Both the position numbers and the translations under genes were made by a program. From Limnobaculum xujianqingii (GTDB lineage: Bacteria > Pseudomonadota > Gammaproteobacteria > Enterobacterales > Enterobacteriaceae): DNA of 64,000 bases. Shown in pieces: positions 1 to 64,000 of the stretch (position 1 is its first letter; the number at the start of each line of letters is the position of its first letter). The stretch is taken from contig NZ_JABMLK010000002.1 in the NCBI RefSeq assembly GCF_013394855.1, forward strand, positions 1,364,001 through 1,428,000. The letters are read 5' to 3'. The notes below the pieces were generated by a model, which saw only the letters and a program-made list of their open reading frames with translations, searched no databases and was not told where the DNA came from.

Positions 1-913
1 TACCCAAACAAGTCAGAAGTAGTGCGATAGTTACTATGATAAGAAGCATTTGGTGTGAACTTAGCCCCTGATTCATTAAAATATGGTGCAAATGTCCCCG
101 GTCTGGTTTAAAAGGACTATTTCCCTTGAGAATGCGACTAAGCATTACCGTGACCATATCCATTAAAGGAATCGCTATTAGCCATAGGCCTGTTACTGAA
201 GCAATAACTGCATTATTACCTTGGGTGGCTAATAATAATAGCCAAAGAATAGTAAAGCCAATTAACGTGCTACCCGCATCTCCCATAAAGACTTTAAATT
301 TCTTGCCAAATGGAATACTTAAATTAAGTAATAAATAAGGAATAATAATTGCGATAAGAGTAAGACACCATACGGATAAATTCTGTTGCTTTCCTAAATA
401 AAAACAGATGCTCAATCCTAATAGTGAAATACATGTAAGTCCACCAAGCAAACCATCTATGCCATCGGTCATGTTAAATGCATTAACGGATGCCCACATG
501 GCAAATAAAGTTATAATATATCCAGCCCAGCCTAATATCAGAATATCATGAGGTAATAAATTACCCAGTGAATAAAGATGAGCTCCATCCACCATTAATA
601 GAATAATAACCAGAGCTTGAATAATTATTCTTGGATAAACTGGTAAATCAAAACGGTCATCTAATATGCCAACAATAAGCAACATTGACGCACCAATCAA
701 ATAGGCGGTGCTGTGTGGCAGGTATCCATCTGAAAAGAAATACATAACACACATTGAAAGGTAGATTGAAATACCTCCAACCAGTGGAATATGCCCTTGA
801 TGCAATTTACGACCATTGGGTTTGTCTACAAGATCAATCTGGATAGCGAAAGTTCGGCTTATCAATAAGATGGTTAAACAGCAAGCCGATGCCGAGAGTA
901 AAAAGAGTAACAC
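1..913 (-). CDS. wecA: WecA-like undecaprenyl-phosphate GlcNAc-1-phosphate transferase, 3' truncated by window edge
   Basis: This is a polytopic membrane enzyme of the WecA/MraY family, expected to transfer GlcNAc-1-phosphate from UDP-GlcNAc to undecaprenyl phosphate, the first step of O-antigen or enterobacterial common antigen synthesis. About 304 codons are visible and the C-terminus lies beyond base 1. Read on the minus strand it shows the family motifs in order: DLVDKPNGRKLHQGHIPLVG near the N-terminus, LDDRFD, NAFNMTDGIDGL, MGDAGS and the histidine loop HLHH. The start is taken as a GTG at 913-911, preceded by an AGG six bases upstream; this gives the 27 or so residues before DLVDKPN that E. 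coli WecA has, and no ATG lies nearby. A JUMPstart/ops element sits just upstream, so this is probably the first gene of an RfaH-controlled polysaccharide operon. A different sugar donor cannot be excluded. Confidence 0.88.
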   Translation of the reverse strand, partial: MLLFLLSASACCLTILLISRTFAIQIDLVDKPNGRKLHQGHIPLVGGISIYLSMCVMYFFSDGYLPHSTAYLIGASMLLIVGILDDRFDLPVYPRIIIQALVIILLMVDGAHLYSLGNLLPHDILILGWAGYIITLFAMWASVNAFNMTDGIDGLLGGLTCISLLGLSICFYLGKQQNLSVWCLTLIAIIIPYLLLNLSIPFGKKFKVFMGDAGSTLIGFTILWLLLLATQGNNAVIASVTGLWLIAIPLMDMVTVMLSRILKGNSPFKPDRGHLHHILMNQGLSSHQMLLIIVTIALLLTCLG

Positions 914-959
914 AGAATACCTTTCGCCCTTTTGTGCAAATTTGCAGGGTTTTTTAGAG

Positions 960-990
960 CAAGCTACCGCCCATGACTTACAGCTGCCAT
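960..990 (-). promoter_or_regulatory. JUMPstart element with RfaH-recruiting ops site
   Basis: On the minus strand 971-960 reads GGCGGTAGCTTG, matching the ops consensus (GGCGGTAGCGTG in E. coli), and it is preceded by TGGCAGCTGTAAGTCAT, which aligns with the rest of the 39-bp JUMPstart sequence. ops in the nontemplate strand pauses RNA polymerase and loads RfaH, which suppresses termination through long polysaccharide operons. It lies 47 bases upstream of the wecA-like start, as expected for an untranslated leader. Confidence 0.85.
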
Positions 991-1732
991 TTTGCTGAAT
1001 TAATATAATTGATAATTTATTTGATGCTATTTCATATATAAAAACAGATAGTTTCAATCGATAGATAGAAATTATGCATAATATAAAATAGATAGCTAAC
1101 GAAAGGAGTATCCAGTGGGAATACGCATAACATGACTTCCTGTCAGTTTACTATCTTTTTTCTTTTATCCATTTAAAACAATTATGAGACAACAGAATCA
1201 TAATTGTTTACTTACGCGATAGTATATACTGATTCAAATTACAGTAATACGTATATGTGAATTCTAAAGGAGTAGATGGATTAAAGCAACGGGCAGTTAT
1301 TTTCTGATGATTTTCAGGAACTATTCCATTTTAATATTAAAATTGTCTGAATATTAGTAGGTTGCAGCACTAATCATTAGTTGATAATCAATGTGATTTA
1401 TTAAGTTGAGTAATATGATTATGGAGAGTAAATCACTATAACATAATGATTTTAATTAGGTTGTTATAAAAATTTATGAAATTCTTGAGTGATTCTTAAG
1501 AGGGGGACTATTTTTATAGGCTCAATAAATATAACTGTCATAAAAATAGCTAGTATATCTGACAGGTAATGGATATTTGGTAATTATAATTCGCCAATTA
1601 GGATGATCATAAATTACTTTGGTTCTGTATTTAAATTTTCACTTGTTACAAATATGTAATTATTGCCTTGAAAAAAATTCATATAAAAATAATACGAATT
1701 CTAATTATTGATGTTTCAGGAGCCACAAAAGC
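991..1732. other. Gene-free AT-rich stretch upstream of the polysaccharide operon
   Basis: Both strands are short of open frames and very AT-rich. The region must contain the promoter of the leftward JUMPstart operon, but I could not single out a convincing -35/-10 pair. I see no RNA gene or repeat that I can support. Confidence 0.5.
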
Positions 1733-1757
1733 AAAAACCCGCCAATAGGCGGGTTTT
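1733..1757 (-). terminator. Rho-independent terminator of tRNA-Phe
   Basis: Perfect inverted repeat AAAACCCGCC / GGCGGGTTTT with a four-base loop, followed on the minus strand by a run of T. It lies 9 bases past the 3' end of tRNA-Phe. Confidence 0.9.
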
Positions 1758-1765
1758 CTAAATGA

Positions 1766-1841
1766 TGGTGCCCGGACTCGGAATCGAACCAAGGACACGG
1801 GGATTTTCAATCCCCTGCTCTACCGACTGAGCTATCCGGGC
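1766..1841 (-). tRNA. pheV: tRNA-Phe (GAA)
   Basis: The minus strand carries a 76-nt cloverleaf beginning GCCCGGATAGCTCAG, with an anticodon stem GGGGATT/AATCCCC around GAA (complement at 1806-1808), T-loop GGTTCGATTCC, an acceptor stem closing GCCCGG/CCGGGC, and an encoded CCA. Its own promoter and terminator flank it. The family assignment is secure; the choice between pheV and pheU is only by convention. Confidence 0.97.
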
Positions 1842-1851
1842 AACGGGGCGC

Positions 1852-1880
1852 ATTAAACCGGATCTGCGCCTTATCGTCAA
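1852..1880 (-). promoter_or_regulatory. Sigma-70 promoter of tRNA-Phe
   Basis: The minus strand has TTGACG (1880-1875), a 17-base spacer and TTTAAT (1857-1852), followed by a GC-rich discriminator (GCGCCCC) typical of stringently controlled stable-RNA promoters. Transcription would start a few bases before the tRNA. Confidence 0.8.
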
Positions 1881-1978
1881 TGGCTTTCTGTCTTTTAAGC
1901 AGCAAATTCCGATCAACCGCTGTTTTTTCACTCGAATTTTATGGTTATGTCTAAATATTCAGCGAAACAGGCGCAGGA

Positions 1979-3724
1979 TTATTCTGTTTGGGCGCTATGC
2001 TTTTTGATTTTTTCAATATGCTCAGTAAACTGTCCGGCATCCATAAACCCTGATACTCGCAGCTCAGTGAGCTCTCTACCTGCTTTATCGAAAAACAGGA
2101 TGGTAGGTAGGCCTAGTACCTGAAACTCCTTCAGTAACGCGATATGCTGCTTATTATTCGCTGTTACATCCGCCTGAAGTAAAACTGCATCAGACAGTGC
2201 ATTCTGTACAGATGGCGCACTAAAAGTATATTTCTCGAATTCTTTACAGGTCACACACCAGTCGGCATACAGGTCAAGCATAACGATTTTGCCCTTGGCA
2301 TTAGCCAGAGCCTGATGTAATTCATCACTATCATTAACAGGCATAAATAAGCTATGTGTACTAGATTGGGCCTGTGGAGTTGCAGGACCAAATGCCCAAT
2401 CCTGTAATGGGCGGGTAACAATAAGCGCAGCAGCCAGTAATAGTAATTGAAGGAATCTGATCCATCCTTGTTGGGAACGTAGACTGATAATAAAAGCCCA
2501 GCCAAAGAAAGCTAATCCTAGTGCCGACCACATCCGTAGTTCCCAAATCTCGCCATACAGGCGGCCCAGTAAAATCACCGGGAGTGCCAGGATAAGGAAC
2601 CCAAATCCTTCTTTGACATATTGCATCCATGGGCCGCTGCGTGGAAGCACTTTATTGCCAAACAGCGTAACCAGAATGAGGGGAATTCCCATACCTAAGG
2701 CATACAGATATAGCGTTCCACCACCGGCGAGCAGATTGCCGCTTTGAGCAATATAAAGCAGAATTGCTGTTAATGGGGCGGTTGTACATGGAGAACTGAT
2801 AAGTCCAGCCAACGCTCCCATAATAAAGACACCTAAGGGAGAACCACCTTTTTGATTATTACTCCAGCCGGTCATTTTAGTTTGTAATGAAGAGGGGAGC
2901 TGTAGGGTATAAACTCCAAACATAGAGAGCGCCAGCAGAATGAATAATGCTGATAAACCAATAAGAACCACAGGATGTTGGAAATAGGCCTGAAATTGCA
3001 TACCAGCAGCAGCCACAACTATACCCAATGCGGTATAAGTTAATGCCATTCCCTGAACATAAACAAAGGCCAGAAAAAAAGTGCGTTTCAGGCTATAGCT
3101 TTGTTTATTTCCCAAAATAATACTGGAAATCAACGGATACATAGGCAGCACACAAGGGGTTGCTGCGGCAATGATACCAATGACTAAGGCCCACAAAGGG
3201 GAGAAGGGGAGTGATTCTTCAGTATTTGTACTGTCAGTTTGTGGTGGTAATGTTGTTGGCGCAGCATTACTACTTGCAGTTATTTCACTTAATGGAACCG
3301 TGCGCGTTTCAGGCGGATAACAAAATCCGGCTTCAGCGCAACCCTGATAGCTAACGGTAATTACCGAATTATTTTGAGCTTGTGAAAGCGTTAAAGGTAT
3401 TGATAACGCATTTTTATAAATTAAGGTATCGCCATAGAACGCGTCATTATGTTTTTCCGCCGTAGGAAAAGTATAAGGAGCTATCGTTGTATTCTGGGGC
3501 TCAATTTTTATTTGGTGTTGGTAGAGATAGTAACCCGGTGCGATATCCCATTTGAGAATTACATGTTGGTTATTCTGGCTAAAATCAAAGGCAAAAGCCT
3601 GATCGACACTGACAAACTTTCCGGCAGATGGCGTTTTATCGAAGAGTGAAGCCTGTGCACTAAATGAGGTGCAAAACAGTGTCAGCCAAAAGAGAACAAT
3701 TAATTTAGTGATGTGTCGAGCCAT
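1979..3724 (-). CDS. dsbD: Thiol:disulfide interchange protein DsbD
   Basis: DsbD carries electrons from cytoplasmic thioredoxin across the inner membrane to periplasmic DsbC, DsbG and CcmG. The 581-residue product has a signal peptide (about residues 1-25), a periplasmic alpha domain with the pair C129/C135 (CAEAGFC), about eight membrane segments holding C191 (TPCVLP) and C313 (SSPCTTAP), and a thioredoxin-like gamma domain with CVTC at 490-493. All three redox pairs are intact. The reading frame is open 36 codons further upstream, but the ATG at 3724 gives the signal peptide and matches the E. coli length (565). The start overlaps the end of cutA by 25 bp, as in E. coli, so the two genes are co-transcribed. 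Confidence 0.97.
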
Positions 3725-4044
3725 GATAGATATTCTTTGTCGCCTCTGCTGACAGGTAATGCCAGTAATTCTGGTAATTCGTAAGGGTGATGCTGTTTTA
3801 GCTTTGCCATCAGAGCATCCTGATGCTGACAATTAGTTTTGAGCAACATCTGGACTTCATATTCCTGCTCCAACTTACCCTGCCAATAATACAAGGAAGT
3901 GGCACCAGGTAAAATCGTGACGCAGGCGGCCAATTTTTCAGCCAATACTAAAGTAGCAAGCTCTTGTGCACTCGCTTCATCGGGCGCAGTACAGAGAATT
4001 ACAATGGCGTGGGTATCGGTACTGTCAGAAATTGCTGCTGTCAT
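3700..4044 (-). CDS. cutA: CutA divalent-cation tolerance protein
   Basis: A 114-residue CutA1 family protein, a small PII-like trimer linked to copper and divalent-cation tolerance whose molecular role is unsettled. Family features are visible: [18 protein letters not shown] at the N-terminus, [17 protein letters not shown], and EVQMLLKT in the middle. The ATG at 4044 (MTAAISDS) is preferred over one 12 codons upstream because it gives the usual length. It lies upstream of and overlaps dsbD, an arrangement conserved in enterobacteria. Confidence 0.95.
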
Positions 4045-4143
4045 AATGTTTACCTCTGGATGATGGAAAACATGTTGCATTCAGCAAAACACTATACTGG
4101 TTGAGTGGGAGTTTGTCAGTAACAGGAAGAGAAAGAAAGGAAT

Positions 4144-4171
4144 AGACCTGAGATGCAAGCACCTCAGGTCT
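4144..4171 (-). terminator. Likely terminator of dcuA
   Basis: A 9-bp dyad AGACCTGAG / CTCAGGTCT lies just past the dcuA stop, followed on the minus strand by a pyrimidine-rich but not pure T tract. Confidence 0.6.
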
Positions 4172-4181
4172 ATAAAGGCAA

Positions 4182-5483
4182 TTACAGAACCATATTACCT
4201 ACAATGAATCCAAACAGTACTGACAGGGCAATAGCAATAACGCCCGGAACCAGGAATGAGTGGTTAAACACATACTTACCGATACGGGTTGAACCCGTAT
4301 CATCCATCTGAACTGCTGCCAGCAGAGTTGGGTAAGTTGGCAGAACGAACAGAGCAGAAACAGCGGCGAACGACGCTACAACACCGACTGGTGTTACGCC
4401 AAGAGCCAGAGCTGCTGGTAACAGTGCTTTAGCTGTCGCGGCTTGTGAGTAAAGCAGCGTAGCAGCAAAGAACAGGATAATTGCTAACATCCAGGAATGC
4501 TCTTGCAGCAGGCTGCCGGAGAACTCTTTAATTTCGTTGATGTGAGCTTGAACGAAAGTATCACCTAACCACGCAACACCCAGTACGCAGACACAAGCAC
4601 TCATACCTGATTTGAAGGTACTCGCATTCAGGATCTCGTTAGTATCAATCTTACAGAACACACAAATTGCGGTAGCGATACTTAACATGAAGACAACGAT
4701 TGCATGGTCACGGCCTAAAATAGGGTTTTCGATCAGGCCTACAGACTTACTAATCGCTGTTGCGTACAGCATAACGGCAACGATACCAAGCAGGAATAAC
4801 AGAACAGAAAGTTTCGCACCCGGTTTAATCACGATGTCGGCAACTTTTGTATTGCTAACCAGCCCTTTAGCCAGACGGTCTTTATAAACTGGATCGTCTT
4901 TTAACTCACTACCCAGGAAGTTACTAACAACAGCAGTCAGCATAACCGCTACAAAGGTAGTTGGAATACAAATACCTAACAGGGCTAAGTAACTGACACC
5001 AACAGGCTCCAGAATACCAGCAGTAAATACAACCGCAGCTGAAATTGGTGATGCTGTGATAGCGATCTGTGATGCTACAACTGCAATAGACAGAGGGCGA
5101 GAAGGACGGATACCCTGACCTTTTGCTACTTCAGCGATAACTGGCATAGTGGAGAAAGCTGTATGACCAGTACCAGCGAAGATTGTCATGACATAGGTAA
5201 CGACTGGCGCCAGAAACGTAATGTACTTAGGATGTTTACGTAACAGTTTTGCAGCCAAACTAACCAGATAGTCCATACCACCGGCAACCTGCATTGCTGC
5301 GATTGCCGCGATAACTGACATGATAATTTGAATAACGTCGAACGGGATATTACCAGGGTTGATTTGACAAACCGTAGTAAGAACCAGTACGCCTAGTCCA
5401 CCGGCAAAACCGATGGCGATACCACCTAGTCGTGCACCAACATAGATGGCCAGCAGGACAATCACAAATTGCACAGCTAACAT
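4182..5483 (-). CDS. dcuA: Anaerobic C4-dicarboxylate transporter DcuA
   Basis: A 433-residue polytopic inner-membrane carrier of the Dcu family, with about ten to twelve hydrophobic segments and no signal peptide. DcuA takes up aspartate, fumarate and malate and exchanges them for succinate during fumarate respiration. The N-terminus MLAVQFVIVLLAIYVGARLG and the central GTGHTAFSTMPVIAEVAKGQ are highly typical. An AAGGA ribosome site precedes the ATG. It follows aspA in the same direction, so aspartate imported here is deaminated to fumarate by the upstream enzyme and respired by the frd products encoded further right. Confidence 0.96.
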   Translation of the reverse strand: MLAVQFVIVLLAIYVGARLGGIAIGFAGGLGVLVLTTVCQINPGNIPFDVIQIIMSVIAAIAAMQVAGGMDYLVSLAAKLLRKHPKYITFLAPVVTYVMTIFAGTGHTAFSTMPVIAEVAKGQGIRPSRPLSIAVVASQIAITASPISAAVVFTAGILEPVGVSYLALLGICIPTTFVAVMLTAVVSNFLGSELKDDPVYKDRLAKGLVSNTKVADIVIKPGAKLSVLLFLLGIVAVMLYATAISKSVGLIENPILGRDHAIVVFMLSIATAICVFCKIDTNEILNASTFKSGMSACVCVLGVAWLGDTFVQAHINEIKEFSGSLLQEHSWMLAIILFFAATLLYSQAATAKALLPAALALGVTPVGVVASFAAVSALFVLPTYPTLLAAVQMDDTGSTRIGKYVFNHSFLVPGVIAIALSVLFGFIVGNMVL

Positions 5484-5561
5484 ATATTATTTCCTTGATT
5501 TTATGCGTGTTATTAAAAATAGATAACACAAAGTTAACGACTACAAGTTCCTACGGGTATT

Positions 5562-5597
5562 AAAAAGGCATGCTATTTTTCAAATGACATGCCTTTT
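5562..5597 (-). terminator. Hairpin terminator between aspA and dcuA
   Basis: The inverted repeat AAAAGGCATG / CATGCCTTTT lies 34 bases past the aspA stop, with a T run on the minus strand. It probably terminates or attenuates aspA transcripts before dcuA, lowering dcuA relative to aspA. Confidence 0.75.
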
Positions 5598-5631
5598 GTT
5601 TGGTTATTGCAGAGTCTTAGTTCTCTCGCAA

Positions 5632-7056
5632 CTAGTCGTCGTAACGTTTTGCTTTATATTCTGGGTGCATCAGGTTCTTGATGGAGAAAATATCATCAAG
5701 TTCTGCTTCGGTCAGAAGACCGCGCTCCAGAACAACTTCACGTACGGTTTTGCCGGTTTCAGCACAAATCTTACCAACAATGTCACCGTTGTGGTGGCCA
5801 ATGAATGGGTTCAGATAAGTCACGATACCGATTGAGCCGAACACATAGGCTTCACAAACTTCTTTATTGGCAGTGATGCCATCAACGCATTTTTCAACCA
5901 GGTTGTGACATGCGTTAGACAGAATGTGAATTGATTCAAACATAGCCTGACCGATAACAGGTTCCATTACGTTCAACTGTAATTGACCAGCTTCAGCAGC
6001 CATAGTTACACAAATGTCGTTACCGATAACTTTAAAGCAAACCTGATTAACTACTTCAGGAATAACCGGGTTAACTTTAGCTGGCATAATAGAAGAACCA
6101 GCTTGCAGCTCAGGTAAGTTGATTTCGTTTAAGCCAGCGCGTGGGCCTGAAGAGAGTAAACGAAGGTCATTACAGATTTTAGACATTTTTACTGCAAGGC
6201 GTTTTAATGCGCCATGAACCATAACGTAAGCGCCACAGTCAGACGTTGCTTCAATCAAGTCTTCTGCAACTACGCATGGGAAGCCGCTAACTTCAGCCAG
6301 CTTCTGCACCGCCAGAGGTGAGTACTCTTTCGGTGTATTCAAACCGGTACCGATAGCTGTTGCACCAAGGTTAACTTCGAGCAAAAACTCAGCAGTACGG
6401 GTAATATTTTTTACTTCTTCTTTTAGTAACACGCTAAAAGCATGGAACTCTTGGCCTAAAGTCATTGGTACCGCGTCTTGTAACTGAGTACGGCCCATTT
6501 TCAGGACTTCTTTAAACTCAACTGCTTTACGATCAAAGCCTGCACGCAGTACTTCAATAGACTCAACCAGTTTCATTAATGAGGCGTAAACCGCGATACG
6601 GAATCCGGTAGGATAAGCATCGTTGGTAGACTGGCATTTATTGACGTGGTCGTTAGGGTTCAGGTACTGATATTCCCCTTTTTGATGACCCATCATCTCC
6701 AGACCAATGTTGGCGATAACCTCGTTAGTATTCATATTGACAGAGGTACCTGCACCACCCTGATAAACGTCAACAGGGAATTGGTCCATACACTTACCGT
6801 TTTTCAATACTTCATCACAAGCCTGAATGATGGTATCAGCAATTGAACGAGGAATGGTTTTCAGTTCCTTGTTAGCCATTGCTGCTGCTTTTTTTACCAT
6901 TACCATGCCGCGAACAAACTCTGGGATATCACTGATTTTGCTGTTACTAATGTAAAAGTTTTCAATGGCACGCAGAGTATGCACACCATAGTAAGCTTCA
7001 GCAGGCACTTCACGTGTCCCTAACAGGTCTTCTTCGATACGGATGTTATTTGACAT
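5632..7056 (-). CDS. aspA: Aspartate ammonia-lyase (aspartase)
   Basis: AspA reversibly deaminates L-aspartate to fumarate and ammonia, feeding fumarate respiration. The 474-residue product (E. coli 478) starts [20 protein letters not shown] and carries the fumarase/aspartase signature [11 protein letters not shown] with the catalytic serine, plus [10 protein letters not shown] in the substrate site. The upstream region contains a near-consensus CRP site. The aspA-dcuA pair and the frd operon encoded further along form one metabolic unit. Confidence 0.97.
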
Positions 7057-7227
7057 GTAAACCTTCTTTAATATACCAAGATGAATAAATAGTGAAAAAC
7101 TGTGTTGCTAAATGATTACAATATTATAAAAGCGTTGGCGCCCTTGGTGTGGAGATCATAAGCTCCTTTTGATTAAAAGTATGAACCTAGATCAGATTAT
7201 TGGCATCATAAAAAATATTAATGACAT

Positions 7228-7249
7228 AAACGTGATTTAAATCACACTA
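7228..7249. promoter_or_regulatory. CRP (cAMP receptor protein) site upstream of aspA
   Basis: CGTGATTTAAATCACAC matches the CRP dyad (TGTGA-N6-TCACA) with one mismatch. It lies about 180 bp before the aspA start in the divergent aspA/fxsA spacer (7057-7462), which is otherwise AT-rich and without other features I can support. Catabolite control of aspA is established in E. coli. Confidence 0.75.
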
Positions 7250-7462
7250 AAGAGGTAGTTGTTGTTTTTGTCGTCAGAGTTGATTTTTTAAGATGTCAGC
7301 ACTATATCAAGGCTATATATATAGTATATTAAACTGCTTTTGCTAATTTTAATGATAGGTTATCAAAACGTCACTTTGATGTTAATTATGCTTATTTTTG
7401 ATATAGCTTCAGTATGTTACTATGTAAAAAATTATTTAATTTCTGAGTGTTAAGGAGCTTAT

Positions 7463-7942
7463 GTGCGTTGGCTACCGTTAATTCTATTGTTTTTGCTAGT
7501 TTATATCGAGATCACAATTTTTATTAAAGTTGCTGCTGTTTTTGGCGTTGCACTTACATTAATTCTGATAATTCTGACATCGTGTTTAGGTGTATCTCTG
7601 GTCCGCCATCAGGGACTAAAAACATTAATACAAATGCAAGAGAAGATGGCTACTGGTGAAAATCCTGCTGGTGAGATGGTGAAAAGCGTTTCGCTGTTGC
7701 TTGCGGGCTTCTTATTATTGATCCCCGGCTTTTTCACCGATTTTTTAGGGTTATTACTGTTGCTGCCACCAGTCCAGAAACTACTGACTTTAAGAGTGAT
7801 GCCATTTATTCATGTGTTTCGTCCAGCTCCCGGGAATTCATCAACGACCGGTCAGAGTGGATATACCGTTGAAGGTGAGTTTCAACGTAAAGAAGATGAT
7901 ACAAGCAAACACATTGGTGACAAAAAAGATCCAGACCTCTAA
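7463..7942 (+). CDS. fxsA: FxsA family membrane protein
   Basis: A 159-residue inner-membrane protein; overproduced E. coli FxsA relieves exclusion of phage T7 by the F plasmid, but its normal role is unknown. It has two N-terminal hydrophobic segments, a conserved LIQMQEKMATGENPAGE linker, two more hydrophobic segments including PGFFTDFLGLLLLLPP, and a polar tail. The start is a GTG at 7463 with TAAGGAG 6-12 bases upstream; the ATG two bases earlier is in another frame. It sits directly upstream of groES, as in other enterobacteria. Confidence 0.93.
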   Translation: MRWLPLILLFLLVYIEITIFIKVAAVFGVALTLILIILTSCLGVSLVRHQGLKTLIQMQEKMATGENPAGEMVKSVSLLLAGFLLLIPGFFTDFLGLLLLLPPVQKLLTLRVMPFIHVFRPAPGNSSTTGQSGYTVEGEFQRKEDDTSKHIGDKKDPDL

Positions 7943-8004
7943 GTCATCATATCGATCGTTGTTCATTGTTTATGCAAAACAGCTTATGCAAATTTTTTTC
8001 ACCT

Positions 8005-8038
8005 CCCCCCTTGAAGGGGAGGTGAATGCCCCCAATAT
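8005..8038 (+). promoter_or_regulatory. Sigma-32 heat-shock promoter of groESL
   Basis: CCCTTGAA (-35) and CCCCCAATAT (-10) are separated so that 13 bases lie between TTGAA and CCCC, exactly the spacing of the E. coli groE heat-shock promoter. It lies about 75 bp upstream of groES. Confidence 0.9.
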
Positions 8039-8082
8039 CACTTCCACGAGGCTGGTAATTTAATGTACCTGCTCAAACCTAA

Positions 8083-8409
<327 letters not shown>

Positions 8410-8440
8410 TTTAGAGCGCTCTTTTTTTGAACTGAATTGA

Positions 8441-10108
<1,668 letters not shown>

Positions 10109-10140
10109 TTCCCCTCTACATTCAGCCAGTCTGAATAGTA

Positions 10141-10169
10141 AAAACCCCGGTGTAAACCGGGGTTTTTTT
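10141..10169 (+). terminator. Terminator of groESL
   Basis: AAAACCCCGG / CCGGGGTTTTTTT with a short loop forms a classic rho-independent terminator 32 bases after the groEL stop. Confidence 0.92.
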
Positions 10170-10197
10170 ATGCCTTAAAACCAGATTAGGTAAAATG

Positions 10198-11415
10198 TTA
10201 AGGTGCGGGATTCAACAATAACTGGAGGATATTTTCCGGATGGTAAAGCCCGCTTTCTTTTAGACTGTTGGACGACAATTTAAATGTTTCCGGATATTGA
10301 CGGCGCCAGCGGTGATAAATATTCACAATATCGATCATCTTTGATTTTCTGAGCTGGGAATATTTTAAAGCCCAGTAACCGAGCAAATTGCGCAAGATAA
10401 AGCAGTCAGTAATTAGCTGATAATAGGTCTCTGTCTCAGACATTTTTGCATGATAGGGGAAGCTATCGTGATAAAGACGATAAAACAAATAGTTGGTCAC
10501 TACATGGGGGAATTCATTAAATACTGGAGTGACGGTCTGCATCCAGGCGTTTTCAAGATCCATAATTTTTTGCGCACCACTCTCAGTGGACTGCTGCAGA
10601 ATATCATGGTGAACCTCTTTCCAGAATGTCGCCATAGTCGGCACCGTCTCAACGTTGGCTAATTCCGCTACCTGAGACCCAATTTGAGCAAACAACTGCC
10701 AACGGGCCACATTGTTGGTGGGAATCTTACTCATGCGAGAATTAATATAATCATGAGTTAATGATGCCGCTCGCAAATGTAGCTTTTCAATCACCTGATG
10801 TTTCTGCTTTGTATTGGTGTAATCATCCCGGGCTATTGGCAATATTAATTCACCGATTGCCAGTAATCGTTCTGAAAGTGATAGTTCCGGGCGTAGGGCA
10901 ATGGCAATACATTCGGCATTAACCAGATGGTAAATATCGTTGAGCGGTGATTGGCTTCGGGATGAAATTAATTTTTTTGATTCCAACCAGATAGATGTCT
11001 GGCTCATCAGGATCTGACCGCAAGCTTCCGGACACTCAATCGCTAAACTTTTACGTAGCTCATTTTGCCAGCGAATATCCACATAGGGGTAATCTAGGCA
11101 GAATTTAGGACGAGTATGAAGATCGTCCCTGCGGCCAATAAGGCAGTAAGTACAGGAACGGCCCTTATCAAAAAACGGACAGTAGTTATCTGTGGTTAGA
11201 TGAATAGTGCCCCAGTTTTCCAGATCGGTTTTTGCCAGTTGAATGCTTTGTTGAGCTACCGTGCGGATATCTTCATCAGAGCTCTTCAGATAAGCCTGAG
11301 TGCTGATTTTATCCAGAGGAATCTCTTTACCAATACAACAGGTACATAAGCATCCACCGCCATTACATTGAAACCGGCGTACATATTCAGGTTCATAAAT
11401 ATTGATAATATTCAT
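10198..11415 (-). CDS. fliB: FliB-like lysine-N-methylase family protein
   Basis: A 405-residue soluble protein resembling FliB, which methylates flagellin lysines in Salmonella. Visible features are two cysteine groups: C17, C22, C24, C26, C27 near the N-terminus (GGGCLCTCC) and C79, C88, C91, C106 (YCPFF, CTYC, FCLDYP), consistent with metal or iron-sulfur binding, then a mostly helical region without cysteine clusters. No flagellar gene lies in this window, so flagellin as substrate is only an analogy. The gene is inserted between groEL and epmB and has its own leftward direction. Family membership is fairly sure; the substrate is not. Confidence 0.75.
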   Translation of the reverse strand: MNIINIYEPEYVRRFQCNGGGCLCTCCIGKEIPLDKISTQAYLKSSDEDIRTVAQQSIQLAKTDLENWGTIHLTTDNYCPFFDKGRSCTYCLIGRRDDLHTRPKFCLDYPYVDIRWQNELRKSLAIECPEACGQILMSQTSIWLESKKLISSRSQSPLNDIYHLVNAECIAIALRPELSLSERLLAIGELILPIARDDYTNTKQKHQVIEKLHLRAASLTHDYINSRMSKIPTNNVARWQLFAQIGSQVAELANVETVPTMATFWKEVHHDILQQSTESGAQKIMDLENAWMQTVTPVFNEFPHVVTNYLFYRLYHDSFPYHAKMSETETYYQLITDCFILRNLLGYWALKYSQLRKSKMIDIVNIYHRWRRQYPETFKLSSNSLKESGLYHPENILQLLLNPAP

Positions 11416-11631
11416 CCCAGCCTATCCAATGTATATTTATTCCATTAACAGTTATAGTACGGTTTTATTTCTAAATGGTAAATAAGTAAAGCCAGCATAA
11501 AGAACAGAGAATTATATTAGCTTGATAAAAGAGTTTTTATATTTATTTTTGTAAGATATTAGTTGTAATAATGATGTAAAAATATATTTATTTAAATTAT
11601 TTTAAAGCTAACTGTTTATCTTGCCCTGCTA

Positions 11632-11676
11632 GAAAAAACTCATCTGTTATCAAGAAGGTTTGAGATGAGTTTTTCT
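11632..11676. terminator. Terminator downstream of epmB
   Basis: An AGAAAAAACTCATCT-type arm pairs with AGATGAGTTTTTCT, giving a stem with T tracts on both strands. It follows the epmB stop on the minus strand. The rest of 11416-11694 is AT-rich and holds the fliB promoter region, but nothing else I can support. Confidence 0.75.
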
Positions 11677-11694
11677 GTAGATTGTTTTTTATTA

Positions 11695-12720
11695 TTAAAT
11701 TGTTACGTTAAGATCTATTGGTGTTTTGCTCGGTTGCCCGCCTATTTCCCGGGTTAGTTTTGGAACCAGATAGCCTGATGTTGTTTTCAACATTTCCCGC
11801 ATGATATGGCGAGCTTCGTTATCATCAACCATAAAATGTGCGGCCCCCTGAACTTTATCTAATACGTGGAGATAATAAGGTAATATCCCTGTGTTAAATA
11901 ATGCATTACTCAGATTAACCAAAGCGTTGCAATTATCATTAACACCTTTCAATAATACGCTTTGATTTAATAAGGTTACTCCAACATTTTTTAATTTTCG
12001 TATACTGTTTTTTACATCAATATCAATCTCATTTTCATGATTAATATGGGTAACCAGAATGATTTGTAAGCGCGAACGGGCAAAGCGTTGGCATAGTTCA
12101 TCGGTTATTCTGTCCGGGATAACGACAGGTAAGCGGGAATGAATGCGTAAGCGTTGCAGATGAGGGATTTTTTCTACTTCTGTTATCAGCCAGTCCAGTT
12201 CATGATCTTTGGCCATCAGCGGGTCGCCTCCGGAAAAGATAAGTTCGTCCAGCTCAGTATGCTGACTAAGATAATTCAGTGCGTTCTTCCAGCTCTCTTT
12301 ATTACCCGGATTATCATGGTAGGGAAAATGGCGACGGAAGCAGTATCGACAGTTAACGGCACATCCACCCTTAACCAGTAATAAAGCCCGGTTATGATAT
12401 TTATGTAATAAACCAGGGACGGCCGTACTTTGCTCTTCTAAAGGATCTACACTGTAACCTGGCGTTTCATAAAACTCATCTTGTAGTGTAATGACCTGTC
12501 GCAGCAGAGGGTCACTGGCGTCACCTTTTTTCATTCTGGCTGCAAATGCCCGGGGAACACGTAAGGCAAACAGACGACGAGCCTCGATACCGGCACGTAG
12601 TTCAGGGTGATTCTCAAGAGATAAAAAACGTAATAATTCTTCAGGATCGGTAATAACATCCGATAACTGTTGCAACCATCCTTCTCTAGTTGCGGTGTTA
12701 TAGGTTACAATGTGCGCCAT
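11695..12720 (-). CDS. epmB: EF-P-(R)-beta-lysine synthesis enzyme EpmB (lysine 2,3-aminomutase-like)
   Basis: A radical SAM enzyme that converts (S)-alpha-lysine to (R)-beta-lysine for attachment to elongation factor P. The 341-residue product carries the radical SAM cluster motif C120-x3-C124-x2-C127 (CAVNCRYCFRR) and the GGDPL motif used for SAM binding (IFSGGDPLMA). It is divergent from efp, the gene for its target, with 42 bp between their starts. epmA, which attaches the beta-lysine and lies by frdA in E. coli, is not in this window. Confidence 0.96.
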   Translation of the reverse strand: MAHIVTYNTATREGWLQQLSDVITDPEELLRFLSLENHPELRAGIEARRLFALRVPRAFAARMKKGDASDPLLRQVITLQDEFYETPGYSVDPLEEQSTAVPGLLHKYHNRALLLVKGGCAVNCRYCFRRHFPYHDNPGNKESWKNALNYLSQHTELDELIFSGGDPLMAKDHELDWLITEVEKIPHLQRLRIHSRLPVVIPDRITDELCQRFARSRLQIILVTHINHENEIDIDVKNSIRKLKNVGVTLLNQSVLLKGVNDNCNALVNLSNALFNTGILPYYLHVLDKVQGAAHFMVDDNEARHIMREMLKTTSGYLVPKLTREIGGQPSKTPIDLNVTI

Positions 12721-12762
12721 TTTTAGCTGAGCTACCTAAATTAATCAAGAAAGAGGACCATC

Positions 12763-13329
12763 ATGGCGACTTATTCTAGCAACGATTTCCGTCCGGGTCT
12801 TAAAATCATGCTAGACGGCGAACCTTGTGCCGTTATTGAAAGTGAATTTGTGAAACCAGGTAAAGGTCAGGCCTTTGCTCGCGTTCGTCTGCGCAAACTG
12901 ATTTCTGGCAAGTTATTAGAGAAAACCTTCAAATCTACTGATAGTGCTGAAGGTGCTGACGTTATGGATATGAACCTGACTTATTTATATAACGACGGTG
13001 ATTTCTGGCACTTCATGAACAATGAAACCTTTGAGCAATTAGCTGCGGATGCGAAAGCCGTTGGTGATAACGCTAAATGGTTGGTTGAACAGGCTGAATG
13101 TATTCTGACCCTGTGGAATGGTTCTCCAATCGCAGTAACCCCACCTAACTTCGTTGAACTGGAAATCGTTGATACCGATCCAGGTCTGAAAGGTGATACT
13201 GCAGGTACCGGCGGCAAACCAGCAACTCTGTCTACCGGCGCGGTAGTTAAAGTTCCATTATTTGTTCAGTTAGGCGAAGTGATTAAAGTTGACACTCGCT
13301 CTGGCGAATACGTATCTCGCGTTAAGTAA
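12763..13329 (+). CDS. efp: Elongation factor P
   Basis: EF-P relieves ribosome stalling at polyproline stretches. The 188-residue protein has three beta-barrel domains and the loop KPGKGQA, whose K34 is the residue beta-lysylated by the EpmA/EpmB pathway. The C-terminal [20 protein letters not shown] motif is intact. A strong ribosome site (AAAGAGGA) precedes the ATG. It is divergent from epmB and followed by its own terminator. Confidence 0.98.
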
Positions 13330-13341
13330 TTATCTTAATCG

Positions 13342-13376
13342 CCAGATAAGGCCGTTTTACGGCCTTATCTGTTTTT
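13342..13376 (+). terminator. Terminator of efp
   Basis: CAGATAAGGCCG / CGGCCTTATCTG with a short loop and a following T5 tract, just after the efp stop. Confidence 0.92.
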
Positions 13377-13411
13377 CCTTCCAAAACAATTCTGACGATA
13401 AGGAGTGCTGC

Positions 13412-13543
13412 ATGGTTAAGGTTATTAGTGCTATCTTTTTATCACTGGTTGTGGTTTCAGCACTCAGTGGTTGTAACACCATTCGTGGTTTCGGAGAAGA
13501 TATCCGCCATGTTGGTAGTGCAATTGAACGTGGGGCCAGCTGA
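13412..13543 (+). CDS. ecnB: Entericidin A/B family lipoprotein
   Basis: A 43-residue small lipoprotein of the entericidin family; in E. coli EcnA/EcnB act as an antidote/toxin pair linked to stationary-phase lysis. The product has a short hydrophobic signal ending in the lipobox SALSGC (C21), and then the family tail NTIRGFGEDIRHVGSAIERG. The ATG at 13412 follows AAGGAG. Only one entericidin is present here, whereas E. coli has two in tandem at this position between efp and sugE. Confidence 0.9.
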   Translation: MVKVISAIFLSLVVVSALSGCNTIRGFGEDIRHVGSAIERGAS

Positions 13544-13585
13544 AGTTAATTTCTCAGGTTATTCTGTTATCAGGGTATAGCCGTC

Positions 13586-13939
13586 ATGTCATCATTGATT
13601 ATCACTGTTTGCATGTTGACGTTGAGCAACGTGTTCATGACTTTTGCCTGGTATGGGCATCTGAAATATTTTCATAGTAAAACCTGGGTAATTGCTGCAC
13701 TAGTCAGTTGGGGCATTGCTCTGTTTGAATATCTATTGCAGGTACCGGCTAACCGTATCGGTTATGAAGTTGCCAGCGCGGGTCAGCTAAAGATTATTCA
13801 GGAAGTGATTAGTCTGACAGTGTTTATTCCTTTCTCTATGTACATACTTAAAGAACCTTTCCGTACCGACTATATTTGGGCCGGCTTGTGTTTGCTGGGC
13901 GCGGTGTTCTTTATGTTCAGGAATAAAATCATGGTATAA
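13586..13939 (+). CDS. DUF486 family four-helix membrane protein (drug/metabolite transporter superfamily)
   Basis: A 117-residue integral membrane protein with four hydrophobic segments, matching the DUF486 family placed in the drug/metabolite transporter superfamily. Recognisable pieces are NVFMTFAWYGHLKYF, ALFEYLLQVPANRIGY and GAVFFMFRNK. No function is established. It lies between the entericidin gene and the guanidine riboswitch/sugE unit, in the same direction; the riboswitch comes after it, so guanidine control would not extend to it. Confidence 0.8.
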   Translation: MSSLIITVCMLTLSNVFMTFAWYGHLKYFHSKTWVIAALVSWGIALFEYLLQVPANRIGYEVASAGQLKIIQEVISLTVFIPFSMYILKEPFRTDYIWAGLCLLGAVFFMFRNKIMV

Positions 13940-14006
13940 TTACAGAACTGCACTATTTTATTTCAAGGTTTACAGAAATAAGATAGGCAGTATCTGTTAA
14001 TTGGCT

Positions 14007-14067
14007 GGTTGGGACGACCTGACCACGCGTCATCATTTCAGGGGACGACCCCAAAGTATCAGGGGAG
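14007..14067 (+). promoter_or_regulatory. Guanidine-II (mini-ykkC) riboswitch
   Basis: There are two hairpins with ACGA tetraloops: GGTTGGG-ACGA-CCTGACC (14007-14024, seven pairs including wobble pairs) and GGGG-ACGA-CCCC (14041-14052), 16 bases apart. The ribosome site AGGGGAG (14061-14067) and the sugE ATG follow directly. Twin ACGR-loop hairpins just before the ribosome site define the guanidine-II class, which turns on guanidinium exporters. The assignment rests on this direct match and on the downstream gene. Confidence 0.93.
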
Positions 14068-14075
14068 TACCTATT

Positions 14076-14390
14076 ATGGCCTGGATTATTCTGTTTATTG
14101 CCGGTTTACTGGAAGTGGTATGGGCTGTCGGTTTGAAATATAGCCACGGATTTACCCGCTTAACCCCCAGTATTATTACCGCAGTAGCAATGGCCGCCAG
14201 CGTTTTTCTGTTGGCAAATGCGATGAAAACACTACCCGTGGGAACTGCATATGCAGTCTGGACTGGTATTGGTGCCGTCGGAGCTGCAATAACGGGGATC
14301 GTTTTGCTGGGAGAGTCTGCCAGCGTAATGAGAATAATCAGCCTGTGTCTGATTATTGGCGGTATCATTGGTCTGAAGTTTAGTTCCTAA
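14076..14390 (+). CDS. gdx: Guanidinium exporter Gdx (SugE), small multidrug resistance family
   Basis: A 104-residue SMR protein with four transmembrane helices that exports guanidinium in exchange for protons as a dual-topology dimer. It begins [20 protein letters not shown] with the essential membrane glutamate (E13) in GLLEVVWA, and shows the SugE/Gdx signature [14 protein letters not shown]. The start at 14076 is fixed by the AGGGGAG ribosome site of the riboswitch; the frame is open further upstream through the riboswitch but that part is not translated sensibly. Regulation is by the guanidine-II riboswitch. Confidence 0.96.
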
Positions 14391-14400
14391 AAAACATTAG

Positions 14401-14440
14401 CCCACCTGGTGTTAAAGCGGCACTCGGTGGGTTTATTTTT
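14401..14440. terminator. Probable shared terminator between gdx and the tetR-type gene
   Basis: CCCACC / GGTGGG arms with a long loop, followed by TTTATTTTT on the plus strand, just after the gdx stop. It overlaps the end of the converging regulator gene. Confidence 0.5.
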
Positions 14441-15128
14441 CGACTGTGTTATCAAGCGGATTAAGCGATTTAAGCACTGACAGGCTATGGTTGAGATTCT
14501 GTTTGTTGTTGATGGCTAAACGTTCCAAACCAGCAACAATAAAGGAAAGTAAGTATTCGCAAGCCTGTTCTTTATTTTCCACTGAACAGAGTTGCTGCGA
14601 CAGGCCTCCGATACGATCGACTTCCGAGAAAGTGTTACACATCACACCTACCATAAAGTCAAAACCCCATTGAATGCTGGCCTCATCGGCTCCTGGCATA
14701 GCACGACGCATCTCCTGCTGAAAGCGTGCGGCACCAGAATCAAACTGCTCCTGTAATAGTGACAGGTTATAGCCTAATAACGTAGATACAATGCGCGCAT
14801 AGCTGCGCCAACCGGCACCACCGTTCAAATGCCAGAACAGATAGGGCGTCACGAAAGCATGGACAATTTGCTCAATGGAAAGCGGCTTATTGCTATTCTC
14901 ATGACTGAAGTAGTCAAGAAGCTGCAGGCGAGATTCGCTTAATAGTCCAATTCTGCGTTTAATCACTGCATCAAACAGTGCTTCTTTGGTACCAAAATGG
15001 TAGTGAGCCAGCGCTAATTTTACATCGGCTTTTTGAGTTATCTGACGGATAGATACGGCATCATAGCTACTCAGGGCGAAGAGTTCTTCAGCTGCATTAA
15101 GAATTTTTTCTGATGTTGATATTTGCAT
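14433..15128 (-). CDS. TetR/AcrR family transcriptional regulator
   Basis: A 231-residue TetR-type repressor. The N-terminal helix-turn-helix is clear (SEKILNAAEELFALSSYDAVSIRQITQKADV, then LALAHYHFGTKEALF), followed by a ligand-binding helical domain rich in aromatics (LFWHLNGGAGWRSYAR). The start at 15128 (MQISTSEK) places the helix-turn-helix at the usual distance from the N-terminus; a longer frame exists upstream. It is divergent from the cyclase-MFS-BKACE-ato cluster, with two TTGGACG-containing dyads in the spacer, so it most likely represses that cluster and is released by a pathway compound. Confidence 0.85.
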   Translation of the reverse strand: MQISTSEKILNAAEELFALSSYDAVSIRQITQKADVKLALAHYHFGTKEALFDAVIKRRIGLLSESRLQLLDYFSHENSNKPLSIEQIVHAFVTPYLFWHLNGGAGWRSYARIVSTLLGYNLSLLQEQFDSGAARFQQEMRRAMPGADEASIQWGFDFMVGVMCNTFSEVDRIGGLSQQLCSVENKEQACEYLLSFIVAGLERLAINNKQNLNHSLSVLKSLNPLDNTVEK

Positions 15129-15381
15129 GTCGTATTTTATACCGTCAAAGAGGCGACCAGCGGCTTCCTGGCTAAACGTCTGATCATTATAAAGCCGCAT
15201 AGCAGAAATACATCTAATTTTATCCGCTTGCGACCAGCCGTTGTACTTTCTCTTAGATTCGGCTTCTGTGTACAGACTTTAATTACATCTCTCAATTACC
15301 CTATTTTTTAACACATTAGAAACTCCCTATTTACCTGATAACGATTTTTCAGGATCCACTTCACGATCTTTCAAAAATGAG

Positions 15382-15425
15382 TTGGACGACTGTCTAAATA
15401 ACTTATAGGTTGGACGTACGACCAA
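15382..15425. promoter_or_regulatory. Two related dyads, candidate TetR-type operators
   Basis: TTGGACGACTGTCTAA (15382-15397) and TTGGACGTACGACCAA (15410-15425) share the TTGGACG half-site, and both are imperfect palindromes whose centres are 28 bp apart. They lie in the 368-bp divergent spacer between the TetR-type regulator and the cyclase gene, 72-115 bp before the cyclase start. Binding by the neighbouring regulator is inferred. Confidence 0.6.
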
Positions 15426-15496
15426 ATAATATTATCTAACTAATTAAAGAAAAGCAGTGGATACCCGTTTAGATAAATAAAAAGTGAGTGTGTCAT

Positions 15497-16270
15497 ATGA
15501 AAATCATCGATCTCAGCGTAACTATTGAAGACAGTACCCCTTGCGATCCGCCTTCAATGCCTACCAAAATTGATTATTGGGGCCATGAAAAAGGGGCTGA
15601 ACATATGCGGCAGTTTTTCCCAACCGCAACGGACAAAGACCTGCCAGAAGGTCTTGGCTGGTCAATTGAATATGTACAGTTAACCACTCATAGCGGAACT
15701 CATTTGGATGCGCCATGGCATTACCATCCCACCATGAATAAAGGTGAGCCAGCTCGTACTATTGACCATATTCCTCTGGAATGGTGTTTTTCTGATGGCG
15801 TTAAGCTCGACTTCTCTAAAGTTCCTGGTGAGGGTGGAAAAATCACCGTAGCTCATCTGGAAGCAGAGCTGGACCGTATTGGCTATAGCTTAAAACCGCT
15901 GGATATCGTTGTGATTCATACCGGTGCAATGAAGCACTGGGGAACAACCGCATACACTAGTGCAGGCTGTGGCATGAGCCGTGAGGCGACGTTATATCTG
16001 CTGGAACGAGGCATCAAAGTGGTAGGGACTGATGCCTGGAGTTGGGATCGCCCTTTATCGCTGATTGCCGAAGAATTTGAGAAAACTGGTGATTCCTCTT
16101 TGATATGGGAAGGTCACTTTGCCGGTATTGAACGCGAATATTACCACATGGAAAAAATGAATAATCTTGACCAGTTACCGCCATTTGGCTTCAAGATTGC
16201 CTGTTTCCCTGTGAAGATTAAGGCCGCCAGCGCCGGTTGGTGCCGGCCAGTAGCCATGTTCGACCTCTGA
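15497..16270 (+). CDS. Cyclase/kynurenine-formamidase-like metal-dependent hydrolase
   Basis: A 257-residue member of the cyclase family (PF04199), which includes kynurenine formamidase and isatin hydrolase. The diagnostic metal-binding motif HSGTHLDAPWHYH (H65-H77) is intact, and the C-terminal half keeps the IDLDxR-like TDAWSWDRPLSL region. Members open lactam, lactone or amide bonds. The ATG at 15497 is preferred to a GTG nine bases earlier. It is the first gene of the TetR-flanked cluster, so it probably performs the first hydrolytic step before the BKACE. The substrate is unknown. Confidence 0.85.
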   Translation: MKIIDLSVTIEDSTPCDPPSMPTKIDYWGHEKGAEHMRQFFPTATDKDLPEGLGWSIEYVQLTTHSGTHLDAPWHYHPTMNKGEPARTIDHIPLEWCFSDGVKLDFSKVPGEGGKITVAHLEAELDRIGYSLKPLDIVVIHTGAMKHWGTTAYTSAGCGMSREATLYLLERGIKVVGTDAWSWDRPLSLIAEEFEKTGDSSLIWEGHFAGIEREYYHMEKMNNLDQLPPFGFKIACFPVKIKAASAGWCRPVAMFDL

Positions 16271-16285
16271 TAGGGAGACAACATT

Positions 16286-17545
16286 ATGACGAATTCCAGT
16301 AGTACCCCAACGGGCAAGAAGAATACTAAATGGCATGTGCTGTTTGGCGGTTTCTTTGGCTATATGTTTGATGCAGTGGATATATTGCTGCTTGCGGTTT
16401 CTATGCCGGTAATTATTGCCGACCTTGGTATTTCGAAAGCAGATGGTGGTTTACTTGCCACATCTACCATGGTGGGGATTGGCCTGAGCAGTATTGTTGT
16501 TGGCTGGTGTGCGGACAACTATGGCCGACGTAAAACGCTGTTTTGGAGCCTGATGCTATTCAGTATCCTGACGGCAGCGATTGCTTTTACCAGCACATGG
16601 TTTGAAATACTGGTACTGCGCTTTCTGGCTGGCCTGGGGTTGGGTGGGGTATGGAGCATTATTGTTGCTTATATTTCTGAAACCTGGCCAGCGAAACAGC
16701 GTGGGCGTGCGGCTTCTTTTGTGTTGAGTTCATTTCCGGTTGGCGCCGGGCTGGCTGCATTCCTGTCATATCTGATCATTCCTAGCTACGGCTGGAGAGC
16801 ACTGTTCTTGTGTGGCGCAGGTGCCATTATCGCGGCGATCTATTTCCTGATTTTTGTACCGGAATCAGAAACCTGGAAGAAAGAGAAAGAGTCACGCAAA
16901 AATAAAAGTGAACGCGTATCTATTTCAGAGATTTTCTCACCTGAACTGGCTCGTAATACCGTGCTTGCCACTATCGTTGCCAGCTTTGGTCTGATCGGTT
17001 ACTGGGGTTGTACCACCTGGTTACCGCTGTTTTTAACTCAGGATCGTGGGCTAAGCCTGGAAAACATGTCTCTGTTCTTCGTGGTGCTCAACGTCGGTAT
17101 GTTTGTTGGCTATAACGTTTTCGGCATCGTGGCGGATAAGGTCGGTCGCCGTACCGCTTTGATTTGGTCATTTATCGGCACCGCTATTACTTTACCTATT
17201 TATGTCAGCATGACCGGAGAAATGGCTCTGTTGATTATGGGACCGGTATACGCCTTCTTTACCGCTTTCGTTGGGTTGATGGGGTCTTACTTCCCTGAAT
17301 TATTCCCAACCAGAGTACGCACTATTGGTGCAGGTTTCTGTTTTAACATTGGTCGCGGCGTATCTGCATTCGCTCCATTCGCCATGGGCTTTATTGCTCA
17401 AAGCTATGGCTTAGTCACCGGCATTATGATCTGCGCAGTGTTCTTCTGTCTGGCGGGATTCATGATGTTTGCACTCCCTAATATCGACGGCAAAAAACAG
17501 CCGACAGCAGCACAGTCTAATCTTGAAGCGCAGGAAGGAAACTAA
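16286..17545 (+). CDS. MFS transporter, aromatic/organic-acid symporter type
   Basis: A 419-residue major facilitator with twelve predicted helices. It shows the MFS loop motif GWCADNYGRRKT between helices 2 and 3 and the repeat GIVADKVGRRT between helices 8 and 9, and an N-terminal FFGYMFDAVDILLLA resembling the acid:proton symporters. It lies 15 bp after the cyclase gene and ends two bases before the BKACE start, so it is co-transcribed. It probably imports the substrate of this pathway. Confidence 0.85.
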   Translation: MTNSSSTPTGKKNTKWHVLFGGFFGYMFDAVDILLLAVSMPVIIADLGISKADGGLLATSTMVGIGLSSIVVGWCADNYGRRKTLFWSLMLFSILTAAIAFTSTWFEILVLRFLAGLGLGGVWSIIVAYISETWPAKQRGRAASFVLSSFPVGAGLAAFLSYLIIPSYGWRALFLCGAGAIIAAIYFLIFVPESETWKKEKESRKNKSERVSISEIFSPELARNTVLATIVASFGLIGYWGCTTWLPLFLTQDRGLSLENMSLFFVVLNVGMFVGYNVFGIVADKVGRRTALIWSFIGTAITLPIYVSMTGEMALLIMGPVYAFFTAFVGLMGSYFPELFPTRVRTIGAGFCFNIGRGVSAFAPFAMGFIAQSYGLVTGIMICAVFFCLAGFMMFALPNIDGKKQPTAAQSNLEAQEGN

Positions 17546-17546
17546 C

Positions 17547-18380
17547 ATGAACAACAAAACTATTATTACCGTTGCGACTACCGGAGCTTTTCCAACTAAG
17601 GAAGACAATCCGAATATTCCTCTGACGCCAAAAGAGATTGCCAATGATGTTTATGAGTGTTGGCAGGCAGGCGCTGCGATTGCGCACTTACATATGCGAG
17701 ATGACCAAGGCAAAGGGACGATGAATATTGATAAATTCAGCGAAACTGTCGCCTTAATCCGTGAAAAATGCGACATCGTGATTAATCTCACCACGTCAGG
17801 TGACCTGAATGCTACTGATGAAACCCGAATGATGCATGTGGCTGCCCTGAAACCTGAACTGGCCTCTTATGACTGCGGTTCAATGAACTGGGCCCATAGC
17901 GGTTTGTTTATCAACCATCCTAAATTTTTAGAGCAGCTTGGTCAGGTGATGATCGACAGTGGTGTAAAACCAGAAATCGAAATTTTTGATGCCGGTATGT
18001 TTTATAACTCGCTCTATTACATTAAGAAAAATCTGATTAAAACCCCAGCTTACTATCAACTGGTGTTGGGTGCCGCAGGTGGTACGACCGCAACGGTAGA
18101 AAATCTGGTGTATCTGCGAAATCTGTTGCCGCCAGAAGCACACTGGTCAGCATTTGGCATTGGTAAAGGCCATATGCCGATTCTGCTGGCAACGCTGGCT
18201 TTAGGTGGGCATGTGCGGGTTGGCATGGAAGATAACGTCTATTACAGCAAAGGACGCCTGGCACAATCTAACGCAGAGTTTGTTTCCCGTGCGGTACGTC
18301 TGGCGGATGAAGCGGGACGCGGTACGGCAACGCCTGCAGAGGCACGTCAAATTCTGGGCCTGAAAGGAGCTGCATTATGA
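17547..18380 (+). CDS. kce: Beta-keto acid cleavage enzyme (BKACE, DUF849)
   Basis: A 277-residue zinc enzyme of the BKACE family, which reacts a beta-keto acid with acetyl-CoA to give acetoacetate and a new acyl-CoA. The metal-binding HLH (H47 and H49, in [10 protein letters not shown]) and the C-terminal GMEDNVYY glutamate are present, as are INLTTSGD and FGIGKGHMP. The ATG at 17547 follows AGGAAGGAA. It overlaps the thiolase by 4 bp, and CoA-transferase genes follow, which use the acetoacetate it produces. The kce name comes from the lysine-fermentation member; the true substrate here is unknown. Confidence 0.9.
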
Positions 18381-19555
18381 GTGATATCGTCATTGTTAAT
18401 GCGGCGAGAACGGCTATTGGCAGCTTTGGTGGTGCTTTAGCCTCTATTCCTGCACCCAGACTGGGCACATTGGTGGCGGAAGATGTAATTAAACGCGCTG
18501 GTATTGAGGCCAGCGATATTGATGAAGTGATTCTGGGTAATGTGCTGCAATCGGGTCTTGGCCAGAACCCGGCACGTCAGGCTGCATTGAATGCAGGAAT
18601 ATCAGAAAGAGTACCAGCAACCACCATTAATGTGGTTTGTGGTTCAGGCTTGAAGAGCGTGATTATGGCTGCACAAATGATTGCCGCAGGAGATGCCCAA
18701 ACCGTTCTCGCTGGTGGTATGGAGAATATGTCGGCTGCACCCTATCTGTTAGATAAGGCTCGTTGGGGCTATCGCATGGGTAACGGTACTCTGGTGGATA
18801 CGGTGGTGCATGACGGGTTAAGTTGTGCCTTTAATCAATATCATATGGGAATGACGGCAGAGAATATTGCCGAGCGCTATCAAATCAGTCGTGCTGAACA
18901 AGATGAAGTTGCTTTGCGTTCCCAGCAGCGCGCAGTTGCCGCCATTAATCGTGGTGCCTTTGTTAAAGAAATTACCCCGGTTACGATCCGACAGAAGAAA
19001 GCTGAAATCCTGTTTGAGCAGGATGAATACGCACGGGCTGATGCATCAGCAGAAGCATTAGCAAAATTACGCCCGGCATTTAAAGCTGATGGTAGTGTAA
19101 CTGCTGGTAATGCCTCTGGTATTAATGATGGTGCCGCAGCGTTGATTGTGATGAGTGGCGAAAAAGCAAAAGCGCTCGGTTTAAAACCAATGGCACGTAT
19201 TCGCGGTTATGGCTCCGGTGGTGTTGACCCTGCATTTATGGGGATGGGTCCCGTTCCGGCAACGCTAAGGGCGCTGGAAAAAGCGCGCCTGAGTGTGTCT
19301 GATATTGATCTGATCGAAGCGAACGAGGCTTTTGCCGCACAGTTTATCGCGGTTGGCAGAGAGTTATGCTTTGACGCCGAAAAAACCAACGTGAATGGCG
19401 GAGCTATTGCGCTGGGGCATCCAATTGGGGCCTCTGGTGCTCGTATTCTGGTGACGCTTCTGCATGCATTACAGGCACAAGATAAAACCTTCGGACTGGC
19501 AACCCTATGTGTTGGTGGCGGGCAGGGCGTTTCTGTCATTGTCGAACGGATATAA
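18377..19555 (+). CDS. atoB: Acetyl-CoA C-acetyltransferase (thiolase), copy 1
   Basis: A 392-residue degradative thiolase that splits acetoacetyl-CoA with CoA into two acetyl-CoA. The acylated cysteine lies in [11 protein letters not shown] (about residue 88), the histidine in [16 protein letters not shown], and the C-terminal catalytic cysteine in [10 protein letters not shown]. It overlaps the BKACE gene by 4 bp. A second, similar thiolase lies at 47386-48570 in the ato operon; the two differ throughout, so they are paralogues rather than a recent copy. Confidence 0.95.
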
Positions 19556-19568
19556 AAGGAGAAGGGCA

Positions 19569-20228
19569 ATGAAATCCAAAGTGATGAGCAAGGATGATGT
19601 TACCCGCCATTTCCGTGATGGCATGAGCGTGATGTTTGGCGGTTTTATGGGCAGTGGTACTCCGCCAACCATTATGAGAATGCTGTTTGAATCGGGCATA
19701 AAAGACCTAACGCTGATTGGTAATGATACCGCGATTCCGGGTATCGGCGTCGCTCCTCTGATTGCGGCGGGGCGCGTAAAAAAAGTGATCGCCTCACATA
19801 TTGGGTTAAACCCGGAAACCGGTCGCCAAATGATGGCAGGGGAGATGGAAGTTGAGTTAGTACCACAGGGAACACTGGTGGAGCGTATTCGTGCTGGTGG
19901 TTCCGGATTAGGTGGTTTTCTGACGCCAACCGGAGTTGGAACTGTTGTGGAGCAGGGTAAGCAGCGTATGACCATTGACGGTCGCGACTATCTGTTGGAG
20001 ATGCCGTTGAAAGCCGATCTGGCGGTTATTCATGCCAAACGCGGCGATACGGCGGGCAACCTCTACTATCGACGTTCAGCCAGAAACTTTAATCCGATTA
20101 TTGCGCTGGCGGCAGAGCAGGTATTTGCTGAGGTCGAGGAACTGGTTAATGTCGGCGATCTTGATCCGGACATGGTGATGACACCCGGCATGTTAGTCAG
20201 TGGCCTGATAAAAGGAGATGCGTCATGA
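19569..20228 (+). CDS. atoD: Acetoacetate CoA-transferase alpha subunit, copy 1
   Basis: A 219-residue CoA-transferase alpha subunit. It contains [15 protein letters not shown] (the GGFxxxGxP CoA-binding motif), [29 protein letters not shown] and the C-terminal [11 protein letters not shown]. With AtoA it moves CoA onto acetoacetate. The ATG at 19569 follows AAGGAGAAGGG; the frame is open for 35 codons upstream inside the thiolase gene but that is overlap. It overlaps the next gene by 4 bp. Its partner gene is frameshifted, so the enzyme may not assemble from this locus. Confidence 0.93.
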
Positions 20229-20892
20229 GTCCGAAAGAGTTTATTGCCCGTCGCGTGGCACAAGAGCTAAAAGACGGTGACATCGTGAATCTGGGTATCG
20301 GTTTACCTACGCTGGTGGCTCATTATCTGCCTGATGATGTGGATATTGTTCTGCAATCGGAAAACGGGTTTTTAGGTATTTGTCCGGCGGATGAAGCTAA
20401 TCCCGATCCTGATTTAGCGAATGCGGGCGGTCAGCCATGCGGAATTATTTCCGGAGGCTCCACTTTTGACAGCTCCTTTTCTTTTGCCCTGATCCGCGGT
20501 GGTCATGTTGATGCTTGTGTTTTGGGGGGACTGGAAGTCGATCAAAAAGGCAATCTGGCTAACTGGATGATACCGGGCAAGATGGTACCCGGTATGGGGG
20601 GGCGATGGACTTAGTTACCGGGGCTCGCAAAGTTATTGTTGCCATGGAACACAATGCAAAAAATGGTGCAGCAAAAATTCTTAAGCAATGCGCATTGCCG
20701 TTAACTGCTGAAAATTGTGTATCGATGATTGTCACCGAGCTAGCCGTATTTCGCTTCAAAGACGGAAAGTTGGTACTAACCGAACATGCTCCGGGAGTAT
20801 CCATTGAAGAGATTACGGCAAGAACAGATGCTGAGTTTGTTATAGATGAACAGCTCAAACAGATTGCGGTGGGAGAGCCTCTCACTGCCTGA
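20225..20892 (+). pseudogene. atoA: Acetoacetate CoA-transferase beta subunit, copy 1, frameshifted in a G7 tract
   Basis: The first 126 codons encode a normal AtoA N-terminus with the catalytic glutamate in LQSENGFLG (E46), then the frame breaks in VPGMGG and stops at 20612-20614. The rest, from MDLVTGARKV at 20605 to 20892, is in another frame and intact. The break lies exactly in a run of seven G (20596-20602). One more G restores GMGGAMDLVTGAR, identical in pattern to the intact copy at 49928-50593, and gives 222 residues. It could be a real null mutation, a slippage-based phase switch, or a homopolymer sequencing error; the sequence alone cannot decide. Confidence 0.88.
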
Positions 20893-20939
20893 GGATTATA
20901 ATAAGACAGCTAACAAACTAACTCCTTGATTACCCCTTT

Positions 20940-20990
20940 GTACCATCCGGCAAAAGCTTCTCCTCCTGCGTAGTCGGATGGTACTTTTTT
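20940..20990 (+). terminator. Terminator of the BKACE-ato cluster
   Basis: GTACCATCCG / CGGATGGTAC arms (10 bp, long loop) are followed directly by T6. It separates the cluster from the ribose operon. Confidence 0.85.
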
Positions 20991-21148
20991 CAAATCTTTC
21001 GTGCGATAAACAGAGTGATAAGCCCGACCACTCTTTTTTAAGCTCTGAATATAAATTATCCAACTATACTTCTGGTAATCCTGAAATTGGGGTGAAATGA
21101 CTCAATTCAGACTTAACCGTTTCAGCTACATCAGGCACTGACGATAAA

Positions 21149-21244
21149 TCGAAACGTTTCGATGAAGGTCACAAATTTTCCAAAATCCTTTTGCTTTCGC
21201 CGACAATTTTTCTAATACTCCCGATAACAACGAAACGTTTCGAT
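21149..21244 (+). promoter_or_regulatory. Ribose operon control region with two RbsR operators
   Basis: Two palindromes share the core CGAAACGTTTCG: TCGAAACGTTTCGA (21149-21162) and the second at 21231-21242. Their centres are 81 bp apart. Between them lie TTGCTT (21191-21196) and TAATAC (21213-21218) with 16-bp spacing, a plausible sigma-70 promoter that puts the second operator at about +5 to +20. CGAAACGTTTCG is typical of LacI/RbsR operators. A weak CRP-like half site (TGTGA on the minus strand at 21173-21169) overlaps the first operator's edge. Confidence 0.8.
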
Positions 21245-21286
21245 GACGGTAAAACCGCCAAACCAGTTCAACAGAAGGTGGGATAA

Positions 21287-21706
21287 ATGAAAAAAGGTAA
21301 GCTGCTTAACTCCATGCTCTCTTCCGTGATTTCGCAGTTAGGGCACACCGATACGCTGACTATCGGCGATGCGGGTTTACCTATTCCTGCATCTGTTGAG
21401 CGCATTGATTTAGCACTGACGCTCGGTGTGCCTTCATTCTTACAGGTATTTGATACCGTAACGGATGAAATGCAGGTCGAAAAAGCGATTATTGCCAGTG
21501 AAATCAAAGAAAAAAACCAGCATATTCATCAAGAATTGCTGACCCGTCTTAAACAGCTGGAACAGCGTCAGGGCAATGTTATTGCGTTGGAGTATGTCTC
21601 CCACGAACAGTTTAAGGCTTTATCCCATAACAGCCGGGCCATTGTACGTACGGGCGAATGTTCCCCTTACGCTAATATTATTCTGTGCTCCGGCGTTGTG
21701 TTTTGA
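21287..21706 (+). CDS. rbsD: D-ribose pyranase
   Basis: RbsD interconverts beta-pyranose and beta-furanose forms of ribose so that RbsK can act. The 139-residue product begins [22 protein letters not shown] with the catalytic histidine (H20), followed by DAGLPIP, and ends [19 protein letters not shown] as in E. coli. AGAAGGTGGG precedes the ATG. First gene of rbsDACBKR. Confidence 0.97.
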
Positions 21707-21715
21707 GGTACTCCT

Positions 21716-23221
21716 ATGCAACCTCTGCTTAAACTTAACGGTATCGATAAATCCTTTCCCGGCGTGAAAGCGCTATCCGGTGCCAGTCTTAGCGTTTATC
21801 CCGGCAAAGTGATGGCCTTGCTGGGAGAAAACGGTGCGGGCAAATCCACTCTGATGAAGGTACTGACCGGTATTTACACCAAAGATGCCGGAACTATCGA
21901 ATACCTCGGTAAAGAAGTGGCCTTCACTGGTCCTAAAGCCTCTCAGGAAGCGGGAATTGGTATTATCCATCAGGAATTAAACCTGATTCCACAGCTGAGC
22001 ATCGCTGAAAATATCTTTCTTGGGCGGGAATTTGTTAACGCTATTGGCCGTATCGACTGGAAGAAAACCTATGCGGAAGCCGATCGTCTGCTGCGTCGCT
22101 TAAATGTCGACTACAGCAGTCGCCGTCTGGTTAGTGAACTGTCTATTGGCGATCAGCAAATGGTGGAAATCGCCAAAGTGCTGAGCTTTGAGTCCAAAGT
22201 TATTATTATGGACGAACCGACAGATGCATTAACCGATACCGAAACCGCCTCGTTGTTTAATGTGATTAACGAGTTGCGGGCTCAGGGCTGCGGCATTGTT
22301 TATATTTCCCATCGTCTGAAAGAGATCTTTGAGATTTGTGATGATGTGACAGTGCTGCGCGATGGTGCTTTCATTGGCGAACGCCCGGTAGCGGATTTAG
22401 ATGAAGACCGATTGATTGAAATGATGGTGGGTCGTCGTCTTGAGGATCTCTACCCTCGTCTGGATCAGCCTCGCGGTAGTTTGCGTTTACAGGTGAAAAA
22501 TCTTTCCGGTAAAGGCGTCCACGATGTCAGCTTCGATCTTTATCGCAGTGAAATTCTCGGTGTTTCCGGCCTGATGGGTGCTGGTCGTACCGAATTAATG
22601 AAAATGATTTATGGTGCGCTGCCTCATAGTTCCGGCAGTGTGGTTCTTGATGGCCATGCAATAAAAATTCATAGCCCACAAGATGGCCTGAAAAATGGCA
22701 TCGTCTATATTTCTGAAGATCGCAAAGGTGATGGTCTGGTGTTGGGCATGTCGGTTAAAGAGAATATGTCTCTTACCGCATTGCGCTATTTCAGCAAGCA
22801 GTGGGGGTCACTAAAGCACGCTGAAGAACAGCAGGCGGTCAGTGATTTCATTAAGTTATTCAATATCAAAACACCATCGATGATGCAGACTATTGGCCTG
22901 CTGTCCGGTGGTAATCAACAAAAAATTGCTATTGCCCGTGGCCTGATGACACGTCCAAACGTTCTGATTCTGGATGAGCCAACGCGCGGTGTGGATGTTG
23001 GTGCTAAGAAAGAGATCTATCAACTTATTAACCAGTTCAAACGCGAAGGATTAAGCATCATCTTAATCTCTTCTGAAATGCCGGAAGTTATTGGCATGAG
23101 CGATCGTATTCTGGTTATGCATGAAGGCCGTATCAGCGGCGAATTCCCTATTGAACAGGCAACACAAGAAGTACTGATGGCGGCGGCGGTCGGCAAACAG
23201 TACGGTGTTACGCAGGAGTAA
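21716..23221 (+). CDS. rbsA: Ribose ABC transporter ATP-binding protein
   Basis: A 501-residue fused double ABC ATPase of the sugar-importer class. The first domain has Walker [10 protein letters not shown] (residues 37-45), signature SIGDQQM and Walker [12 protein letters not shown]. The second has the usual degenerate Walker A (GLMGAGRTE) but a good signature (LSGGNQQK) and Walker B ([11 protein letters not shown]). It energises ribose uptake with RbsC and RbsB. Nine bp separate it from rbsD. Confidence 0.97.
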
Positions 23222-23227
23222 GACACA

Positions 23228-24196
23228 GTGAATACCTCAAAAACACCTTCAACCAGTCGCTTCAATAAGGAGTGGTTGCTTGAGCAGAAATCGCTGATTG
23301 CTTTGATCGTTTTGATCATTGTGGTTTCGTTTCTTAGCCCTAACTTCTTTACTATCGATAACCTGTTCAATATTTTGCAACAGACTTCGGTAAACGCCAT
23401 TATTGCCGTGGGTATGACGCTGGTAATCTTAACCTCAGGCATTGACCTGTCGGTGGGTTCAATACTGGCGTTAACCGGTGCCGTTGCTGCATCACTGGTT
23501 GGTCTTGAGCTAAACGTTTTTGTTGCTCTGGCGGGCGCACTGGTGCTGGGAGCCGGTATTGGTACCATCACCGGTGTAATTGTAGCTAAAGGCAAAGTGC
23601 AGGCGTTTATTGCTACGCTGGTAATGATGCTAATGCTGCGCGGAGCAACGCTGGTCTACTCGGAAGGTAGTCCGATAAACCTGGGCTTTACCGACTCGGC
23701 AGAAGCTTTTGAATGGTTTGGTGTAGGCCGCCCATTGGGCATTCCGGCTCCAATCTGGATTATGGTTATCGTATTTATTGGTGCCTGGTACTTACTGAAT
23801 CATACTCGTCTGGGACGTTATATTTATGCACTGGGCGGTAATGAGTCGGCAACACGTTTGTCGGGTATCAGTGTCGATAGAGTTAAAATTATAGTGTATG
23901 CACTGTGCGGTATGTTAACCGCGCTGGCAGGCATTATTGAAGTTGGACGTTTATCCTCAGCTCAACCAACGGCAGGCCTTGGCTATGAATTAGATGCCAT
24001 TGCTGCGGTAGTGTTGGGGGGAACCAGTCTGGCAGGAGGAAAAGGACGGATCACTGGTACATTAATTGGTGCTCTGATTCTGGGATTCCTGAGCAATGCG
24101 CTCAACTTATTAGGCGTATCTGCTTACTTCCAAATGATAGTGAAAGGCGCCGTCATTTTACTGGCGGTATTAGTAGAAAACAGAAGCAGTAAATAA
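23228..24196 (+). CDS. rbsC: Ribose ABC transporter permease
   Basis: A 322-residue inner-membrane permease with about ten hydrophobic segments, beginning MNTSKTPSTSRFNKEWLLEQ. The family loop GGNESATRLSGISVDRVKI and the C-terminal GGTSLAGGKGRITGTLIGAL, where the ATPase docks, are present. It starts six bases after rbsA. Confidence 0.97.
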   Translation: MNTSKTPSTSRFNKEWLLEQKSLIALIVLIIVVSFLSPNFFTIDNLFNILQQTSVNAIIAVGMTLVILTSGIDLSVGSILALTGAVAASLVGLELNVFVALAGALVLGAGIGTITGVIVAKGKVQAFIATLVMMLMLRGATLVYSEGSPINLGFTDSAEAFEWFGVGRPLGIPAPIWIMVIVFIGAWYLLNHTRLGRYIYALGGNESATRLSGISVDRVKIIVYALCGMLTALAGIIEVGRLSSAQPTAGLGYELDAIAAVVLGGTSLAGGKGRITGTLIGALILGFLSNALNLLGVSAYFQMIVKGAVILLAVLVENRSSK

Positions 24197-24214
24197 CCTT
24201 TTTATACAGGAATA

Positions 24215-25108
24215 ATGAAGATGAATATGAAAAAGCTGGCTATGTTAGTTTCTGCTACCGCGTTAACCCTTTCTGTCAGTGCTGGTGCGATGGCGAAGGA
24301 TAACATTGCGCTGGTAGTCTCTACGCTTAATAACCCATTCTTCGTATCTATGAAGGATGGCGCTCAGAAAAAAGCCGATGAATTAGGCTACAACTTGATC
24401 GTACTGGACTCCCAAAACAACCCGGCTAAAGAGTTAGGTAACGTGCAGGATCTGACCGTTCGCGGTACCAAGCTACTGCTGATCAACCCAACGGATTCTG
24501 ATGCTGTGGGTAACGCAGTACTGATGGCTAACAAAGCTAAGATCCCTGTGGTCACTCTGGACCGTGCTGCTAATAAAGGCGAAGTTGCCAGCCATGTTGC
24601 TTCTGATAACGTTGCTGGCGGTAAAATGGCTGGTGAATTCATCGCCAAGAAATTGGGTAATGATGCCAAAGTCATTCAGTTAGAAGGTATCACCGGAACT
24701 TCTGCCGCTCGTGAGCGTGGTGAAGGCTTTAAGCAATCTATGACTGACCATCCATTTAAACTGCTAGCCAGCCAACCTGCAGATTTTGACCGTACTAAAG
24801 GTTTGAACGTCATGCAAAACCTGCTGACTGCTCATGCTGATGTTCAGGCTGTGTTTGCTCAGAACGACGAAATGGCATTGGGTGCAATGCGTGCACTGCA
24901 AACCGCTGGTAAGAAAGATGTACTGATTGTTGGCTTTGATGGTACTAACGACGGTATTAAAGCAGTGAAAAGTGGTCGTATGAGCGCAACTATTGCTCAA
25001 CAGCCAGAACTGATTGGTAGCATGGGTGTTGAGGTTGCTGACAAGATCCTGAAAGGCGAAAAAGTAGAAGCAAGCAACCCGGTAGCATTAAAACTGATCA
25101 CTGAATAA
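24215..25108 (+). CDS. rbsB: Ribose-binding periplasmic protein
   Basis: The 297-residue periplasmic receptor for ribose uptake and chemotaxis. It has a signal peptide (cleavage probably after AGAMA), then [16 protein letters not shown] as in E. coli RbsB. Binding-site segments ITLD-like [32 protein letters not shown] and VGFDGTNDG are present. Two in-frame starts are possible: 24215 and 24221; the second matches the E. coli N-terminus MNMKKLA, while the first is better spaced from CAGGA. A strong hairpin follows the gene. Confidence 0.96.
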
Positions 25109-25142
25109 GTCTGTACAGACAGAACGTTATCAGTATGTAGTA

Positions 25143-25170
25143 CACGCGGTAAAATCGCATTTACCGCGTG
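25143..25170 (+). other. Intercistronic hairpin between rbsB and rbsK
   Basis: CACGCGGTAAA / TTTACCGCGTG is a perfect 11-bp stem with a six-base loop and no T run. Such hairpins after binding-protein genes commonly stabilise the upstream mRNA, which would keep rbsB expression above rbsK and rbsR. The role is inferred. Confidence 0.8.
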
Positions 25171-25191
25171 ATCTTTCCCAAGGGGGCGATG

Positions 25192-26121
25192 ATGTCAGCG
25201 AATAAACTGGTGGTGCTGGGAAGTATTAATGCAGACCACATTCTCAATGTGAATGAATTTCCCCGCCCGGGTGAAACGATTACCGGCAAAGACTACCGAA
25301 TTTCGTTTGGTGGTAAAGGCGCTAATCAGGCTGTAGCCGCAGGCCGCAGTGGTGCCAATATTACCTTTATTGCCTGTGTAGGTGATGATGATATCGGTAA
25401 GCAAGTGTGCCGACAGTTAACGCTGGATAATATTGATATCCAACCAATTGAGAGCATCAGCGGTACTAATACCGGTGTTGCTATGATTTTTGTTAACGGC
25501 AAAGGCGAAAACGTCATTGCTATTGATGCAGGTGCTAACGCAGCGGTTACTCCTGACTATCTGAATAAATACCGTCAGCAAGTTATTGATGCTGATGTGC
25601 TGCTAATGCAGTTGGAAACACCACTGGAAACCATTCTGGCAGCCGCCAAACTGGCGAAGCAGAACGATACACTGGTTGCTCTGAATCCGGCCCCTGCTCG
25701 TGAGCTGTCGGACGAACTGTTGGCTAATATCGACATTATTACTCCTAATGAAACAGAAGCGGAGCAACTAACGGGCATCACCATTGTTAACAGTGATGAC
25801 GCCAATAAAGCTGCTGGTTTGTTACATGCGAAAGGCATCCGCACGGTGATTATCACCCTGGGTAGCCGTGGCGCCTGGGTAAGCATTGATGGCATTGGTA
25901 GCCTGATTGAAGGCTATAAAGTTGAACCCGTTGATACTATTGCAGCCGGTGATACTTTTAACGGCGCTTTGATTACCGCAATGCTTGAAGGTCAGGAACT
26001 GTATCAGGCGGTTAAGTTTGGTCATGCGGCGGCGGCAATAGCGGTAACGCGTCGGGGAGCTCAGCCTTCCGTGCCGTGGCGTAAAGAGATCGATGCTTTT
26101 TTAGCAACCAGACAGGGGTAA
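25192..26121 (+). CDS. rbsK: Ribokinase
   Basis: A 309-residue PfkB-family kinase that phosphorylates ribose to ribose-5-phosphate. It has the first PfkB signature around [18 protein letters not shown] and the second [14 protein letters not shown] containing the catalytic aspartate and anion hole, with [11 protein letters not shown] before it. The start could be 25189 or 25192 (tandem ATG ATG); 25192 is better spaced from AAGGGGG. Confidence 0.97.
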
Positions 26122-26125
26122 TGTT

Positions 26126-27127
26126 TTGGCAACGATGAAAGATGTAGCCCGTCTGGCGGGAGTCTCAACCTCAACGGTGTCTCATGTGATTAATAATAAT
26201 CGTTTCGTGAGCCAGCCCGTCAGGGATAAGATTCTTTCTGCTGTTGCTGAACTTAATTACTCACCTTCGGCGGTGGCTCGTAGCCTGAAGGCTAAAGAGA
26301 CACGCACTATCGGTATGCTCCTGACCTCCAGTAATAACCCGTTCTATGCGGAAGTGGTCAGGGGAGTAGAAGAGAGCTGCTATGAGCGTGGCTACAGCCT
26401 GATATTGTGTAACACCGAAGGTAATACTGAACGAATGGGAAGTAGTCTGGAAACCCTGTTACAGCGTCGGGTTGATGGTCTGATTTTGATGTGCAATGAC
26501 CGAAACCCGATTTCCGAAGTGCTGTTTTGTCATTATCCTAATTTACCCGTGGTGATGATGGACTGGGCACCGTTTAACGGCGTTTGCGATACTATTCAGG
26601 ATAACTCATTGATCGGTGGCAAACTGGCGACAGAGTATCTTATCTCCCGAGGCTATCATCGTATTGCCTGCATTACCGGACCACAAGATAACACTCAGGC
26701 TCGTCGTCGTTTACAGGGTTATCAGCAGGCGATGGAAAATGCTGGATTGATTGCGCCAGAATCCTATCAGATATTTAGTAATTTTGAATTTTCCGGTGGT
26801 CTTGAGGCAATGCAGCAGCTACTAACGCTGCCTGAGCCACCAAAAGCTATTTTTACCTGCAATGATGCAATGGCAGTTGGTGTTTATCTGGCAATAAATC
26901 AGGCTGGATTAAAGGTGGGGCAAGATATTGCGGTTATTGGCTACGATGATATTGAACTGGCAAAGTTTATGTCACCGCCACTGACTACAATTCATCAGCC
27001 AACCGATGCATTGGGAAAGCTGGCCATCGACACATTACTGCAACGTTTAGAAAAGCAAATCACCGAACCCCGTACTCTTGAGCTAACTCCGGAATTAGTA
27101 GAACGCGATTCTGTTGACTCATGTTAA
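26126..27127 (+). CDS. rbsR: Ribose operon repressor RbsR (TTG start)
   Basis: A 333-residue LacI-family repressor. The helix-turn-helix [26 protein letters not shown] is near-identical to E. coli RbsR, and the effector domain includes [19 protein letters not shown] and [20 protein letters not shown]. The start is TTG at 26126, giving MATMKDVAR as in E. coli RbsR; the first ATG is three codons inside. It is four bases after rbsK. It should bind the CGAAACGTTTCG palindromes before rbsD. Confidence 0.96.
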
Positions 27128-27128
27128 G

Positions 27129-27169
27129 TCAACCAATACCGTTTTTCGCAATATAACGGTATTGGTTGA
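27129..27169. terminator. Bidirectional terminator between rbsR and yadS
   Basis: TCAACCAATACCGTT / AACGGTATTGGTTGA is a 15-bp perfect inverted repeat at the convergence of rbsR and the TRIC gene. T runs are short, so termination strength is uncertain. Confidence 0.7.
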
Positions 27170-27177
27170 TACCATCG

Positions 27178-27789
27178 TTACTCATCAATCTGATAGCTGA
27201 AAACCGGCAAACCGATCTTGAACCAGATGGCTAACATTCTGAAGATAAAACCAAAAATCAGCGTAGCGATGACTGCAATATCCGCCATAATATTCAGATG
27301 AATCAGCCCGATATACAACATGGCTGAAGCAAAAGAGACACTGGCATACAGCTCTTTTTGAAAGACTAACGGGATACGGTTGCAGAAGATGTCCCGCAAT
27401 ACACCGCCAAACACCCCGGTAATTAATCCGGCAATGCCCGCTATCAGAACTGGCAGGTTCATGCTCATAGCAACCTGAGCACCAATGATAGAGAACACCA
27501 CCAAACCTACGGCATCTAACACCAGAAAGAATTTTCTCAGGTAGATCATAATGCGTGAGGTAGCGACGGTCATTACCGATGCGGCAGCAACAATCAACAC
27601 ATATTCCGGATGAGCCACCCAACCTAAGGGATAGTGACCTAAAATAATATCCCGCACGGTTCCACCACCAATAGCGGTGACGGCAGAGATAATGATAACG
27701 CCAAAAATATCCATTTTACTTCTACCCGCAGCGAGCGCTCCTGTCATTGATTCTGCGGTGATACCGATGATGTATAGATAGAAAAGCAT
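27178..27789 (-). CDS. yadS: TRIC-family cation channel (YadS-like)
   Basis: A 203-residue membrane protein with seven hydrophobic segments, of the UPF0126/TRIC channel family. The two internal repeats carry the family motifs [19 protein letters not shown] and [19 protein letters not shown]. The ATG at 27789 begins [22 protein letters not shown]; the frame is open for 55 codons upstream but that extension is polar, AT-rich and not family-like. Physiological role in bacteria is unclear. It marks the left edge of a large repeat island. Confidence 0.9.
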
Positions 27790-27975
27790 GATGCTTCTTA
27801 TTTTGGTTATTGGGTGGGTTGGTATGCTTATTATTTCAGATTTTAATGGGGTTTTCAGCTGCTTTGTTGATTTTATTTTGGGGTAAAGTGCTGGCTTTTG
27901 TTGTGTTGGGAAGTAAGATGTTTGGTACAGAGTGTATTTCGTCTGTGTCCTCACTTAATTCTATGTACTCCGTAC

Positions 27976-28088
27976 TTATTGAGTTTTGAGCAGGTTTCGT
28001 CCGCTAATGGTGTTGAGTCTGACTCAATTGTTGTGCGGCGGCCGAGCATAGGGCATTAAGGTGGATGCCCTATGCACCTCCGGCCTTC
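27976..28088. repeat. Structured repeat element, copy 1
   Basis: Begins with TTATTGAGTTTTGAGCAGG, then TTTCGTCCGC, a variable dyad (TTGAGTC/GACTCAA), the conserved GTGCGGCGGCCGAGCA (28033-28048), and an 11-bp hairpin GCATAGGGCAT / ATGCCCTATGC (28046-28075), ending CACCTCCGGCCTTC. A second copy lies exactly 135 bp to the right. The hairpin stem differs between copies but remains paired. Confidence 0.85.
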
Positions 28089-28110
28089 AATCAGGTTTAC
28101 GTACCTGTAT

Positions 28111-28224
28111 TTATTGAGTTTTGAGCAGGTTTCATCCGCAAATAGCGAAGTGTATGACTGAGCTATTGTGCGGCGGCCGAGCAGGAGGCGTTAAGGCGAA
28201 CGCCTCCTGCACCTCCGCGCCTTC
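28111..28224. repeat. Structured repeat element, copy 2
   Basis: The same order of blocks as copy 1: TTATTGAGTTTTGAGCAGG, TTTCATCCGC, a different inner dyad (AATAGC/GCTATT at 28141-28146 and 28162-28167), GTGCGGCGGCCGAGCA (28168-28183) and a hairpin GCAGGAGGCG / CGCCTCCTGC (28181-28210) whose loop keeps TTAAGG. Ends CACCTCCGCGCCTTC. Compensated stem changes relative to copy 1 point to selection or mechanism acting on the folded form. Confidence 0.85.
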
Positions 28225-28228
28225 GCAC

Positions 28229-28422
28229 ACGAATCCAGGTCGCTACGCGACTTCCTTCCTCTTTCGTTCGGCCTTAACGCACCGGCACTGATTCGCTCCC
28301 GGCGAAGCAGTGCCTCGACCAACATCCCTGTTGGTCGTGCTGGCCTCTCTCAGTCGTCAGCTGAATTCCAGTGCTCCCTAAGGTCAGGGGATGGGTTAGT
28401 ATTCAGGGGGGGCCCCCTGAAT
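28229..28422. other. String of further hairpins in the yadS-frdD island
   Basis: Dyads seen: GTCGC/GCGAC near 28240; CACTG plus TTCGC paired with GCGAA plus CAGTG (28286-28312); CGACCAAC / GTTGGTCG (28316-28323 and 28330-28337); and ATTCAGGGGG / CCCCCTGAAT (28401-28410 and 28413-28422). There is no open reading frame with coding character. The stretch 28423-28529 is plain AT-rich DNA. Confidence 0.75.
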
Positions 28423-28529
28423 ATGGGGATTTCGGTCTGGTTTGAATATCAGAGAATCATCATTAAGTTGATTAGAAAATCAGTTAATAAATGACTTTAT
28501 TAGTGAAATAGGTTTTTGTCCCATTTTCT

Positions 28530-28753
28530 GGCTGTTGGCTGTTGGCTGTTGGCTGTTGGCTGTTGGCTGTTGGCTGTTGGCTGTTGGCTGTTGGCTGTTG
28601 GCTGTTGGCTGTTGGCTGTTGGCTGTTGGCTGTTGGCTGTTGGCTGTTGGCTGTTGGCTGTTGGCTGTTGGCTGTTGGCTGTTGGCTGTTGGCTGTTGGC
28701 TGTTGGCTGTTGGCTGTTGGCTGTTGGCTGTTGGCTGTTGGCTGTTGGCTGTT
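28530..28753. repeat. Tandem heptanucleotide array, 32 perfect copies of GGCTGTT
   Basis: Counting in steps of seven from 28530 gives 32 uninterrupted copies of GGCTGTT with no mismatch. Seven is not a multiple of three, so all three plus-strand frames read the same peptide period (LLAVGCW) and stay open, which creates three spurious overlapping frames. No ribosome site precedes it and the flanks do not extend any frame into a recognisable protein. A perfect array of this length is expected to vary in copy number between isolates. Confidence 0.97.
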
Positions 28754-28814
28754 ACTTTTTAATTCTGATCTTGGTTTTTGCTTTTCAACAAAGCCAATCA
28801 GAGGGAGAGATTTC

Positions 28815-28948
28815 CGTTGGGGTCGACTTGGCGTAAGCCAACGAAGGGCCCCTAGGGAATCTAGGCCCGATGCACTCCAAAGCTAAGTATAAGGCCCTTC
28901 CGGCCGTACACATCAGGTTATATAAGCACTTAGCTATTACGGCCGGAA
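28815..28948. other. Candidate structured RNA or DNA element with interleaved inverted repeats
   Basis: Visible dyads: TTGGC-GTAA-GCCAA (28829-28842), CCTAG/CTAGG (28851-28855 and 28861-28865), AGCTAAGT (28881-28888) with ACTTAGCT (28928-28935), and TTCCGGCCGTA (28898-28908) with TACGGCCGGAA (28938-28948). The last two pairs interleave, the arrangement of an H-type pseudoknot. No coding frame fits. I do not recognise a known RNA family. Confidence 0.55.
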
Positions 28949-28995
28949 TATCCACAGTCGCTGATTTAAAAACTAAAACTCCCATCCCCATATAC

Positions 28996-29019
28996 AAAAA
29001 GCGCCCCAACGGGGCGCTT
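28996..29019 (-). terminator. Terminator of the frdABCD operon
   Basis: AAGCGCCCC / GGGGCGCTT with a three-base loop, followed on the minus strand by T5, about 47 bases after the frdD stop. Confidence 0.9.
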
Positions 29020-29065
29020 CCTTACGTCTTAATATCTGATGCAATCACATCATCGGGCATGCTGC

Positions 29066-29422
29066 TTACAGCATAAACACCCCAATCACCGCAATCACAC
29101 TCAGCGCACTCGCCAGACCGTAAAATACCAGCTTGCCCGCAGGCACATGCCACTTCAGGTCATGGGTCATATGGTGCATACGGTGTAAACCACACCATAT
29201 CGGCAGGATTATCATCAGCAGCAAAAATACACGGCCAATAAATCCCTGACAGAACGCCAGAATACGCGGGTAACTCAGCGCCTCCGGTGCCCAGCCCATC
29301 GGAAGAATAATCGCCACCAGTAAAATAATCACCGGCGCAATAATCGCTCCCCACATACCGCCCGCACCAAACAGGCCCCAGAATACCGGCTCGTCAGAGC
29401 GCTTCGGATTTTGTTCAATCAT
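29066..29422 (-). CDS. frdD: Fumarate reductase membrane anchor FrdD
   Basis: A 118-residue membrane anchor with three helices that, with FrdC, binds menaquinol and docks the FrdAB catalytic unit. It begins [24 protein letters not shown] and contains the [17 protein letters not shown] loop with quinone-site histidines. It is the last gene of the frd operon, 13 bp after frdC. Confidence 0.97.
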
Positions 29423-29435
29423 GTCAGTCGACTCC

Positions 29436-29825
29436 TTAAATCAGTGCCACGGCCAGAATTATCAGGCTCGCCACAATCGTTACGCCCCAGAAGAACATCA
29501 CAATCGGCTTCGCACTCAGCTTCTCTGTGCCTACCACAATGTTCGCCGCCTTCGGTGCAAGGTCAAACCAGGTCTTGGTATGAACCAGCGCCATTATCAG
29601 CGTGATGATATTTATTACCATCACCACCGGGTTGGCTAAAAAGCCCACAAAACCATACCAGCTCTCTGCACTGCCCAGCGCAAACACACCGTATATCAGC
29701 ACCAGACTGAACCACACGGCAGGCACCGCCGTACTCTCACGGAACATGTAAAACTTATAAAACCCGAGTCGCTTCCACCAGTCAGCTTTCACCTCGCGGA
29801 CATAGGGTTTACGTTTGGTCATCAT
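29436..29825 (-). CDS. frdC: Fumarate reductase membrane anchor FrdC
   Basis: A 129-residue three-helix anchor. It begins [20 protein letters not shown] with the conserved [19 protein letters not shown] segment that contains the quinone-site glutamate (E29 in E. coli). It lies 18 bp after frdB. Confidence 0.97.
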
Positions 29826-29843
29826 AATAGTATCCCTCTCCCT

Positions 29844-30578
29844 TTATTGAGGTTTCAGCATGGCAATCATAAAGTCTTTCGAACTCTCCACTTTACCCTG
29901 CTGAATAGCCGCAGCCGGGTCAACGTGTTTCGGACAGACTTCAGAACAGTAACCGACAAAGGTACAACTCCATACGCCATTCTTGCCGTTAAGCTGTGGC
30001 ATACGGGCCGCTTTACCCTTATCACGTGTATCCAGGTTGTAACGGTGTCCCAGCGTAATCACCGCCGGACCAATAAACTCCGGGTTCAGACCAAACTGAG
30101 GACAGGCGGCATAACACAGACCGCAGTTGATACAACCGGAAAACTGATGGTATTTCTCCATCTGTGCCGGCATCTGAATGGTCGGACCGTTCTCCGGCTT
30201 CAGACTGTCATTAATGATATAAGGCTTAATGGCTTCCAGACTCTCAATAAAGTGAGTCATGTCCACCACCAGGTCGCGCTCAATCGGGAAGTTACCCAGC
30301 GCTTCCACCTTAATACCGTCCGTGTAATCACGCAGGAAGGTTTTACAGGCCAGTTTAGGCACCTTGTTCACCATCATGCCGCATGAGCCACAAATCGCCA
30401 TCCGGCAGGACCAGCGGTAAGACAGGTCCGGAGCCAGGTTGTCCTTAATATAGCCCAGCGCATCCAGCAATGAAGTGGACGCATCATAAGGCACATCATA
30501 CGCCTCGAAGTGGGGTTCACTGTCGCGCTCCGGGTTATAGCGCATGACTTCAACTTTGAGGGTTTTCATCTCAGACAT
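29844..30578 (-). CDS. frdB: Fumarate reductase iron-sulfur subunit FrdB
   Basis: A 244-residue electron-transfer subunit. The N-terminal plant-type ferredoxin domain has the 2Fe-2S cysteines in [14 protein letters not shown], and the C-terminal domain has [12 protein letters not shown] and [17 protein letters not shown] for the 4Fe-4S and 3Fe-4S clusters. It passes electrons from membrane menaquinol to FrdA. It overlaps frdA by 8 bp. Confidence 0.98.
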
Positions 30579-32379
30579 TCGCCTGCTCCTTCTTTAATGC
30601 CTCTTCTTTAGCCTGGGCTTCCGCCTCGGCACCGTATACACGTTTGGCCGGCGGGAGGGTGGTAATTTTCACATCACTGTACTCAATGCGCGGCGTGGTG
30701 CTGTCCGGGCTGTAGAACGCCAGTGAATGTTTCAGGAAGTTCACATCATCACGCTCGGTACAGCCGTCATCCAGACGCTGATGCGCGCCACGGGATTCAC
30801 GACGTAACAGCGCAGAGTGAGCCATACAGTCAGCCACATCCAGACCATGACCCAGCTCAATGGTGTACAGCAGGTCAGTATTGAACACGCTGGTGCGGTC
30901 AGTAATGCTGACGCGCTTGAAGCGGTCTTTCAACTCAGCAATCTTGTCGACGGTCTTCTGCATCAGTTCTTCGGTACGGTAGATACCACAACCTTCTTCC
31001 ATGCTCAGGCCCATCTCATCACGGATTTTCGACCAGTTCTCGGTGCCTTCCTGCTTAAGCAGGGCATGCAGACGGCCTTCGATATCCGCCACCTGGGCAT
31101 CCAGCGCGCTGCCGTTAGCCGGCGCGGCAGATTTGGCACGCTCAATGGCATGCTCACCGGCCACGCGACCGAATACCACCAGCTCAGCCAGGGAGTTGGA
31201 GCCCAGACGGTTAGCACCATGCATACCGACAGAGGAACATTCGCCCACGGCAAACAGACCCGCCAGACGGGTTTCACACTGCTGGTTGGTTTCAATCCCA
31301 CCCATGGTGTAGTGCGCGGTAGGACGAACCGGAATAGGCTCTTTCACCGGGTCCACGCCAACATAGGCTTTGGACAGTTCACAGATGAACGGCAGACGCT
31401 CAAGCAGTTTCTTCTCACCCAGGTGACGCAGGTCCAGATAGACCACATCGCCGCGCGGAGAAGGAATGGTACGACCGGCGCGCCATTCGTGCCAGAAAGC
31501 CTGGGAGACTTTGTCACGCGGACCCAGCTCCATGTATTTGTTTTCAGGTTTGCCCAGCGGGGTCTCAGGACCCATGCCGTAATCCTGCAGATAACGGTAA
31601 CCGTCTTTGTTGACCAGAATACCGCCTTCACCACGACACCCTTCGGTCATCAGGATACCGGAGCCCGGCAGACCGGTCGGGTGATACTGAACAAATTCCA
31701 TATCACGTAACGGAACGCCATGACGGAATGCCATGCCCATACCGTCACCGGTGACGATACCGCCGTTGGTGTTGTAACGGTAAACGCGTCCTGCGCCGCC
31801 GGTGGCCATGACCACGGCATTGGCACGGATTTGAATCAGGGAGCCTTCCATCATGTTCATGGCGACTAAACCGCGGACATGACCTTCGTCAGACAGCAGG
31901 TCGAGAACGAAGTGTTCATCAAAGCGCTTGATGTTAGGATACTTGAGTGAGGTCTGGAAAAGGGTGTGAAGCATATGGAAGCCGGTTTTATCGGCGGCAA
32001 ACCAGGTACGCTCAACTTTCATGCCGCCGAAGCGACGGACGTTGACGGAGCCGTCTTCTTTACGGCTCCAGGGGCATCCCCACTGTTCCATCTGCACCAT
32101 TTCGCGGGGGCTGTTTTCGACGAAGTACTGAACGACGTCCTGTTCACAGAGCCAGTCACCGCCGGCGACGGTATCATGGAAGTGGGACTCGAAGCTGTCT
32201 TCGGGCTTGATAACGGCAGCGGACCCGCCTTCGGCGGCCACGGTGTGGCTGCGCATGGGGTAGACTTTAGAAATCAGCGCAATGGTACTGTTGGGATTCG
32301 CTTCGGCAGCGGCAATGGCTGCACGAAGACCGCCACCACCTGCTCCGATGATAGCAATGTCTGCGTTAAAGGTTTGCAC
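30571..32379 (-). CDS. frdA: Fumarate reductase flavoprotein subunit FrdA
   Basis: The 602-residue catalytic subunit that reduces fumarate to succinate in anaerobic respiration. The N-terminal dinucleotide fold is [20 protein letters not shown], the covalent-FAD histidine lies in [10 protein letters not shown], and active-site pieces [10 protein letters not shown] and the arginine in [13 protein letters not shown] are present. Sampled 60-base stretches of this gene count at about 52 to 68 percent G+C, above the neighbouring genes, and long open frames occur on the opposite strand for that reason. In E. coli epmA is divergent from frdA; here a transporter operon follows instead. Confidence 0.98.
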
Positions 32380-32487
32380 TGCATTCCTCCAAATGTTCCA
32401 GTTTAGTGGATGGGTTAAAGTTTTCTTATTGTGTGTGTAGCAACAGATTAATTATATGAACCGGCATATTATAGCCGAGCTGGCGAG

Positions 32488-32557
32488 CTTAATATGGCAT
32501 TTGCATCACTCTTTTGTTGTATGAGTGACAAAATATTTGTGCATTTGCCATATTAAG
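32488..32557. repeat. 70-bp inverted-repeat hairpin upstream of frdA
   Basis: CTTAATATGGCATTTGCA (32488-32505) is the reverse complement of 32540-32557 with two central mismatches, and an inner TCACTC/GAGTGA pair extends the stem. It lies between the stop of the transporter gene (32610) and the frdA start (32379), with no T run, so it is not a clear terminator. The remaining spacer must hold the frdA promoter; I found no perfect FNR box there. Confidence 0.75.
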
Positions 32558-32609
32558 TATGTGCTTTATTATTTTTATTGATTTAATTTCCAATGGGATA
32601 TTTAGGTAG

Positions 32610-34013
32610 TTACCATAAACCTAATACTTTCCACCACATTGATCCCACCCCGATCCAGATAATTAAATTTACTACCGAGAACAAAAATCCTATTTTCCAC
32701 CAGGTGCTAAGGTCAACATATCCGGCACCATAGTAGATAGGACCTGGTGCTCCGCTATAGTGTGTTATTGGCAAACAGATATTAGCCGTAAAAGCGAGTG
32801 CTAATGCTACAAGATAAGGTGGTGCACCAGCGGCAACCGCCACGGCAATAAATGCCGCATACATTGCGGAAATGTGCGCAGTCAGGCTGGCGAAAGCGTA
32901 GTGCGAATACATATAGATGATGACCAGTAAAAATAGCGTCATGATCCATGAATAGCCGCTCATAGAATGGCTGGCAGCATCGGCAAACCAGGGAATAAAG
33001 CCTTTTGCTGATAGCTGTGCCGCCAGCCCCACCAGACTGCCCATCCAGATTAAGGTGTCCCAGGCACCGGTTTCTTTGATCACATTGTCCCAGGTTAGTA
33101 CCTGTGTCATTAGCAGAAAAGAAACTGCCAGCATGGCTACCGTTGTGGCGCTTAAACCATTCCAGCCAGAAGTACACCATAGAAAGAGGGATATTAAGAA
33201 AACCGCTGCCAGAATTTTTTCGTGAGTGGTGATGGCGCCCATCTTTTTAAGCTCTTCACTGGCTATTATTTTTGCCTGTGGGATCTTCTTCAATTCTGGT
33301 GGATAGACGAGGTACATCAGCCATGGAATGGTAATAAAGGCAATCATTCCCGGTACGCAGGCTGCCAGAGCCCAGGTCCCCCAGGTGATTTCTACGCCGA
33401 TGGTTTTAGCGGCCAGCTCTACGATCATTGGGTTACCTGCCATGGCGGTCAGGAACATAGCGCAAACGACAGATTCAGTTTGATAAATAACCTGTAAGAA
33501 ATAAGCACCGGCTTTACGACTGGTTGGTCCGGGTTCAGAATCCAGCGCAGAAGCAAGACTACGGGCTATTGGAAAGATGATTCCCCCGGCACGAGCGGCG
33601 CTGGATGGTGTTGCTGGTGCCAGAATCAGATCGCTTAATGCCAGTGCGTAGCCCACTTTTAAAGTGCTGTCACCGATGGCTCTGAGGATCATATAGGCAA
33701 TACGGCGACCCAATCCGGTTTTGATAAATCCTCTGGCAAACAGAAACGCAGCCACAATTAGCCAAATGGCGCCAGAGCTAAAGCCTGATAAGGCTTCAGA
33801 GAGCTTTAACGTGTCGGTTAGTACAATCGCTGTGATACCGATAAAGGCAACCGCGCCAACAGGCACGGGTTGCAGAATGAATCCGATGATGATGGCAACC
33901 ATTAAGGCAAACAGATGCCACGCCTGAGGTGTTAACCCTTCTGGTACCGGAATAAACCAGATAGCTATCCCAATCAGAATCGTCACCAGCCCTTTTATTA
34001 AATTATTGGACAT
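32610..34013 (-). CDS. DASS-family anion (di/tricarboxylate) transporter
   Basis: A 467-residue membrane protein with about twelve hydrophobic segments, of the divalent anion:Na+ symporter or CitT-type exchanger family. Family marks are the SNT-like loops around LAPATPSSAARAGGIIFPIA and AFTANICLPITHYSGAPGPIYYGAGY. It lies 177 bp after the lyase gene in the same direction and just before frdA. It is likely to import the lyase substrate, or to exchange it for succinate made by fumarate reductase. Citrate or tartrate specificity cannot be read from sequence. Confidence 0.85.
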   Translation of the reverse strand: MSNNLIKGLVTILIGIAIWFIPVPEGLTPQAWHLFALMVAIIIGFILQPVPVGAVAFIGITAIVLTDTLKLSEALSGFSSGAIWLIVAAFLFARGFIKTGLGRRIAYMILRAIGDSTLKVGYALALSDLILAPATPSSAARAGGIIFPIARSLASALDSEPGPTSRKAGAYFLQVIYQTESVVCAMFLTAMAGNPMIVELAAKTIGVEITWGTWALAACVPGMIAFITIPWLMYLVYPPELKKIPQAKIIASEELKKMGAITTHEKILAAVFLISLFLWCTSGWNGLSATTVAMLAVSFLLMTQVLTWDNVIKETGAWDTLIWMGSLVGLAAQLSAKGFIPWFADAASHSMSGYSWIMTLFLLVIIYMYSHYAFASLTAHISAMYAAFIAVAVAAGAPPYLVALALAFTANICLPITHYSGAPGPIYYGAGYVDLSTWWKIGFLFSVVNLIIWIGVGSMWWKVLGLW

Positions 34014-34189
34014 ATGACCTCCATGCAGGGGGTATTACTGGCCGGGCAGATAAAATAATTGTTTGAGCTTTCTTTATTTTTATCTCTTTGCTGGCGCAAT
34101 AATAACCACCCCATTTATTGTTATTTTTGTACAGTCATTGATATCGGGTACCAATGACAGAAGCCGCAATTAGCTTTTGTTGCCATGCA

Positions 34190-35542
34190 TTACTTCACTG
34201 CCGGACGTTTAGCCAACACGCGGTCAACAAAGGTGGTTGCAAGTCCGATGTAGTTATGTGGGTTCAGCATTTGTTTGATCTCATCAGTAGTGAAGTGCTG
34301 CATGACTTCAGGATGGGCGAGCAGGGCATCCTGCATGGCGATGTCTTTTTCGAAGGCATCCATACAGATGGTGTAGACAATTTCGTGGGCAGTTAAGCGG
34401 CCCATTTTAGCGCCCAGATGCATCATCACTGACTCTGACAGCATCAAACCTTTCAGGCAGCTAAGGTTTTTCTCCATTTTTTCCGGATAAACCATCAAGT
34501 TTTCCAGAATATCTACGCTTTTCTCTAATGCGGCATCCAGCAGGTGACAGGCTCTCTGTACGAAATCCCATTCGGCAATTTCACAGCTCCAGTCACGTTC
34601 GTTTTCACAGTTCATAGCTTCAACCGCTAATGGTGCCAGAGCGCGTACGCTGCGGGTCAGGGCGATGACGTTTTCACAAACTTGTGGGTTGCGCTTATGT
34701 GGCATGGTGCTGCTGCCAACTTTGCCCATAAAGAACGGCTCTTCCAGTTCGCCAATCTCAGTACGTTGTAAAGTGAGAACTTCACGGGTAACTTTACCGA
34801 TTGTGCCGGCAACTAGCGCCAGTACGTTGATAAATTCGGCAATATTGTCTCGTGCTGAGTGCCATGCAATATCTGGCGCGTTTAGTTTTAGCTCTTTCAT
34901 CATTAATTCTTGTACTTTGAGCCCCTCAGTTTCTAAAGAGGCTAAAGTGCCTACTGCGCCGGAGAATTGACCGACAAACAGACGTGGCGTGATCTCGTTC
35001 AGACGAGTAACGTGACGAGAGAACTCTGATGCCCACACAGCGGCTTTAAAGCCCATAGTAATTGGAAGTGCATGTTGTACGTGGGTGCGACCTGCCATCA
35101 CCACATGCTTATATTTTTCCGCCAGTACATAGCAGGCCGATTCACACTGTTGCACTTTTTTTAGCAGTACCGCATGGGCCTCACGAATTTGCAGAACCAG
35201 GCCGGTATCCACGATATCCTGGCTGGTAGCTCCCCAGTGCACGAATTCCCCGGCGTTATTATCCAGTACGTTTTTAAACGCTTTTAGCAACGGAACGATA
35301 GTGATAGAGCTTTTATAGAATTCACCAATGGAAGGGATATCCAGCAAATCGGCATTGGCTTTACTGCAAATTTCTTTCATGGCTTCCTGTGGAATGATTC
35401 CCAGCGTGCCTTCGGCTTTTGCCAGTGCTGCTTCAGTATCCAGCCATTTCTGAACCAGATTCTTATCGCTAAAAATAGTGCGCATTTCTTGAGTGCTGAA
35501 AAGAGGGCCAAAAACCTGACTATCGATAACAGTAGAGTTCAT
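34190..35542 (-). CDS. PcaB/PurB-type lyase of the fumarase superfamily, substrate unknown
   Basis: A 450-residue member of the fumarase/aspartase superfamily, in the adenylosuccinate-lyase/PcaB branch. The three conserved regions are present: HWGATSQDIVDT (102-113), GRTHVQHALP (151-160) and the signature GSSTMPHKRNP (276-286) with the catalytic serine. Most members eliminate fumarate from a substituted succinate; PcaB is the exception and cyclises carboxymuconate. It is not PurB itself, which differs in length and context. The DASS transporter downstream, the divergent LacI-type regulator upstream and the frd operon nearby suggest a fumarate-yielding catabolic step. Confidence 0.85.
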   Translation of the reverse strand: MNSTVIDSQVFGPLFSTQEMRTIFSDKNLVQKWLDTEAALAKAEGTLGIIPQEAMKEICSKANADLLDIPSIGEFYKSSITIVPLLKAFKNVLDNNAGEFVHWGATSQDIVDTGLVLQIREAHAVLLKKVQQCESACYVLAEKYKHVVMAGRTHVQHALPITMGFKAAVWASEFSRHVTRLNEITPRLFVGQFSGAVGTLASLETEGLKVQELMMKELKLNAPDIAWHSARDNIAEFINVLALVAGTIGKVTREVLTLQRTEIGELEEPFFMGKVGSSTMPHKRNPQVCENVIALTRSVRALAPLAVEAMNCENERDWSCEIAEWDFVQRACHLLDAALEKSVDILENLMVYPEKMEKNLSCLKGLMLSESVMMHLGAKMGRLTAHEIVYTICMDAFEKDIAMQDALLAHPEVMQHFTTDEIKQMLNPHNYIGLATTFVDRVLAKRPAVK

Positions 35543-35553
35543 GTTACATCTCC

Positions 35554-35691
35554 AGTTTAACGTTAAACTAAAAAGGGAAAAATAATCAGGAAGTGGGCCA
35601 TCAGCATTTTTGAAGCTGGCTTATAGGGTTTAAGCCACCGCTGAGATACCTGTTCCTGAGTAGTTTGTTAAATTCACTTTAACGTTAAACT
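35554..35691. promoter_or_regulatory. Two LacI-type operators around the lyase promoter
   Basis: AGTTTAACGTTAAACT (35554-35569) is a perfect 16-bp palindrome 12 bases before the lyase start; ACTTTAACGTTAAACT (35676-35691) repeats it with one change. Centres are 122 bp apart, with the central CG typical of LacI-family operators. They lie in the spacer shared with the divergent LacI-type gene at 35875, which is the obvious binder. The left copy would also cover the ribosome-site region of the lyase. Confidence 0.8.
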
Positions 35692-35874
35692 TGTGCGTAA
35701 ATTATTTCCATACAAAAATTGTGGTTTGTGAGCTGAGTTACAAATAAAAATTTTTAATGTTATAAAACAATGTGTTGTAAAATGACTAAATTATACCTGT
35801 GATGGGTGAAGCGGCTAGCGTAATTCCGTATACTGTTTTCCCGGTTAAATATTGATGTTTGTTAAAGGTTGGAC

Positions 35875-36924
35875 ATGAGCGAAAAGCGTAGCAGTCGAAT
35901 TACGGTAAAAGACATAGCAAAGATTGTCGGAGTATCGGCTACCGCTGTTTCAATGGCCTTAAATAATCGGGGGGCGTTGACTGATAGCCGTCGGGAAGAG
36001 ATTAAAAGAGTCGCGGCGGAATTAGGTTATGTGCCGAATGCCGGGGCGCGTTCTTTACGCGGTAGCCACACACGCTCATTTGGTGTGGTGATTAACTATT
36101 TCAATAACCCATTTTTCCATGACTTTTTTATGGGTCTGGAAGATGTAACCAATAAGATCGATTTTTCTTACTGGGTATCTCAAACCTGGGACGATTTGGA
36201 GCAGGAGCAAAAGCAGGTAAGAAAACTGGCTCAGCTTGGTGTGGATGGGTTGATTGTACTTCCCTGTTCCAAAGAGATTTCCCATCTGACAGAGATGACT
36301 TCCCGCTTTAATATCCCTCTGGTGTTAATCAGTCACTCGTTGGAACAGCATTTTCCGGCGGTAGTGGCGGATAACATTGTCGGCGCCAGAATGGCAACGG
36401 AGCATTTGCTGTCGCTGAAAGACCGACCTGTATTACATATTGCCGGACCGGTGCAGGCTAAGTCGGGTATTCAGGAGCGATATCAGGGCTATTGCCAGGC
36501 AATGGCAGCGGCAGATCCTGAGTTTGATGCACAGCGTAGCGTGTTTTATGTTGAACGATTACGTGCTGAAGATGGCTATGAAATTATGTCGGAAATTTTG
36601 AAATATTATTCATTACCGCTGTCATTATTTGTCGTGAATGATGAAACTGCTTTAGGGGTGTTGAATTATTGCCATAATAATAACTTAAGGGTGCCTGAAG
36701 ATATTTCAGTGGTTGGTTTTTCTGATATTGATTTATTAGAGAGTTTGAATATTTCTCTATCTACAGTGGCTATTCCCCGTCGTGAAATGGGACAATATGC
36801 GGCACATAAATTATTATCTAAAATAGATTTACCACATCAAAATAAACACAATTTAGGTGACAATGAAATAATAACAACCCTACCGGTATCATTGATTATC
36901 AGAGATTCTTCGCGTATCAGGTAA
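35875..36924 (+). CDS. LacI-family transcriptional regulator
   Basis: A 349-residue LacI/GalR protein. The helix-turn-helix is ITVKDIAKIVGVSATAVSMALNNRG, followed by a hinge with GARSLRGSHTRSFGVVINYF and a periplasmic-binding-protein-like effector domain ending VPEDISVVGFSDIDLLESL. The ATG at 35875 follows AAAGG with six-base spacing; a TTG two codons earlier is less likely. It is divergent from the lyase-DASS unit and probably represses it through the TTTAACGTTAAA palindromes. The inducer is unknown. Confidence 0.9.
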   Translation: MSEKRSSRITVKDIAKIVGVSATAVSMALNNRGALTDSRREEIKRVAAELGYVPNAGARSLRGSHTRSFGVVINYFNNPFFHDFFMGLEDVTNKIDFSYWVSQTWDDLEQEQKQVRKLAQLGVDGLIVLPCSKEISHLTEMTSRFNIPLVLISHSLEQHFPAVVADNIVGARMATEHLLSLKDRPVLHIAGPVQAKSGIQERYQGYCQAMAAADPEFDAQRSVFYVERLRAEDGYEIMSEILKYYSLPLSLFVVNDETALGVLNYCHNNNLRVPEDISVVGFSDIDLLESLNISLSTVAIPRREMGQYAAHKLLSKIDLPHQNKHNLGDNEIITTLPVSLIIRDSSRIR

Positions 36925-37204
36925 TATTATTATTTGTGAAATGATTCCTATTTGTAAATTAATTATTTAATTGATTTTAAAGTATATTTATATTTTGTTA
37001 CTTATTGTTTTTTCCTATTCTGACCCCTCCTGATCAATATCAAAAATTTTGAATATCGTCCTGAGTATAATCAAATATGGTTATATAAAATAAGCTAATG
37101 TTACCAATTATTAATTCATTGTTAATTTTATGTTCATGGCATGCATTTGCTGAATCGTTTTTAGTCACATATCAATGAAAAATTGGACCTATGTTCCATG
37201 GTGT

Positions 37205-37245
37205 TTGATAAAGATCAAACGAGGTTTGTTTCATAGGCCTAACAT
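37205..37245 (+). promoter_or_regulatory. FNR-dependent promoter of the hyb-hyp operon
   Basis: TTGATAAAGATCAA (37205-37218) is a perfect FNR box (TTGAT-N4-ATCAA). A -10-like TAACAT at 37240-37245 puts the box centre about 41 bases before the expected start, the class II activator position. This predicts anaerobic induction. The rest of 36925-37204 is AT-rich DNA without other features I can support. Confidence 0.85.
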
Positions 37246-37305
37246 TTGTCCACTAAATTCGTATAAATGAACAATGTCGTTAGTCACCGTAAAGGAATAA
37301 TTATA

Positions 37306-38424
37306 ATGATAGAAGACAACCCTCTTCTTCCTTCCCACGGTATTAATCGCCGTGATTTTATGAAGCTGTGTACTGCGCTGGCTGCCACTATGGGCCTGAG
37401 CGCAAATGCAGCAGCTGAAATTGCGGAATCGGTTAGTAACCCTCAACGTCCGCCGGTTATCTGGATCGGGGCGCAAGAGTGTACGGGATGTACGGAATCG
37501 TTGCTGCGTGCGACTCACCCAACCGTTGAGAACCTGATACTGGAAACCATTTCACTTGAGTACCATGAAGTGCTTTCTGCTGCTTTCGGTCATCAGGTTG
37601 AAGAAAACAAGCACAATGCCATTGAGAAATACAAAGGGCAGTATGTACTGGTCGTTGATGGTTCGATCCCATTAAAAGATAACGGCATCTACTGTATGGT
37701 GGCGGGTGAACCAATTATCGATCATATTCGTAAAGCGGCTGAACATGCTGCGGCGATTATCGCGATTGGTTCATGTGCGGCATGGGGTGGTGTAGCGGCT
37801 GCGGGTGTTAACCCGACCGGCGCTGTTGGCCTGCAGGAAATTCTTCCTGGTAAAACGGTAATTAATATTCCTGGTTGCCCACCAAATCCACATAACTTCC
37901 TGGCAACCGTTGCTCACATTATTACTTTCGGTAAAGCGCCTAAACTGGACGCTAAAAACCGCCCTACCTTTGTTTATGGTCGTTTGATTCACGAACACTG
38001 CGAACGTCGTCCACATTTCGATGCTGGTCGCTTTGCGAAAGAGTTTGGTGATGATGGCCACCGTGAAGGTTGGTGTTTATACCATTTAGGCTGTAAAGGC
38101 CCTGAGACTTACGGTAACTGCTCAACGCTACAATTCTGTGACGTTGGTGGTGTATGGCCTGTTGCTATTGGTCACCCTTGCTATGGCTGTAACGAAGAAG
38201 GGGTTGGCTTCCATAAAGGTATCCACCAACTGGCCAGCGTTGAAAACCCAACGCCGCGTTATGCGAAGCCAGATGTTGATAACCGGGAAGGTGGAAGTGT
38301 TTCACCAACGGCTGTTGGCCTGATTGGCGGTATAGCTGGTCTGGTTGCCGGGGTAAGCGTGATGGCGGTTCGTGAACTTGGACGTCAGCAAAAGAAAGAC
38401 GATACTGACTCACGGGGAGAATAA
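37306..38424 (+). CDS. hybO: Hydrogenase-2 small subunit HybO
   Basis: The 372-residue electron-transfer subunit of the membrane-bound, H2-oxidising [NiFe] hydrogenase 2. It has a twin-arginine signal (NRRDFMK), the proximal-cluster motif [12 protein letters not shown], further cluster cysteines in [28 protein letters not shown] and [11 protein letters not shown], and a C-terminal membrane helix. The ATG at 37306 follows AAAGGA and matches the E. coli N-terminus. First gene of hybOABCDE-hypABCDE. Confidence 0.98.
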
Positions 38425-38426
38425 CC

Positions 38427-39416
38427 GTGAATAGACGCAATTTCCTTAAAATAGCTTCAGGTGGTGCGCTGCTGGTGGGTGGTACGTCTACCGCCCTTGC
38501 GGCTGCTGAGAATAAACCACCTATTCCGGGTTCTCTGGGGATGTTATATGACTCAACACTTTGCGTGGGCTGTCAGGCTTGTGTGACAAAGTGTCAGGAC
38601 ATTAACCATCCACAGCGTAATCCTATTGGCAATCAAACCTGGTCAAACAACGATAAGCTGTCCCCTTATACCAACAACATCATTCAGGTGTGGAGTAGTG
38701 GTACTGGCGAACATAAAGATCAGGAAGTAGACGGTTACGCCTATATCAAGAAGCAGTGTATGCACTGTGTTGATCCAAACTGCGTTTCAGTTTGTCCGGT
38801 ATCTGCGCTGAAGAAAGATCCAAAGACCGGCATCGTTCACTACGACGCTGATATCTGTACCGGCTGTCGTTACTGCATGGTGGGTTGCCCATATAACATT
38901 CCTAAGTATGACTATAACAACCCGTTTGGTGAGTTACATAAATGTGAGCTGTGTAATCAGAAAGGTGTTGAGCGTCTGGATAAAGGTGGTTTACCGGGCT
39001 GTGTGGAAGTCTGTCCTGCTGGTGCCGTGATTTTTGGGACGCGTGAAGAACTGATGGCGGAAGCCAAGAAGCGTCTGGCGTTGAAAGCGGGTGATGAGTA
39101 TCACTATCCTCGTCAAACGTTAACCAGTAACGATCCTTATATTCATACGGTTCCGAATTACTATCCTCATCTCTATGGTGAAAAAGAGGGCGGTGGTACT
39201 CAGGTATTAGTGCTGACTGGTGTTCCTTTTAAAAACCTTGATTTACCAGAAGTTGCAGAGCTCTCTACCGGCGCACGTTCTGAAAATATTCAGCATACGG
39301 TTTATAAAGGCATGATGTTGCCGCTGGCCGTTTTAGCGGGCTTAACCGTGTTGGTTCGTCGTAATACTAAAAACGACCATCACGAAGAAGGAGATGATAA
39401 TGAGCACACATCATAA
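38427..39416 (+). CDS. hybA: Hydrogenase-2 ferredoxin-like subunit HybA
   Basis: A 329-residue periplasmic iron-sulfur protein carrying electrons from HybO to HybB. It has a twin-arginine-like start NRRNFLK, four cysteine sets ([45 protein letters not shown]...CVEVCP) and a C-terminal membrane helix. The start is GTG at 38427, two bases after hybO, following GGGGAG. Confidence 0.97.
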
Positions 39417-40581
39417 GCCAACGCCGCTGGGCGGCAAACTTGTCAGCTGGCCGATTATCGTATTCGGACCGTTGGTTGTGCTGTGCTTAATTTTTGTGGT
39501 TAAGCGTTTAGTCTTTGGTCTGGGCTCAGTATCCGATCTGAACGGCGGTTATCCGTGGGGTATCTGGATCGCTTTTGACCTGTTAATCGGCACCGGTTTT
39601 GCCTGTGGTGGTTGGGCGTTAGCCTGGGCAGTATATGTCTTTAATAAAGGCGAATACCATCCTCTGGTTCGTCCTGCGCTGTTGGCCAGCCTGTTTGGTT
39701 ACTCTCTGGGTGGTCTGTCGATTACCATCGACGTAGGCCGTTACTGGAACTTACCGTATTTCTACATTCCGGGTTATTTCAACGTGAACTCGGTGCTGTT
39801 TGAAACGGCGGTATGTATGACCATCTATATTGGCGTCATGGCATTAGAGTTCGCTCCAGCACTGTTTGAGCGTATGGGATGGAAAGTTTCTCTGAAGCGC
39901 CTGAATAAAGCGATGTTCTTTATTATTGCGCTGGGTGCATTACTGCCAACCATGCACCAATCATCAATGGGTTCTCTGATGATTGCTGCGGGCCATAAAG
40001 TCCACCCAATTTGGCAAAGCTATGAAATGCTACCGCTTTACTCATTGCTGACTGCGTTCATTATGGGATTCTCAATAGTGATATTCGAAGGATCGCTGGT
40101 GCAGGCGGGGCTGAGGGGTAAAGGGCAGGATGAGAAAGATATGTTCAGGAAGCTGATGGGTATCATTAGCGTATTCCTGCTGCTCTTCCTGGTATTGCGT
40201 TTTGGTGAACTGGTTTACCGAGATAAGCTGTCCTATATCTTTGCCGGTGACTTCTATGCACTGATGTTCTGGATTGAAATCGCACTGCTGCTATTCCCGC
40301 TGGTGGTCTTCCGTTTCCGTAAATGGGCTAACGATTCTCGTATGCTGTTTATCGGTGCCGTCAGTATGCTGTTGGGTTGCGCTATGTGGCGTATGTCTTA
40401 CTCCCTGGTGGCGTTTAACCCAGGTGGTGGCTACCACTATTTCCCAACCTGGGAAGAACTGTTAATTTCAATTGGCTTTGTGAGTATCGAGATATGTGCC
40501 TATATCTTGTTGATTCGTCTACTGCCGATTATTCCTTCTTTAAAAAATCTTCATAAGAATCAAGAGGCTAGTAAAGCATGA
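39400..40581 (+). CDS. hybB: Hydrogenase-2 integral membrane subunit HybB
   Basis: A 393-residue polytopic membrane protein of the NrfD/PsrC family that hands electrons to the quinone pool. [20 protein letters not shown] and [15 protein letters not shown] are near-identical to E. coli. The ATG at 39400 follows GAAGGAG and overlaps hybA by 17 bp; it overlaps hybC by 4 bp. Confidence 0.97.
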
Positions 40582-42281
40582 GCCAACGTATCACTATTGA
40601 CCCGGTAACTCGTATCGAAGGTCACTTACGCATTGATTGCGAAATTGAAAACGGAAAGGTCTCCAAAGCGTGGGCGTCAGGTACTATGTGGCGTGGCATG
40701 GAGGAGATCGTAAAAGGGCACGATCCGCGTGATGCATGGATGATTATGCAACGTATCTGTGGCGTTTGTACCACCACTCATGCTATTGCATCAGTTCGTT
40801 CTGTTGAGAGCGCATTGAATCTGGATATCCCGGTAAACGCACAATACATTCGTAACCTGATACTGGCCGCGCACATGACGCATGACCATATCGTGCACTT
40901 CTATCAGCTTTCAGCGTTAGACTGGGTGGACATTACTTCTGCACTACAAGCCGATCCTGCTAAAGCAGCGGCCTTGTTGAAAGGTGTTTCCAACTGGCAC
41001 CTGAATAGTGAGGAAGAGTTCACTAAGGTTCAGAACAAAATTAAAGATCTGGTAGCCAGTGGTCAATTGGGCATTTTTGCTAACGGTTACTGGGGACACC
41101 CGGCGATGAAATTACCGCCAGAGGTGAACCTGATTGCTGTTGCTCACTATCTGCAGGCTCTTGATTGTCAGCGTGATGCTAACCGTGTGGTGGCATTACT
41201 GGGTGGTAAAACACCTCATATTCAAAACCTGGCTGTAGGCGGGGTAGCTAACCCGATCAATCTGGATGGCTTAGGTGTGTTGAACCTTGAGCGCCTGATG
41301 TATATCAAGTCTTTCATTGATCGTTTAAACGACTTCGTTCAGCAAGTGTACAAAGTGGATACGGCTGTGATTGCTGCATTCTATCCGGAATGGCTGGAAT
41401 TGGGCAAAGGGGCCGTTAACTATCTGAGCACCCCTGAATTCCCTACCGATAGCAAAAACGGTAGTTTCGTATTCCCTGGTGGTTATATCGCTGACGGTGA
41501 TTTATCTACTTATCGTCCGATTACCTCTCAATCAGATGAGTTTCTGATTAAAGGTATCCAGGAAAGCGCTAAGCACGCATGGTATAAAGATGAAGAGCCG
41601 CAGGCGCCGTGGGAAGGTACGACTATTCCTAACTACAGCACCTGGGATGAGAACGGCAAATACTCATGGGTTAAGTCACCAACCTTCTACGGTAAAACGA
41701 CTGAAGTGGGTCCATTAGCCAATATGCTGTGTAAACTGGCTGCTAACCATGAACCAACCAAGAAGCATCTGAATGATATCGTGGGCATTTATACCGCATT
41801 AACCGGTAAAACCATTGAAGTCGCTCAGCTACATTCAACACTGGGACGTATTGTTGGCCGTACTGTACACGCCTGTACCCTGCAAGATTTGTTACAAAAT
41901 CAGTATAAATCACTGATTGAAAACATCGGCAAAGGGGACCATGTTGCCTATGTGAAGCCAAATATTCCAACAACCGGCACTATTAAGGGTGTAGGTTTTG
42001 CGGAAGTTTCACGCGGTATGTTATCCCACTGGATCGTCATCAAAGATGGTAAAATCGAGAACTATCAGGCAGTGGTTCCATCCACCTGGAACTCCGGTCC
42101 ACGTAACTTCAATGATGACGTAGGGCCATATGAGCAGTCACTGGTAGGTACTCCGATTGCCGATCCGGCGAAACCGTTAGAAGTTGTACGTACCATTCAC
42201 TCCTTCGACCCATGCATGGCTTGTGCGGTACACGTGGTTGATGCGGATGGTAATGAAGTCACAAAAGTTAAGGTTCTTTAA
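40578..42281 (+). CDS. hybC: Hydrogenase-2 large subunit HybC
   Basis: The 567-residue nickel-iron catalytic subunit. The N-terminal ligand motif is RICGVCTTTH and the C-terminal one DPCMACAVH. The last 15 residues after that histidine (VVDADGNEVTKVKVL) are the extension removed by HybD after nickel insertion, leaving 552 residues. Its stop overlaps the hybD start by one base (TAATG), implying translational coupling. Confidence 0.98.
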   Translation: MSQRITIDPVTRIEGHLRIDCEIENGKVSKAWASGTMWRGMEEIVKGHDPRDAWMIMQRICGVCTTTHAIASVRSVESALNLDIPVNAQYIRNLILAAHMTHDHIVHFYQLSALDWVDITSALQADPAKAAALLKGVSNWHLNSEEEFTKVQNKIKDLVASGQLGIFANGYWGHPAMKLPPEVNLIAVAHYLQALDCQRDANRVVALLGGKTPHIQNLAVGGVANPINLDGLGVLNLERLMYIKSFIDRLNDFVQQVYKVDTAVIAAFYPEWLELGKGAVNYLSTPEFPTDSKNGSFVFPGGYIADGDLSTYRPITSQSDEFLIKGIQESAKHAWYKDEEPQAPWEGTTIPNYSTWDENGKYSWVKSPTFYGKTTEVGPLANMLCKLAANHEPTKKHLNDIVGIYTALTGKTIEVAQLHSTLGRIVGRTVHACTLQDLLQNQYKSLIENIGKGDHVAYVKPNIPTTGTIKGVGFAEVSRGMLSHWIVIKDGKIENYQAVVPSTWNSGPRNFNDDVGPYEQSLVGTPIADPAKPLEVVRTIHSFDPCMACAVHVVDADGNEVTKVKVL

Positions 42282-42766
42282 TGCGGATATTAGTTTTAGG
42301 CGTTGGTAATGTTCTTTTAACCGACGAAGCGATAGGCGTACGTGTTGTTGAAGCACTGGAGCAAAACTACGTCCTGCCCGACTACGTAGAAGTTCTGGAT
42401 GGCGGAACCGCCGGAATGGAACTGTTGGAAGCGATGGCAAACCGCGATCATCTGATCATTGCTGATGCTATCGTTTCCAAAAAGCGTACGCCGGGCACCA
42501 TTATGATTTTGCGTGATGAAGAAGTGCCAACGCTGTTTACTAATAAGATCTCTCCGCATCAGTTAGGTTTGGCCGACGTTCTGTCGGCCCTCCGTTTTAC
42601 CGGGGAATTCCCCGGTAAGCTGACTCTGGTTGGCGTTATTCCTGAATCTCTGGAACCGCATATTGGTATGACCGCAACGGTTGAAGCCATGGTTGAACCA
42701 GCGTTACAAGAGGTGATAGCGGCCTTGCGCTCATCTGGTGTAGAAGTTTTACCCAAGGAGAAATAA
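42281..42766 (+). CDS. hybD: Hydrogenase-2 maturation endopeptidase HybD
   Basis: A 161-residue protease that trims the HybC C-terminus after nickel insertion. The nickel-sensing residues are E16 (LLTDEAIGVR), an aspartate in LIIADAIVS and the histidine in KISPHQLGLAD, all intact. It starts one base inside the hybC stop. Confidence 0.97.
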   Translation: MRILVLGVGNVLLTDEAIGVRVVEALEQNYVLPDYVEVLDGGTAGMELLEAMANRDHLIIADAIVSKKRTPGTIMILRDEEVPTLFTNKISPHQLGLADVLSALRFTGEFPGKLTLVGVIPESLEPHIGMTATVEAMVEPALQEVIAALRSSGVEVLPKEK

Positions 42767-42768
42767 GC

Positions 42769-43260
42769 ATGTCCGATGAGATTTATGGCTACGCTGAGGA
42801 GCCAACGGCTCTGGTTCAGCGCGCTTTTCAGGATGTTGCTGATAAAGCCATGCATGACCTCTCTTTCCTTCATCCTAATATGCCGGTGTATGTTTCCGGC
42901 TTTAAATTGTTTGAAGGTCAGTGGGTTGGCTGTGTTATTACCCCGTGGATGCTGAGTGCATTGATTTTGCCAGGACCGAATCAGGTTTGGCCATTGCGCA
43001 CTATCAGCGAAAAACTGGGGTTAGCTATGCCTTATGACAATATGACCTTTACCGTTGGTGAGTTGGAAGGTGTTTCTCAATACCTGACGTGCTCACTGAT
43101 GTCCCCGCTTGATCATTCTTTAACGCCTGAACAGGGTGTACAATTGGCCAACGATTGTGCGCGCATGCTGTTGTCGATTCCGGTCAGCGATCCGGACGCT
43201 CCGGCACAATTAGGGCGGCGTGCACTGTTATTAGGCCGCAGGAATTGTAGTAATGCATGA
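42769..43260 (+). CDS. hybE: Hydrogenase-2 chaperone HybE
   Basis: A 163-residue chaperone of the HupJ/HybE family that coordinates export of hydrogenase-2 subunits by the Tat pathway. Recognisable segments are LPGPNQVWPLRTISEKLGLAMPYD and LGRRALLLGRRNC. It overlaps the next gene by 8 bp. Confidence 0.95.
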   Translation: MSDEIYGYAEEPTALVQRAFQDVADKAMHDLSFLHPNMPVYVSGFKLFEGQWVGCVITPWMLSALILPGPNQVWPLRTISEKLGLAMPYDNMTFTVGELEGVSQYLTCSLMSPLDHSLTPEQGVQLANDCARMLLSIPVSDPDAPAQLGRRALLLGRRNCSNA

Positions 43261-43594
43261 AATATCATTGTGTGAAAGCACAATAGAAATTATTCAGAAA
43301 CAAGTTCAACAGCATGGTGTAAAACGGGTTACCGGCGTATGGTTAGAAGTCGGGGCCCTTTCCTGTGTGGAAGAGAGCTCTCTGCGATTTTGTTTTGATG
43401 TTGTCTGTCGTGGTACTGTAGCCGAAGGCAGCCAACTTCATATTATTCACAAACCTGCTCAGGCCTGGTGTTGGGACTGTAGCAGTGAAGTGGAAATTAC
43501 TCAGCATGAAGCCCAGTGCCCAAAATGTCAGGGTTTTAGTTTGCGTGTCGACAGTGGCGATGCTCTGCAAATTAAAGAGCTGGAAGTTGAGTAA
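43253..43594 (+). CDS. hypA: Hydrogenase nickel-insertion protein HypA/HybF
   Basis: A 113-residue nickel metallochaperone. The N-terminal MHE places the nickel-binding histidine at position 2, and the zinc site is CWDC...CPKC (about residues 73-93). In this operon it takes the place of E. coli hybF and serves as hypA. Confidence 0.96.
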   Translation: MHEISLCESTIEIIQKQVQQHGVKRVTGVWLEVGALSCVEESSLRFCFDVVCRGTVAEGSQLHIIHKPAQAWCWDCSSEVEITQHEAQCPKCQGFSLRVDSGDALQIKELEVE

Positions 43595-43701
43595 CACCTT
43601 GAATAACTAATTCAAATATTTATCTCATATTGCTAATGCAAATGAGCTGGTCGAATTTACTGATTGAACTGTGACAAGATAATGTCTTGAGGGGGAGTTA
43701 T

Positions 43702-44838
43702 ATGTGTACTACTTGCGGATGTGCTGCGGGCGAGCGGCGAATTGAAGGAGAGGAACACGCGCATTCTCACCATCATGGACAAGATCATCATCACAGCCAT
43801 GAGCATAGTCATGCTCACGATCACGGCCACCATCATCATGACCATGAGCACCACCACCACGATCATGGCCATAGCCATTACGGGCACGACCATGTTCATC
43901 ATGGGCATAATCACGAGCATAGTCACGACCATGGTCACCACCATCATGGTCATCATGAAACTCCGCGTACCATTGTTATCCATCATCATTACCACCATCA
44001 AGGGGATGTGCATCACCATGTGCATACCGCCATCGCTCAAAAGATGGGTGATGTAGAGTTTGAGCTGGAGATGGAACAAAAAGAGCTCGCAGAGAAGAAC
44101 GAAGAAAAATTTCAGCCGCGTGAAATCGAACAGGATCTGGATTATGGTCACGGCGAAGCGGGCACTCACGCACCGGGCATGAGCCAGAAAAGAATGCTGC
44201 AAATTGAGATGGATGTGCTGAGTAAGAACAACCATCTGGCGGAACATAACCGCGAATATTTCGCTGAAAAACACATTCTGGCGTTGAATCTGGTATCAAG
44301 TCCGGGTTCCGGCAAAACCACATTATTAACTGAAACCCTGATGCGTTTACGGGAGCGTTTATCCTGTGCGGTGATTGAAGGGGATCAGCAAACCACCAAT
44401 GATGCCGAGCGTATTCGTGCTACTGGCGTACCGGCAATTCAGGTGAATACCGGTAAAGGCTGCCATCTGGATGCACAAATGGTGCACGATGCAGCCACTC
44501 GCCTTGAATTGAAAGAGAAGAGCCTGCTGTTTATTGAAAACGTGGGTAATCTGGTTTGTCCTGCCAGTTTCGACTTGGGGGAGCGGGCAAAGGTTGCTGT
44601 TTTGTCTGTGACTGAAGGGGAAGATAAACCATTAAAATATCCTCATATGTTTGCAGCATCAGAACTGATGATTTTAAACAAAATCGATTTACTGCCATAT
44701 CTGCATTTTGATGTTGCCGCCTGTATTGCCAATGCTCGCCGAATTAACCCGAATATTCAGGTTATTCAATTATCAGCAACCAGTGGCGAGGGTATGGAAG
44801 CCTGGGTCTCATGGCTGGAGACACAGTTATGTGCTTAG
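43702..44838 (+). CDS. hypB: HypB nickel-insertion GTPase with a very long histidine-rich domain
   Basis: A 378-residue GTPase (E. coli 290) that delivers nickel with HypA. The N-terminal metal site CTTCGC follows the initiator methionine at 43702; the frame is open five codons upstream but GGGGGAG fixes this start. Residues about 19-108 are almost half histidine (nearly 50 H) with D, G and S, a nickel-storage domain as in HypB 'nickelins'. Then [21 protein letters not shown]-loop SSPGSGKTT (199-207), [13 protein letters not shown] and NKIDLLPY. It suggests the cell stores or buffers nickel for hydrogenase maturation. Confidence 0.97.
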
Positions 44839-45122
44839 GCGTTCCGGGGCAGATTGTTGCCGTAGGTGAAGATATTCATCAGTTAGCTCAGGTTGATGTT
44901 TGTGGCGTAAAACGCGATGTGAATATCGCCCTCATTTGTGAAGGTGAACCGGCTGAATTAGTTGGTCAATGGGTTTTGGTTCACGTTGGTTTTGCTATGA
45001 GCATTATCGATGAAGAAGAGGCGCAGGCTACACTGGAAGCCCTGATGGCTATGAGTGTGCTTGAGCATGAAGTAGGTGATTTCCTCGGGATCAATGCCGG
45101 AGCGGATGATGCAGTACGTTGA
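44829..45122 (+). CDS. hypC: Hydrogenase maturation chaperone HypC/HybG
   Basis: A 97-residue chaperone that carries the Fe(CN)2CO unit with HypD to the large subunit. The essential cysteine at position 2 ([10 protein letters not shown]) fixes the start at 44829, 10 bp inside hypB; the frame is open six codons further upstream but that would bury the cysteine. [14 protein letters not shown] is typical. Confidence 0.95.
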
Positions 45123-46224
45123 TGAATTCCGCGATCCCGAACTGGCAAAAACGCTACTGTCCCATATTCGACATAAAGTTTCAGCTATTGCTAAGGCCAG
45201 TGAACGTCCGCTGCAACTGATGGAAGTTTGCGGTGGGCATACTCACGCCATCTACAAGTTTGGTATCGACCAGCTGTTACCTCCAGAAATTGAATTTGTG
45301 CATGGACCGGGCTGCCCGGTGTGTGTATTACCGATGGGACGTATTGATGGCTGTATTGAAATAGCCGAACGTCCTGAGGTGATTTTTTGTACTTATGGCG
45401 ATGCGATGCGGGTTCCCGGGCGCAATGGTTCTCTGCTGGATGCCAAACGCCGTGGTGCTGATGTGCGTATTGTCTATTCTCCATTAGATACCCTGACCTT
45501 TGCCGAGCAAAATCCGGATAAACAGGTGGTGTTCTTTGGCCTTGGTTTTGAAACTACGATGCCAAGTACCGCACTGACGCTACAACAGGCGAAACGTCGT
45601 GGTTTAACTAACTTCAGCATTTTCTGTCAGCATATTACTATTATCCCAACCCTGCGTAGCCTGCTGGAGCAGCCCGATGTCAGAATTGACGGCTTTCTTG
45701 CTCCCGGCCATGTGAGTATGGTGATTGGTACTACGCCTTACGGTTTTATTGCCGAAGATTTCCATAAACCACTGGTAGTCACCGGATTTGAGCCCTTAGA
45801 TATTTTGCAGGCACTGGCTATGCTGGTGGATCAGATACATGATGGTCGCTGTGAAGTAGAAAACCAATATAAACGCATCGTCTCTCAACAGGGGAATGCG
45901 CTGGCGCGTAAAGCACTGGATGAAGTTTTTGAACTGAAAGAGAGCAGTGAATGGCGTGGATTGGGTTCGATTGCCGGGTCTGGCGTGCAGCTTACTCCTG
46001 CCTATCGCGAGTTTGATGCGGAGTTGCGTTTCAATACCCAGGAGCATCAGGTAGCTGACGATCCTCAAGCCCGCTGTGGCGATGTTCTGACCGGTCGCTG
46101 TAAGCCAAATGATTGTCCGCTATTTGGTACCCGTTGTACGCCACAAAATGCATTTGGGGCACTGATGGTTTCCTCTGAAGGCGCTTGTGCCGCCTATTAT
46201 CAATATCGTCGGGGGCTCGCTTAA
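45109..46224 (+). CDS. hypD: Hydrogenase maturation protein HypD
   Basis: A 371-residue iron-sulfur scaffold on which the Fe(CN)2CO cofactor is built. Motifs: [53 protein letters not shown] and the C-terminal 4Fe-4S ligands in [22 protein letters not shown] split over that span. ATG at 45109 or 45106; the former gives [11 protein letters not shown] like E. coli MRFVDEYRAPE. It overlaps hypC by 14 bp. Confidence 0.97.
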
Positions 46225-46227
46225 TTT

Positions 46228-47253
46228 ATGGCTTTTACTGAAAAAGATGTCGTTACCATGGCTCATGGTAGCGGCGGTCAGGCTATGCAGCTGCTGATTG
46301 AACAGCTGTTTTTACAGGCTTTTGCTAATCCGGCATTGAATGAGCGGGAAGATCAGGCGCGTATTCCATTGTCATTGCTTACATCCGTTGGCGATCGTCT
46401 GGCGTTTAGTACCGACAGCTATGTTATTGACCCTATTTTCTTTCCCGGCGGTAATATCGGTAAGCTGGCCGTTTGTGGAACGGTCAATGATGTGGCGGTG
46501 AGCGGTGCAGTTCCGCAATATCTCTCTTGCGGGTTTATCCTTGAAGAAGGGTTACCGCTGCAACAGCTGGAACAAATTGTTAAATCTATGGCTGATACTG
46601 CGGCTGCGGCAGGCGTAGAGATTGTTACCGGCGACACGAAAGTGGTGCAGCGCGGAGCAGCAGATAAAGTATTTATTAATACGGCAGGAATTGGTGCCAT
46701 TCCGTCGACCATCAAATGGGGTGCTCAACATATTCGCTCTGGCGATCGCATTCTGGTGAGTGGGACGCTGGGAGATCATGGTGCAACCATTTTGAACCTG
46801 CGAGAGAACCTGGGCCTTGAGGCTGAGTTAACCAGTGATTGTGCGGTATTGACGCCATTGATTGCGCCACTGCGTGATATTCATGGTGTCAGAGCATTAC
46901 GTGATGCAACTCGCGGTGGGGTAACCGCCATACTGCACGAATTTGCCGCTGCCAGCGGTTGCGGTATGTCGATTAATGAAGGGGACCTGCCGGTAAATCC
47001 TGCGGTTCGTGGCGTATGTGAACTGTTGGGGTTAGAACCGCTAAACTTTGCCAATGAAGGTAAGCTGGTGATAGTGGTAGCGCCAGAAGCGGAGCAGGCA
47101 ACCTTAGCGGCATTACGCGCACATCCTTTAGGAAAAGATGCTGCGGTGATTGGTACTGTAACCGATACCGCCCGAGTCCAACTAAAAGGGATCTTTGGCG
47201 CTTCGCGCCTGCTGGATTTACCACATAGCGAACCATTGCCAAGAATCTGTTAA
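46228..47253 (+). CDS. hypE: Hydrogenase maturation dehydratase HypE
   Basis: A 341-residue enzyme that converts a carbamoyl group on its C-terminal cysteine to thiocyanate, the source of cyanide ligands. The AIRS-like fold has MAHGSGGQAM and TDSYVIDPIFFPGGNIG, and the protein ends PRIC with the required terminal cysteine. HypF, which supplies the carbamoyl group, is not in this window. Confidence 0.97.
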   Translation: MAFTEKDVVTMAHGSGGQAMQLLIEQLFLQAFANPALNEREDQARIPLSLLTSVGDRLAFSTDSYVIDPIFFPGGNIGKLAVCGTVNDVAVSGAVPQYLSCGFILEEGLPLQQLEQIVKSMADTAAAAGVEIVTGDTKVVQRGAADKVFINTAGIGAIPSTIKWGAQHIRSGDRILVSGTLGDHGATILNLRENLGLEAELTSDCAVLTPLIAPLRDIHGVRALRDATRGGVTAILHEFAAASGCGMSINEGDLPVNPAVRGVCELLGLEPLNFANEGKLVIVVAPEAEQATLAALRAHPLGKDAAVIGTVTDTARVQLKGIFGASRLLDLPHSEPLPRIC

Positions 47254-47266
47254 TAATAACATTGAT

Positions 47267-47309
47267 AAAAATAGCCCCGACAGGTGAGAGCCGTCGGGGC
47301 TATTTTTAT
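47267..47309. terminator. Bidirectional terminator between hypE and atoB
   Basis: AAAAATAGCCCCGAC / GTCGGGGCTATTTTTA is a 15-bp stem with T runs on both strands, between convergent hypE and atoB. Confidence 0.92.
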
Positions 47310-47385
47310 ATTAGTTAGAGCGTCAGTCGAATAATGAAATAGTCTAACAGATTGTAGGACTATTTCTTTGACAGAAGCCTGTAAC

Positions 47386-48570
47386 TTAACTCATACGCTC
47401 AACAATCATTGCAGTACCCTGACCACCACCAATACACAGTGTTGCCAGACCTAAAGTCTTATCTCTGGCCTGTAACGAGTGCAGCAGAGTTACCAGAATA
47501 CGCGCACCAGATGCACCAATTGGATGACCCAAAGCGATAGCGCCACCGTTAACGTTAACTTTGGCAGCATCGAATCCCAGCGTTTTACCTACTGCCAGGA
47601 ACTGAGCGGCGAAAGCTTCGTTAGCTTCAATCAGGTCGATATCAGACAGTGACAGGCCGGTTTTCTTTAACGCGTTCAGCGTTGCAGGAACCGGGCCCAT
47701 ACCCATCAGTGATGGGGCGACACCGCCGTTGGCATAGCCTCTGATGCGGGCTAAAGGCGTTAATCCGAGCTCTTTAGCACGGCTTTCAGACATAACCACC
47801 AGTGCTGCAGCGCCATCGTTAATACCAGAAGCGTTACCTGCCGTTACCGTTCCCTCTTTGGTGAAGGCCGGGCGTAGTTTTGCCAGACCTTCTGCCGTGG
47901 TATCGGCTTTCGGGAATTCATCAGTATCAACAATGATTTCGCCCTTGCGAGTTTTTACCGTTACCGGAACGATCTCTTTGGCAAATGCACCGCTGTTAAT
48001 GGCAGCAACTGCTTTTTGCTGTGATGCCAGCGCCAGTGCATCCTGTGCTTCGCGGCTGATATCATACTCTTTAGCCACGTTTTCTGCGGTGATACCCATA
48101 TGGTAACCATGAGTGGCACACATTAAGCCATCCTGCAGGATAACATCCATCAGTTTGCCATCACCTAAACGGTAACCCCAACGCGCTTTGCTATCCAGCA
48201 GGTAAGGGGCCTGACTCATGTTTTCCATGCCGCCAGCAATAATTGCCTGAGCATCACCGGCAAGAATAGCTTGTGCTGCCAGAGCGACGCTTTTCAGGCC
48301 GGAGCCACAGACCTTGTTAACGGTATAAGCACAAACCGTTTCAGGGATACCGCTTTTCAGCAGTGCCTGACGAGCCGGGTTTTGACCTAAGCCAGCCTGT
48401 AATACATTACCAAAAATAACTTCATCAACTGTTCCACCGCTGATACCAGCACGGGCCATTGCTTCACGAATAACCACTGAACCTAAATCAACGGCGGAAA
48501 CCGAAGCCAGTGCACCATTAAAGCTGCCAATGGCGGTGCGCGCTGCGCTGACGATAACAATGTTGTTCAT
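47386..48570 (-). CDS. atoB: Acetyl-CoA C-acetyltransferase (thiolase), copy 2
   Basis: A 394-residue thiolase with the acyl-cysteine in [17 protein letters not shown], histidine in [16 protein letters not shown] and cysteine in [18 protein letters not shown]. It ends the atoDAEB operon, as in E. coli, and cleaves acetoacetyl-CoA to two acetyl-CoA. The copy at 18377-19555 has the same motifs but many differences elsewhere. Confidence 0.96.
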
Positions 48571-48608
48571 AACTCAATTCCTTAATTTTTATCTATTTTC
48601 TATTGGCG

Positions 48609-49931
48609 TCAGAATACGGTGAGGCCGATAACAAATATGATTCCGGAGAATAGCAGGGCGGTAACGCAATAGCCCATAATGTCCCGAACCCCTAAACCAG
48701 CAATAGCCAGAGCAGGCAGAGCCCAGAATGGTTGCGCCATGTTCATCCACTGTTCACCGTAGGCAATTGCCATAGCTGATTTACCCAGATCGGCGCCTAA
48801 AGCTTGTGCCGCAGGCATAACGAATGGACCCTGAATAACCCAGTGACCGCCGCCTGATGGTACCGCGAAGTTAATCAACGCAGAGCTGAAGAAGGTCATG
48901 ATTGGGAAGGTATCTTTGTTGGCGACGTTAATAAACCATTCGGTGATCAGGCCACCTAAACCGGAGTGTTCCATCATTAACTGGATACCCGCATAGAACG
49001 GGAACTGTACCAGAATACCTGCGGTACTTTTCGCTGCGGCAGAAATGGCGCGCATATAGGCCATTGGTGTTTTGTGCAGCAGCAAGCCGGCAATCATAAA
49101 CATCATGTTGACGGTGTTGATAGTGATATTGAAGCCTTTCTCGTAAAAATACATGCCTAAGTAAGCAATACCCAGAACTCCAATGATCCACGCGATAATA
49201 CGGCTTTCTTCCATTTTCTCTGCCACTGGAGCATCAGCAGGAAGTTTTTTCTGGAAGTCAGGCTCTTCAGCCAGCAGAGATGGATCAACGGTTACCACAT
49301 CTTCTGGTTTTGGCATCATCATACGGGTAACAAACGGCATCACCACAATCAGAGATAATGTAATAAAGATGTTGTAGTCAGTAAAGATGGTTTGAGAAAC
49401 CGGAATCAGCCCAGCGATATGTTCAACAGGGTTGCCCGGAGTTGCCGCCAGCAGAGGCATTGAACCAGAGAAACCGCCACCCCATGTCAGGAAGCCGATG
49501 TAAGCACAGGCAATCAACAACGGATAGTCAGAGCCTTTCACCCGACGAGCAACTTCACGAGCAAACATGGCGCCTACTACCAGGCCAAAGCCCCAGTTAA
49601 TCACACAGGCAACGGAACCGAAGAAAGTCACCAGCATAACGCCTTGAGCAGGCGTTTTAGCAGCAGATGCAGTTAACTTCAGAATGCGTTTAACCGGCGC
49701 GGAACTGGCCAAAGCATGTCCTGTTACGATAATCAACGCCATTTGCATACCGAAACCAAGCAGGTTCCAGAAGCCGTTACCCCACATTTGCACCATATCA
49801 ACAGGTGTATGCGGTGTCAGAGCCAGTGCAATCACAAAAGTGAGCATGGTTAACAGCATGGCGAAAATTAATGGATCGGGTAAATAGCGGCTAACAAAGC
49901 CGGTTAAGAAGCGAGATATGCGGCCGATCAT
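48609..49931 (-). CDS. atoE: Short-chain fatty acid transporter AtoE
   Basis: A 440-residue membrane protein with about ten to twelve hydrophobic segments, of the AtoE family. It begins MIGRISRFLTGFVSRYLPDP and has VINWGFGLVVGAMFAREVARRVKG and NFAVPSGGGHWVIQGPFVMPAA. It is thought to import short-chain fatty acids such as butyrate and acetoacetate. It overlaps atoA by 4 bp. Confidence 0.95.
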   Translation of the reverse strand: MIGRISRFLTGFVSRYLPDPLIFAMLLTMLTFVIALALTPHTPVDMVQMWGNGFWNLLGFGMQMALIIVTGHALASSAPVKRILKLTASAAKTPAQGVMLVTFFGSVACVINWGFGLVVGAMFAREVARRVKGSDYPLLIACAYIGFLTWGGGFSGSMPLLAATPGNPVEHIAGLIPVSQTIFTDYNIFITLSLIVVMPFVTRMMMPKPEDVVTVDPSLLAEEPDFQKKLPADAPVAEKMEESRIIAWIIGVLGIAYLGMYFYEKGFNITINTVNMMFMIAGLLLHKTPMAYMRAISAAAKSTAGILVQFPFYAGIQLMMEHSGLGGLITEWFINVANKDTFPIMTFFSSALINFAVPSGGGHWVIQGPFVMPAAQALGADLGKSAMAIAYGEQWMNMAQPFWALPALAIAGLGVRDIMGYCVTALLFSGIIFVIGLTVF

Positions 49932-50593
49932 GCTACACCTTCCTCAACAACGATTGGCATAACTTTAAAGTTTGCAGCAACGCTGAATTCAGCATCGGTT
50001 GCAGCTTTGATAGCTTCAAGCGTTACGCCCGGAGCATGTTCTTTAAGAATTAGCTGTCCCTTTTCAAACTCGAACACGCCCATCTCAGTCACAATCATGC
50101 TGACTTTGTTTTTGGCGGTTAACGGTAAAGTGCACTGCTTGAGGATTTTTGATGAGCCATCTTTAGCACAATGTTCCATAGCGATAATGACGCGGCGAGC
50201 ACCGGTCACCAGATCCATTGCACCACCCATGCCCGGAACCATTTTTCCCGGAACCATCCAGTTTGCCAGGTTGGCATGTTGGTCAACTTGCAGACCGCCT
50301 AAAACGCTGGCATCTACATGACCACCACGAATAAGGGCAAAAGAGAAGGCACTGTCAAACATGGCTGCGCCCGGCAGAACACCACAAGGTTGTCCACCTG
50401 CGTTGACCAGATTAGGATGCGCTTCAGTTACCGGACCTAAACCCAGAAAACCGTTTTCTGACTGTAGGGTGATATGAATGTCTTGTGGTAAATAGTTCAC
50501 TACCTGAGTTGGTAAGCCGATACCCAGGTTCACAATGTCACCATCATGCAGCTCAAGGGCTACGCGGCGAGCGATGAGTTCTTTTGCATTCAT
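49928..50593 (-). CDS. atoA: Acetoacetate CoA-transferase beta subunit, copy 2 (intact)
   Basis: A 221-residue catalytic subunit carrying the glutamate that forms the CoA thioester (LQSENGFLG). VPGMGGAMDLVTGARRVI is continuous here, in contrast to the frameshifted copy at 20225-20892. It starts two bases after atoD. Confidence 0.96.
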   Translation of the reverse strand: MNAKELIARRVALELHDGDIVNLGIGLPTQVVNYLPQDIHITLQSENGFLGLGPVTEAHPNLVNAGGQPCGVLPGAAMFDSAFSFALIRGGHVDASVLGGLQVDQHANLANWMVPGKMVPGMGGAMDLVTGARRVIIAMEHCAKDGSSKILKQCTLPLTAKNKVSMIVTEMGVFEFEKGQLILKEHAPGVTLEAIKAATDAEFSVAANFKVMPIVVEEGVA

Positions 50594-50595
50594 GA

Positions 50596-51255
50596 TTAGC
50601 TCTCCTTTGGATAAACAATGTGATCGATTAATGCACCAGGCGTCATGACGTGGTCGGGAGCGATATCGCCCACAGCCACCAGACTATCCGGTTCAGCAAT
50701 AACCACATCTGCGGCCAGCGCGATGATCGGGTTAAAGTTACGTGTGGTTAACTGATAAACCAGATTGCCCTGATGATCGGCTATGTGAGATTGAATCAGT
50801 GCTAAATCAGCACGCAGAGGGAGTTCCAGAAGATATTCAACACCGTCGATGGTGAGTTTTTGTTTGCCTTCTTCAACGACAGTACCTACACCAGTAGGGG
50901 TTAAGAAACCACCTAAGCCAGCACCGCCACAGCGGATTCGTTCGATCAGCGTGCCCTGAGGTACCAGTTCAACTTCCATTTCTCCGGCAATCATACGACG
51001 ACCCGTTTCAGGGTTGGTGCCGATGTGTGAAGCAATGACTTTCTTAACCCGGCCGTTAACCACTAACGGGCCAATGCCGGTATCAACAAATGCAGTATCG
51101 TTAGCAATGATAGTTAAATCTTTCACACCAGAATTAAGGAGGGCCTCGACCAGACGCGGCGGTGTCCCCACACCCATGAAACCGCCAACCATGATAGTCA
51201 TACCATCACGAAAATATTCAGCAGCCTGCTGTATATCAATATGTTTATTTTTCAT
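50596..51255 (-). CDS. atoD: Acetoacetate CoA-transferase alpha subunit, copy 2
   Basis: A 219-residue alpha subunit with [50 protein letters not shown] and [11 protein letters not shown]. First gene of atoDAEB behind a sigma-54 promoter. Same length as copy 1 (19569-20228) and similar throughout. Confidence 0.96.
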
Positions 51256-51303
51256 AATTATTCCTTATGTTTTGACGTCCGAAGAAGGACTCACACAAGG
51301 AAT

Positions 51304-51319
51304 TGCAAGGGATGTGCCA
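51304..51319 (-). promoter_or_regulatory. Sigma-54 promoter of atoDAEB
   Basis: The minus strand reads TGGCACATCCCTTGCA from 51319 to 51304, a full -24/-12 match (TGGCAC-N5-TTGCA). It lies 49 bases before the atoD start. Use of this promoter needs an enhancer-binding activator, matching AtoC. Confidence 0.93.
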
Positions 51320-51438
51320 CTTATGGTTTTTATGCGGTTTTTTGCGCGATTTGAAAATTATTTATTAATAATCAATTAATTAGTTATTATTTATGCAAGG
51401 GCTGAAACGAGGCGGTGGTTAAAATCAGCAAGATGAAG

Positions 51439-51467
51439 TGTGCAATTATTTGCACAGGTGTGCACCT
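51439..51467. promoter_or_regulatory. Candidate AtoC enhancer sites
   Basis: TGTGCAATTATTTGCACA (51439-51456) is an inverted repeat of TGTGCAA, followed immediately by the palindrome AGGTGTGCACCT (51456-51467). They lie about 120-150 bp upstream of the sigma-54 promoter, the right range for a looping activator, and share GTGCAAAT/TTTGCAC character with the E. coli AtoC site. The remainder of 51256-51828 is AT-rich with nothing else I can support. Confidence 0.7.
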
Positions 51468-51828
51468 TTTGTTTCACCACCACGATATGGAAACCGTCAG
51501 GCTTTACTATTTCAGAGATAGGATTGAAGCAGAAACAGAAAGTTAAGGCTCACATTGAGAATTTTAAAATCATATTTGGCATAAGCCAAAATTGAGTCTT
51601 ATTTAATTTTATATTCTTTTATTTTTTATCTGCAAGTGACTTATGAATGGATTATTTTCAGTCAAATATTATTAAGGTACACTTTTATTATTCAATTATT
51701 TGTTTAAATTTCCAGTTCATATTTATTCTGATAAATAGATTTTTCCATTCATCATTTTTCTATCTATTTAATTTTCATTAAAAATAAATTATCACTTATC
51801 GAATTTACTTTTGTACAGAGGAGAAAAT

Positions 51829-53673
51829 ATGGCTATCTTTGATATAAAAGGATATTCCAGTAGACAGTCAGCAGAATTAGTTTACCAGTCTTTAGCAATT
51901 AATAATTATTCATTTCGAGGTTTATATGAAGGGCTGGCAGAGGGGTATTACCAATATGGTATGACGACCACAGGAATTGTTCCAATGGTGTGGACCGGTC
52001 TGTTTGGTTCTAAAACTTCTCAGGGAGTAATGAGCTGGAGTGGGTTACGAGGTGCTGAAGAACGAAGCTATCAGGATGTCGTGGATAGTGGATGGCAGCG
52101 AATTTCCGCCAGCGAATTAAACTATCAGGGAAAAGAAGACCAATGGAATGCTATTGTTGGTGAACATCCATTATTCCGCGCTGCTCAGGCTGATGTTTTA
52201 GGATTACGCGACGAGCAAGGGCAGCTAAGTAAAATCACTATTGCTTTTCGTGGCGTTACTGGTGAACGGGAAAATCTGATTGCCGATACGGTGATGGATG
52301 TAGTGAATCTTTATAACAGCATTTTAAAACCTCAACCGGATTATCTACCTAAAGCCTTCGGTAATTTACTGCAAACTATTGCTGAATTCGCTCAGGCAAA
52401 CGGCTTGAGCGGGGAGGATATCATTTTTACTGGTCACAGCTTAGGTGGTTCGCTGGTTAGTAATATGGCGATGTTAAGCGAAGCCGAATGGAATGGTTTT
52501 TATAAAGACTCAGTGTATTTATCTTCAGCTTCTTCACGTATTGATGGCAATGCAACGAATGTTTTGCATTATGGCCTGGAGAACGATCCCGTTTATCGGG
52601 TAACTGATAGCGGAAAAATTATGTTCTTTGATTCGTTATTTGTACACGATCAGGAATATCCTAACTCCACAGATAATATTGTCGGCTTTAACGATTTTTA
52701 TGCAGGTAAAGCAGGATTACTGAACTGGTTACCCTATAGCATTGCTAATTTGGCGGCGTGGACCGTGCATATGTCGTTTACCTATGACGATACCATTAAG
52801 AGTATTATTCGTTCTCAATTCTGCGATTTAACCGAGCAAGATTCAGTGATTGTTGTATCCAGTTTGTCTGATGTGACGCGGAGTAATACATGGGTGGAAG
52901 ATATTCAATCCGCAACCTCCAGCCATTATGGAAAAAGCGCATTTATTCTTGGTTCTGACCATGATGACCTGTTACGTGGTGGCTCAGGTAACGATCGCCT
53001 GGAAGGTTTTGCTGGCGATGACCGTTTTCAATTAGGGCAAGGGCATAACATTGTCGCCGGTGGTGATGGGAATGATGTGCTTGAATTGACCTATCCTCTG
53101 TCTGAATACAGCATCAGCCGTGATAGTGAAGGAACTTTGTATTTATATCACGCTCAGCAAGGCACATTAAATACTTTATATGATGTGGAATATCTGACAG
53201 ATAACACTGATAGCGGCACGACCTATCGAATAGGTGAAAGTGGATTACAGCGAGTAGATGATCCTTCGATTGTTTATGACTATGCCACAACAACAATAGG
53301 ATCTGCAGATAATGACCAACTACAGTTAATGGAAAATGGCTGGATATTTGGTGGTGATGGTAATGACACGTTAACCGGTAGTGATGAGGGCACGTTATTT
53401 TTTGCCGGTAAAGGTGATGACGCATTGGTCAGTTTGGCTGACGATCTGTTTGTATTTAATGATGGTGATGGCGCTGATGTGATTCATGGTTTTGATCAGG
53501 GAGATAGGGTTCAGTTGGTTGGCGTAGTGGGATTAACTCATGTTGAAGATTTATTTAAAGATATCATGATGACCGAACAAGGTGCGATGATAAATTATGG
53601 GGAAAATAACTCAATATTGCTGATTGATGTACCTCGTGAACAGCTGAGTATGGACCAATTTATTCTGGTTTAA
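51829..53673 (+). CDS. Family I.3 lipase with RTX repeats (type I secreted)
   Basis: A 614-residue extracellular triacylglycerol lipase like Pseudomonas PML and Serratia LipA. It has no signal peptide. The N-terminal catalytic domain has FTGHSLGGSLV (S204), with candidate aspartate in GLENDPVYR and histidine in WTVHMSFTYDD. Calcium-binding RTX nonapeptides appear at about residues 380-420 (GSDHDDLLRGGSGNDRLEG, GGDGNDVLE) and again near 510-540 (GGDGNDTLTG). The hydrophobic C-terminal end (DQFILV) fits a type I secretion signal. The ATG at 51829 follows AGAGGAG. No exporter genes lie nearby. Confidence 0.9.
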   Translation: MAIFDIKGYSSRQSAELVYQSLAINNYSFRGLYEGLAEGYYQYGMTTTGIVPMVWTGLFGSKTSQGVMSWSGLRGAEERSYQDVVDSGWQRISASELNYQGKEDQWNAIVGEHPLFRAAQADVLGLRDEQGQLSKITIAFRGVTGERENLIADTVMDVVNLYNSILKPQPDYLPKAFGNLLQTIAEFAQANGLSGEDIIFTGHSLGGSLVSNMAMLSEAEWNGFYKDSVYLSSASSRIDGNATNVLHYGLENDPVYRVTDSGKIMFFDSLFVHDQEYPNSTDNIVGFNDFYAGKAGLLNWLPYSIANLAAWTVHMSFTYDDTIKSIIRSQFCDLTEQDSVIVVSSLSDVTRSNTWVEDIQSATSSHYGKSAFILGSDHDDLLRGGSGNDRLEGFAGDDRFQLGQGHNIVAGGDGNDVLELTYPLSEYSISRDSEGTLYLYHAQQGTLNTLYDVEYLTDNTDSGTTYRIGESGLQRVDDPSIVYDYATTTIGSADNDQLQLMENGWIFGGDGNDTLTGSDEGTLFFAGKGDDALVSLADDLFVFNDGDGADVIHGFDQGDRVQLVGVVGLTHVEDLFKDIMMTEQGAMINYGENNSILLIDVPREQLSMDQFILV

Positions 53674-53691
53674 AGGGATTGCCGGGAGTAA

Positions 53692-53717
53692 AAAGGGCTG
53701 CAATAGTTGCAGCCCTT
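53692..53717. terminator. Bidirectional terminator between lipase and NUP genes
   Basis: AAGGGCTGCAA / TTGCAGCCCTT with a three-base loop, between convergent genes. T runs are short. Confidence 0.75.
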
Positions 53718-53727
53718 ATGAGTAAGA

Positions 53728-54735
53728 TTATTTCAGTGGCGGTACGCCGTTCTGCCATGTATCCCAATGGGCCACAATGTAATCCGTCATTTTTCCGCCC
53801 ACCGTAGCAATATTCTCTACAGTTTCTTTAAAACCGCCAGCAGTTTGGCCTGGAGCCGGGTCTAAGTGCTCCAGCGTGGTTTCGTTAGGATTGCCCTGAT
53901 CGAAGTTAACTGAACCACGCAGGCTGAATACGCGCTGAGTGGTGCCTTGCGTGCGGGCAATAACCTGAGTGATGGCCGCAATTTCCATTTCTGTTACCAG
54001 ATAGTCATCCGCACCGTACAGTTTAGCAATGTACTGAGCCTCTTTTGACATTCCCGGACCATGGAAGAAAGTATCGCCCGTCATGTGAGTACCAGTCAGA
54101 ACCTTTGGTGCACGTCTGGCGTTATCATCAGGGTAACGCTCACGGTATTTTTGTGCGCCTTCAGAATCCAGTAGTTTGGTTTGCCCGGTGATATTCATAG
54201 CCCAGGAAACCAGCGTAGAATTAAGCTGATAACTGCGGATATTTTCGTAACCTTTACGCGGCATAAAAGTCTGGCCGTTGTGTAATCCTTCTTCTGGCGC
54301 CCAACGGTGACCCAAATCGTAATCGATTGCCCATGAGCCCCAGCTTACATCACCGATAGTTCCGCGAGATGGCGGAGTGCCAGCAACGCCGTTAATCATG
54401 AAATAAGTTTGCGACATATCAAACTTTGGATTTAACAGGATAGCCTGTACAGAGGCGGAAGAGGCTACTTTACCCATGCCTAATACGGAACCGCATACGC
54501 CATCGTCATTACAGAAAACCGGTGATGCAGCACCTTTAACCGTGATTGGTTGGCTATTTTTAAAATATTTCTCATACCAATACTGGAATTCTCCGGCTTT
54601 ATCTCCGGTGTTTTGGCCGATCTCAAACATAGAACCGACGAACACTTTTACTTTAATTGGGGCTTCGTTGGCCAGAGCCTGACCAGAGATAAAAAGGGGA
54701 AGAAAAAACAATGGGTACACACTCTTTTTAAACAT
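53728..54735 (-). CDS. Purine nucleoside permease (NUP) family periplasmic protein
   Basis: A 335-residue protein of the NUP family (PF06516), named from a fungal nucleoside permease but distantly related to nucleoside phosphorylases. A signal peptide (residues 1-23, cleavage after ALA) shows it is exported. Family pieces: VFVGSMFEIGQNTG, YFMINGVAGTPPSRGTIGDVSWG, and VTEMEIAAITQ. The ATG at 54735 follows AGGAA; a GTG lies directly before it. Role unknown. It and the lipase split the ato locus. Confidence 0.85.
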   Translation of the reverse strand: MFKKSVYPLFFLPLFISGQALANEAPIKVKVFVGSMFEIGQNTGDKAGEFQYWYEKYFKNSQPITVKGAASPVFCNDDGVCGSVLGMGKVASSASVQAILLNPKFDMSQTYFMINGVAGTPPSRGTIGDVSWGSWAIDYDLGHRWAPEEGLHNGQTFMPRKGYENIRSYQLNSTLVSWAMNITGQTKLLDSEGAQKYRERYPDDNARRAPKVLTGTHMTGDTFFHGPGMSKEAQYIAKLYGADDYLVTEMEIAAITQVIARTQGTTQRVFSLRGSVNFDQGNPNETTLEHLDPAPGQTAGGFKETVENIATVGGKMTDYIVAHWDTWQNGVPPLK

Positions 54736-54877
54736 CACTCATTTCCTGTTATGGTTCACGTAATCGTTTGCGCTATTTTCCCTATTCATGAATAAAAAAA
54801 CCAGCCGTTATTGTTCATTCATGGAAATAATTTCTTAATCTGTTGGTAGAATGAATTTCCCCGGCATTGAAAAACAC

Positions 54878-54914
54878 CCGGTTAAGGTATGACGTAACCG
54901 GCCTGAAGGCCGGT
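54878..54914 (-). terminator. Hairpins downstream of atoC
   Basis: Two overlapping dyads: ACCGGCC / GGCCGGT (54897-54903 and 54908-54914) and CCGGTTA / TAACCGG (54878-54884 and 54895-54901), followed on the minus strand by GTGTTTTTC. They share bases, so only one can form. Probably the atoC terminator. Confidence 0.55.
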
Positions 54915-54936
54915 GATAACAGAAATAAATGCGATG

Positions 54937-56313
54937 TTAGTCAATACGGTATTCTTGTAATTTATACATTAATGCCCGACGACTAATCCCCAATACTCGG
55001 GCGGTCTGAACCCGATTACCCTGATTGTTAGCCAGCGCAGTGCAAATTAATTCACGCTCATATGCTTTCAGATTTTCTTTTAGCGTATGCCCTATCAGGG
55101 TGTGTACCGTTTCGCTGATATGGGGAACATTGAGCTGTTGCTGTAAGTGTTCCGGCAATTCATCAGGGAAGATAATAAATCCGGTACTCATGATAACCGC
55201 GCGCTCAATGGCGTTGGAGAGCTCTCTGACGTTTCCTGGCCATGGATAGCTTTCAAGAATGGTTAATGTGCTGGGGTCCAGTTCTACTATCTCTTTGCCG
55301 TTTTCCGCACTGAATTTTTGTAAAAAATGCTGAGCCAGTAAAGATATATCTTCCGGGCGTTCACGCAGAGGGATTGGTGAAAGATGTATTACGTTCAGGC
55401 GATAGAACAGGTCCTGACGAAACTCTCCCTGTTCTACCATAGCCGCCAGATTACGGTTAGTGGCAGCAATCAGACGGATATCGGTTTTAATAGTCTGGCT
55501 TCCACCCAGTCGTTCAAACTCTCTCTCCTGCAAAACCCGTAACAGCTTTACCTGTAAATTATGGGGCATTTCCCCCACTTCATCTAATAGCAGAGTCCCT
55601 TGGTTAGCGCGTTCAAATAGCCCCTGACGCTGAGTTTGTGCACCGGTAAATGCCCCTTTCTCATGGCCAAACAGTTCACTCTCCAGTAAAGACTCCGGTA
55701 GCGCACCACAGTTAATTTTTATAAAAGGGCCTTTGGCGCGTGGGCTGTTGTAGTGAATTGCTTTGGCGATTAACTCTTTACCGGTACCGCTTTCTCCGGT
55801 AATCAGCACGCTGGCGTTACTCTGAGCTATTTTTGCCGTATCTCTACACAGTTCCATCATTTTAGGGCTGTTAGTCAGAATACGATCCCACTGATAGCTG
55901 TCTGACAATGCGCGATGCAGCAGATTAATTTCCTGCTTCATTTCTCTTAGTTGCATGGCACGGCCGATCATCATTTTCAGCTCATCGAGATCGAAAGGCT
56001 TAATTACATAATCAAACGCCCCCAGACGTAGAGCCTCTACCGCGGTTTCTACCGCCGCATAGGCGGTCATCAAAATTACCGGTATGTTTTGATGAGTTTG
56101 CCGCATCACCTGTAGTGCTTCCATACCGTTTAGCTTTGGCATGCGGATATCCATTAGAACGATATCCGGCGTCTGTTGTTCAAACAGTTCTAACGCCTGC
56201 TGACCGTCTTCTGCACAAATAGGCTGGTGTCCGTCACGGGTAAATACCGTGGTTAGCATACGACGAACACTCTCTTCATCATCAACGATCAGAATACGGT
56301 AGGATTTTTTCAT
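54937..56313 (-). CDS. atoC: Sigma-54-dependent response regulator AtoC
   Basis: A 458-residue NtrC-type activator: receiver domain with phospho-acceptor D55 (VLMDIRMP), AAA+ domain with Walker A GESGTGKE and the sigma-54 contact loop GAFTGA, and a C-terminal Fis-type helix-turn-helix (VQTARVLGISRRALMYKLQE). Phosphorylated by AtoS, it should act on the -24/-12 promoter of atoDAEB through the dyads at 51439-51467. It overlaps atoS by 4 bp. Confidence 0.96.
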   Translation of the reverse strand: MKKSYRILIVDDEESVRRMLTTVFTRDGHQPICAEDGQQALELFEQQTPDIVLMDIRMPKLNGMEALQVMRQTHQNIPVILMTAYAAVETAVEALRLGAFDYVIKPFDLDELKMMIGRAMQLREMKQEINLLHRALSDSYQWDRILTNSPKMMELCRDTAKIAQSNASVLITGESGTGKELIAKAIHYNSPRAKGPFIKINCGALPESLLESELFGHEKGAFTGAQTQRQGLFERANQGTLLLDEVGEMPHNLQVKLLRVLQEREFERLGGSQTIKTDIRLIAATNRNLAAMVEQGEFRQDLFYRLNVIHLSPIPLRERPEDISLLAQHFLQKFSAENGKEIVELDPSTLTILESYPWPGNVRELSNAIERAVIMSTGFIIFPDELPEHLQQQLNVPHISETVHTLIGHTLKENLKAYERELICTALANNQGNRVQTARVLGISRRALMYKLQEYRID

Positions 56314-58160
56314 TGTGGAATTCCTTCGCTATGCTTAACCGGTAATACGATGGTAAAGGTGGTTCCCTGATTAAGCTTACTTGTCAGCGTAATATCCCCA
56401 TCGTGGGCGGTAATAATGCGGTGGCTGATTGAGAGACCGAGCCCAGTACCCGATGGTTTGGTGGTATAAAACGGATCAAATATTTTAGTTTTTATTTCGT
56501 CACTGATACCACAACCGTTATCGGAAATAGTGATTTCTTGCCAGTCTGGTGATAGCGCACGAGTAGTAATAATTATTTCACCACGAGCAGCAATAGACTG
56601 CACGGCATTGATCAACAAATTGAGCAATACTTGCTTTAATAGTTCTCCATCGGCTTCAATATCGGACAACGACTCTTCGAGTTGAACCACAAAATCAATT
56701 CTGGCCTCAACCCCTTTGGTTTTTACCAGAATCAGGCTTTGATTAATAATCTGATTTAAATTTATTTTCTGGTACAGGCTTGGCCTTGGGCGAGCAAAGT
56801 CTAATAGCTGTTGAATGACTTTGTTGATGGAGTGGACTTCTTTCAGAATGATTTGAGTATATTCCAACCGCTGTGGGTCGGTTTCACTGTCTTTTAGGAT
56901 CTGAACAAACCCACTAATAGCGGTTAACGGATTACGAACTTCATGCGCCACACCGGCCATCAACTCACCTAGGGTCGCCAAACGCTCTGCCTGTTCAATA
57001 CGGCGTTGAACCTCTTTTTTAGCGGTTAAATCAGTAAAAATAACCAGAGCACCAACAGTATCTCCCTGAGCATTACGCAGTTGGCTGGTGCTGACGCTAA
57101 TCTGTATGGTGCGGTTTTTACCTGGATAATCTACTTCCAATGCCACATGCTCGATATCGTGGATTAAGGTGTCGAGTACCGGGCTAAAGAAATTGGTGTT
57201 TTCAAATATTTCTGCATAGGGCCTGCCGATCAGCTCTTTTTGACGATAGCCAGTAATTTCTTCTGCAGCCGGGTTCATCATAGTGACACAGCCTTCGATA
57301 TCCACAGAGATCACTCCGTCGGCAGCGCTTTCAATAATCAACTCGTTTAACGTTTTTGCTTCTCTTAGCGCGCGGGAGAGTGAGTTTACGCTGTCGGATA
57401 TTTCTCCCATTTCCCCCTTCATGGGTGGGATTTGTGTTTTTAGATTGAGGGGTAATTCATTCAGACCTGACTTAATTGTATCAATATCTGAGGCAAATCT
57501 GCGGGAAAAAGCGACAATCAACCAGATACTGAACAGCATACCAATACAGATTACGGCAATGATCTTCAAATCCATGGCTAACGCCTGACGGGCAATATCA
57601 TTGGACAGCTCATTGGCCCAGATATAGCCAATGACCTGATCATCACGCTTAATTGGGATCATTGAGTTCATGATGTTGCCCCGTACCTGCGACCCCCAAC
57701 GAACAAGTGGTTCTCCGCTTGCCATCACGTCACGACCGGGATGGTCTTGCTTGATCGTGACGCCTACGGCATTGCCATGTAGTGCTTGTGGGCCATAGGT
57801 AATAATGGCATCCAGTTCCCGATTGTAATACCCCGCGCCTACGCCGGAAAACGCTTTGGTAATAGTGTCAGTAACCGGTGCCAGCTGTTTATTCAGTGCG
57901 GCTATACGTTGATCGCGAGGCAGGTCAGGATAGAGTTTAAATGAATCTTTTAGTGCATCATCTAGCAATTGCGTTACGGCAGATAATTTAATCTTTTTTT
58001 CCTGCAGAAGTGCATCCCGGCCTTCAGTTTCAACAAAGTAGCCAATAACCAGCGTAGGCAGCGAAACCATTACAATCGCCAATACCATCATTTTGCTGCG
58101 TAAAGTATGTGGCCTGAATCGTTGAATGAACCGTTTGTAGTCCAAAATGGGAGAAGACAT
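56310..58160 (-). CDS. atoS: Sensor histidine kinase AtoS
   Basis: A 616-residue membrane kinase (E. coli 608). It has an N-terminal helix (about 25-45), a periplasmic domain with KLYPDLPRDQRIAALNKQL, a second helix, HAMP-like region, PAS domain (ADGVISVDIEGCVTMMNPAAEEITGY), the phospho-acceptor histidine in AGVAHEVRNPL, and ATPase boxes NGCGISDEI and GTGLGLS. It responds to acetoacetate in E. coli. The ATG at 58160 (MSSPILDY) follows TAAGGA; an ATG ten codons earlier has no ribosome site. The 223-bp spacer to 58384 contains no gene. Confidence 0.96.
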   Translation of the reverse strand: MSSPILDYKRFIQRFRPHTLRSKMMVLAIVMVSLPTLVIGYFVETEGRDALLQEKKIKLSAVTQLLDDALKDSFKLYPDLPRDQRIAALNKQLAPVTDTITKAFSGVGAGYYNRELDAIITYGPQALHGNAVGVTIKQDHPGRDVMASGEPLVRWGSQVRGNIMNSMIPIKRDDQVIGYIWANELSNDIARQALAMDLKIIAVICIGMLFSIWLIVAFSRRFASDIDTIKSGLNELPLNLKTQIPPMKGEMGEISDSVNSLSRALREAKTLNELIIESAADGVISVDIEGCVTMMNPAAEEITGYRQKELIGRPYAEIFENTNFFSPVLDTLIHDIEHVALEVDYPGKNRTIQISVSTSQLRNAQGDTVGALVIFTDLTAKKEVQRRIEQAERLATLGELMAGVAHEVRNPLTAISGFVQILKDSETDPQRLEYTQIILKEVHSINKVIQQLLDFARPRPSLYQKINLNQIINQSLILVKTKGVEARIDFVVQLEESLSDIEADGELLKQVLLNLLINAVQSIAARGEIIITTRALSPDWQEITISDNGCGISDEIKTKIFDPFYTTKPSGTGLGLSISHRIITAHDGDITLTSKLNQGTTFTIVLPVKHSEGIPQ

Positions 58161-58383
58161 TGCAGTCGGTTCCTTAGATATTAATAGCATGTTTTCTGGC
58201 GATTGAGCTGTAGCCAGAGTGTTGGTCCTGACTATAGTTCTTCAATCGGATGGTACAAGAGGTACTGTCTCAAAATGTGAGGAATATCCTACAGCATGTA
58301 ATAGTAACGAGGCGTAATTTTAAATTTTATCGATAAGGTTCTAACTGTTTTGTGATGGGGGAGCTCACTGATGAAAATGGTAG

Positions 58384-58977
58384 TTACGGCTCAGATTGCC
58401 AGACTTGCGTACACACCTGCTCTAACAGTGCTTTGCTATGGCTAATAATAACCATGCCTAAATTGCGTTGTTGGCTCTGCTGCAAAATGAAACGCCAGGT
58501 TTGAGCTTGCATCAGCGGGTCCAGTTGAGCGGTTATTTCATCAGCAATCAGAAACCGTGTTTTTGGGGCCAGAGCTCTGAGAAGGGCAATACGAGCGAGT
58601 TCGCCACCGGAAACTTCTGATGGATAACGTGTTAATAATTCAGGATCAATCGCCAATGCTTCCAGCCACTCATTTCCCGGTTGCCAAACGTCATACAGAG
58701 CGGCACCGGTGGTTCTGGCTGGATTGAATGTACGTTCAGGGTGTTGTGGAACCAGTTGTACCGGACAGTAGCCTTTGAGAGGCAATGGCTGGTTATCTAA
58801 TGTGATATGACCTTTCGTTGGCAGTTGCCAGCCAGCTAATACTCTACCCAGTGTGGTTTTACCATAACCGCTGGGGGCGAAGATACCCAGTCGTTCCCCA
58901 GGAGATACGGACAAATTAAGTTCATGCCAAAGAGTGGTTTCCCCTTGAATGATGCTTAAGTTATGCGTTTGCAGCAT
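58384..58977 (-). CDS. Nik/Dpp-type ABC transporter, second ATP-binding protein
   Basis: A 197-residue ATPase, short for the DppF/NikE class. Walker A is APSGYGKTT, signature VSGGELARI, Walker B TRFLIADEIT, H-loop VIISHSK. The start at 58977 (MLQTHNLS) overlaps the preceding gene by 17 bp; the frame is open 66 codons upstream inside that gene. The C-terminal oligopeptide-type extension is absent. Last gene of the five-gene transporter operon. Confidence 0.85.
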   Translation of the reverse strand: MLQTHNLSIIQGETTLWHELNLSVSPGERLGIFAPSGYGKTTLGRVLAGWQLPTKGHITLDNQPLPLKGYCPVQLVPQHPERTFNPARTTGAALYDVWQPGNEWLEALAIDPELLTRYPSEVSGGELARIALLRALAPKTRFLIADEITAQLDPLMQAQTWRFILQQSQQRNLGMVIISHSKALLEQVCTQVWQSEP

Positions 58978-59764
58978 GATAAAGCGGCTCCGGATTATGA
59001 ATAAAATGCTGCTCCGGTAAGGCTTGCCACAGAGATTGAAGCCATGAGCTACCACCGCCATGACGCAGTGCACTGGAGTGAATAACTTCTTTGATCGTCC
59101 CTTGGTGTAACACGGCAATACGATCGGCAAAATTAGCCGCCAGATGTAGGTCATGAGTGATCCACAACACTCCACGGCCCTGGTGACATAAGCTTTTCAG
59201 GTGGTTGAGTAAGATCTCTGCATGCTGATTATCCAGCCAGGCGGTGACTTCGTCTGCCAGAATAAAACGAGCCTGACTCAGCGTGGCACAACTCACTAAA
59301 ACGCGTTTTGCCATCCCACCGGAGAGTGATAGTGGATATTGCTCCAGCAATTGTTCTGACAAATTATATTGCTGTAATTGTTGAGACATAGCCTGATATG
59401 AAGGTGTTTTTCCACTGAGTTTTGCTGCTCGTTGAATCTGCTTTCCTGTTTGAATTAAAGGGTTCAGAGCGCTGACACTTTGTGGAATATAACCCAGAGT
59501 ATTGCCTCTCAGGGTCTGTTGTTGAGCAGCATTGATAATACAGTCATCAATTAAAATCTGACCGGATGAACGCATGGTGGAAGGCAGCAATCCTAAAATG
59601 CTTTGTAGTAATAGACTTTTACCTTCCCCGCTTCCACCAACCAATGCAACCAATTCACCTGCCTGAACTTTCAGGTTGATATCATGCAAAATTGAGTTCC
59701 AGACTGGAGGGCGAAACCAGCGCTCTTTGGCACAGGACAATTCAAGGTTTTTTAGTTGTAACAT
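58961..59764 (-). CDS. Nik/Dpp-type ABC transporter, first ATP-binding protein
   Basis: A 267-residue ATPase of the DppD/NikD class. Walker A is GGSGEGKS, Q-loop YIPQSVSALNP, signature LSGGMAKR, Walker B RFILADEVTAWLD, H-loop WITHDLH. It overlaps the upstream permease gene by 13 bp. With the next gene it forms the heterodimeric ATPase of the importer. Confidence 0.9.
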   Translation of the reverse strand: MLQLKNLELSCAKERWFRPPVWNSILHDINLKVQAGELVALVGGSGEGKSLLLQSILGLLPSTMRSSGQILIDDCIINAAQQQTLRGNTLGYIPQSVSALNPLIQTGKQIQRAAKLSGKTPSYQAMSQQLQQYNLSEQLLEQYPLSLSGGMAKRVLVSCATLSQARFILADEVTAWLDNQHAEILLNHLKSLCHQGRGVLWITHDLHLAANFADRIAVLHQGTIKEVIHSSALRHGGGSSWLQSLWQALPEQHFIHNPEPLYHAANA

Positions 59765-60558
59765 GATGATTTCCTTAGCCAGACTTTTTGCAGGCTACGG
59801 GCTAATTGATCGATAGTCAGAACCAGAATGACCAGAGTCAGGCCGGGATAAACCGCCAGCCACCAGTCGCCGCTGCTCAAATAGCGCAGGGCATCGGATA
59901 ACAGCAATCCCAGCGAAGGCTCATGAGGCTCAAGCCCAAATCCAAGAAAGCTAAGTCCGGCGCTATGTAGCACTGCATGAGGGAAAATTAGTAGCGACCC
60001 CACTAACAGTTGAGGTAACAACAGCGGCAGATAGTGTTTATAACAGCATTGCCAGCGGCTGAGGCCGGTACGCTGAGCCAGCAAGATATAGTCAGCCTGA
60101 CCGATTCGTAATAGTTCTGAACGCAGAATCAGCGCCAGTTTGGGCCAATGGGTCAGAGAGACGGCAATAATCACGCCCCATTTTCCCCCACCAAAAGTAA
60201 AACAGATCAGAATCAATAACAGCAAATGGGGCAGGGCAATAAACGTATCAATCAGCATGCGAATAAGGTAATCCATGCTTTTGCTTAACTGGCTGAGAAC
60301 AGCAATAACCAGCGCCAGAAAACCACTGCATAACGCAGTGATAAAACCGATTTGTATGCTGGTCATCATACCTTGCAAGCAGCGTAACCACAGGTCACGA
60401 CCCAAATTATCAGTACCAAACCAAAACTGTAGAGAAGGAGCACTGCGGCGGCTAAGCAGATTCAGAGTAATGTCCTGATAGTTGCTGTGAATTCCCAGAA
60501 ACAGCAGGATGCTAAGTAACATTGTTGCCAAAAGCAGTTGAATCAGCGTTTTGTTCAC
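59752..60558 (-). CDS. Nik/Dpp-type ABC transporter permease (DppC/NikC class)
   Basis: A 268-residue permease with about six helices. FGTDNLGRDLWLRCLQGMMTS is the usual DppC/NikC entry motif, and SRWQCCYKHYLPLLLPQLLVGS carries the EAA-type loop that contacts the ATPase. It overlaps its neighbours by 4 and 13 bp. Confidence 0.9.
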   Translation of the reverse strand: MNKTLIQLLLATMLLSILLFLGIHSNYQDITLNLLSRRSAPSLQFWFGTDNLGRDLWLRCLQGMMTSIQIGFITALCSGFLALVIAVLSQLSKSMDYLIRMLIDTFIALPHLLLLILICFTFGGGKWGVIIAVSLTHWPKLALILRSELLRIGQADYILLAQRTGLSRWQCCYKHYLPLLLPQLLVGSLLIFPHAVLHSAGLSFLGFGLEPHEPSLGLLLSDALRYLSSGDWWLAVYPGLTLVILVLTIDQLARSLQKVWLRKSSCYN

Positions 60559-61523
60559 TGAACCCTCCGCAGCGGCGCATTAATGTGATTTAGTAATATT
60601 GCAGCGCAGGTATTACCAATAAACACCAGTAAAGTGATAAATAACACAATGCCCAGTAATAGCGGCACATCACCACGTAGTCCCGCATCAATCGTAGCCT
60701 GACCTAACCCGGGATAGGCAAATACCTTTTCGGCCAACAGTGCACCACCTAGCAATTCTCCCAGCGAGGCAAATTGCAGACAGATAGCAGGGGTTAGTGC
60801 GTGGCGCAGCATATGAAATCTAATCAACGACCAGCCTTTGTCGCCTTGTGCATGGGCGTAATAAATAAATTCGCTTTGAGTCACTTCTTCAATACGGGAA
60901 CGAGTATGCAGGGCAATATTCCCCACACCTAGCAATCCTAAAGCAATGGTGGGCAAAATCAGATGATGAAGGCGCTGAATCACGGTAGCTTCACTTCCTG
61001 TTAATCCCGGTGGCCAGGCGCAGCAGATAGGAGCCCATTCCAGTTTTACTGAAAAAAACGCCAGCAGTAGAATACCAATCCAGAAAGTGGGTAATGAAGA
61101 CAGCAGATAACACAAGGTGCGAATAATACTGTCGGGCCAACGATTCAGATAACGACCGGCGATAAGCCCTAACGCAATGCCTGATACACCAGAGAGAATC
61201 CAGGCAGATGCCAGCAGCATGAAGGAGGTAAGAAATCGCTGGGTAATAACTTCAGTAACAGGTGCGTTATACACCATGGAGTAACCAAGGTCGCCCTGTA
61301 ATAACTGTTTTAACCAGAGAAGAAAACGCTGCCATAGCGGTTGATCCAAACCCCAACGGGCGGCGATTTGTGCATATTGCTCAGGTGGAACATGCAGCAA
61401 GTCGTTACCGATATAGGCTCGAATAGGATCTACTGGAGAAAAACTCAGTAAAACAAAGGTACCTGCTGCCACCATAAGCAGCAGGCTGATAAGTCTTAAA
61501 CTAAGCAGTGGCAACTGGCGCAT
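60555..61523 (-). CDS. Nik/Dpp-type ABC transporter permease (DppB/NikB class)
   Basis: A 322-residue permease with about six helices; FSPVDPIRAYIG, RWGLDQPLWQRFLLWLKQLLQGDLG and LLAEKVFAYPGLGQATIDA are typical of DppB/NikB. Its ATG shares base 61523 with the stop of the binding-protein gene, so the five genes are translationally coupled. Confidence 0.9.
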   Translation of the reverse strand: MRQLPLLSLRLISLLLMVAAGTFVLLSFSPVDPIRAYIGNDLLHVPPEQYAQIAARWGLDQPLWQRFLLWLKQLLQGDLGYSMVYNAPVTEVITQRFLTSFMLLASAWILSGVSGIALGLIAGRYLNRWPDSIIRTLCYLLSSLPTFWIGILLLAFFSVKLEWAPICCAWPPGLTGSEATVIQRLHHLILPTIALGLLGVGNIALHTRSRIEEVTQSEFIYYAHAQGDKGWSLIRFHMLRHALTPAICLQFASLGELLGGALLAEKVFAYPGLGQATIDAGLRGDVPLLLGIVLFITLLVFIGNTCAAILLNHINAPLRRVQ

Positions 61524-63091
61524 TACTTACAGGTCCAGCTCCAGTTCTCAAGATTATTGAGCACTGTCCAGTCGCCATGGGCTTCCGGGGCACCCTGACC
61601 TAAGCTAACACAGGGATTAACCAGATAAGTATGATTCAGGTTAATCAACCATGCCCAGGCTGCATCGCCTTTAATACCTACACCGGTGGTTCCGTCCCAG
61701 TCAACTTTTTGCCAGATAGGGGTTGCCGCTTGCCAGTTCGGGGTTTCTATGGCCTGCTGCAAATGTTTATCCACTTTAGCATTGGCGTAGTAGCCCGGAT
61801 TAAAATAGCCTTCTCCTTGCAATTTGCTGGAGTAGTGATGATACAGTTCCATTGGATCCAGACTTCCCCAGCCAAACAGGGTTGGATTCGCGTGCATGTA
61901 GCGTTCTACCGTTTCCCAACTGCCTGATTTGAGGGTAACTTCAATACCTATTGGTTTTAGCATTGAGCTAAAAGCCTGCGCCAGATCGCGACGGGTGCTG
62001 TCACCACTGGCATACCAGAGAGTCAGCTTAGCTGGGGTGCCATTTTTCTCGCGAATCCCGTCAGGGTTTTTGCTAACCCATCCAGCCTGTTGCAGAATTT
62101 GACGGGCTTTTTCAATATCCCCATCTTTGAATTGTGTTTCAGGGTTGTCCCATGGAAGCCCTTTGACAGCGGTATAAGCCGGAGTTGCATGCCCGTCAAA
62201 CAGTTGGCTGGCCAGAAGCTGGCGGTCGACGGCATAGTTAATTGCCTGACGAATGGCTATATCAGCAGTGATGTTATTACCGATATCATTACCTTGAGCA
62301 TCTTTTTTACCTGCCGGAATCATCGGAAACATGATGCCTCGGTTTTCAACACTCGGCTGAACCAATAGTTTCATATTATTCACGGGCTGGTTAGCCAACG
62401 TTTGTGGAACGCGAACTAAATCCAGTTTGCCGCTGCTGGCTGCGGCATAGGCGCTATCCTGATCTAAAAATACAAATACCAGTTTGTCGAAGTCATTCTT
62501 TTTACCCACGTAGTAAGGGTTTGCTTCAACAATTAACTGTTGTCCTGGTTGTAAACTGGTTAGTTTATAAGGGCCTGCACCAATAGGCTGGCGGGCAAAG
62601 TCTCTGCCATATTTTGCTTGCGGGACAATGCCCAGCGCACCAAGCACATTGATAAAGGTACTTTCAGGGTGTTTAAGCTGAATGGTTAGCGTTTGTTTAT
62701 CAATCGTTTTAGCCTGCTGAAAACTGCCCATATCGGCTTTGCCACCGCTAATCGCTGCCTGATTATAGGAAAACACTACGTCATCAGCGGTTAACGGTGA
62801 ACCATCAGAAAATTTTAAATCAGGTTTCAGATGCACCGTCCAGGTCAGGCCGTCATCACTCAACTTATAGCTATTAACCAATACCGGTTGCCAGCTCAGG
62901 TCAGCATTTTGTCGCAACAACGGGCTGTGAAGTAACACGTAGCTACCGTGACTCCAGCCCAGTAACGGATCAAAGCCTTCAGACGGTTCTGCGCCTATGG
63001 CCAGTTTTAACGTGTGGTTTTGTGCTATAACAGACGTAGAGGCCGCTGCTGTTAGCAGGCAAAGTGCAAAAAAGGATAACCTGGACTTCAT
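61523..63091 (-). CDS. Nik/Dpp-type ABC transporter substrate-binding protein, probably nickel (Ynt/Cnt-like)
   Basis: A 522-residue periplasmic binding protein of the SBP_bac_5 family. A signal peptide is followed by NHTLKLAIGAEPSEGFDPLLGW, and HLKPDLKFSDGSPLTADDVVFS is the family signature. The segment LFGWGSLDPMELYHHYSSKL is histidine-rich and recalls YntA/CntA-type binders of nickel or nickel-metallophore complexes more than peptide binders. Start at 63091 (MKSRLSFF) places the signal peptide; the frame is open 41 codons upstream. Location near hydrogenase genes supports nickel, but peptide or another chelate is possible. Confidence 0.8.
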   Translation of the reverse strand: MKSRLSFFALCLLTAAASTSVIAQNHTLKLAIGAEPSEGFDPLLGWSHGSYVLLHSPLLRQNADLSWQPVLVNSYKLSDDGLTWTVHLKPDLKFSDGSPLTADDVVFSYNQAAISGGKADMGSFQQAKTIDKQTLTIQLKHPESTFINVLGALGIVPQAKYGRDFARQPIGAGPYKLTSLQPGQQLIVEANPYYVGKKNDFDKLVFVFLDQDSAYAAASSGKLDLVRVPQTLANQPVNNMKLLVQPSVENRGIMFPMIPAGKKDAQGNDIGNNITADIAIRQAINYAVDRQLLASQLFDGHATPAYTAVKGLPWDNPETQFKDGDIEKARQILQQAGWVSKNPDGIREKNGTPAKLTLWYASGDSTRRDLAQAFSSMLKPIGIEVTLKSGSWETVERYMHANPTLFGWGSLDPMELYHHYSSKLQGEGYFNPGYYANAKVDKHLQQAIETPNWQAATPIWQKVDWDGTTGVGIKGDAAWAWLINLNHTYLVNPCVSLGQGAPEAHGDWTVLNNLENWSWTCK

Positions 63092-63203
63092 GAGATAACG
63101 TTGCTCCTGATATTTTATTAATAGAGTTTGGGATGCGTTAAAACGTTCATCATAACTTTTCATGAAAACTTCATACTTTAGGTGCGTTTTATAACAAGGA
63201 TGA

Positions 63204-63243
63204 AAATTTCGCACTTTGATATAGATCGGATATCTCGAAATTT
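63204..63243. promoter_or_regulatory. Nested dyad upstream of the transporter operon
   Basis: AAATTTCG / CGAAATTT (63204-63211 and 63236-63243) encloses GATAT / ATATC (63218-63222 and 63230-63234), 113-152 bp upstream of the binding-protein start. It could be an operator. It does not match the E. coli NikR consensus. Confidence 0.4.
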
Positions 63244-63330
63244 AAGTAAAATGTGTGGTAAAAAACGCAAATCAAAAAGCGGGTAAAAATAACTGGTTAA
63301 AAATTGTTTAGTTCAGGCCTGAAAATTGAC

Positions 63331-63345
63331 TATAATCTGCTCGCT
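63331..63345 (+). promoter_or_regulatory. Promoter -10 region of the tRNA cluster
   Basis: A perfect TATAAT (63331-63336) is followed by the GC-rich discriminator CTGCTCGC, typical of stable-RNA promoters. No good -35 hexamer is visible at 16-18 bp, so the start site at about 63344 is approximate. Confidence 0.55.
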
Positions 63346-63453
63346 GTGGATGAAAAAAGGACAGGTTTGGTCAAAAAGTGAGCGATAGCGCATTAAACTG
63401 AATTTTTTTGTTGCATCGTCCTTCATGTCTCCCTAGAATGCGCAGCACTTGAT

Positions 63454-63529
<76 letters not shown>

Positions 63530-63540
63530 TCAAGTTTTTG

Positions 63541-63625
<85 letters not shown>

Positions 63626-63775
63626 TATTTGATTGTATTGACGCGATGTGGCATCAATACAGTGTCTGAAAAGACACCTGAAAGGGGATGAGTTAAGAAT
63701 TTCAATTGAAGTTCAGTACTCAGCAAAGCGAGAAAAACTACTAAGTAGTTACCCAACGGGTGTATCGCAGTGTCT

Positions 63776-63799
63776 GAAGTCATTCCTCCCCCACCACCG
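63776..63799 (+). repeat. Degenerate copy of the tRNA-Tyr 3' end
   Basis: In the 215-bp spacer before tRNA-Gly, GAAGTCATTCCTCCCCCACC matches the last bases of tRNA-Tyr (from GAAGG in the T-arm into CCCCGCCACCA). The CAGTGTCTGAA block before it (63769-63779) also occurs at 63659-63669. Similar remnants of the tRNA-Tyr end occur in the E. coli tyrT locus. Confidence 0.6.
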
Positions 63800-63840
63800 A
63801 GTTTAGAGTGTTGAAGCACCAGGTCACTGAGTTCGGAACT

Positions 63841-63915
<75 letters not shown>

Positions 63916-63918
63916 AAT

Positions 63919-63994
63919 GCTGATATAGCTCAGTTGGTAGAGCGCACCCTTGGTAAGGGTGAGGTCGGCAGTTCGAATCTGCCTATCAGCACCA
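63919..63994 (+). tRNA. thrT: tRNA-Thr (GGT)
   Basis: A 76-nt tRNA with acceptor GCTGATA/TATCAGC, anticodon GGT at 63952-63954, T-arm GCAGTTCGAATCTGC and encoded CCA, three bases after tRNA-Gly. tufB is expected just beyond the window. Confidence 0.97.
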
Positions 63995-64000
63995 CTTTCC

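Follow-up and report, generated by a model that had tools for sequence, protein, structure and literature searches.

The window, the whole 64,000-nucleotide stretch of Limnobaculum xujianqingii DNA that was analysed, carries a long heptanucleotide array in a non-coding stretch that has a PF03458 gene on one side and frdD on the other. Reading from left to right, the following features surround it.

27178–27789, minus strand: PF03458 'Gly_transporter' membrane protein, the left neighbour (exact name unconfirmed)
27982–28110, minus strand: second copy of the L module, truncated (73.4 bits, model R1)
28117–28386, minus strand: L module, a dispersed structured element of ~270 bp (304 bits, model R1), RNA-like in sense with its 5′ end toward the array
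28273–28342, minus strand: match to Rfam RF01731 TwoAYGGAY (44.5 bits against a gathering score of 43), an AGGGAU-loop hairpin inside the L module
28400–28423, no strand assigned: palindrome TATTCAGGGGGGGCCCCCTGAATA, read by eye, with similar ones after the L module in other L-array-R copies
28530–28753, plus strand: GGCTGTT array of 32 perfect units (equivalently GTTGGCT; AACAGCC on the minus strand), from sequence reading, TRF and shuffles
28745–32405, no strand assigned: frdABCD segment with a second genomic copy (G000:C1, locus L081), that copy being without the array
28781–28990, plus strand: R module, a second dispersed repeat and the right boundary of the array spacer, with no similarity found to L or to the module of genome G022
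29000–29018, minus strand: putative frd operon terminator, a G+C-rich stem followed by a T run, read by eye and not listed by the terminator scan
29066–29422, minus strand: frdD (PF02313 and NCBIfam FrdD above cut-off), followed by frdC, frdB and frdA up to 32379, also on the minus strand

An earlier note had placed the array between yadS and frdD. The frdD assignment stands on both PF02313 and NCBIfam, but the yadS label finds no confirmation: its only NCBIfam match, PRK10578, reaches 115 where the cut-off is 326. The same note's perfect 32-copy array was borne out: direct reading gives GGCTGTT ×32 without interruption at 28530–28753, and TRF reports 28529–28753 with period 7, 32.1 copies and 100% matches. 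The two-unit word has 31 overlapping matches in the window against none in 100 shuffles (chance expectation 0), and such head-to-tail copies of a short unit, well above chance, are what defines a VNTR or heptanucleotide SSR. Folding of the array itself is not supported as its cause, because DNA folds of neither strand beat shuffles. Elsewhere in the window, at 43828–43944, there are short degenerate repeats (CACCACCACCACGACCATGAG and CATAGTCACGAC), possibly a His/Asp-rich protein segment.

All three plus-strand frames of the array are open, as had been noted, and so are the three minus-strand frames. A protein-coding repeat with the period Leu-Ala-Val-Gly-Cys-Trp-Leu could be read from these six open frames; however, the stop-free 21-base cycle of the 7-bp unit leaves every frame open anyway, no Pfam match was obtained for the array reading, and stops interrupt all six frames of each of the three sister arrays that were tested. 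The open frames are therefore meaningless and coding is excluded as a conserved function, so that this reading was rejected and is given practically no chance. A sequence-specific protein- or RNA-binding array, another early suggestion, is not supported either, because the unit changes between sites and species.

GGCTGTT is not a lineage mark, and this candidate was rejected, since many phyla have such arrays, with at least 119 stretches of four units or more (52 of the 119 listed lie in an open frame). One of these arrays has 108 units (L196:284–1039, Aquimarina agarilytica ZC1 Scaffold10). Within the own genome (G000), the three-unit pattern occurs at 30 places, every one of them inside the window array, and a pattern search found the three-unit word in none of 59 relatives, three congeners included. 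Four units were found in 6 of 398 genomes of a phylum sample, the own genome included, against 0 of 398 for the reversed heptamer, a single control word. In the five other genomes, nhmmer found no L or G022 module in the fetched stretches; one weak match to model R1 (E 0.021) came from L376.

The site itself was compared across the genus, with one genome per species and with site A denoting the PF03458 side of frd and site B the other frd copy. Site A holds GTTGGCT ×32 in G000, GTTAGCC ×8 in G003, and GTTAGCT ×7 together with TTTTGA ×8.8 in G001; copy number at this orthologous site thus differs (×32, ×8 and ×7) among three congeneric species, as in a VNTR. Site B of G000 reads TTAGCCGTTAGC, about two degenerate units, while site B of G002 carries GTTAGCC ×20 (L280:6762–6901) and, at a distance of 377 bp, another copy of two units that precedes an R module (L280:7278–7291). 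Site A of G002 is rearranged, with no L module and a two-unit GTTAGCC before the R module (L288:7228–7241), and is therefore not a clean orthologous state. The units of the frd sites are one or two substitutions apart between arrays and homogeneous within each array, which would be explained by a separate expansion of a two-unit seed in each lineage. The proposal of a length-variable locus recently expanded by slippage gains support from the orthologous site in two congeners and from the paralogous frd locus in two genomes.

The two frdABCD copies of the own genome are 98.6% identical over 3.67 kb and 100% identical over the 2.1 kb tested. Near-identical flanks surround a diverged island that holds the array, an arrangement suggestive of gene conversion. 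In G002 there are likewise two frd loci, which are 99% alike.

These comparisons bear on two further explanations. The genome is in three contigs, and the array length could be an assembly artefact, the true array being shorter or longer. This is very improbable: arrays also occupy this position in two further assemblies, a third genome has one at the paralogous site, and the 224-bp array lies inside a 1.69-Mb contig. A functional VNTR, whose spacing would tune expression of frd or of an element transcript in a phase-variation-like manner, is somewhat less far-fetched, yet still decidedly improbable. The strong difference in same-site length between species speaks for it, and so does the position, with frdD on one side and the 5′ end of an RNA-like module on the other. 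Against it, the array lies downstream of the frd operon, past a terminator-like hairpin; the number of promoter-like sites nearby does not exceed chance (2 found against 3.3 expected); no array is present at the second frd locus of the own genome, a paralogue; and the unit sequence is not conserved. An array on the 3′ side of frd, with no promoter-like excess and with non-coding sister arrays, does not have the features of a phase-variation SSR, which would lie in a promoter or a reading frame and switch its expression.

The L module next to the array is highly repeated. A 711-base query from the left flank had at least 42 matches in G000, 48 in G001, 36 in G002 and 45 in G003, counts that include pieces and truncated copies among the 40 candidates scored per genome. 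In an alignment of 70 L copies, 27 of 61 pairs show double-sided compensation, and the first hairpin (P1) encloses a conserved loop, with compensation counts of 27, 8, 40, 16 and 20. Of the 77 L modules with ORFs on both sides in the own-genus sample, 41 stand between convergent genes, compared with 124 of 605 ordinary gaps; 12 modules inside an ORF and modules lacking two flanking ORFs were left out of this count. RF01731 covers only part of the module, the match spanning model positions 43–119 of 168 rather than the full length; it scores over its cut-off in 9 of 40 genomes, the own included, and gives no match of any score in 14 control genomes. The R module was considered as a degenerate second L module and this was rejected, no similarity between R and L being found. 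Units of ~115–120 bp built on a CCGGCC...GGCCGG palindrome are repeated in tandem after the R module at L034:1994–2324 and L044:1904–2466, and truncated L modules occur in tandem at L287:1239–1968 and in L263, spaced about 146–150 bp. Two Y1 transposase (PF01797) matches, one of them with an internal TGA, are located at G000:C1:2842015–2842377 and 2706901–2707260.

Perfect arrays (unit 5–9 bp, at least 4 copies) were then counted in 1.69 Mb of own-genus DNA, window included, composed of element-bearing stretches of the four genomes G000–G003, which were chosen for carrying the element, together with background from the own genome in the form of 20 spread-out stretches of 20 kb. A profile search of this sample recovered 125 L modules and 108 R modules, and 22 of its 23 perfect arrays are no more than 62 bp from an L or R module; the 400-kb background has no arrays, no L modules and 13 R modules. 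Modules with 100 bp around them make up 24% of the non-ORF DNA sampled, giving a binomial p = 4e-13, which overstates independence because the 22 arrays group at about 13 places. Each of the 22 stands on the RNA-5′ side of the module, in one case at a distance of 575 bp. The lone element-distant array is CACTTCCTG ×6.2 (L238:2985–3040).

Orthologous copies of the element differ in whether, and with which unit, they carry an array. One element tail has AAAAGACC ×9.75 in G000 (L221), CAACTGC ×9 in G002 (L270), no array in G003 (L245) and none over threshold in G001 (L257). Similarly, L210 has an array and L243 and L287 have none, L254 has one and L237 none, and L264 has one and L234 none, with no array found in L222 and L273 likewise. 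At a single site, GGTTTT is present in 9 units in G000, 13 in G003, 15 in G001 and about two in G002, and the orthologous arrays L214 and L259 differ by one base of the unit (AAAGACA in G000, AAAGACC in G001). In the sampled DNA of the genus, then, such word-runs occur almost only beside the element, and they grow or vanish independently at each site.

The same neighbourhood was found in another genus of the same family. Genome G022 (56.5% GC in the fetched stretches), reached through its RF01731 matches, has modules of ~265 bp arranged head-to-head at all 20 loci, as seen in a 5.5-kb stretch around each match. At 16 of the 20 loci the spacer between the modules contains perfect arrays, 38 in total, and a 21st locus has arrays too, all counts coming from the 5.5-kb stretches of element loci alone. 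Every one of the 38 arrays lies between head-to-head modules, on the RNA-5′ side. The units GAGCTTT, AAAACCC and CAAAGG recur across G022 copies, and the end motif TTGACCTT is common to the Limnobaculum element and that of G022.

A covariance model built from the 70 copies matched all 20 loci of G022, 6/6 of G005, 1/1 of G011, 8/8 of G019, 2/2 of G018, 6/6 of G072, 6/6 of G086, and one each of G074 and G096; it gave no match in the 400-kb background, in G040 (2 loci) or in G046 (1 locus). Module length across the genera is ~240–280 nt, and head-to-head pairs besides those of G022 occur at 3 of 6 loci of G005 and at the one locus of G011. In whole-genome searches the RNA model matched at least 12 of 60 relatives, with at least 31–33 matches per congener and at least 21 in G022, and none of 24 genomes of other families; these counts are floors, since up to 32 candidates were scored per genome under strict filters, and G005 and G019 were missed. 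The module covaries strongly in the copies from other genera: over 78 of them, 92.3% of pair cells pair (68.0% in shuffles), double changes occur in 59 of 61 pairs, and the covariation score reaches 0.570 (0.164 in shuffles, 0.04–0.09 in slid structures), values that lean upward because the alignment was fitted to the structure. Genera other than Limnobaculum and G022 have hardly any arrays. In one set, 1 of 20 loci has one, GGGTTGT ×6.6 at L342 of G019, 13 bp beyond the 3′ end of the module; the 14 loci of G086, G072, G074 and G096 have no adjacent array, and L363 of G086 has a 9-mer array about 250 bp from its module. The module alone is thus not sufficient for arrays, because the 31 loci of G005, G011, G019, G018, G072, G086, G074 and G096 are nearly array-free.

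Perfect arrays of medium-sized units in bacteria are usually viewed as random slippage loci. What is seen directly here is the position and perfection of the array, its differences between species, the short states at the paralogous sites, and the way arrays gather next to the element in the sampled DNA. We consider it quite probable that the array is a heptanucleotide VNTR, grown by slipped-strand mispairing from a seed that held roughly two GTT[A/G]GC[C/T] units, in a spacer on the RNA-5′ side of the module that serves as a nursery of 6–8-bp arrays in Limnobaculum and G022. In that spacer, arrays of 6–8 bp would repeatedly be born, lengthened, replaced and lost; the strong hairpins adjoining it may pause replication and so help slippage, and the arrays may be tolerated because the spacer is probably under no selection.

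Plain slippage leaves the restriction of the 22 Limnobaculum and 38 G022 arrays to the RNA-5′ side unexplained, unless seeds sit only there. Alternatively, the array could have been built by the mobility of the element, through template switching or copying at its 5′ boundary as a module or pair spreads, with slippage only trimming it later. Such an origin would suit the position of all 60 arrays checked in the two genera, the consistent pairing of G022 modules with arrays between them, the units shared by different G022 copies, and the end motif common to both genera. Nevertheless, orthologous sites gain or lose arrays without a new insertion, the G019 array of L342 is on the 3′ side, no target duplication or mobilising enzyme was identified, and no link to the element was seen for the two PF01797 matches of the own genome, which makes construction by mobility unlikely. 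Growth by slippage within the nursery stays the preferred reading, and the array is an ordinary microsatellite, the element being the interesting part.

As to what the element does, its hairpin loops give a lead. The GGA of the P1 loop is found on the minus strand in 64 of 71 Limnobaculum copies, on the plus strand in one and on neither in six, the 71 being those copies, out of 95 full-ended ones, whose hairpin the search pattern located. In the other genera, GGA is present in the P1 loop of 78/78 copies and in the P2 loop of 75/78, frequencies that are partly selected because many of the loci came from the AYGGAY-loop model RF01731. The comparison also drew on the longer CsrA consensus. As in CsrA-binding RNAs, GGA is placed in hairpin loops, with two hairpins per module, and a csrA gene is present (1 match). 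TwoAYGGAY was proposed as CsrA-binding, according to the available portion of PMC4333381. By its loop sequence, its two hairpins per module, the strand-specific conservation of the loop and this published proposal, the module is a candidate CsrA target.

A relative of the element occurs in E. coli, where the G011 module matches 5375 of 5426 complete genomes at a median of 4 places. No annotated feature underlies this ~290-bp structured repeat in the 10 matches listed. A copy between copA and ybaP (L385:2489–2765) reaches 72 bits with the covariance model and contains ACAUGGAUGU and ACAGGGAUGU, two GGA motifs that lie in a hairpin context; the copA region of E. coli MG1655 gave no model match. 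E. coli intergenic repeats were reportedly treated by Rudd in 1999. A literature search of open-licence papers did not find the element as one described family, so the present case combines a family not found described with an ordinary VNTR in an unusual nursery. Tentatively, the array could mark a dispersed family of ~270 nt, present in several genera of Enterobacteriaceae and in nearly all E. coli, whose two-GGA-hairpin modules spread singly or as head-to-head pairs and are predicted to act on read-through from neighbouring genes as a CsrA-binding sponge or 3′-UTR control, their 5′ sides being array nurseries in some genera. This composite reading is a possibility rather than an expectation. 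If the module does bind CsrA, these scattered repeats would belong to a global regulatory network.

In the sampled DNA of two genera, arrays gather at a single defined position next to a single element family, so that where and why they arise becomes directly testable. The element itself combines strong covariation and GGA-loop hairpins with a relative in E. coli that is unannotated under the ten matches listed.

Intergenic heptanucleotide arrays are already known, and so are GGCTGTT arrays in many phyla; according to the part of PMC4692102 consulted, those of Xanthomonas (GGGAATC) and Nostoc (GGGGATT) have 2–26 units. The present array is like these in being a perfect intergenic run of 7-bp units, length varying between related strains there, but the accessible text describes one G-rich motif genome-wide, whereas here the unit varies by site and a structured neighbour recurs. 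With BIME and REPIN, as presented in the available sections of PMC3116915, the element shares dispersal, an extragenic position and compensatory hairpin changes. Inverted pairs around a spacer are seen at 20/20 loci in G022, 3/6 in G005 and 1/1 in G011, whereas the Limnobaculum partner R is unrelated to L. It differs from them, within the same sections, in that the modules are ~270 bp (~240–280 nt across genera) instead of short REPs, that the spacer can hold 6–8-bp arrays, that in the first hairpin the stem is less conserved than the loop, and that no linked RAYT was identified, PF01797 matches included. The window copy passes the gathering score of RF01731 TwoAYGGAY with an AYGGAY/ANGGA hairpin loop, although RF01731 captures only a portion of the longer fold that the module forms. 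By description, the module can be likened to the tRNA-linked repeats RrA, RrB and RrF of E. coli, which the available text of PMC8144298 presents as multi-copy, intergenic and transcribed into RNA with GGA-loop hairpins, RrB binding CsrA in vitro; unlike the module, they sit in tRNA and rRNA operons according to that text. Finally, the CsrA/RsmA-sequestering RNAs CsrB, CsrC and RsmYZ also have GGA-loop hairpins, generally paired, but the module, a putative CsrA ligand with no known transcript, is a dispersed repeat that often lies between convergent genes.
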